Of a stretch of 30,383 nucleotides of DNA, positions 1 to 30,383 are shown in pieces. The translations under genes were made by a program, and so were the position numbers. The notes beneath the pieces are model-generated. The model ran no database searches and had not been told where the DNA came from. It was given only the letters and a program-made list of their open reading frames with translations. Position 1 is the first letter of the stretch. Every line of letters begins with the position of its first letter. The DNA comes from a virus: IMG/VR virus record IMGVR_UViG_3300050014_000236, positions 1 to 30,383 of that record; one strand, 5' to 3'.

Positions 1-1994
1 GAAGAAACGGCACTCAACGTACCAGCGGTCCCATCCGCTCGCCGTCCTGAGTAAGCAGGATTTCCGCCGATGGCGTCAATCAAGAACCTGGAGTTTGCCG
101 CAGGCGCTCCGACAAGTTGGATTACCGTACCACTGTGGGTCGGGACGGACGGTATGATGCTATTGGCATTGACTACAACTGGGGCATATCCCGCCGCCGC
201 CGCGAAGGTTGGACTTGACTGGATCGCGACCGTCCCCGACCCGGTGATCGTCCCACCGGTGAGGTTCGATCCAGCGACGAGTTGCGTCACGGTGCCAGTG
301 CCGGGAGCTGAGGCCGAGAGCGTGCCTGACGTCAAGGTGACGTTGGACCCAATCGCGGTCACCACACCGCCATTCCAGTCGGGCGTTAGCGTCCCCGTGG
401 CCAGAGTAAGCCCGGCGTGAAACGCAGTGAGAGAGCCGGCCTGATAGGTGGGGGTGAGCGCCGTTCCCACGAGCGACAGCCCGGTTCCGAGTGATGCCAC
501 CGTGCCGCCATTCCACTCGACGGCGAGCGTGCCTGTCGTGGTGATTGGACCGCCCGTGATCCCCGCGCCCGAGGTAGCAATGTTGGTGACCGTGCCGGTC
601 CCCGGCGCCGTAGCCGAGAGAGTCCCGGCGGTCAGTGTGACATTGGACCCAATGGCCGTGACTGTGCCGGCCGTCCACTCTGGCGCGGCGGCAGTGGCCG
701 CGAGTGAGCCCGCCGTCAGTGTCAGGCCGGCGCCAAACGGAAAGGCAGAAAGTGTCCCCGAGACGCCCAGGTTGTCGGTTGCCGTTCCACCGGTGACCTG
801 AAGTACGTCGGTCCCTGATACCGTCGCGCCATTACCCACAAGCACAACGCCATTCGCATTACCCACGATAGTAAGAGGGGTCACAGAAGTAACAGATCCG
901 ATTTGTGAAACCGCAAATTGCATCTGGCCGCCATTTGCCGTGGGCGTAATGTTCTCGGCCGTTAAAAAGGTTATACTCGCATTTGCAACGTAATTCGTGC
1001 CGTCGAACGCCAGCCCGTCCGCAGTCCAATTGGCATATCCAGAAGAGCTCGCGAGCGGAACGCTACTGGTCCCATTTGCCTGACGGGAGGAAAGTCGCCC
1101 GGAATTGTGGCCGAAAGCATCAAGCAGAATACGTGTGTTTTGGCCGTTGATATTGCTCAGTTGCAGAAGCGTCCCGCTCGGCAAGGGGCTTGCGGAGACA
1201 ACCGTTCCGCCGTCCAGGACCATCGGGAACGTCGAGGACACTGAGATCGTCGGCGAGTTCTGTAGATTGAGGGTTCCGCTGGTCGTTATCGTCCCACCCG
1301 GCCCCGCGCCAACATTGAGGTTCGATCCAGCGATTATCGTCGTTGTCGACCCTCCCGCGCTGGCACTCAGGGTTCCTGCCGCGATCGTCAGATTGGCTCC
1401 GATCGCCGTTGCTGTTGGTATTGCCCCCACGCTGCCTGAGTTACCCAGGATGTTTCCGGCCGCCACAGTGCCGAGGTTGATGGTCCCGGAGGTGATGGCG
1501 AGCGATGTGCCGACTGCCGACACCGTCCCACCGCTCCACTCGGAGGGTTGTCCTGGCGGCCCGGGCAGGCCGTTTGATCCAGGTAGTCCAGGTGCCCCGC
1601 GCAGTCCTGTCAGTCCAGCCGCTCCCGCGGCGCCCGGCATGGCTGGCGCGGATGGAACCCAGGGCCGGATTTTTTGAAGGGCCTCCTCGATCCCCGATAT
1701 GCGACCGGACATCCCGGATGATGAAGATCCAGCAGCCTGGAGCACGGTTATCGAGGTATTAAGTTGGCTGATCTGTTCCGATATGGTTAGATTGTTGCCT
1801 CCGCTGCCGCCGCCGCCACTCGCACTGGCCGGCGCGGGCTGTCCGAGGTACGCCAGTATCCGCGTTATCACCTGGCCGAAATAACTGGTCGCAAGGATCG
1901 GTTGGCCGTCGCCAGTCTGACCGATCGGCTGATCCATCGCCATCGGTGTGAGTTTGGTGGGCGCTACGGAACTGTTTTTGCTGCTACCAGACAT
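1..1994 (-). CDS. Collagen-like tail fibre protein, C-terminus beyond window (partial)
   Basis: An open frame runs from ATG at 1994 to the left edge without a stop (664 codons visible). GGAG lies about 9 nt before the ATG, and the upstream gene stops at 2012. Residues about 121-150 are ten uninterrupted Gly-X-Y triplets (for example GLRGAPGLPGSNGLPGPPGQ), a collagen-like stretch typical of trimeric phage fibres. The rest is low-complexity, rich in Gly, Thr, Ser and Ala, with recurring motifs such as VTAIGSNVTLT and GTGTVT that occur in tail fibre repeats. It is the last visible gene of the tail operon, behind the gp10-like tail-hub gene. Likely role: receptor-binding or side fibre. The C-terminal tip, which would set host range, is outside the window. 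The fibre call is firm on composition and context; the receptor is unknown. Confidence 0.85.
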   Translation of the reverse strand, partial: MSGSSKNSSVAPTKLTPMAMDQPIGQTGDGQPILATSYFGQVITRILAYLGQPAPASASGGGGSGGNNLTISEQISQLNTSITVLQAAGSSSSGMSGRISGIEEALQKIRPWVPSAPAMPGAAGAAGLTGLRGAPGLPGSNGLPGPPGQPSEWSGGTVSAVGTSLAITSGTINLGTVAAGNILGNSGSVGAIPTATAIGANLTIAAGTLSASAGGSTTTIIAGSNLNVGAGPGGTITTSGTLNLQNSPTISVSSTFPMVLDGGTVVSASPLPSGTLLQLSNINGQNTRILLDAFGHNSGRLSSRQANGTSSVPLASSSGYANWTADGLAFDGTNYVANASITFLTAENITPTANGGQMQFAVSQIGSVTSVTPLTIVGNANGVVLVGNGATVSGTDVLQVTGGTATDNLGVSGTLSAFPFGAGLTLTAGSLAATAAAPEWTAGTVTAIGSNVTLTAGTLSATAPGTGTVTNIATSGAGITGGPITTTGTLAVEWNGGTVASLGTGLSLVGTALTPTYQAGSLTAFHAGLTLATGTLTPDWNGGVVTAIGSNVTLTSGTLSASAPGTGTVTQLVAGSNLTGGTITGSGTVAIQSSPTFAAAAGYAPVVVNANSIIPSVPTHSGTVIQLVGAPAANSRFLIDAIGGNPAYSGRRADGTAGTLSAVS
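292..662 (-). repeat. 100-codon repeat inside the fibre gene
   Basis: Bases 292-362 and 592-662 are clearly similar (both contain GTGCC, GCCGAGAG and TTGGACCCAAT) at an exact offset of 300 bases, which is 100 codons. Both encode VTAIGSNVTLT-GTLSA-APGTGTVT. A separate 17-bp identity, GAGGTTCGATCCAGCGA, occurs at 261-277 and 1317-1333. The fibre shaft therefore grew at least partly by in-frame duplication. Confidence 0.8.
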
Positions 1995-2011
1995 TTTAAG
2001 TGGCTCCCCAT

Positions 2012-3232
2012 CTAAACCCAGGGCGTCCCGAAGCTCTGTCGTTCATGCCAAAGGGTGCTTCCGATGTCGTACACCCATGTGGCGCATCCACTGAAGAAAT
2101 TGCAAACCACGAATTTATGTCCCTCCTGGTCGAGAACGAACATGCTGACGTCGTTGAACTTCAATGGATATTGTGCCCATGCGTGCTCCATCGCAAAGGT
2201 GCTTATTCGCGTGGGCTGAAACCCATTCAGGCGGTAGGAGATCCCATCTTCGCCGATCCAGAAAACCGTATTGTCCTCTGAGCACACCGCATAGGGCGAC
2301 GCCAGACCACGGGCAATTTGCGCTGCGTCATACCGCAGAAACGGGAATGTCACGGCTCCCGAGTCCCACCAGATTTCCGTATAGGTCCGGCAAAACAACA
2401 GCAACTGCTCATGATATATCTCCACGGCCTGAATGAAATCGCTGCCCGAACTGGCGGTAGCGAAGTCCAAACCAGAATATTGCGTTCCATCGTTAATCGA
2501 AGACAGAAAGAACTGCCGAGTGTTCTTCGCACTGAAGACGAAATAACCGTCGAAGTAGCGAACCGTTGTCGCCGGCTGGAAGGACGGAGCGGTGATCGCC
2601 GCCAGCGTATTGGACGGATCGATGATAATGGCGCCCGCGGTGAGGACTGCCGGAAGCGGATCAGCAAACGCGATACCGAGATCCAACGGTCCCACAGTCA
2701 CTGTTGCCGTCGTGGTCAACGTCGCGCCGCTGTCGAGTGCTATGAAGATCGTGTCGCCGCTGGTAATCGTCCCTATGATATTCGCTTCGACGAAAGTGGC
2801 GCCAGCTTCCTGAGTCGCCGTCGTCACCTGATTGAGACCGCCCCACTGAAAGATCCAGGCCACGTCGCCATCGACCATGACTAACTGGTTGGCATTGTCC
2901 GCCATGGAAACATAGAGTCCTCCAATCGACGTCTCGCCCCAGAATGTTGCCGGCACCGACGTGCCCGCCGGGGCATTGAGCGCGTCGGAGTAATTGATGG
3001 ACCAAAGCTCCCCGCCAGATATCGCATACAGGGTATCCAGCATGATGTGCATCTGCTGCACTGGCCCGTTGCCGAACCGAGAGAACAGGTTGAGCCCGGG
3101 AATGCCATAGATCGGCATTTGGGTCTTGCCTTCTTTCGGTGTCGGCTCGACGAAGGCGTTCATGCACTGCTGCGCGAGCAGTTGCATGCTTCTGGCCTGA
3201 TAACTCTGGGCTGCGAACTGAAGTTCAGCCAT
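2012..3232 (-). CDS. P22 gp10-like tail hub / DNA-stabilisation protein, N-terminal part
   Basis: This 406-aa protein resembles phage packaged-DNA stabilisation (gp10-like) proteins, which form the hexameric ring under the gp4 ring and close the portal. Recognisable segments are an N-terminal QSYQARS-QLLAQQCMNAFVE region, the central RYFDGYFVFS and SGLDFATASSGSDFIQAVE segments, and TEIWWDSG / FPFLRYDAAQIARGLASPYAV followed by DNTVFWIGEDG. Residues about 155-206 hold a beta-module (SGDTIFIALDSG) shared with neighbouring tail proteins. The protein stops at SFGTPWV, where full-length relatives as I recall them continue for another 60-150 residues; a matching C-terminal segment is found in the gene at 5203-6606. 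GAGG lies 8 nt before the ATG. It follows the gp4-like gene by 3 nt, as expected for successive tail rings. Confidence 0.75.
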   Translation of the reverse strand: MAELQFAAQSYQARSMQLLAQQCMNAFVEPTPKEGKTQMPIYGIPGLNLFSRFGNGPVQQMHIMLDTLYAISGGELWSINYSDALNAPAGTSVPATFWGETSIGGLYVSMADNANQLVMVDGDVAWIFQWGGLNQVTTATQEAGATFVEANIIGTITSGDTIFIALDSGATLTTTATVTVGPLDLGIAFADPLPAVLTAGAIIIDPSNTLAAITAPSFQPATTVRYFDGYFVFSAKNTRQFFLSSINDGTQYSGLDFATASSGSDFIQAVEIYHEQLLLFCRTYTEIWWDSGAVTFPFLRYDAAQIARGLASPYAVCSEDNTVFWIGEDGISYRLNGFQPTRISTFAMEHAWAQYPLKFNDVSMFVLDQEGHKFVVCNFFSGCATWVYDIGSTLWHERQSFGTPWV

Positions 3233-3235
3233 GGC

Positions 3236-5203
3236 CTATCCTCGCCGCGCGCCGGGGTACATGGCAACCCCGAACATTACCGACTCAGGTTCCCGATCCC
3301 ATCCCTGGGCCATGCGGAGCTTTTCGGCCGCCTGCATCCCCACTGCCTGGAATGCGCTGATCCGTGCCATCGCGCCATAACCGACGCCGGTCTCAGGTTC
3401 CTTTCCGTACTCCGGCCAGAGTTCGAGTGCCAGGTTGAAGGCAATGGCGTTCTGCCATTCGACCGGGAAATCCGCGCTAGAGGTAAGGTCCGTCAGCAGC
3501 GCGATCGGCCTCTGGGCTGTGAACCGGAACCCGAACTGATTATTCGACGGGCTCGGCCATAGGTTGAGCAGTGCTGAGCCAAGCTGAGATGAGCCAAACG
3601 GCGTTGGCGAGGTCTGCGGATCGTAGAAGAAGGCCGTTTGCACGCCGGTCGTGTTCTTGTTCGGTTGCTGCTGATAATCGAGCCGCGCCCACATCTGCAT
3701 CGGCGTGTCGATCCGGCTCAGATAATTGTATCGTCTGCCGCCGTAGACCCGGAGCGGCCGGATCAACGGCGTCGTGTAGTCGAAGACGATCGCCGGCGCG
3801 CTGGCCTGAGACGGGACCGAGTTCGTAAGCGTCACGACATTACCCGCCGGCGCACCGTTCACGGTTGTCCAGAAATTCGTACCCAGGTCGAGCTGGATCC
3901 CAATGTTGTCCCCGCTCTGCACGCCGGAGGCGGACGTGAGTGTGATCGTCCCGGCGCCGGCCGCCGCGGTGACCGCCAGCGTGGTCTGAATGAGCGTGTT
4001 GAACAACGTGGCATGATCAGTGCTGGCGCTGCTTATGGAATAGCGCGGTTGCGCTGGCTGAGGGAAAAGGATCGCCTCTTCCTCACACCAAACATGGATG
4101 TCGCTGGCCTGCCATTGTTGGATCAACGCGTTCAGCGCGATAATGCCGTTGTTCACCAGGCCAAGCGCGGGGACGTCCTGCGGCCCGATGGCGTTACAGA
4201 TTCGCAACGCGCGTGCGATCAGTTGATAGACCGGCTGGACGAATGGCAGCGTGCTGGTCCCGGTATCCTCTTTATCCCAGGCAATCAGCATCTCCAGCTT
4301 CGGCCCGGCCTGCCCCTTGATGATCTCCATGATCGTAGGGGGAACCCCATACTCGGGCCCGATCTCGGCGGCGAGCATCCATTTGAGCGCGGCCAACCAC
4401 TCCGCCGGGAAGTCCGGGATGTTGGCGAGCGTGGCGAAGTCCTGGATCGGCCGTTGCGCGGTGAACCGAACAGCCATCGTGTCGTTGAGCGCCGCCGGGT
4501 AAAAACTCATGACCGCGATCAAATTGGCGTAGGCACCCTGGCCAGTCTGCGGATCGAAGAAGAAGTTCTGAACGATGCCGGTCGCTTGTTTCGTCGACAG
4601 GTTCGCGTAATCGAGCCGCGTCATCGGGATCAAGGGCGTCTCGGACTGCGTCGCATATGTGAAGCGCCGCGCGCCGCGCACTTTCAGCGGTCTGGATAAC
4701 GGCGCGGCAAAGTCGAAGACCAGATTGGTCAATGAAGCCTGCGAAGGAAGTGCGGCGGTCAGCGTGATGGTTGCTCCCGATGGAGCGCCGTCTACGGTGG
4801 TCCAGAAGATCGAGCCGACGTCGAGTTGAATGCCGATCGTGTCGCCGCTGTTGATCCCTGCAATCGAGGCGACGGTCGCTGTGGTGCCTGTCGAATTGAC
4901 CGTGATCGAGGTCGTCGTGAGATCAGCGAACAGGCACGCGTTATCAGGACTACCGGCGCCAAGCTGATAGCGCGACTGCCCCGGTTGCAGGAACAGAATT
5001 GCCTCCTCCTGGATCCAGACATGCGCGCCAGAGACCTGGATGTTTTTGACCAGAAGATTGAACGCGTCGAGGCCATTTTGAAGTTCGACGCCAGCGGGCG
5101 TCTCATCCTCTCCGATGGCCTGACAAATACGGAGCGCCGCCGTCAGAAGGCTGATCGCCGATGCTGAGTAGGTGTAGGTTCCGCTGGTGGTGAGGACTGC
5201 CAT
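3236..5203 (-). CDS. Tandem-duplicated P22 gp4-like tail accessory factor (fused double copy)
   Basis: This 655-aa protein is two homologous halves in one frame: residues about 17-312 and 327-638. Shared landmarks, in order, are ALRICQAIG / ALRICNAIG, HVWIQEEAILF / HVWCEEEAILF, SGDTIGIQLDVG / SGDNIGIQLDLG, FWTTVDGAPSG / FWTTVNGAPAG, LPSQAS / VPSQAS, RPLKVRGARR / RPLRVYGGRR, RFTAQRPI in both, DFPAEW / DFPVEW and GPEYG / WPEYG. The fold resembles the gp4 tail accessory factors, which bind under the portal as a dodecamer in P22, here with a beta-module inserted in each half. The start overlaps the upstream stop as TAATG, with AAGGGG about 8 nt ahead. The family call is inference from motifs and from position next to the gp10-like gene; the duplication itself is seen directly. 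Confidence 0.8.
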   Translation of the reverse strand: MAVLTTSGTYTYSASAISLLTAALRICQAIGEDETPAGVELQNGLDAFNLLVKNIQVSGAHVWIQEEAILFLQPGQSRYQLGAGSPDNACLFADLTTTSITVNSTGTTATVASIAGINSGDTIGIQLDVGSIFWTTVDGAPSGATITLTAALPSQASLTNLVFDFAAPLSRPLKVRGARRFTYATQSETPLIPMTRLDYANLSTKQATGIVQNFFFDPQTGQGAYANLIAVMSFYPAALNDTMAVRFTAQRPIQDFATLANIPDFPAEWLAALKWMLAAEIGPEYGVPPTIMEIIKGQAGPKLEMLIAWDKEDTGTSTLPFVQPVYQLIARALRICNAIGPQDVPALGLVNNGIIALNALIQQWQASDIHVWCEEEAILFPQPAQPRYSISSASTDHATLFNTLIQTTLAVTAAAGAGTITLTSASGVQSGDNIGIQLDLGTNFWTTVNGAPAGNVVTLTNSVPSQASAPAIVFDYTTPLIRPLRVYGGRRYNYLSRIDTPMQMWARLDYQQQPNKNTTGVQTAFFYDPQTSPTPFGSSQLGSALLNLWPSPSNNQFGFRFTAQRPIALLTDLTSSADFPVEWQNAIAFNLALELWPEYGKEPETGVGYGAMARISAFQAVGMQAAEKLRMAQGWDREPESVMFGVAMYPGARRG

Positions 5204-6606
5204 TAACCGAGCCCCTTATTGAAATCTCCATAGGCGCCGATAATGGCAGGCCGTGCCGCGTCCGAATAGGTGAGCCGGAATATCCACTGCCTGGCGTGAC
5301 CAAGCGCCAGCCACCGCAAGCGCTTGCGATACTCCCCGGCGGCTCCCATGGAACGGAATTTCTGCATCGGTTGCCACGTCACGCCGCCGTCCTTCGATAT
5401 GTCGAGCACCATGATTGGGGCGGTCTCCGGGGCGTTGGGAAGTCCGAGCCCTGCCTCAACCTCGATTTCGAACCTCGGAACGAAGATGCGCTTGCGGTCA
5501 TCGTGCATCGGGGGGGATGTCACCAGCATCCGCATCGGGTTGCTGTATTCCTTGAAAATGGTGAAGTCCGACAGGCCGATGACGTTGCTGAACTTGTCGC
5601 CCACAAGTGCCATGCCGTGCCAGTTGATGCCGCACAGGCCGCGCCAGCCGCAGAGCGTGGCCCCGGCGCTGACGGGCGCGAAAACCGTGCTGGTAGAGCA
5701 TTGCGTGAGGGCAGAAAAGCCGCTGTCACCCGCGCCATTGATGGCATTGACCTTGAACTCATAGGCAGTGCCCCGGTCAAGGCCGGTAATAACCTGACTG
5801 GTCCCGGTAATCCCCGTTATCTCAGTGAAGGAGACATCGAGCACCTTGCGATAATCCAACGTGTAGGATGTCGCCGCGGCGCCGGCCGGTGTCCAGGAGG
5901 CTGTAAAGCTGGAGGTGGTATGCGTGTCGCCGCAGAATGGGGCTGGAACACCCGGCTGTAAGGGGATCGCCGTCAGGAATACCGCGACACCAACGACGTT
6001 TCCCACTCCAGCCGCGAAGTCGAACACATCCCGGACAACCGCCGATCCAAGCGCTATCAAGGACGAAAGTTCGTGCGCGAGGCCCTGGCCGGATACTTGC
6101 GCGCCGCCCAGATTGCTGGACCCGCTGAATGCGGCGCCGACCATCCAGTAATTATAATTGCCGCCGGCCGCGAAATTGGCAGCGACGCCGCCACCCCACC
6201 AGGCTGAGAAGATATCAGCCGTTGGATTGACCAACTCGAAATAGTATTGGCCGGTCGCGTAGCCATCGACCGCCTGCGCCATTCCGGCAGCAGTCGGAAA
6301 GGAGCAAGCAAGGTCCGCTCCGCTTATCGACGCACTGCCATAGAGCTTGGTCGGATCGAGCGTGGTGAAGCCGCCGCCGACATGCGGCCAGCCGGCGGTG
6401 TATCCAGAGGGAACGGAGAATGAAAACCCCGTCGCGCCGAAATTACAGGTGATCCCGGCATCGCCGGTCGCCTGGACTGTCGGGAACATCGTGGTGCCAG
6501 CCATCGCCGAAATGTCGATGCCGCCAACGTTGGCAACCGGATCGGCGGACGGGCTGCCGTTCCATTCGCCGTTGTTCAGTCGAAACCAGACCTGAAAATT
6601 CGCCAT
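5203..6606 (-). CDS. Chimeric tail protein: beta-rich N-terminus, Fn3 domain, gp10-type C-terminal domain
   Basis: The protein has 467 aa. Residues about 1-210 form a Gly/Ala-rich beta region that could be SPRY/concanavalin-like (weak call). Residues about 217-307 look like a fibronectin type III domain, with SFTASWTPAG, SYTLDYRKV, ITGLDRGTAYEFKVNAING and ending in SGFSA. Residues about 318-464 resemble the C-terminal part of gp10-like proteins: WRGLCGINWHGMALVGDKFS, PPMHDDRKRIFVPRFEIEVE, DISKDGGVTW, GAAGEYRKRLRWLALGHAR and FRLTYSD. This is the part that the gp10-like gene at 2012-3232 lacks. The stop overlaps the next start (TAATG). The Shine-Dalgarno is weak, suggesting coupling to the gene ending at 6608. 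Confidence 0.7.
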   Translation of the reverse strand: MANFQVWFRLNNGEWNGSPSADPVANVGGIDISAMAGTTMFPTVQATGDAGITCNFGATGFSFSVPSGYTAGWPHVGGGFTTLDPTKLYGSASISGADLACSFPTAAGMAQAVDGYATGQYYFELVNPTADIFSAWWGGGVAANFAAGGNYNYWMVGAAFSGSSNLGGAQVSGQGLAHELSSLIALGSAVVRDVFDFAAGVGNVVGVAVFLTAIPLQPGVPAPFCGDTHTTSSFTASWTPAGAAATSYTLDYRKVLDVSFTEITGITGTSQVITGLDRGTAYEFKVNAINGAGDSGFSALTQCSTSTVFAPVSAGATLCGWRGLCGINWHGMALVGDKFSNVIGLSDFTIFKEYSNPMRMLVTSPPMHDDRKRIFVPRFEIEVEAGLGLPNAPETAPIMVLDISKDGGVTWQPMQKFRSMGAAGEYRKRLRWLALGHARQWIFRLTYSDAARPAIIGAYGDFNKGLG

Positions 6607-6607
6607 T

Positions 6608-7081
6608 TCAGGTCAGACTCAGTTGAAGCACCGAGTTCTCGATCGGATCACCGAAGAGCGACCCCACACTTGCGGGAAGCGGTGTGGCCAATGTGAAGAT
6701 ATACCCGGAAATTCCGCCAATATGGGTCAGAAAATTCTCGCCGCTATCCAACATGATCTGGATGCGATTGCCGATCGAGAAGCCGACAGTAGAGTCTACG
6801 GTGATGGCGCTCGACTGACGCGCGGACGGGGCGGTCACGAAGGTGCCAAGGATGACGAACTGATTGACCTGCCGCGGCCGTACGAGTTGGGCCACCTGAT
6901 CGTCTCGTACGCCAGTTACGAAATCCTGGGGTTGCTGCGGTTCCCACCGGTCCGGAGCCACCGCCAGATTGCCCGTCTGGCCGCCAGGAATGATGCGGGC
7001 TTTCGACGCGCGGATTTTGAAGCCGCTCAGGTCGTCTAAAATATAGTTATCTCCGCCTATGTAATGCCGATCATCAGCCGT
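6608..7081 (-). CDS. Conserved phage tail-region protein, probable ACG start
   Basis: The frame encodes 157 aa if begun at ACG (7079-7081). The first in-frame ATG, GTG or TTG is the GTG at 6961, which would cut off the first 40 residues. Those residues (ADDRHYIGGDNYILDDLSGF then KIRASKARI) read as genuine protein and match the pattern of a conserved phage family with an N-terminal SG-(F/L)K-(V/I)RAS motif followed by PQDFV-GVRDDQ (residues about 51-62) and PRP. A consensus AGGAGG lies 8 nt before the ACG. Residues about 91-150 carry the beta-module with IGNRIQIMLDSGENF. The gene lies between the tail spike and the chimeric tail protein. Function unknown; a virion component is likely. Confidence 0.75.
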   Translation of the reverse strand, partial: TADDRHYIGGDNYILDDLSGFKIRASKARIIPGGQTGNLAVAPDRWEPQQPQDFVTGVRDDQVAQLVRPRQVNQFVILGTFVTAPSARQSSAITVDSTVGFSIGNRIQIMLDSGENFLTHIGGISGYIFTLATPLPASVGSLFGDPIENSVLQLSLT

Positions 7082-7089
7082 GACACTAC

Positions 7090-7095
7090 CCTCCT
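7090..7095 (-). promoter_or_regulatory. Consensus Shine-Dalgarno (AGGAGG) selecting an ACG start
   Basis: On the minus strand AGGAGG is followed by an 8-nt spacer and then ACG, in frame with the gene below. A GTG 3 nt after the site and an ATG further on both open a frame that hits TAG within about ten codons, so neither can start the gene. Confidence 0.7.
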
Positions 7096-7141
7096 GGTTA
7101 TCCCGCGAAAAGGAATTGCGATAAGCGTGCCGGGGCGGACG

Positions 7142-9631
7142 CTACGCTACCTCGGCCATATCCAGCACCGCTACCCAATCCCATGCGGACGAGTTCCCGG
7201 TGGGGTTTGTGCAGGTGATGTTGAAGCCACCGTTGGTGGTGTCGGCGGTGACAGAAACCGCAGCTCCGGTGACGGTGCCCCTTGTGAGTGCGACGGGCGT
7301 GCCGAGCGCGAGGGCCGTGGTCGCGAGCGTTCCATCGACGGAAATCATACCCTCGACGGTCCAGTCATAGTCGGTCCCGGAGGTGGTCGCGTTGCGCCCG
7401 TGAACCTTAATCGAGAAGTGCGCCGCGGAATTGATCGGCATATTGCATATCGAGGTTGTGGTCGCTGTGGTCGCGGAGGTTGCAAACAGCCGAACGGATG
7501 CTCCGGTCGTGGTGCCAGAGAGTACCATACGGGAAGACTGGAACTGCCCAACCGATAATGTATTGCCTCCGAGGATAAGCGCCGGTCTGCCGCGGTCAGT
7601 AGCGCGTGACCCGCCTACGACAGATGCGTAGCCGGTGATGCTGCACGAGTCACCAGCCGCGGCGAAGGCATAAGTGCCGGTATTTAGCGTATTGTGTCCG
7701 CCTACGCTACCGCCACCGAAGCTTGCTACAAAAACCGCCGCGCCTCCAACTTGCACCGAGGCAAAGCCGGACGCGCCACTATTGGAGCCGCCGATCTCTA
7801 CCACGCCAGAGGTGGTGGTTGGTCCCGACAGAATATTGATGTTGCCCGTTCCACCAAACGGAACCGGGTAGGGGTTATTTGATAGCGTATACCAGCCGTT
7901 TGCCCCCGGCTCCACAGTCGGTAATGGAAAAGAGTTCGCTTGATCGATATGCTCAATCGTTATGTTTGAGGCAGGGGACGGGACAACAATCGTAATGGTG
8001 TCGCCAGCAACCGGGGTGCCGGTCAATGGGATAACCAGATCGGTTAGCGCCAGGACGCCACCGGAAACAGCAATGTCGGTCTGGACGTGGCCACCAGAGG
8101 GAACCGTGGTCGTGGTCCAGTGCGTGCCGTCAACCGCCGTCAAGAGATATGTTCCGGCCACTGCGGAGTTTGTAGCGCCAAGTGAGAACGTCACAGGAAG
8201 CGCGATTGCGACCGCAGCGACAAAACCCTGGGGAAACGATACCGTTGTTCCTGTTACGCCCGAGCAATAGAAGTTGTTCGGGATGCCCGTATAGTAGCCT
8301 CCGGCTGAAGCGGTCATCCCCACCGCGACACCTGTAGTGGACGCGAAGGATAGCGAAACACCACGAAACCCCGCAGTGGCGCTTGTGTTGATCGTCACGG
8401 GATGTAAGGCGGTGGTTCCAGTGTTTCCGGCGCCCAAGGTGAATGTAAGGCCAGAGTTGTAGCCCTGGACAACCGCTAAGCCTCCCTTGATAACGCGTTG
8501 ACTATACGCCGGGCCTTGAACCTGGAGGCCGTTTGGCATGATATAGCCGGTATTAGCGAAGACGATCGGGCTACCGCCCTTGTTGGTGGGGTCCACCGAG
8601 CTGGTCGCTTCGAAAATCAGGTTATTGTCAGAGTTGCCGAACACGATCCCGTCACCTTTGGCATACCAAGCCGTCAGGTTCCGCATCTGGTTGTAGCTGA
8701 CGTTGAACGTGCTGGCAGCGGACCCGCTGTCAAACAGGATGCCAGTCGGGCTGTAGGTGCCAGATGTTGAGCGGGAGTTTACATCAATGACGTTAAACTG
8801 GCAGCCGGGGCTATCCTGTCCCGATCCAGCCCAGGTATTCATCCAAAAACCGACCTGCCGCGGTTCGGAGACGCCAACCTCGAAGTTGGAAAAAGATACC
8901 TCAGTTAGCTGGACGCACACATCCGCCAGGCTGGCGCCATCAAAGACGATGCCGGTGATGTCGTTTTGGTAGAGCGACTGGGTGCCTCCGGGAGTAACCG
9001 TAAGCATCGTGGCCCCGCCGGCGCCCGTCCACACAAGCCGGGTCACGGCGTAGAAAATCGTCGGTGCGTTGTCGCGCGGAATGCCGCGGCCTGCGCCTTG
9101 CAGTTTCACGCCCGCCGTGTTGATGACCAGAGCCGTGGCGATATTGTATGTGCCAGCCGGAACAATTACCGTTCCGCCGCCCGCTGCCGTTGCCGCAGTG
9201 ATCGCCGCCTGGATAGACGGGCCAACATCACCTGCCGAGTTCCAACTGTAGGCCAGAGCGTCGTAAATCGATCCAGGAACGACATTCCCAGCGTCAAAGA
9301 TAGCGGCGCCCGTCATGGTGCCGCCCGCCAGCGGGAGGGCCGCCGATTCAGGAGCGACAGTGAACAGGTTCGCGCCATAGGCAGTAATGACAAGTTCGCC
9401 GTACTGGCCTGTCGTCGCGAGGTCGCCGCTGAGACCGTTCGCTGTCACACCCGAGCCGGCCGTGATCGTGACAGGGCCGGCCCCTATCTGGAGCAGCGTC
9501 GTGCGGAACGTCCTTGGAAGGCCGCCCGGCAGTGTGACCGCGACGGAAGATCCGCTGAAGTAGGCCACCACATTATTGTTGTCAGACGCCTGGAGGACGT
9601 CTGTGGTGCCTTGAACCGGCCGAACCGCCAT
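7142..9631 (-). CDS. Tail spike with pectate-lyase-like beta-helix
   Basis: This 829-aa protein starts at an ATG with AGGAG 9 nt upstream. Residues about 135-183 (DVGPSIQAAITAATAAGGGT, VIVPAGTYNI, VKLQGAGRG) are the hallmark start of the pectate lyase superfamily right-handed beta-helix used by many phage spikes and depolymerases. The first roughly 115 residues are a distinct beta-rich segment that probably attaches to the virion, with the LPLAGGTMTGA motif common in fibre necks. The C-terminal part is Gly/Ser/Thr-rich beta structure. Expected role: binding or degrading host surface polysaccharide. The catalytic residues cannot be assigned by eye, so enzymatic activity is unproven. Confidence 0.8.
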   Translation of the reverse strand: MAVRPVQGTTDVLQASDNNNVVAYFSGSSVAVTLPGGLPRTFRTTLLQIGAGPVTITAGSGVTANGLSGDLATTGQYGELVITAYGANLFTVAPESAALPLAGGTMTGAAIFDAGNVVPGSIYDALAYSWNSAGDVGPSIQAAITAATAAGGGTVIVPAGTYNIATALVINTAGVKLQGAGRGIPRDNAPTIFYAVTRLVWTGAGGATMLTVTPGGTQSLYQNDITGIVFDGASLADVCVQLTEVSFSNFEVGVSEPRQVGFWMNTWAGSGQDSPGCQFNVIDVNSRSTSGTYSPTGILFDSGSAASTFNVSYNQMRNLTAWYAKGDGIVFGNSDNNLIFEATSSVDPTNKGGSPIVFANTGYIMPNGLQVQGPAYSQRVIKGGLAVVQGYNSGLTFTLGAGNTGTTALHPVTINTSATAGFRGVSLSFASTTGVAVGMTASAGGYYTGIPNNFYCSGVTGTTVSFPQGFVAAVAIALPVTFSLGATNSAVAGTYLLTAVDGTHWTTTTVPSGGHVQTDIAVSGGVLALTDLVIPLTGTPVAGDTITIVVPSPASNITIEHIDQANSFPLPTVEPGANGWYTLSNNPYPVPFGGTGNINILSGPTTTSGVVEIGGSNSGASGFASVQVGGAAVFVASFGGGSVGGHNTLNTGTYAFAAAGDSCSITGYASVVGGSRATDRGRPALILGGNTLSVGQFQSSRMVLSGTTTGASVRLFATSATTATTTSICNMPINSAAHFSIKVHGRNATTSGTDYDWTVEGMISVDGTLATTALALGTPVALTRGTVTGAAVSVTADTTNGGFNITCTNPTGNSSAWDWVAVLDMAEVA

Positions 9632-9654
9632 GCTGGTGCTCCTGTGTCGCCGGA

Positions 9655-9954
9655 TTACCCTGAATTGCTGCCCTGAAGAACCGTCATCGTCACGGTGCCC
9701 GAGCCCGACGCCTGGTTAAGACGTACCGCGCGAATGGGAGTCGTATAACTTGTCGCCGCGTTCGCGGAAGCCGTTACGATCGTGGCATCCGGGAAAGCAG
9801 TTGTCGGAGGAGATTCGAAAGCATGCTCCACCGCGAAAACAACCGTCCCCGTGACAACGCAGCCAATGCCAACATCGAACGGGCAGGCCAGATAATCCAG
9901 CATAATCCAGGGACTGGCTTCTGTGCCCGTGGTAACTACGGTAACCGGACGCAT
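9655..9954 (-). CDS. Small virion protein, unknown function
   Basis: A 99-aa beta-rich protein (MRPVTVVTTGTEASPWIMLD ... RLNQASGSGTVTMTVLQG). The start has GGAGAG 6 nt ahead. It lies between the 305-aa virion protein and the tail spike, in the same operon. The ending RLN-ASGSGTVTMTVLQG is typical of small phage structural proteins next to capsid genes. No enzyme motif is seen. It may be a decoration or connector protein, but this is inferred from context only. Confidence 0.75.
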   Translation of the reverse strand: MRPVTVVTTGTEASPWIMLDYLACPFDVGIGCVVTGTVVFAVEHAFESPPTTAFPDATIVTASANAATSYTTPIRAVRLNQASGSGTVTMTVLQGSNSG

Positions 9955-9964
9955 GGCGCTCTCC

Positions 9965-10882
9965 TCAGAACTGGGCCGCGCCGAACAATCCCGCGTTGAT
10001 CCCGCTCGTTATCATCGCCGGCAAAACCGGATGTTGCCAGAGCGTCATGCGCTTGGTGCCATCCGACGCTGAGCCGACCAGATACGTGCCGCGCACGTCG
10101 CCGGTGGTCGCCGATGGCGTTGTCGTCACGCCCGCGGTGAAGGTGCCCGTTCCGGTGACAATCAGGCTGTTCCAGAAACCCCACACCGAACTGGCCGCCG
10201 CCGCGTACATCGGGAGCCCATAGGTGTCACTCTGGCCGATCGAAATGTTGCTGCCTGACAGGGTGCCACCCGGCGTTGCGCTGATCAGCCCCTTGTAGGC
10301 TTTCACGCTCTGCGCTGTGGTCGCATCGGCCAGCGTGACAGTCTCATGCAACAGATAGCCATAAGCGTCGAAGCCAACGAGCGCCAATGTCCCGAGATGG
10401 TCGTCGCCGGCGCTCGTAATCGTGAGACAGCGCGCGCCCATCGTCGCGGCATCATAGAGCACCGTGAAGTCAGATGCCCCAAAGCGCTGATACACCGGGA
10501 TCGAATCAATGAACCGCGCGCCGGTCGGGATGATGTTTTGTGAACCCAGCATCAGCGTAGGCGCGGCTGATACCGTGATGCCGGCGCCGGTCGCGGCCCG
10601 CAATGTCAGAGCCGTTCCAGCGACCCCGGCCTGGGCAGCGGCAATCGCCACGGCGCTCAGGGTAGACGGGACGAAATCAAGGAATGGGCAATTCGCATCC
10701 ATCCAGCCGATGACCTGCGCCCCGGTGGAACTGTTCGCTGAGTTGTAAAGGAGGCGGGAGTCCTGAATGCCGGACCCGCCCATGTCGAGCGACGGAGCGG
10801 CGTTGGGCGGCCCTCCGCTCGATCCCAGCGTCATTCTCTGCATGACGCGGTGCGCTGGTCCCCAAAAGGCGGTACGAGCCAT
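9965..10882 (-). CDS. Putative virion structural protein (305 aa)
   Basis: The protein begins MARTAFWGPAHRVMQRMTLG and is rich in Ala, Gly, Ser and Thr, consistent with a beta-structured virion component. Landmarks are RFGASDFTVLYDAATMGARC, GDDHLGTLALVGFDAYGYLL and SVWGFWNSLIVTGTGTFTAG. AGGAG lies 9 nt before the ATG and the gene ends 10 nt before the next start. Position between capsid and spike suggests a head-tail or tail structural role. I do not recognise a precise family. Confidence 0.75.
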   Translation of the reverse strand: MARTAFWGPAHRVMQRMTLGSSGGPPNAAPSLDMGGSGIQDSRLLYNSANSSTGAQVIGWMDANCPFLDFVPSTLSAVAIAAAQAGVAGTALTLRAATGAGITVSAAPTLMLGSQNIIPTGARFIDSIPVYQRFGASDFTVLYDAATMGARCLTITSAGDDHLGTLALVGFDAYGYLLHETVTLADATTAQSVKAYKGLISATPGGTLSGSNISIGQSDTYGLPMYAAAASSVWGFWNSLIVTGTGTFTAGVTTTPSATTGDVRGTYLVGSASDGTKRMTLWQHPVLPAMITSGINAGLFGAAQF

Positions 10883-10992
10883 AGCCGAAACTCCTGATCT
10901 GGGCCCCGCTGGGCCGGGCAGATGGGTGTCGGCTACTGGCCGCTGAGTTCAACGATACGGGATATGGCGTCCTTGGGCAATAAGCATGCGCC

Positions 10993-11451
10993 TCAGGTCG
11001 AAAACCGCGCAATCGAATCGACCGGCGCGCGCGGCGCGGGATCGTTTGGAGAGACATCCTGATATGGCGCGTGGCTTGCCTGCGGCTCTGGCATCTCGCC
11101 GGCCCGGCGTAGCAGTTCCTCGGTGTACCGCTTGATCGTAATCGAGGTCCGCACGCCCATCTCGATATCCTCATGCAGGTCGGTCATCTGCACGCCGATG
11201 ATGTCCTTGCCGCACCAGTGCGCCTCGCGGCGCGCATCGTCGATGAACTTGCAAATGGCTGGTGGTGTCCACGCTTCGGCCCCTGGATTGGCGGCGGTGC
11301 GCGGCTGCTTCGGAGCCTCGCGCGCGGCGAACATCGCATGGGCGCAGGTGTCTTTCACGACGACAGCGCGGCCGGCGTCGGTGAAGTTGTAATCGATCAC
11401 CAGACCGGTCCTGAGAAACAGCTTCACGATGTAGAGGGATTGGATAGGCAT
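10993..11451 (-). CDS. Conserved hypothetical phage protein (152 aa)
   Basis: The start chosen is the ATG at 11451 (MPIQSLYIVKLFLRTGLVID), with GAGG 9 nt upstream; the frame is open to 11505 but that part is less protein-like. Landmarks are VVVKDTCAHAMFAAREA, EAWTPPAICKFIDDARREAH and SITIKRYTEELLRRAGEMP. Soluble, mixed alpha/beta by eye, with no signal or membrane segment. It lies between the lysine-rich microprotein and the 305-aa virion protein. Function unknown. Confidence 0.65.
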   Translation of the reverse strand: MPIQSLYIVKLFLRTGLVIDYNFTDAGRAVVVKDTCAHAMFAAREAPKQPRTAANPGAEAWTPPAICKFIDDARREAHWCGKDIIGVQMTDLHEDIEMGVRTSITIKRYTEELLRRAGEMPEPQASHAPYQDVSPNDPAPRAPVDSIARFST

Positions 11452-11517
11452 CGCCGACAACCTCGCTTCTGGGAGAGTACCCGCAACATGACGGTCGGCG
11501 ATCATTTCGTCAAACGG

Positions 11518-11634
11518 CTATTTCTTCTTTTTGCGCTCGGATTTCTTCTCGCGCTTGTGGTCCTCTTTTTTGGCTCCCTTGCGTCCGGCCTTGCGCTCCT
11601 CGGCCTTCTTCGACTCATCCGCCTTGCGTGCCAT
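11518..11634 (-). CDS. 38-aa lysine/glutamate-rich microprotein
   Basis: ATG at 11632-11634 with AAGGAA about 9 nt upstream and a TAG stop at 11518-11520. The product begins MARKADESKKAEERKAGRKG and ends SERKKKK. About two thirds of the residues are charged, with no hydrophobic core, so it should be disordered or a single charged helix. It sits just behind the major capsid gene and ahead of the 152-aa gene, filling a gap that would otherwise be empty. A nucleic-acid-binding or capsid-interior role is possible but only inferred from charge and location. Confidence 0.65.
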   Translation of the reverse strand: MARKADESKKAEERKAGRKGAKKEDHKREKKSERKKKK

Positions 11635-11670
11635 CGTACCAATTCCTTCCAAAGGTGAATTCTCGGTAGC

Positions 11671-12579
11671 TCACACGCCCGGAGTTGCGAAAGCGCCACG
11701 CCAGTCTGACCAAAACGCCGAGTACCGCTGGTAGCAAGCAGCCTTCGCGTTCTTGGTGTCGAAGTCGTTGTCTTGATCGAAGGTGATCTTGTCCCGATCA
11801 AAGTATTGCAGGCTGCGCGGGATGTTCGTCCTGACGAACCACGCCGTGCTGCTTGAGAAGTAGTGGTTGACCTTGATCCCTTTCGGAAAGGCGCCGGTCG
11901 CCCGCAGCACGTTGATCGCGTTGTTCGCAGTGTCGTTCTGTAGAACCGAATGGTAGATCCGGTTCGCCTCGAACCAAAGCGACGGCGGGATGTTCAGCGA
12001 CTGCGGCAAGCCCGAGATTTTCATGCCGCGGTTGTTGGTCATCTGCATGATCTGGATGCAAAGGTCTTCGACCGCGGTTTCAGAAAGGTCGGCGGCCGTG
12101 GTCAGAAGATTGCTCTGATTGCCGGACAACGTCGGATGCGCCGTCGAGAACAGCGACACACCATCGGCGCCCAGGTAGCCAGAGTTGAACCCCTGATTGT
12201 AGACGGCGGAAAGGATGTTTTCCTGGGTCTGACGCATGCTGAAGGCCAACTGCTGCGCCCGGCGGCGGGACACCACCTCGTAGAGGTCGTCTCTCAACTC
12301 CTCGAACGTCACGATGTAGCCCAGAGCGTAGGCAACGTGCGTGTAGCGGCTGACCGGCCCCTGCGCCTCAACGTCGTAGAATATCTGCTGGCCCTGCGGC
12401 TTCACCGGCGCGAGACCAAAGCCGGTGATCTCCGGCTCTTCCTCATACGCCTTGTCCGAAGTGTCGATCTCGAACAGATCGGGGTACTCGGGAACGTGCT
12501 CGCTGTAACTCCGTCCCCACCACCCCTTGACCCCCGGCCAGAGCGCCTTGGGATGGGAGCCTGTAGTGATTATGGCCAT
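11671..12579 (-). CDS. Major capsid protein, Mu gpT-like HK97-fold
   Basis: This 302-aa protein begins MAIITTGSHPKALWPGVKGW. The segments EVSRYTHVAYALGYIVTFEEL-like (PVSRYTHVAYALGYIVTFEE), RRRAQQLAFSMRQTQE, GVSLFSTAHPTLSGNQSNLL and the late KVNHYFSSSTAWFVRTNIP segment are typical of Mu gpT-like major head subunits. Length is as expected for the family. It lies downstream of the scaffold and the 201-aa protein, the usual position. The start has GGAG/AGGA upstream. It should build the icosahedral shell around the scaffold and GroEL may assist its folding, given the phage-encoded GroES-like protein upstream. Confidence 0.88.
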   Translation of the reverse strand: MAIITTGSHPKALWPGVKGWWGRSYSEHVPEYPDLFEIDTSDKAYEEEPEITGFGLAPVKPQGQQIFYDVEAQGPVSRYTHVAYALGYIVTFEELRDDLYEVVSRRRAQQLAFSMRQTQENILSAVYNQGFNSGYLGADGVSLFSTAHPTLSGNQSNLLTTAADLSETAVEDLCIQIMQMTNNRGMKISGLPQSLNIPPSLWFEANRIYHSVLQNDTANNAINVLRATGAFPKGIKVNHYFSSSTAWFVRTNIPRSLQYFDRDKITFDQDNDFDTKNAKAACYQRYSAFWSDWRGAFATPGV

Positions 12580-12624
12580 ATTATCCTACTCCGTTGGACT
12601 GTTTCTGTAGGGCGAGCGCGGTCA

Positions 12625-13230
12625 TCAGATGCCAGTGCTGTTGTTCCATGGGTGGATGCCGAAGTTCAGCGTTACCAGCCACTTCGCGTAAGCGGACCCG
12701 ATGGTGTTATCCACCTCCTGGAGTCCCTGAATGATATGCAACTGAAGGTCGGTGGTCGCGACGGTTGAGCTGTCGAGCATCCAGCCGGACATCGCGGACG
12801 CGGTGTTGCCGCTTCCGGCGACCATGGACGCGTTCTGGCCGGATACGCCTGAGACCATAGAGCCGCCAACGGAGTCTTCTTGAACACAGTAGAGCAGTTC
12901 CGGATCGTCGCAGACGTAGATGTATGCGGCGGTCGAGGCTGGCAGGTAGACGCTGTTGCTTTGGAGCAGTGGGATCGTGGCCTGCCCGGCGTTGTTGGAG
13001 CGGCCCATAAACGCGCCAAGGATCGAGTTCGTGCTAGCCGCCGTGGCGATGCCAACCGTCTGAATGCCGTTTCCATCGGAGCTGTTGGTCACGGTGATGA
13101 CGGGATCGCCGAGGTAAAGCGCTGTCGCGTTGCCTACCGGCACATAGTACGTGCGCACCGCGCCCCCCCAGGGAGCACCGGAACGATACGAATAAGGCTG
13201 TAGGCCGCGTGGGGAATTCGCGTTTGCCAT
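12625..13230 (-). CDS. Conserved phage capsid-associated protein (201 aa)
   Basis: The protein begins MANANSPRGLQPYSYRSGAP and continues with TYYVPVGNATALYLGDPVIT, ASTAAYIYVCDDPELLYCVQ, SGWMLDSSTVATTDLQLHII and DNTIGSAYAKWLVTLN. This pattern is common in a conserved phage structural family encoded next to the major capsid gene; a head decoration or head-completion role is usual but not shown here. GAGGG lies about 9 nt ahead of the ATG. The 162 nt between this gene and the upstream stop (13231-13392) show no ORF and no obvious terminator. Confidence 0.75.
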   Translation of the reverse strand: MANANSPRGLQPYSYRSGAPWGGAVRTYYVPVGNATALYLGDPVITVTNSSDGNGIQTVGIATAASTNSILGAFMGRSNNAGQATIPLLQSNSVYLPASTAAYIYVCDDPELLYCVQEDSVGGSMVSGVSGQNASMVAGSGNTASAMSGWMLDSSTVATTDLQLHIIQGLQEVDNTIGSAYAKWLVTLNFGIHPWNNSTGI

Positions 13231-13392
13231 GGGTCGTGACCCTCAGGATGTGGGATTGTGAAACGGAAGGGAGCGGCAGCCGGCATGAACTGGCCAGGCG
13301 TGCGAATCGGATCGTTGGGTCTGGGCTGCTTGCCCCTTCGGCTCGCTTTATCCTGGTGGCCCGGGCGATTTCTGTTCCCTGGCGCGGTCGGC

Positions 13393-14040
13393 TTAGCGTC
13401 CGGTAATATGAATTCCCGTCTGGGGAATATACCGATTGTCGTCTGCGCCGGGGCCTGCTCTGCCTGAGCGGATATCGTGTAGCCGGTGGTCAAGTGCGAC
13501 TGCTTGCCGCATCTTATCTTCCTGATACCACCGCATTGGTATTTCCATCAAGTAGCTTGCGCGTCCCCGCCCATCGGCGCGATCGGTGATGCGATTCATG
13601 GACTCCCCGGTGTCGGGATCGATCACATGCGCATAGCCCGCGCGTTTGGCTCTGTTGATACGGCCGGGTATGTCGGAAAACCAGTACGGGCGATACCCGG
13701 GCCGGGCCGTATAGGCGAGGGTCTGTTCCTGATCGCCGAACGGGACACGATCGACAACCGCCGCGCCGCTCCGGCGGAACAGCGGATCGTCGTCTCGCGC
13801 GGCCTCGTCGTTCCCCTCAGGAAACATTGGATCGATCCGTCGCCCCTTCACACGTTCGCCCATAACTGGCTCGGGCGACTGTGGTGCGGCGTTCTGGTCG
13901 CCGAACACATCATCACGATTGCCGAATCTGGTCTCCGTCTGGCGACCCGACAGCCCGGTGAGTGAGCGTCCGTGCGCGGCGGCATCCGCGGCGCGCGTCA
14001 TGTCGTTATCTTCGCCGGCGAGAACATCACGTAATGCCAT
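13393..14040 (-). CDS. Conserved phage head-region protein (215 aa)
   Basis: The C-terminal half has a recognisable conserved pattern: RPGYRPYWFSDIPGRINRAK, AGYAHVIDPDTGES, ASYLMEIPMRWYQEDKMRQA and a final RYIPQTGIHI. The N-terminal half is polar and low-complexity. Proteins with this pattern are found between scaffold and capsid genes in podophages; their role is not established. It starts 2 nt after the scaffold stop, with GGAG 8 nt before the ATG. Probably a minor head or assembly protein. Confidence 0.7.
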   Translation of the reverse strand: MALRDVLAGEDNDMTRAADAAAHGRSLTGLSGRQTETRFGNRDDVFGDQNAAPQSPEPVMGERVKGRRIDPMFPEGNDEAARDDDPLFRRSGAAVVDRVPFGDQEQTLAYTARPGYRPYWFSDIPGRINRAKRAGYAHVIDPDTGESMNRITDRADGRGRASYLMEIPMRWYQEDKMRQAVALDHRLHDIRSGRAGPGADDNRYIPQTGIHITGR

Positions 14041-14042
14041 GG

Positions 14043-14990
14043 TCAGGCTCCATCATCCTGGAATTGATCCCAGTAATTGGTTGAGTACTCTTCTTTTGTG
14101 AAGGGAGCGCCTTTCCCTTCGAGCAATTTCGCATATTTCGCGTATGCGTCCTTGGCCTCTTTCGGCATCGCGTCGAACGTCCGGCGACCGGTCGCGCGGC
14201 GCGGCACGGCGGCGGCGGAGCTTGCTGTCACGGTCTGCCTACCTGGCGGATCGTCATCGGGATCGTCGTTCTCTTGACGCGCTGGCGGGCGGCGCGGGGC
14301 GCCGACGCGATCCGGGAACTGCGCTTTCATCCGGCGTTCGACCTCAGCCAGGTTTTGCTCAAGACTGAGTTCGGGGCGTTTGGTACTGAGGCCGGTATGG
14401 ATGATGTCGGCCTCCATCTGTAATTCAGAGTCCTGCTGGTACCAGGGATTGCGCGAGAAGAATGCGGCGGCGGCGGGCGGCGGCCCCGGATTGACGGGTT
14501 GCGACACGGGATCCGGACGAGACGGAGGCGCCGGGGCGGGCTTCGTCCTGTCGAGTTCGTCGAGTTCGGTCTGGGCTCGCTGATATGCAACCGTGTCCGC
14601 GTTAGAGACAGCGGTCGCTGCCTGCTCCCGCAACTCGCGGCGGGCGCGGTCATAAGCGCGCGTCTCCGCGCTGCGCGTCATCTGGGTAACGGCGTTCAGC
14701 GACTCCAGCGCGGTATCGAGCCGGCCCCTCAGTTCGCGGCCCTCAGTCGCCGAGGCGCGCTGCAACTCATCCAGTCGGCGCGACAGGGTATTGTTCCTGT
14801 CCGCGAGGATCGCCGGGTTATCGAGGCCGCGCGCCACGAACACGGCGGCCGGAACCCATTTGCTTTGATCCCGGAAGTCCTCTTTCGGTTTCCACCCATT
14901 GGCCCGGGCGATGCGCTCGACTTCATCGTCATCCTGGCTCTGGGACGGAACTCCGTCTCCATCATCGCCTGCGGCTTGCGTTCCTGACAT
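14043..14990 (-). CDS. Scaffolding protein
   Basis: A 315-aa acidic, helix-rich protein. It begins with a polar acidic tail and the motif IARANGWKPKEDFRDQSKWV, seen in many phage scaffolds. A coiled-coil-like helix covers about residues 60-150 (LSRRLDELQRASATEGRELR onward), a Pro-rich linker about 150-175, and the C-terminus (FDAMPKEAKDAYAKYAKLLE) is a basic/helical segment of the sort that binds coat protein. Position between portal and capsid genes fits. It would direct procapsid assembly and then exit. AGGAG lies 11 nt before the ATG. Confidence 0.75.
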   Translation of the reverse strand: MSGTQAAGDDGDGVPSQSQDDDEVERIARANGWKPKEDFRDQSKWVPAAVFVARGLDNPAILADRNNTLSRRLDELQRASATEGRELRGRLDTALESLNAVTQMTRSAETRAYDRARRELREQAATAVSNADTVAYQRAQTELDELDRTKPAPAPPSRPDPVSQPVNPGPPPAAAAFFSRNPWYQQDSELQMEADIIHTGLSTKRPELSLEQNLAEVERRMKAQFPDRVGAPRRPPARQENDDPDDDPPGRQTVTASSAAAVPRRATGRRTFDAMPKEAKDAYAKYAKLLEGKGAPFTKEEYSTNYWDQFQDDGA

Positions 14991-15041
14991 TTGGTGTGCG
15001 CTCCTGGTGCATTCGCGGGATGTGCCAGGAATTCTCCTGCT

Positions 15042-15506
15042 TTAGCCGGCAGCGATGGCGGGATCCCTGTTGGGATAGTCGGCAATCCCGGGCGGCTCTT
15101 CGATACAGGCGATCGATTTGTCCTGCATGATCCGGTACAGCATGCCGTCGCGTCCGCTGTGTTCCTGGCCAACGTATTTCTGGAAGTACACCCGATCGCC
15201 GGCCTTTGGCCGCTCGCCGACCCATTTCACCAGCCGGTCGCTGTCATAAGCGAACGCCTGCGGCCCGACTGAGACCAGAATGCCGGTCGTCGCCGATGCT
15301 CCCAAGCTTTCCTTGATCGAATCGGGAAAGATGATCCCGCCCTCGGTCATGTTCGGCACCTGGTCAGGGAACACCACAACCTTATCGCACAGCGCGCGGA
15401 GGCCGGAAGTGTTGCTTCCAGACCATTCCACCATGCTGTACGAGCCAAATTGCGTCGGGATGAACCGCGGCGGCAGATCGTTCAGTGCCTCGGGGCCGAT
15501 GGCCAT
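15042..15506 (-). CDS. GroES-like co-chaperonin (Cpn10 fold)
   Basis: A 154-aa protein whose residues about 36-137 align by eye with GroES: LRALCDKVVVFPD (start of the beta-barrel), a mobile-loop equivalent EGGIIFPDSIKES with a hydrophobic IIF triplet in the place GroES uses to contact GroEL, GILVSVGPQAF, KAGDRVYFQKYVGQE and GMLYRIMQDKSIACIEE. Extra N- and C-terminal extensions make it longer than the 95-100 aa of bacterial GroES. GAGGAGA lies about 10 nt before the ATG. It sits between head-associated genes and the scaffold, so it probably works with host GroEL to fold capsid protein, as T4 gp31 does. The fold call is strong; function is inferred. Confidence 0.82.
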   Translation of the reverse strand: MAIGPEALNDLPPRFIPTQFGSYSMVEWSGSNTSGLRALCDKVVVFPDQVPNMTEGGIIFPDSIKESLGASATTGILVSVGPQAFAYDSDRLVKWVGERPKAGDRVYFQKYVGQEHSGRDGMLYRIMQDKSIACIEEPPGIADYPNRDPAIAAG

Positions 15507-15510
15507 ATTT

Positions 15511-15987
15511 TCAGGTCTCCTCTCCGTTGGGGCCGATCGTGCTGATCAGCAAGCGCGACCACACGAAACCAAGGTCGATTTGGTGAATGGCCGCCAGCGG
15601 GGAGGAGGTGCGAAACAGACCCCCTTGATCCATCGCCAGATAGGTCGTGGTATGAAACGTTGGCTTGTCACGCCAGTAAAGATTGAGGCGCTTCCAATAT
15701 TCGCGGCCCGAGCGCAGGCTGGAAGCCCAATCCTCGACCTCATCGAACCACCATCGCACCGCGAGGCTTTCGCTCTGGAACATGACCAGGGCATCCTTCG
15801 GCAATCGCGCGCCGAGGCCATAGCTGGTCACGACTTCGTACGGCTCGCCGTTCGGCGCCGTATCCATGTCGCGCGCGCCCATGCCCATGACTTTGTCGTT
15901 TTGATCGGTCCAACCGGTCGCGATGCCGCGCTCTTCATGCACCGTGAATGTGGCGTTAATTTTCGAAACGGCTTCTTCTGGTGTCAT
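15511..15987 (-). CDS. Hypothetical head-region protein (158 aa)
   Basis: Begins MTPEEAVSKINATFTVHEER and is rich in aromatic residues, with RWWFDEVEDWASSLRSGREY and RLNLYWRDKPTFHTTTYLAM. The ATG overlaps the stop of the upstream 114-aa gene as ATGA and the GroES-like gene begins only 4 nt after its own stop, so all three are likely co-translated. No recognised family. Context suggests a minor virion or assembly protein. Confidence 0.7.
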   Translation of the reverse strand: MTPEEAVSKINATFTVHEERGIATGWTDQNDKVMGMGARDMDTAPNGEPYEVVTSYGLGARLPKDALVMFQSESLAVRWWFDEVEDWASSLRSGREYWKRLNLYWRDKPTFHTTTYLAMDQGGLFRTSSPLAAIHQIDLGFVWSRLLISTIGPNGEET

Positions 15988-16328
15988 GCCCGATATGGCT
16001 TCAGGCTATCGGGCAGATCCAGATCATAGAACAGCCGCAACTGATCCAACGTCATAGCCTCCATCTGATGCGCGCCGAGCAAGTGGCCTTTGACCTGCTC
16101 TTGCTGCGCGAGCGAGGCGCCGTTCACCAGCCACGCTTCCAGAATCTGGCGTTCGAGCGATGCGCGGAAGTCCGGGAGATACCGTCCGAATATCAGGTCG
16201 GTGACCGGATGGCGTTTCCACATAGCCCACTGCTCGGGGCTGAGTTCACGGAGAAGCGGGGGGACTCGCTCCTCCCCCGGCATCGGCGGTGGGACCGGCT
16301 GGCGGGGGCGATAGGGTGGCAATGGCAT
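15984..16328 (-). CDS. Small head-region protein overlapping the portal gene (114 aa)
   Basis: Begins with a Pro/Arg-rich stretch (MPLPPYRPRQPVPPPMPGEE) and continues with SPEQWAMWKRHPVTDLIFGR, ERQILEAWLVNGASL and DQLRLFYDLDLPDSL. The frame overlaps the 3' end of the portal gene by 83 nt. A later ATG at 16283 would shorten it but has no visible ribosome site. Similar small proteins follow portal genes in podophages. Function unknown. Confidence 0.65.
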   Translation of the reverse strand: MPLPPYRPRQPVPPPMPGEERVPPLLRELSPEQWAMWKRHPVTDLIFGRYLPDFRASLERQILEAWLVNGASLAQQEQVKGHLLGAHQMEAMTLDQLRLFYDLDLPDSLKPYRA

Positions 16329-19300
16329 CGACCTGTGCTTTCAGGTGTTCAATATGTTGCTCCACCCACCCCAGTTGCGCGTCATTGTCAAGCTTCCTCG
16401 CCTGAGCCAACGCCAATTCGGCCTTGCATATCTCCCCGATGATCAGCGCCTTGTCATGTTCGTGGCGCAACATCAGTTCGATCATCTCCCGTTTCTCGCG
16501 GATATCCAGCTCGCGGCTTTTCAGCAGAATCTTTGGATCAGGCTGCGCCGGCGCCTCTGTCATGTAGCTTTCAGCGTCCGGGATCATCGCCGCGGTGAAC
16601 GCGTCGAGAATGATTTTCTCCCCCTTGACGCGAGGATCATCCTTGAAGGTCAGCAGGAACTGTGCCCTGCCGAGGCGTTGCATGTCGGTAACCATCTGCG
16701 GATCACTGATCGGCTCGACGCCGGCGCCTTTTTCGTAATCTTCCCTGGTGATCGTCTTCCAGTCGCCGCCTTCCTGGTACTGCGATTCCTTACGGCTATA
16801 CTTTCGGTTCAGCTGGTATTGTTTTTTGAACTCGTAGCCGAGCGAGCGGTGGATCCGCTTGTAGATCGCGGAGAACACCTTCAGGCCCTGCTCGATCACT
16901 GCCAGCGTCGTGATGCCTGAGGTGTTGTCGCCCGGCATGTCGCCGACCATGACGTCCTTCACGGAGGCGACACGTTCGCCAGATTCGATCAGGAATTGCA
17001 GCAACTGCATCAGGATCGGGTTGGGGCCAGGGAACGGTATCTGGTAAATGTTGTCGCGGATGTTCCCGCCGAACGTGTTGACCGGCTTGTACTCGCCATG
17101 GGTGAACCGGACCGTGCCGGTATTGATCGACAGCCCGGACCCGATGAAACCGCCGCCGACGATCTGAAGGTGCCCGGAGTCGATCATCATATTTATGGTG
17201 GTGTTCACCGCTTCGTTGATCGGAAACAGGAGATGCCCGAAGCCAAGATCGTAGACCTTGGAGTCGGGGTTCGGGATGAACCCGTATTTCGTATAGACAG
17301 CGACGACGTCGATTTTCCGAACCTGGCCCTTCCGGTTGAAATGCACCCCATCCATTTCGAAGCCGGCGACGATGCGCGCGAGTTTGCCGCTGTCGCGCGC
17401 CACGGTGATGATGTACGGCTCGGGATAGCCATCGCCATCCAGATCCCAGCGCCGATGCTGTTCCAGGAAGGTGACCGCCGCGTCCTCGTCCTGCTGGCTA
17501 TTGGGATCGCGCCGCTTCTCGTCCTCCATGGTGACGCCGCTGTCATGGCCATAGGCCAGCGCACCGTCACCGTCCCAATCAATGAACAGACCGGAGCGGA
17601 TCGCTGTCTCGATTTCGTCCGGGTACATCCGGATCGACTCTGTTTTTCGAGGCGATGTCTCAAAGCTCTTGGCGTAATAATTCACGCATAGCGCCAGTGC
17701 GTCGACAGTCTCGCTCACGTTCCGGCCGAGGCTTTGATCGTAGTAGGACTTGCGGAAATACGTGCCGACGATCGGGAGTGCCACCAGAAGCGTGTCGGTC
17801 TGCGGTTCCCATTCCTCTTGTTCGAACAGAAGCTGCCAGCTCATGTGCCGGCCGATGCGGAGCGCTCGCTTTTGCTTTGCCCCGGGCTCTTCCAGCCACT
17901 GCCGCGGCATCCCCGCCGGGAGCCCCATACCGGGGCCGGCCTGTCCTGGCGGCGGCATTCCGGGACCCGGCTGAGGCGACGCGGCCGGTCCTGACTGCTG
18001 CATAGGACCAGGGCCTGGGGGTTGAGCGCCAGGAGGCGGGCCGCCCGGCGGTGGCTGCCCTCCCTGCTGTTGCTGCTGCGCCATCGCCTGATCATGCGCG
18101 TGCGCGGCTTGTAGCAGATGCACAAACGCCGGATTGATCACGCCTTTGTCGTCGCCAATGACGGTGCCCTTGACGACGTTGCGATCTCGGATGATCGCCG
18201 GGTAAGCGCGGGCGGCAAATTGGATGGCCGCCGTCGTCATCAGCGGATATATGACATTGGAGTTGCCGCACCAGAGGGCTTTGCCGTTGCGGCGCACATA
18301 GAGTGTGTGGTGCGGTTCGACGGTGACGCAGGCGACCTCGCATGGTCCAAAGACCGCTTGCCGGTCCATTTTAACGACCTGGATACGGGACTTGCGGTTG
18401 ATCGCGATCAGGTAGCAAGTTTGAGCCCCGGTGATTTGCCGCCCGTTGATTACCCCTCCGACGACCGCCGCTCTTTCCGCCACGGTCGCGCGCCAGCCAA
18501 TCTTCTGACATATGTCCTGCATCTGGTCGGACAACCGGCGGGAAACAGTAGAATAGGACCAGCTTTCCTCCTTTCCATTGCGTTCCCGAATGCAGCCATC
18601 ACCGGCCATCAGGCCATCAAGGAGGGCCTTGAGTACCGGAACGGACGCTGTCAGCAGGTAATCAGGCACATGTTTCTGGTGTGATAAACCAAGCGATCTA
18701 AGTTCGTCTTTCGCAGCATTGGGCATCGACCTGGCATGAACGATGTAACCGGTGGGCGTGGCTTTACAGGTGAACCTACAGGCTTCGATGTCGTGCCGAA
18801 GGCGTTCGAACTTTACGGGGTTGGCGGTCTGGCTCTGCGCGATAGCGAAGCTGCTCGGACTCTTTCCATAATCCCTGAAAGTTCCATCCTTCAATGTGTG
18901 GGTATTGTGTCCAGTGAAGGCCGAGCCCTCGGAGATGTACCAACCCAGGAATCGCGCGTACGCCTCCGCACTTACCCCATGGATCTCCGACAGGGGGTCG
19001 CCCGTCCACTGCGACGTAAGCGGGATGTATCGAAATGCCAGACGCTCCTCCAAGAACCGCCCCGCCTCGATGAAATGCTGCTTCTTCCGCTTGCCGAACT
19101 TGCTCTCGACCAACATCCTGTGGTTCGGCGTCACCATCAGGTCGATGCTCTTACCGGTGAAATGCACCATTGACAGAGCCGTGAACCGATGGCGCTCGGT
19201 CACCGGATAGAATGCCGCGGCACCGGATGGCGCGCGACTGAGGACCCTTTCACCGATGGCGATCTCGGCGACTGGCTTCCAACCCGAATCGGTCAGAACA

Positions 19301-19677
19301 TCGGTATCGAGTGAAAAGCACGCCTCAGGCCATGGATAGGTTTTGTGCTCAGTGACCTGCAAAGCGCAGTCCAGCCACTTGCGATATTTCTCGCGCCAGT
19401 CGGCCCGGCTCAGTTCGTCGATGTCATAGTCAGAGCGCACCCGGGCCGCGATGCGCGCGATATCGTCACCGATCTCCGGGTTCGGTTCCATATTGTCGTC
19501 GGGATCGGCCGCGATGTTCTTCATGCCAACCCAGCGCGTCAGTTGATCGCGTAACTCTGGATTGGGATGATCATCAGGCTCAGAGGAGATGGGCGGGGAC
19601 GCACCGGTCCCGCCGGCGAGGGCCGCGATAGAGGATATGCCGTTCGGCGGCGGCGGTGGGGCGAGCGTGGCACTCAT
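16246..19677 (-). CDS. Portal protein precursor, P22-like, interrupted by an intein
   Basis: The 1143-aa precursor contains a 353-aa intein (residues 120-472), leaving a 790-aa portal. Joined exteins read HKTYPWPEA-SNVIYPLMTTA and then QFAARAYPAI, the conserved PWPxASNV / FHARAYP block of P22-like portals. Further portal segments are HMSWQLLFEQEEWEPQTDTL, LPIVGTYFRKSYYD, RIYKRIHRSLGYEFKKQYQL-like (YKRIHRSLGYEFKKQYQLNR) and a C-terminal helical segment near residues 1085-1115. A Pro/Gly/Gln-rich stretch (about 533-592) is inserted between two conserved blocks. It forms the dodecameric DNA channel, docking TerL and then the gp4-like ring. GGAGGT lies about 10 nt before the ATG. Confidence 0.9.
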   Translation of the reverse strand: MSATLAPPPPPNGISSIAALAGGTGASPPISSEPDDHPNPELRDQLTRWVGMKNIAADPDDNMEPNPEIGDDIARIAARVRSDYDIDELSRADWREKYRKWLDCALQVTEHKTYPWPEACFSLDTDVLTDSGWKPVAEIAIGERVLSRAPSGAAAFYPVTERHRFTALSMVHFTGKSIDLMVTPNHRMLVESKFGKRKKQHFIEAGRFLEERLAFRYIPLTSQWTGDPLSEIHGVSAEAYARFLGWYISEGSAFTGHNTHTLKDGTFRDYGKSPSSFAIAQSQTANPVKFERLRHDIEACRFTCKATPTGYIVHARSMPNAAKDELRSLGLSHQKHVPDYLLTASVPVLKALLDGLMAGDGCIRERNGKEESWSYSTVSRRLSDQMQDICQKIGWRATVAERAAVVGGVINGRQITGAQTCYLIAINRKSRIQVVKMDRQAVFGPCEVACVTVEPHHTLYVRRNGKALWCGNSNVIYPLMTTAAIQFAARAYPAIIRDRNVVKGTVIGDDKGVINPAFVHLLQAAHAHDQAMAQQQQQGGQPPPGGPPPGAQPPGPGPMQQSGPAASPQPGPGMPPPGQAGPGMGLPAGMPRQWLEEPGAKQKRALRIGRHMSWQLLFEQEEWEPQTDTLLVALPIVGTYFRKSYYDQSLGRNVSETVDALALCVNYYAKSFETSPRKTESIRMYPDEIETAIRSGLFIDWDGDGALAYGHDSGVTMEDEKRRDPNSQQDEDAAVTFLEQHRRWDLDGDGYPEPYIITVARDSGKLARIVAGFEMDGVHFNRKGQVRKIDVVAVYTKYGFIPNPDSKVYDLGFGHLLFPINEAVNTTINMMIDSGHLQIVGGGFIGSGLSINTGTVRFTHGEYKPVNTFGGNIRDNIYQIPFPGPNPILMQLLQFLIESGERVASVKDVMVGDMPGDNTSGITTLAVIEQGLKVFSAIYKRIHRSLGYEFKKQYQLNRKYSRKESQYQEGGDWKTITREDYEKGAGVEPISDPQMVTDMQRLGRAQFLLTFKDDPRVKGEKIILDAFTAAMIPDAESYMTEAPAQPDPKILLKSRELDIREKREMIELMLRHEHDKALIIGEICKAELALAQARKLDNDAQLGWVEQHIEHLKAQVDAIATLSPPPAGPTADAGGGASPPASP
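18262..19320 (-). mobile_element. Full-length intein with LAGLIDADG homing endonuclease, in frame in the portal
   Basis: Intein residue 1 is Cys (CFSLDTDVLTDSGWKPVAEI, block A). Block B carries the TxxH motif in DLMVTPNHRML. The two endonuclease motifs are FLGWYISEGS and LLDGLMAGDG, each with an acidic residue in the expected place, so the nuclease may be active. Block F is CVTVEPHHTLYVRRNG, and block G ends ALWCGN followed by Ser as the first C-extein residue. The penultimate residue is Gly instead of the usual His. There is no stop or frameshift, so splicing is expected to restore the portal. The insertion is at the conserved PWPEA/SNV motif. Length is typical of endonuclease-containing inteins. 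Confidence 0.92.
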
Positions 19678-19696
19678 CGGCGGTAGACCTCCGTGG

Positions 19697-20167
19697 TCAG
19701 GCCGACATCTCTATCACAGCCGGGACATAGTTCCGAAAGCGGCGTTTTCTGGCGCGCCTTTGAAGGATCGGTTTTCCGGTTCGCCGCGGCGGATGACGGC
19801 TCGGCCCAAGGTCGCCGTAACGCTGCACCGTGGCGCCAGCGGCAGTGTGAGGCAGATCACACTTATGCTGAGCGCGGAACTGGCCGGCAAACACCGCAAT
19901 CTCGTTCCGTTCCATATCGTGGAGTTTGCGCAACGTCGGCTCATAACTGAAGCCCTGCCGGACCGCCCAGTTGTAGTGGTCGACGAACGCGAGGCAATTC
20001 ACCTTGGTCGCGGTTTCATTGAACGCGCACCGCAGTGCCGGCGGGTACTGCTCGAACACAGTGAGTTCAACGTCAATCGGTACTTCAGCGAGCGGTCCGC
20101 CGGCAGTCGCCGCATTGGCCTGGCGCAGCCGCACAAGTTCACCGGTGATGCGCGGGACCATGATCAC
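19697..20167 (-). CDS. Hypothetical phage protein with basic C-terminus (156 aa)
   Basis: The first codon is GTG overlapping the upstream TGA (GTGA), with AGGG about 7 nt before it; an ATG two codons later at 20161 is an alternative. The N-terminal two thirds looks folded (VELTVFEQYPPALRCAFNET, LAFVDHYNWAVRQGF), while the last 40 residues are strongly basic (HPPRRTGKPILQRRARKRRF). It lies between the Cys-rich 99-aa gene and the portal. I do not recognise the family. Confidence 0.65.
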   Translation of the reverse strand: MIMVPRITGELVRLRQANAATAGGPLAEVPIDVELTVFEQYPPALRCAFNETATKVNCLAFVDHYNWAVRQGFSYEPTLRKLHDMERNEIAVFAGQFRAQHKCDLPHTAAGATVQRYGDLGPSRHPPRRTGKPILQRRARKRRFRNYVPAVIEMSA

Positions 20168-20463
20168 CGCAACGCCCTGTCCTCATACCTACCGCACCAC
20201 TGGCCATCCTGCACGATGGGAAATTGCGTGAACGATTGCGGCGAGAGACCTTGTTGCGGCCCACGCGTCCCGGGCACCATCGTTGGGACCAGAAACATGA
20301 AGACCTCAGGCGGCTCGAACCGGCAGACGCGATCGACGCCTTCCTTGGCACTGAACTCACAGCCGGCGCATGTGCCGCGCGCCTTGAACAGCAAAAGACT
20401 GGACTTTACCGGGGCCAGGGTGCCCAGACCGTTCAACGGCTCGTCTTCGATTTCATCAGGCAT
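20164..20463 (-). CDS. Conserved small Cys-containing phage protein (99 aa)
   Basis: The start is the ATG at 20463 (MPDEIEDEPLNGLG), with AAGGAT about 8 nt ahead. The frame stays open upstream but there it is antisense to an endonuclease remnant. The product has CAGC, then VCRFEPPEV, and ends QFPIVQDGQWCGRYED, a pattern I recognise from small conserved phage proteins near terminase genes, suggestive of a metal-binding knuckle. Function unknown. Confidence 0.7.
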   Translation of the reverse strand: MPDEIEDEPLNGLGTLAPVKSSLLLFKARGTCAGCEFSAKEGVDRVCRFEPPEVFMFLVPTMVPGTRGPQQGLSPQSFTQFPIVQDGQWCGRYEDRALR

Positions 20464-20473
20464 CAGTTCATCC

Positions 20474-20501
20474 TTGTTCGGTATCGTTTTCGTAGTAGAA
20501 T
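20474..20501 (+). promoter_or_regulatory. Possible sigma70-type promoter for the endonuclease remnant
   Basis: TTGTTC (20474-20479) and TAGAAT (20496-20501) are separated by 16 nt on the plus strand, 67 nt upstream of the HNH remnant start. This fits a free-standing homing endonuclease carrying its own promoter, but the match is imperfect. Confidence 0.3.
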
Positions 20502-20567
20502 GCAGGACGGCCCGGCGTGCAACCGCCAGACCGCCCCTGACCACGAATTCCTTGCCTGGAGGAAAAG

Positions 20568-20789
20568 ATGGCTGTCCGATCATTACCTTCTCAGGAAGAC
20601 CTACGCAACCGTCTCGAATACAACTCAGAGACGGGTGAGCTTTTTTGGTGGCCCAGACCAAAGTCAGACTTCCGGTTTCTGCGCACATTCAACGCATGGC
20701 ACACGCTGAACATAGGCCGCAGCTCGCCTTCACGGGGAATTTGGACGAGGTTCCTAATATCCCGTGACAGTCGAGCGTCGGCCCGCTGA
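20568..20789 (+). pseudogene. Truncated HNH-type homing endonuclease, N-terminal remnant
   Basis: The ATG has GGAGG 6 nt ahead. The product starts MAVRSLPSQEDLRNRLEYNS, then ETGELFWWPRPKS and FLRTFNAWHTLN, the N-terminal pattern of free-standing phage HNH endonucleases (L-Y-PETG-W--RP---F--RAF--WN). The HNH catalytic core and any AP2-type DNA-binding region are missing: similarity ends near residue 52 and the frame runs antisense into the 3' end of terL. It is therefore a decayed endonuclease gene that once sat between terL and the next gene, opposite to the operon. The 73-aa peptide should be inactive as a nuclease. Confidence 0.65.
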
Positions 20790-22244
20790 TATTCCTTCGT
20801 AATCTCTCTGCCGTGCCGCATCAAACTGCGGCCCAGTCAGGATGCCGGAGCCGAACACCCGGGTGGCGGCATATCCCAGCGCGTCCGCCACATGAGAAAA
20901 TGAATTCTTGTCTGGGACCGTCGTGAACCGATCGCCGGTAATTCGAAGTTTTCTGTAGTGATATCCACCGAGAAAGGCTCTCCGAAGAATCTTGCAGCGC
21001 GGGTGCAGCACGAATTGCGGGCGCCCCTCTTTCAGCATACGGAGCGGCTTACGAACTGACTCAAGCCTGATCTCCAGGGTCTGAATGGCCGGTTCGATCG
21101 GAATGCCGAGCGCGTGCAGCACGTCGAAATAGGTCCGCATGTCGGTGGGCGAGCGCGACATACCCGCCGGATCTCCAACGTCCCAGAACTCGAAGCCCGG
21201 ATAATACCGCGCGCTATGGTCGAGCACCGCCTCACCGATCGTGGTAGCGCCCATCTCAGTAGCCACGATCTCGTCAAAAACGATCCACTGGCCGCGCGGC
21301 GTGATCTGGGTAAACACACATGCCGGCGTCAGGCCGCTGCTATCCCAGCCACGGACGATCGGCAGATTCCTGATCGGCTTTGGCCAATTTTCCTTCTTCT
21401 CCGGGCAATGAATATCATCCGAATACTCCGGCCAGACGGCCTTTCCGTCCATCTCGAAGCCATATTCGCCGTGAATGTAGATCCGGATCCACTCCGGGCT
21501 CTTCCCAATGGCGAGACGTTCATAATACCCGGGCGGCAGGTTCCGAAGATTTTCCGCCGCGGCAGACAGGCCGGATGGCTGTTTGAACAACGCCCGGTAC
21601 GTCTCGACGGTCAGACCCGTGAAATCCGGAACCTTGGCCAACTTCGCGACCGCCTCGGAATGGTCGGTCTCCTCGAAAAACTTGAACCATTCTGAGTCAA
21701 CGTCAGGCTGATTGGTGTCCATCCACAAGCCGGACCAGAACACCGGAACGTCCTGACGGCGGGGATATCGGCCAAGGCGCCCCTGCAATGCGTCGATGAT
21801 TTGCCAGGGCGTCTCGCGCCCTTCGTTCACCCAGGCGCCGGTCAGATCGAGCGACAGAAGATCGCGGATCTGGTCGGGCCGGTCCAGCGCGCGGAAGAGC
21901 ACTTCGACCTCGGCGCCCCGGTCGTCACCTTCCCCTTTCAGGTTGCGGATCGTGTAATTGTGCTTCGATGGTGTCCAGTCGCCGAACTGGTGGGGTGGAA
22001 ACCAACTCAGCCATGTACGCTCGGTGGTGTCCTCCAGCTGCTTGCTGGTCGACCTCACGACAGCATACCGACTGCGCCGAACACCGTCCGGCCCGCGTGG
22101 AACGGCTACGCCCCTCTGGGCTATTTCGATCGCGCACGCTGAACTTTTCCCGGAGCCAAATGGCCCCGATAGGCCCCTGATAAATGCGTCCGAGTCGAAA
22201 AAAGCTCCGATGGTCGGCATGTCGGAGCAGTTGTAGATCGCCAT
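20754..22244 (-). CDS. terL: Terminase large subunit
   Basis: This 496-aa protein has a Walker A motif GPFGSGKS (27-34) and a Walker B-type strand LLSLDLTGAWVNEGRE (about 129-144), giving the ATPase. The C-terminal RNase H-like nuclease has the expected acidic residues in GWDSSG (D301), DVGDPAG (D355/D358) and SHVADALGYAA (D454). It packages DNA by docking on the portal. The ATG overlaps the upstream stop by one base (TAATG). The small-subunit gene is not adjacent but about 6.6 kb upstream, which is unusual. Confidence 0.93.
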   Translation of the reverse strand: MAIYNCSDMPTIGAFFDSDAFIRGLSGPFGSGKSSACAIEIAQRGVAVPRGPDGVRRSRYAVVRSTSKQLEDTTERTWLSWFPPHQFGDWTPSKHNYTIRNLKGEGDDRGAEVEVLFRALDRPDQIRDLLSLDLTGAWVNEGRETPWQIIDALQGRLGRYPRRQDVPVFWSGLWMDTNQPDVDSEWFKFFEETDHSEAVAKLAKVPDFTGLTVETYRALFKQPSGLSAAAENLRNLPPGYYERLAIGKSPEWIRIYIHGEYGFEMDGKAVWPEYSDDIHCPEKKENWPKPIRNLPIVRGWDSSGLTPACVFTQITPRGQWIVFDEIVATEMGATTIGEAVLDHSARYYPGFEFWDVGDPAGMSRSPTDMRTYFDVLHALGIPIEPAIQTLEIRLESVRKPLRMLKEGRPQFVLHPRCKILRRAFLGGYHYRKLRITGDRFTTVPDKNSFSHVADALGYAATRVFGSGILTGPQFDAARQRDYEGISAGRRSTVTGY

Positions 22245-22435
22245 TACGGATGATGGGCGTGCGCAAATGCCTTGGCCAGACCGGCCATTTTACGGACGCG
22301 CGGGCTCTTGGAATGCCGGGCCTCGGCCATCTTCTTGGCTGGAATTTTATGGCCTTGTTTTACGCCCAGGGCGGCATGAAGCGCGCCGGGATGCTTTACG
22401 ACCCCGGCCATCCACTTCTTCGGCTGCGTTGCCAT
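22244..22435 (-). CDS. Small conserved basic phage protein (63 aa)
   Basis: The start is the ATG at 22435 with GGAGGT immediately upstream. The product MATQPKKWMAGVVKHPGALH / AALGVKQGHKIPAKKMAEAR matches a pattern common in small podophage proteins (KKW--G--KHPGAL---LG---G-KIP--K). It directly precedes terL, with which it is translationally coupled. Highly basic; function unknown. Confidence 0.75.
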   Translation of the reverse strand: MATQPKKWMAGVVKHPGALHAALGVKQGHKIPAKKMAEARHSKSPRVRKMAGLAKAFAHAHHP

Positions 22436-22482
22436 GGTACCTCCGCTAAGCGCCTTCGGTGCATTGCCAGTGGTTATTGGCA

Positions 22483-22695
22483 TCAGAACCCGACCAAGAG
22501 GCATTCGAATAAGGTCTGCGCATCAACCTTCACGGCAGGCAACCGGCGCCAGTCGCCGGTCTCGGGGCTCTTCACAAACCCCTTGGCCTTCAGTGACTCC
22601 TCGCCGATCGTGCCGTCTGCCACCTGTTGGCGGGTCGCCGTTCCAGCTTTGTAGATGGCGTGCCGCGCCGCCGTGGCCGTGTCCTCTTTCTTCAC
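22483..22695 (-). CDS. Hypothetical protein (70 aa)
   Basis: MKKEDTATAARHAIYKAGTA, then QQVADGTIGEESLKAKGFVK. The start overlaps the upstream stop as ATGA, so it is probably translated by coupling. Part of a run of small accessory genes in front of terL. No recognised family. Confidence 0.6.
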   Translation of the reverse strand: MKKEDTATAARHAIYKAGTATRQQVADGTIGEESLKAKGFVKSPETGDWRRLPAVKVDAQTLFECLLVGF

Positions 22696-22919
22696 GGGAT
22701 CAGCTTGTCACGGCCCGGGATCGGCCGGCGGTCGGTGAACCGTTTCGTGGTGAACGGCTTGACGGAGCGGAGGAACGCTTCCTCGGCCTCCATCACGCGG
22801 ACACAGCCGGGATCGGGCGGCGTCAGCAGCGTGTTGAGGCGTTCGCGGATGGTCATCGGCTCAGGCGAGGCCGAGTCGAGACACCAATCGCCGTCGTCGC
22901 CGGGGTGTTTCTTGGCCAT
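22692..22919 (-). CDS. Hypothetical protein (75 aa)
   Basis: MAKKHPGDDGDWCLDSASPE, then TIRERLNTLLTPPDPGCVRV and AFLRSVKPFTTKRFTDRRPI. GGAG lies upstream of the ATG, 4 nt after the stop of the preceding gene. Soluble; no motif recognised. Confidence 0.6.
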   Translation of the reverse strand: MAKKHPGDDGDWCLDSASPEPMTIRERLNTLLTPPDPGCVRVMEAEEAFLRSVKPFTTKRFTDRRPIPGRDKLIP

Positions 22920-22923
22920 GGGA

Positions 22924-23109
22924 TCAGGCTCCTCGATCTGGCAGGTTCAGCGCGCGCACGCCGCCGAGTCGACTCTGATCACGAACAACGTCGTGTGTCT
23001 CGGCGTCCTGATTGGGCGGCTGCCCCTCCATTGTTGGATCAGCGTCTGGCGGCTTGTAGGCGGCGCCGGACGGCGGATGGTACGCGTAATCGGCATTGTT
23101 GGTGGCCAT
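22924..23109 (-). CDS. Hypothetical protein (61 aa)
   Basis: MATNNADYAYHPPSGAAYKP followed by a polar, Pro/Asp-rich tail. AAGGAA lies about 10 nt before the ATG, and the ATG follows the upstream stop by 4 nt. Likely disordered. The junction sequence upstream is nearly identical to that upstream of the 75-aa gene. Function unknown. Confidence 0.55.
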   Translation of the reverse strand: MATNNADYAYHPPSGAAYKPPDADPTMEGQPPNQDAETHDVVRDQSRLGGVRALNLPDRGA

Positions 23110-23113
23110 GGGA

Positions 23114-23293
23114 TCAGGTTCCTTGTGGCGCGACGGGCGCGGCCGGCAAAGTTGGATCCGGTGCGGCGACGGCGGGCGCGGCGGCGGGCGGCATCATCAC
23201 CGGTGGCGCCGCTTGCATTGGCGGCATGTGGGCATGCGCCCCGGAATGATGGGCCATCCGGGGATCGGCGTGCTTTGATTCAGTCCTGGCCAT
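23114..23293 (-). CDS. Pro/Ala/His-rich hypothetical protein (59 aa)
   Basis: The start chosen is the ATG at 23293 (MARTESKHADPRMAHHSGAH), overlapping the end of the 249-aa gene by 14 nt, with AGGGAA upstream. The product continues HMPPMQAAPPVMMPPAAAPA and is expected to be disordered. Rich in His and Met, so metal binding is conceivable but unproven. Confidence 0.55.
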   Translation of the reverse strand: MARTESKHADPRMAHHSGAHAHMPPMQAAPPVMMPPAAAPAVAAPDPTLPAAPVAPQGT

Positions 23294-24029
23294 TTTCCGT
23301 TCCCTTTGCACTGTCGGATGGCTTCGTAACCGAAACGTCTGGCGCCGGCGGCGGCGGGGCCAGCATCACCGGAGGCTCCCGAGCGAACACCGAAGCGGCT
23401 TCCGCGCCTGGAACGTGGGGTCCCCGCGGATCGTGCGGTTGCGTTTCCCCGACTGGCATCAGCGCTGCGACATCGGCCGGGACAGGCACGGGCGTTGAAG
23501 CGGACCCGCCGCCGCCGGTAGCCGCCGTCCTCATCGCGGCTGCCGGTATCTGGGGCGGATCGGTCGCAGGCGGCGGAAGTATGACACCCCCCGGCTGAGC
23601 CGCATCTTCTGTGTCGTGCTCCACCTTGACCATCTCGGCCTTCATGCCGGCGATGTCGTTCCGGGCAACCTTCAGTTCGTCCCGCATCTGGCTGAGATTG
23701 GCATCAGCTATCATTTTTGCCGCGGTCATGTCGGTCAACTGCTTGTCGGTATCGGCGAGCTGTTCCTGGAGCAGCGCGATATGGTCGGGCTCGGCTGCTT
23801 TGATGCCATCGGCGTCAACGGCCTCATTGGCGTAACTCTCGGCATTGTCTTGTTGCATGCCGAACTCAGCGATCAGAACGTTTTTCAGCGTCACTCGCAA
23901 CCGGGCGATGCTACCTTCGGTGAACGTCCGGATCTTGTCTCCGAGGTGGACGAAAACCTTGGTCGGCTGATCGGACAGCGCGTGAAAGGTGATGTTCGGG
24001 ACCGGGGCCAGCACGGGTTCGTCAACCAT
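23280..24029 (-). CDS. Coiled-coil phage protein with Pro-rich tail (249 aa)
   Basis: The ATG at 24029 is preferred because AAGGAG lies about 7 nt ahead; a TTG two codons earlier is possible. The N-terminus (NITFHALSDQPTKVFVHLGD) is a small folded region. Residues about 75-140 form a heptad-like helix (HIALLQEQLADTDKQLTDMT ... LSQMRDELKVARNDIAGMKA). The rest is Pro/Ala-rich and disordered. It could be a structural or assembly factor; no family recognised. Confidence 0.7.
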   Translation of the reverse strand: MVDEPVLAPVPNITFHALSDQPTKVFVHLGDKIRTFTEGSIARLRVTLKNVLIAEFGMQQDNAESYANEAVDADGIKAAEPDHIALLQEQLADTDKQLTDMTAAKMIADANLSQMRDELKVARNDIAGMKAEMVKVEHDTEDAAQPGGVILPPPATDPPQIPAAAMRTAATGGGGSASTPVPVPADVAALMPVGETQPHDPRGPHVPGAEAASVFAREPPVMLAPPPPAPDVSVTKPSDSAKGTENGQD

Positions 24030-24031
24030 CG

Positions 24032-24244
24032 TCAACTCCTTTTTTTCAGGAAGCCCACTTCGCGCGCCGGCGGCTTGCCTTTCGGGGCGGCGGCGGCGGC
24101 CGGCTTGGTTCCGGGCCGTTCGGCCGCGTATTCCTCGCGGTGGTAGACCTTGCCGCGAGGCGTCACGCCAGCCCGCGTCACCAGGAAGCCGTTATCGATC
24201 CTTCGGACTCTGACTTTCTCGGCGGGCGCCTCGGGCTTTGCCAT
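24032..24244 (-). CDS. Hypothetical basic protein (70 aa)
   Basis: MAKPEAPAEKVRVRRIDNGF, then LVTRAGVTPRGKVYHREEYA, with an Ala/Lys/Pro-rich tail. It fits between its neighbours with 2-3 nt gaps. The core RVRRIDNGFLVTRAG looks like a short beta hairpin. Function unknown. Confidence 0.6.
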   Translation of the reverse strand: MAKPEAPAEKVRVRRIDNGFLVTRAGVTPRGKVYHREEYAAERPGTKPAAAAAPKGKPPAREVGFLKKRS

Positions 24245-24247
24245 CGG

Positions 24248-24748
24248 CTACTTGCTGTGCTTCTTGCCGTCGATGTGATGCGGCCGCGTTTCCTCGGACA
24301 TCTTGTCGCTGTGATGATGATGAGGGCCGTGATGCGAATGGGCTGTTGCTCCCATCATTCCCTTCCCTTGGTCGAGGGCGGGCGGTCCGGAGCGGTGTTC
24401 GTCGGCCAGGTGCATGCCGTCATGGGGCATGTGGTCGCCGTGGTTGCCGACGATATGCGTCCCCGGCATGGAGCCGACGCCGAAGTTTTCGCCCTTCATG
24501 GCTCCTTCTCCTTCACCCATACGGTGGCGCTGGCGGACCGCGCCGCCTTCTCCGCTGATTTCCCGGCCGGGCGCGTGACTTGAATTCTCGGGCATTTTGG
24601 AACTCCTGTGGGATACCTTTGATTTGCTTGCCCGCTGCTCGCGGTAGGCGGCGGCCTCGGCTTGCTTCGCCGGGTGACCCGCCCGGATCATCTCGGCAAT
24701 ATTCTTACTACGAGTTCGGCCTGAGGTGCCAGATGTCAATGGCATCAA
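24248..24748 (-). CDS. His-rich phage accessory protein (166 aa)
   Basis: The N-terminus (MMPLTSGTSGRTRSKNIAEM then IRAGHPAKQAEAAAYREQR) matches a small, widespread phage protein pattern (KNI-EM---G-P-KQA-A-A---R). The C-terminal 75 residues are rich in His, Met, Asp and Gly, with HSHHGPHHHHSDKM and RPHHIDGKKH, giving a potential metal-binding tail. The start overlaps the upstream stop as ATGA. Role unknown. Confidence 0.65.
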   Translation of the reverse strand: MMPLTSGTSGRTRSKNIAEMIRAGHPAKQAEAAAYREQRASKSKVSHRSSKMPENSSHAPGREISGEGGAVRQRHRMGEGEGAMKGENFGVGSMPGTHIVGNHGDHMPHDGMHLADEHRSGPPALDQGKGMMGATAHSHHGPHHHHSDKMSEETRPHHIDGKKHSK

Positions 24749-24984
24749 CCGTTGCCCTTCGCCCGCTGTTTGATCTGCGCTGGAGTAAGCCGGATGGTAT
24801 GGATGGCTACCGTCGTCGGCGGCCCGTTCCCTTCGGCCTGCTCGTGACGGACGGCGAGCACGTCGCCAAAGGGCGCCAGTTCACGGACCATACGGTTGGG
24901 ATCCAGGTGTCCGGCTCGACCGATAATCTCGGTGCGGCCATTGGCCCGCTTGATCACGATCCGGCTGTAGGGGCCATTCGCCAT
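24745..24984 (-). CDS. Hypothetical protein (79 aa), first gene of the head operon
   Basis: MANGPYSRIVIKRANGRTEI, then DPNRMVRELAPFGDVLAVRH and TTVAIHTIRLTPAQIKQRAK. It is the first minus-strand gene left of the regulator, divergent from it by 200 nt (24985-25184). That gap holds the plus promoter. A minus-strand TTGACA at 25112-25117 lacks a good -10, so the operon promoter is not located. Function unknown. Confidence 0.6.
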   Translation of the reverse strand: MANGPYSRIVIKRANGRTEIIGRAGHLDPNRMVRELAPFGDVLAVRHEQAEGNGPPTTVAIHTIRLTPAQIKQRAKGNG

Positions 24985-25125
24985 ATCTTATCCGATGAAA
25001 GGACCGCGCCGCCTCGTCCATTGGCACATTGGGTTGGTCTGACGGCGCGGCCAAGGTTCAGATGTGTTCCGGGAAAGGAACAGGCGGACAGTGATCCAGG
25101 CGACGTCCCTCTGTCAATCATCCTC

Positions 25126-25153
25126 TTGCGGTTATGAACTTCGACCGTATAGA
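25126..25153 (+). promoter_or_regulatory. Sigma70-type promoter of the winged-helix gene
   Basis: TTGCGG (25126-25131) and TATAGA (25148-25153) lie 16 nt apart on the plus strand. The expected transcription start leaves a short leader with GGAGA before the ATG at 25185. Sequence and distance both fit. Confidence 0.5.
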
Positions 25154-25184
25154 ATTATCATCATCACACGGGAGACCGACATTA

Positions 25185-25526
25185 ATGCATACGATTACCG
25201 AAGGCTTCAACGTTCTTGCAGAAGCGTGTCCGGATATGACCCTTCGGCAGGCTGCGATCCTGTTTCATTGCGCCGTGACGACCTTGGATCGTGATCGTCA
25301 GGTGCGCGAACTCGCCATCCACTTCAATTGGTTCCGGCCGGTAATCTCGCGGGCGGGGTTGAAAATGTCGAATGACGGGTTGATCAAACGCAGTCAGATC
25401 CCCGGAGACCGCCGAACATCCGTGTTCACGGTGACGGACGCCGGGCATCGGCTGATCCAGAGCGTTCTGGGCGAACCCGCGAAACCCGAGAAGGCATCAC
25501 CGAAACGCCGGCGCGGGCTGCGGTGA
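25185..25526 (+). CDS. MarR-like winged-helix transcriptional regulator (113 aa)
   Basis: Residues about 18-95 read as a winged helix: MTLRQAAILFHCAVTTLDRD, then QVRELAIHFNWFRPVISRAG (the helix-turn-helix), then LIKRSQIPGDRRTSVFTVTD and AGHRLIQ, matching the MarR wing (DRR---V-LT--G). The C-terminus is basic (KRRRGLR). The start at 25185 is chosen for GGAGA 9 nt ahead. It is divergent from the head operon and is a candidate regulator of it or of the lysogeny/lysis choice. DNA targets are unknown. Confidence 0.7.
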   Translation: MHTITEGFNVLAEACPDMTLRQAAILFHCAVTTLDRDRQVRELAIHFNWFRPVISRAGLKMSNDGLIKRSQIPGDRRTSVFTVTDAGHRLIQSVLGEPAKPEKASPKRRRGLR

Positions 25527-25545
25527 AGGCGTTTCAGGTAGTCAT

Positions 25546-26127
25546 TTGACAAGGATCGTTCCGAAGCCTGTCACGCGGTCAAAGGGCGGCTACCGGCGCA
25601 AGCCGCGGCGCATCACCCCGTTCGTCATCGATAATTACTGGCCGGGCGGCCAAAGGGTAGCATCTCTTCGGCGCCATTGGGGTTCCCATAAACCCTGCTG
25701 GGACATCATCGACCGGATCAATGCGTTCCCCGCGCCAAAACTGGTGACCGAATGGCAGTGCCGGATGATGGCATCGCACTTAGGATTGCGCAGGCCGCCA
25801 GACAGCCGCGCATTTGCCGCGAACAACAGGAAAATGGACGCCGCCACGATCGCTCTGCGGGTGCGCAACCGAGGCCCCCAACCTCAACCCATGTATGCGT
25901 ACGAACCTGTGCCGCCGGATCACGCCGGCAAACTCCGCAAGGTCGGCCGCAAACCTAAGCCGAAAAAACCAAAGAAGCGGAAGACGCCTCTGCCGACAGC
26001 GACGGAGGGTCTGGTGGCGGTTGGGCGTCAATCATGGTTTGTAAAGGCTGGGCTCCATCGACGACCCGGTAAACGACAGCCCGGAAAGGGTCGTAAAGCG
26101 CGTCGAACTGCCGCCCAGAAAAGCTGA
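25546..26127 (+). CDS. Basic HTH-like protein (193 aa), TTG start
   Basis: It begins at TTG with AGGTAG ahead, 17 nt after the regulator stop (25527-25545). Residues about 23-60 (ITPFVIDNYWPGGQRVASLR then RHWGSHKPCWDIIDRINAF) resemble a helix-turn-helix of the kind found in short phage DNA-binding proteins. The C-terminal 65 residues are Lys/Arg/Pro-rich (KLRKVGRKPKPKKPKKRK), suiting nucleic-acid binding. Its last 173 nt are antisense to the 127-aa gene that runs the other way. Either both are real with overlapping tails or this gene's tail is spurious. Confidence 0.5.
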   Translation: MTRIVPKPVTRSKGGYRRKPRRITPFVIDNYWPGGQRVASLRRHWGSHKPCWDIIDRINAFPAPKLVTEWQCRMMASHLGLRRPPDSRAFAANNRKMDAATIALRVRNRGPQPQPMYAYEPVPPDHAGKLRKVGRKPKPKKPKKRKTPLPTATEGLVAVGRQSWFVKAGLHRRPGKRQPGKGRKARRTAAQKS

Positions 26128-26338
26128 TCGTCCAACGCTCCATGCCGTCGCGTATCTGTCCAACATATTCAGCAGCGACATGATCTCGATCGCAACGTTT
26201 TCCATCTGTTGCAAAATGATCAGTGATCGCCAGGAATACCGCGCGCCAATCCGCCCCTGACAGGTCAAACCCGCGCTGCCAGGCGCCATCTACGGCGGCC
26301 CCGGTGCAATATCCCGGGGCGAGTGTGTGTTCGCTCAT
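25955..26338 (-). CDS. Hypothetical phage protein (127 aa)
   Basis: AGGAGA lies about 8 nt before the ATG, a strong initiation signal. The protein reads as folded over its first 100 residues: MSEHTLAPGYCTGAAVDGAW, GFDLSGADWRAVFLAITDHF, MERWTISFSGRQFDALYDPF and RAVVYRVVDGAQ. The Pro/Ser/Ala tail overlaps the plus-strand gene. It is isolated among plus genes and must have its own start of transcription or come from read-through. Function unknown. Confidence 0.6.
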   Translation of the reverse strand: MSEHTLAPGYCTGAAVDGAWQRGFDLSGADWRAVFLAITDHFATDGKRCDRDHVAAEYVGQIRDGMERWTISFSGRQFDALYDPFRAVVYRVVDGAQPLQTMIDAQPPPDPPSLSAEASSASLVFSA

Positions 26339-26410
26339 TATCTTTCTCCTTGCGTCAAGATCATAACCCTGAGAATATGATCAGGCAAGAGAATGATCAA
26401 GGAGATCGCC

Positions 26411-26653
26411 ATGTCGCCGCGAGAAGTTGTCGAGAAGTGGATCCTCCAACCATACACCTTTACCCTCAGTGCATCCGCCATGGCCGAGTTGCTGTTCGCT
26501 CGCCTGAAGACCGAGGGCTTGTTCATCGGCCCGCTCGTGTCCACGCCTGAGATGGAAGCCGCCTACGTCGAAGACGCGTCACATAGCGGATCTGGACGCG
26601 CTGAAACCTGGGATGGAATGGTCCAGGAATGGCTCCGGACGGAGGGTCAGTGA
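26411..26653 (+). CDS. Hypothetical protein (80 aa)
   Basis: The start is the ATG at 26411 because AAGGAG lies about 6 nt ahead; an upstream ATG at 26393 lacks a ribosome site. The protein reads MSPREVVEKWILQPYTFTLS, ASAMAELLFARLKTEGLFIG and ends ETWDGMVQEWLRTEGQ. An intrinsic terminator follows 43 nt after the stop, which supports a real plus-strand unit. Family not recognised. Confidence 0.65.
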   Translation: MSPREVVEKWILQPYTFTLSASAMAELLFARLKTEGLFIGPLVSTPEMEAAYVEDASHSGSGRAETWDGMVQEWLRTEGQ

Positions 26654-26696
26654 ACACCCGCCGCCGATCAGCCACACCTTATATTATAGACGGAGG

Positions 26697-26723
26697 CGGC
26701 CCCTGGATATCGGGGCCGTTTTT
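26697..26723 (+). terminator. Intrinsic terminator after the 80-aa gene
   Basis: CGGCCCC and GGGGCCG form a perfect 7-bp stem around an 8-nt loop (TGGATATC), followed by TTTTT at 26719-26723. On the minus strand the stem is not followed by T residues, so it should act on plus-strand transcription only. Confidence 0.85.
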
Positions 26724-26785
26724 CATTCCATCTCCGGGTTGAGCAGCTTCCTGATCTTCTTGCCGGTCGCCACGCGATAGGTCAT
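26723..26785 (-). CDS. Possible 20-aa coupled microprotein
   Basis: An ATG overlaps the stop of the 182-aa gene as ATGA and opens a 20-codon frame (MTYRVATGKKIRKLLNPEME). The same overlap is used by the two junctions upstream, which is the main argument for translation. No conservation can be judged from the sequence alone, and chance is a fair alternative. Confidence 0.3.
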   Translation of the reverse strand: MTYRVATGKKIRKLLNPEME

Positions 26786-27330
26786 CGACCCATCATCCGT
26801 CGATCGCCCGGGAACTCGCGGAACGGGTTGTGCTCCGGCTTCTCATCGGGGTCGGTGAATGCCGCCGGACGCTTCGCCAGCGCGTCGTGGAGACCCATTA
26901 TTTCAACCTCAAGCGCAATGACGGACGCGAGCGCGTCTTGCAGTGCCTCGACCAGACTCTCCGTCATGTAGGCCCGCTCTTGCCATCCCCGGGCAACGCT
27001 CGACCAGGTGTCGCGCTCGTCTTTCAGTTGCTCGACCTGGGCCTCGGCCTTGGAGGCCCGATCCCCCTTGACCCGCGCATCCTCACTCGCCGCATCGCGC
27101 TGTGCGGTCAGTGCGGCAAGCTGACGGGCGTGGATGCTGTCCGACGAACGGCCCCATGTCGCCGCCGGCGGATGGGGGATTTCGTAAATCTCTTTTGTCA
27201 ACTCAATCCCGGGCAACGGTCCTAACGCAACCTCCCCACCGGGATGCAGGTTCGCGGGTTGAGGAAAAGACGGAACCGAAATTATGAACTCATTCTCCTC
27301 TAAAGATTGAAAACCAAACAACTCACTCAT
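26782..27330 (-). CDS. Coiled-coil hypothetical protein (182 aa)
   Basis: Starts [20 protein letters not shown] with GGGAGGG about 9 nt ahead and an ATGA overlap with the gene upstream. The N-terminal third contains LHPGGEVALGPLPG; residues about 70-150 form a coiled-coil (QLAALTAQRDAASEDARVKG ... AEAQVEQLKDERDTWSSVAR). No signal peptide. It is coupled to the 104-aa gene and the recombinase. Function unknown. Confidence 0.65.
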   Translation of the reverse strand: MSELFGFQSLEENEFIISVPSFPQPANLHPGGEVALGPLPGIELTKEIYEIPHPPAATWGRSSDSIHARQLAALTAQRDAASEDARVKGDRASKAEAQVEQLKDERDTWSSVARGWQERAYMTESLVEALQDALASVIALEVEIMGLHDALAKRPAAFTDPDEKPEHNPFREFPGDRRMMGR

Positions 27331-27641
27331 GTCGCTGTCCCTCCCTGTTCATGACTTACCTCGCTCCCAGCCGCCATGCCGCCAATCCCAAAGCCGGCCG
27401 CTATCCGCGTGGCATTCGAAATCCTGACGTCCTCAAGCAGACGCTCAGCCCCGATCTGATCGGCTTCCGCCGCATTTAATTTTGCGATGTGTGCAATGTC
27501 CGGCTTGTCGATGTCCACCCTTGTCGCGTTGCGAACATCCGCCCACTTCCGGAAACAGACTTCCCCGCCTGGAAGCAAACCAACACACGCGCGACCAACA
27601 TGCGTTTCCTCAAAAGTGTGCCCAGCTATTAACGTACTCAT
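27327..27641 (-). CDS. Hypothetical protein (104 aa)
   Basis: The start chosen is the ATG at 27641, which overlaps the recombinase stop as ATGA and has AAGGG ahead. Begins [20 protein letters not shown] and includes [19 protein letters not shown] and [20 protein letters not shown]. It has three Cys residues but no clear zinc motif. Translationally coupled on both sides. Family unknown. Confidence 0.6.
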
Positions 27642-28318
27642 GTCGCCGGCCCTTCCATGTTTATTACATTGCGAACCGAAGTCGCATGCCAACTGCCACC
27701 ACGAAAAGCCGCAATCCCACACTCATTCAAATAATCCGCCATCGAACGATACGACGCATCCGGATGAATATCCAGAAAAGGCGTCAAACGACCCCGAACC
27801 TTTGATGCAAACTCCCGAGCTAACCGACCCATCGACGCACCACCAATGATCCGAGCCTCAGCTAACCGGGGATTGCCAAGAATGACCCCGCGAGCCTTCG
27901 CCGCAGCTAACGCAACCTTCGTCCGTTGAGATATTACCGAACGCTCACGCTCCGCAAACGCCGCGTAAATGTGCAGCATGAATGGGTCAGCATCCGCTCC
28001 TAACTCCGCTACAATGAACGGAACACGGTGAGACATTAACCCGGATATAAAGTGAACGTCCCGACTTAATCGATCCAGACGAGCTACAATCACCGGAGCA
28101 CGACGATCCCGCGCAAACCTTAATGCCTCCGCTAAAACAGGCCGACGATCTAACGCGTCCGAACCCTTCCCAGTCTCAACCTCCTGAAACTCCCGGATAA
28201 TCTGAAAATCGTTCGCCTCCGAAAATCGTGATACCGCAGAACCCTGAGCCTCAAGACCAAGACCAGACTTCCCCTGACGATCCGTCGAAACACGTAAATA
28301 CGAAACAGCAACCCTCAT
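27638..28318 (-). CDS. Small serine recombinase (resolvase/invertase family)
   Basis: This 226-aa protein begins [20 protein letters not shown]; Ser11 in YLRVSTDRQ is the expected catalytic nucleophile. It has the conserved RLDRLSRD segment and [20 protein letters not shown] (helix E region) of the resolvase catalytic domain. The C-terminal 60 residues ([17 protein letters not shown] ... TSVRNVINM) look like a DNA-binding helix-turn-helix. GGAGGG lies about 10 nt before the ATG. Length suits resolvase/invertase types more than large integrases. It may act in integration, resolution or inversion; no crossover site was identified. The third-position composition differs from phage neighbours and suggests later acquisition. 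Confidence 0.88.
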
Positions 28319-28871
28319 CCCAGAAAACCCTCCACCAATCCGTAATCAGAAACTCATACCCTGACCGTTATATACAACTACCATACCACTGGCTAAACCG
28401 ACAAGCGATAATCATCTCCGCCGCGTTAAGATGTCAGCGCAAGGTCATTGCATGCGCGAATAGACCAATCCTATAAATTTCAGTAATTTTTTCCAGAGAA
28501 ATCGATCATTACGTTATAACCGGATGGGCGCCGCAGATGGGATTTTGGTGTGAGGCGGGGGGGACCCGTCCACGTTCATGCTTCGGGATCGTTGGGGGTG
28601 CCGGTGCCCTATCGACCGATCCGCTGGCCTGGGCCTGGGACGGGCGGCCGGCCGAGCCTGAGGCCAGGGACGGGCCGGCCTGAGCCAAGCGCGCGGGGGC
28701 AGGGAGGGAGCACGCGGCGCCATCAGGCGCCATCAAGCGTGCGATGCCGATTAACCTGAGGCCAGGATCTCTTCGGACCTGAGGCGAGCGCGCGAGGCGA
28801 GAGTGAACGCCTGGGGCCAGCGCTCCACGTGGAGCATGCAATGGGTATACGGTGGAATAGCTACCCAGAAC
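28319..28871. other. Non-coding region between terS and the recombinase
   Basis: No convincing gene was found. The right part (about 28540-28800) is very GC-rich with repeated GGGACGGGC and GGCCGGCC-type blocks. The left part (about 28319-28510) is AT-rich, including AATTTCAGTAATTTTTTCC. A minus-strand TATAAC in GTTGTATATAACGG near 28370 could belong to a promoter for the recombinase, but no good -35 is seen. The sharp composition step near 28510 suggests a junction. Confidence 0.6.
28822..28835. repeat. 14-bp perfect palindrome
   Basis: GCTCCACGTGGAGC lies about 37 bp after the terS stop. There is no T-tract on either strand, so it is more likely a protein-binding site than a terminator. 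Confidence 0.7.
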
Positions 28872-29429
28872 CTATCGCTGAATAACCAATGAAACCAAGT
28901 GATTAGGTTGTTCCGGCTTGTCCGCGATCCAACCCCTGAGCCGCGCAAGGTTCATCAGTGCCGCCTGCTTGTCCCCAAGCTTGATGGTGACCGTTCCATC
29001 CGCGCGGGAGGTGACCTCGGTGATGGCGCGGTGAACGTCCGGGGAGATATCGGCCGAGTCGCGGAACGTCAGGACCTGCCTAGTACGTGCCTTGTCCGCT
29101 GGATCTGCGGTCGTGCTCCAATCGGCTACGTCCCGAACCTGGGCGAACGCTATCCGCGTCAACTCCTCGGCCGCACGGTCCGCCGTCGCACCGAATCGCT
29201 CTGCTGCATGTGCGAGCGCCCGACCCGCCATTTCCTCGACATTTCCCTTAATTCTGACCATTTCCGGGGTCCGCATAAGGAGAATTCCGATTTGTGTAAC
29301 GGCGCCCGATGTTCGTTGCTCGTTCGGGAAGGTTTTTCTGACCGCGGCGGAAATATTGCCGCCGTTCCGGAGGTACTCGGTTCCGAAGGCTGCGACGAAC
29401 TGTGGTCGGGTATATTTTGAGGCTGCCAT
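28872..29429 (-). CDS. terS: Terminase small subunit
   Basis: This 185-aa protein has the N-terminal DNA-binding pattern of Terminase_2-type subunits (QFVAAFGTEYLRNGGNISAA) and a middle/C-terminal part with AHAAERFGATADRAAEELTR, IAFAQVRDVADWST, LTFRDSADISPDVHRAITEV and KLGDKQAALMNLARLRGWI, typical of the family. It recognises the packaging site and recruits TerL. The ATG has no visible Shine-Dalgarno sequence, so initiation may be weak or leaderless. It is separated from terL by the recombinase block and the regulator island, which is unusual. Confidence 0.82.
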   Translation of the reverse strand: MAASKYTRPQFVAAFGTEYLRNGGNISAAVRKTFPNEQRTSGAVTQIGILLMRTPEMVRIKGNVEEMAGRALAHAAERFGATADRAAEELTRIAFAQVRDVADWSTTADPADKARTRQVLTFRDSADISPDVHRAITEVTSRADGTVTIKLGDKQAALMNLARLRGWIADKPEQPNHLVSLVIQR

Positions 29430-29528
29430 GTGGTTGATATTGCGGGCATTTGGATTGTCGTCAAGGGGGATGGCCTCGCGTGCTCGGCCCGGTTGTCATC
29501 TTCCCGGGAGATTTCCTTGCCCGAATAT

Positions 29529-29582
29529 CCCGGGGAGTTTGAGGGGCAGCGCCCCTCTGGGGAGTTTGAGGGGTTTCCCCTC
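29529..29582. repeat. Tandem direct repeat with two hairpins upstream of terS
   Basis: GGGGAGTTTGAGGGG occurs at 29532-29546 and 29559-29573, 27 bp apart. Each copy is followed by its own hairpin: GAGGGGC-AGC-GCCCCTC (29541-29557) and GAGGGG-TTT-CCCCTC (29568-29582). No ORF covers it convincingly. Position next to terS is where phage packaging (pac or cos) sites often lie. Confidence 0.75.
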
Positions 29583-29615
29583 ATTGGGAGATTATTCAGG
29601 CTCCGACGTTTCCTC

Positions 29616-29673
29616 TTGACAGGCGGTTGATCAACGATCAAGAGCGAAGCGGGAGACAGGTACCTAAGTACCT
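29616..29673 (+). promoter_or_regulatory. Candidate promoter and operators
   Basis: TTGACA (29616-29621) is a perfect -35 box, but the -10 region is poor (TCAAGA or CAAGAG). It is followed by two perfect inverted repeats: TTGATC-AAC-GATCAA (29627-29641) and AGGTAC-CTAA-GTACCT (29658-29673). The spacing suits repressor-controlled transcription of the downstream plus-strand gene. Confidence 0.45.
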
Positions 29674-29773
29674 ACCTTCTGAGTCTGTATCCGCGGGCGC
29701 ACGCATAATGCGGGCGGGCGGGCGCGCCTGGGGGAAGAGATGCGAGATAACCCAACCGGTTTGGATTGATCAT

Positions 29774-30007
29774 ATGTCGTGGAATGGTCCGGCTGATCGC
29801 GGGAATAAACTGGTTCATGAGAGAGGTCTTGGGCGTCAGTCTGGCGGGCCGGCTGGTCTGGCGGTTTCTCTTCGGACGATCGAGAGTGATGTCCGGACGG
29901 TCGTGTCGGGAATGTTGGCGCGCGGGATCCATCGCGAGCGCGTTGCAGCCCTGACCGGGGCTCCCCTTCAGATCGTGCGGATCATCGAGGCGACTCTACG
30001 GGTCTGA
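29774..30007 (+). CDS. Small HTH-like protein (77 aa)
   Basis: The start is taken at ATG 29774 (MSWNGPADRGNKLVHERGLG); the frame is open further upstream but less protein-like, and the ribosome site is weak. The C-terminal part (MLARGIHRERVAALTGAPLQ then IVRIIEATLRV) reads as a helix-turn-helix. It is followed by an intrinsic terminator. A regulator role is possible, in view of the inverted repeats upstream. No family recognised. Confidence 0.5.
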   Translation: MSWNGPADRGNKLVHERGLGRQSGGPAGLAVSLRTIESDVRTVVSGMLARGIHRERVAALTGAPLQIVRIIEATLRV

Positions 30008-30040
30008 TCTCAACATTGGTGGTGTGGTTTGGACATGGAA

Positions 30041-30067
30041 AAGCCCGGCTTGTGACCGGGCTTCTTT
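30041..30067. terminator. Bidirectional intrinsic terminator
   Basis: AAGCCCGG and CCGGGCTT form an 8-bp stem with a 7-nt loop (CTTGTGA). On the plus strand it is followed by TTCTTT; on the minus strand the AAAA at 30039-30042 gives a T run. It lies between the convergent plus-strand gene ending at 30007 and the minus-strand microprotein ending at 30085. Confidence 0.8.
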
Positions 30068-30084
30068 GTGTTAGTGCGGTTAGT

Positions 30085-30234
30085 TCAGCGCGAGTATTGC
30101 TCCATTGCGCGGAGCATGGCGTCACTGTCGTGCCATCCCGAGGCCCAACTCCACGCAAAGGGACCTTTCAAATAAGGATTTTCAGACAGTTGTAGTCCAT
30201 TGTTGCGGGCTTCACGTCCTTCTTTATATGCCAT
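30085..30234 (-). CDS. 49-aa Rmf/CrpP-like microprotein
   Basis: ATG at 30232-30234 with AAGGAA 9 nt ahead and a TGA stop. The product begins MAYKEGREARNNGLQLSENP and continues YLKGPFAWSWASGWHDSD. The pattern (Y-EGR-A---G-----NPY ... W--GW) recalls small ribosome-modulation-factor-like and CrpP-like proteins found in alpha- and gammaproteobacteria and their phages. The resemblance is by eye and the function here is unknown. It ends just before the bidirectional terminator. Confidence 0.65.
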   Translation of the reverse strand: MAYKEGREARNNGLQLSENPYLKGPFAWSWASGWHDSDAMLRAMEQYSR

Positions 30235-30263
30235 CGTGCGGGTTCCTTCGAGTGTTAGTGGTT

Positions 30264-30383
30264 TCAGCGGGCTCCAGCGGTCTTCCAGGGAGACACGGCG
30301 ATCGCTGCGAGGACTGCGAATACGGCGTAGATTGCGGCAGCGGCGCCATCGGGGATGCTGGTTGGGTATGGGACGATCTTATC
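30264..30383 (-). CDS. Partial small protein with a membrane-like segment, 3' end only
   Basis: The frame enters from the right edge and ends with TGA at 30264-30266, giving 39 codons. The visible end contains AAAAIYAVFAVLAAIAVSPW, which could be a single transmembrane helix, then WKTAGAR. It lies 29 nt ahead of the 49-aa gene and may share its transcript. A holin or other small membrane protein is possible but cannot be judged from this part. Confidence 0.5.
   Translation of the reverse strand, partial: DKIVPYPTSIPDGAAAAIYAVFAVLAAIAVSPWKTAGAR

Follow-up and report, generated by a model that had tools for sequence, protein, structure and literature searches.

A probable two-chain tail hub of the gp10 kind, with exchanged modules at its break

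The hub that closes a phage tail and retains packed DNA would be expected to be among its least tolerant parts. Can such a hub be encoded by two genes that stand in reverse order with another gene between them? This question is raised by a virus record of 30,383 bases (IMGVR_UViG_3300050014_000236), which was analysed over its whole length and is called the window here. The window has genes for the terminase (20754-22244), the portal (16246-19677, minus strand), and the major head protein (11671-12579). Its tail block is found on the minus strand, where three consecutive genes, transcribed from right to left, encode proteins of 467 aa (5203..6606), 655 aa (3236..5203), and 406 aa (2012..3232). 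There is little space between them: the 467-aa gene's stop codon and the start of the 655-aa gene overlap, and three bases past the next stop the 406-aa gene begins. Packing this tight would be expected within one operon. The 406-aa protein (N10) and the C-terminal piece of the 467-aa protein (C10) probably constitute a two-chain tail hub of the podovirus type (the P22 gp10, Pam1, and Pan3 kind), with an exchanged module at the break.

Two genes matching one family

The 467-aa protein consists of three parts. An unnamed domain, module X (residues 1-214; 5965..6606, minus strand), is about 66% shared with three relatives (L010, L011, and L014). It is followed by an Fn3 domain (residues 230-302; 5701..5919, minus strand; Pfam PF00041, E = 1.4e-10) and by C10 (approximately residues 315-467; 5206..5664, minus strand). 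A SPRY-like nature of module X was an impression from reading that neither Pfam nor NCBIfam confirms.

Because Pfam does not recognize N10 and matches C10 only weakly (PF11134, E = 0.034), PHROG profiles and profiles of our own were used. Residues 1-402 of the 406-aa protein match positions 3-327 of phrog_578 (PHROG 'head closure Hc3', 486 positions) with an E-value of 8e-67, and residues 321-458 of the 467-aa protein match positions 332-465 with an E-value of 1e-22. With a profile built from 24 unsplit gp10 rows only (472 positions), N10 covers positions 4-319 and C10 covers positions 323-469, without overlap. When every stop-to-stop frame in the window of 50 aa or more is searched with this profile, no others match. 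These matches support the reading of the 406-aa protein and the last 150 aa of the 467-aa protein as complementary, non-overlapping parts of one gp10-like hub. The initial annotation had proposed such a split hub, with the C-terminal piece fused behind an Fn3 domain, the pieces in reverse order, and a duplicated gp4 gene between them. All of this is borne out. It had also named matches to different families as the result that should count against the proposal; both pieces match the same family.

In unsplit relatives, the motif WHERxS is followed by a short loop and then by GRWRG, and by alignment the break is in the loop between the two motifs. The two chains together match the gp10 family over its length, and a gp4-like gene adjoins the hub genes in the tail block of the window and its relatives. 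Members of phrog_578 are normally single polypeptides; here there are two genes in reversed order, so the pair, a gp10-like hub by sequence, is filed as a variant of the family. Both pieces match, and jointly cover, the family of the packaged-DNA stabilisation proteins P22 gp10 and Sf6 gp8 and the hubs of Pam1 and Pan3 (structures PDB 8u10, 8eap, 7sg7, 7eeq, and 9vyg).

Relatives and history of the split

About 17 distinct relatives have the same break (contigs L006 to L019, L039, L066, L073, and L078), and their N10 proteins share 45-67% identity with that of the window. In contigs that include both ends, N10 stops at the same residues and C10 is in a separate gene; the end of N10 is mostly WHxRxSxGxxWV*. 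The abrupt end SFGTPWV*, which had first drawn attention to the gene, is thus present and is not peculiar to the window. L009 is an exception: its N10 chain continues into a 278-aa extension, so that an extra module is found there and C10 is nearly alone (163 aa). In L016 and L067 the contig end cuts the second gene. A partner is present wherever the contig is long enough, and no relative was found to end at the same place without one, which the initial annotation had held to be the other result against a split.

The gene order in the relatives is gp4, N10, and C10, with a single gp4. C10 upstream of gp4, together with a duplicated and fused gp4, is found only in the window and four near-identical contigs; the gene order is the same in these five records, which span 15.8-58 kb. 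In about 80 more distant loci the hub is a single chain, mostly of 450-500 aa, and some are longer with inserts elsewhere. When the gp10 core is used for a tree, with the N10 insert domain removed, the split proteins form one clade with support of 100/100. The clade is kept after adding 17 more unsplit relatives (SH-aLRT 100), and it is recovered in separate trees of the N and C parts with support of 99 and 94. Because the clade is fully supported and the relatives' pieces are adjacent in normal order, the simplest history would be that the hub split once, at the base of the clade, and that relocation followed in the window lineage alone. The initial proposal that the C-terminal domain had moved therefore applies to the window lineage, where the move came after the split. 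The order C10-gp4-N10 could have arisen if gp4-N10-C10 had been duplicated in tandem and some copies then lost; this is a guess, and alone it leaves the fused gp4 unexplained.

A search of genome contigs found no relatives, and in the phage collection matches are only in annotated records and are unsplit where examined. N10 occurs once per contig, and so does C10 wherever the contig reaches it; only in L018 are there two C10 genes, and these bear different modules. Among contigs of the split clade, which extend to 72 kb, none shows an intact gp10; all of these records are metagenomic and may be incomplete, so that a distant intact copy could be outside the view.

An assembly error, a misread stop, or a decaying gene would be another way to explain the locus, since the window has an unusual arrangement for which only near-identical records are known. 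The same order is found, however, in all five of them, the split is kept across the clade, and frames and spacers differ between genomes. In four genome pairs, dN/dS is 0.05-0.21 for N10 and 0.10-0.24 for C10, well below 1, although some synonymous distances are saturated. These values show N10 and C10 to be under purifying selection and retained together, and artefact or decay is the least credible of the explanations weighed here. Between-genome distances of N10 and C10 are correlated (0.88, slope 1.1), as those of linked genes would be anyway.

A full-length hub could also be made from one message in the relatives by stop read-through, frameshift, or splicing, with the separate pieces as by-products. 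Several relatives have C10 in frame with N10 with one or two stops between, as this would need. The frame of C10 relative to N10 nevertheless varies within the clade (0, +1, and +2), some genomes have two stops, and in the window the reversed order means that a single forward read cannot join the pieces. Production from one message is highly improbable.

Predicted fold and the closing blade

The fold was predicted for L039, in which the pieces are in frame with one stop between and were read as one chain. The alignment has 48 other rows, including unsplit homologues and the pieces of the window. The model has a mean pLDDT of 88.6 (about 95 for N10, 50 for the linker, and 90 for C10) and a pTM of 0.84. 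In Foldseek, its TM score normalised by target length is 0.90 to Pan3, 0.85 to Pam1, and about 0.80 to P22 gp10; the propeller and platform fold, with TM scores of 0.79-0.90 to Pan3, Pam1, P22, and Sf6, is a result for the L039 model. Because unsplit homologues are in the alignment, the model is evidence that N10 and C10 together are enough for the fold, and not that they associate. The prediction for the lone 467-aa protein, for which the alignment is much shallower, is poor except for Fn3, and it was therefore left out of the fold search.

In the strand list of L039, N10 has six blades of four strands, and C10 opens with three strands followed by the platform. In T7 gp12 and SU10, the propeller is closed by a velcro in blade 1 and the platform uses both chain ends (PMC6702177, PMC9509320). 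From the strand order of L039 together with this published topology, we infer that the break falls immediately ahead of the blade that closes a seven-bladed propeller. The fourth strand of this blade would come from N10 residues 46-52, and the blade would be made between the two chains. When aligned to the strands of the model, residues 1-54 of N10 in the window (3071..3232, minus strand) are predicted to include platform strands (about 1-45) and the velcro strand (about 46-54). These are the parts expected to pair with C10, and their mean column identity in the clade is 0.77 (platform) and 0.82 (velcro).

In the proposed mechanism, N10 would contribute six blades of the propeller, the velcro strand, and the N-terminal platform strands, while the remaining platform and three of the four strands in the closing blade would come from C10. 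The hub subunit would be an N10-C10 heterodimer with its propeller closed between chains, and six heterodimers would assemble into a ring underneath the gp4 adaptor. An exchangeable cassette, here the unnamed 214-aa domain and Fn3, would be attached to the free ends at the break, and the C10 gene of the window lineage would have moved later to its place upstream of the duplicated, fused gp4. Association of the chains, stoichiometry, ring assembly, and the role of the modules are what we infer. The suggestion that the pieces could rebuild one ring in two chains is supported by homology and fold prediction.

Alternatively, N10 alone may form the ring, with C10 as a separate module anchor that completes neither propeller nor platform. 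Such an anchor would fit the exchange of modules described below, the presence of a module on or beside every C10, and the two C10 genes of L018. Judging by the L039 model, however, N10 by itself would have an incomplete closing blade, short of three strands, and little of the platform, and it retains the N-terminal segment meant to pair with the missing strands. Moreover, the platform motifs of C10 are conserved (mean column identity 72%), and unsplit relatives need both parts. A ring of N10 alone is therefore unlikely, and a hub closed between N10 and C10 is preferred.

The two-chain hub resembles the P22 gp10, Pam1, and Pan3 family in predicted fold over nearly the whole length and in the adjoining gp4-like adaptor gene. 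It differs in having two chains, modules at the break, and an insert domain in N10; the window also has the reversed order. The nozzles T7 gp12 and SU10 gp17 are alike in the seven-bladed propeller, the velcro closure, and the platform from both chain ends, but they are single chains with a weaker structural match and have additions at other blade junctions. The L039 model has TM scores of only 0.25-0.38 to T7-type nozzles, and no sequence match to T7 gp12 is found in a PDB profile search. In SU10 and crAss001, Ig-like domains are added to the propeller.

Modules, other breaks, and neighbouring genes

Modules ahead of C10 differ between relatives. L010, L011, and L014 have the window type, several have Fn3, and others are unnamed; Fn3 is only one among several interchangeable modules at the break. 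The module of L007 has HAF repeats (NCBIfam, E = 4e-10). LamG-like modules in L006, L012, L015, and L017 were an impression from reading that Pfam and NCBIfam do not confirm, and L009 gives a weak LamG hint (E = 0.14). With labels assigned partly by eye, the module types need at least nine changes on the tree. Between L010 and L014, N10 differs in 14-38% of bases, the stretch between the end of N10 and the beginning of C10 in about 2% (up to 7%), and C10 in about 20%. Between L015 and L017, N10 is 84-100% identical, C10 is nearly identical, and the module is mostly 70-88% alike. Such comparisons of aligned sequences show that modules at the break are swapped between phages, with sharp boundaries at both hub pieces.

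T7 and SU10 dock fibres close to the same part of the hub, and the modules by this analogy probably face outwards and touch the host surface. Since the L018 contig has two C10 genes, more than one module per virion can be envisaged. A possible, more tentative extension of the two-chain hub is a socket that lets mixed C10 modules enter one ring, so that tip specificity would evolve by cassette swap and not by fibres alone.

Here, then, the hub is interrupted at a single precise position, which is preserved throughout a clade and serves as a site of domain exchange. The locus provides a naturally occurring split point for a phage hub and, probably, an example of a propeller that two chains close together. 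A split gp10 was not described anywhere in the limited literature searched. The locus also warns that genes annotated as Fn3 or as hypothetical can conceal the C-terminal part of gp10.

A second break is found elsewhere in L050, where the hub in a 546-aa protein (2342-3982) stops at a platform loop, and its remaining end is encoded by a 150-aa gene (6761-7213) three genes further on. Because this break is in another loop, it suggests that hub splitting occurred more than once. L167 (6014-7687) ends in the same platform loop with a different domain, and its contig stops before the rest; it may be another platform-loop split. In the 956-aa protein of L018, Fn3 is inserted in the platform loop where L050 breaks. 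Separately, single-chain gp10 relatives of about 820-980 aa (L071, L075, L076, L079, L081, and L144) have large inserts in their N-terminal half, another site of domain addition.

The 655-aa gp4-like adaptor, whose gene separates N10 from C10, is duplicated in tandem, and its two halves share 42% identity. The halves may be each other's closest relatives (AU p 0.158). If the adaptor ring has 12 positions, like those of T7 and SU10, it would be filled by six fused chains, one for each hub subunit. Dual tubeA (gp4) phages such as PhiGT1 and Bcep22 also have two gp4-like units per genome, in adjacent separate genes (PMC10386132); here they are one fused chain, and the hub protein is split.

A domain of about 75 aa is common to N10, where it forms the insert (about residues 139-205; 2618..2818, minus strand), and both gp4 halves (3767-3988 and 4694-4915). 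It is absent from unsplit gp10 relatives, is doubled in L018, L019, L066, and L073, and is related to a small gene at 6608-7081. At this place (6608-7141, minus strand) a 117-aa ORF was called short: its similarity to relatives reaches back to about 7081 (ADDRHYIGGDNYILDD), and no start codon of the ATG, GTG, or TTG type was found there.

The portal gene of the window encodes 1143 aa, with the portal match at residues 606-1094. The protein also contains, at about residues 120-210, a Hint domain and, at 349-402, a LAGLIDADG homing endonuclease domain, and the gene probably carries an intein.
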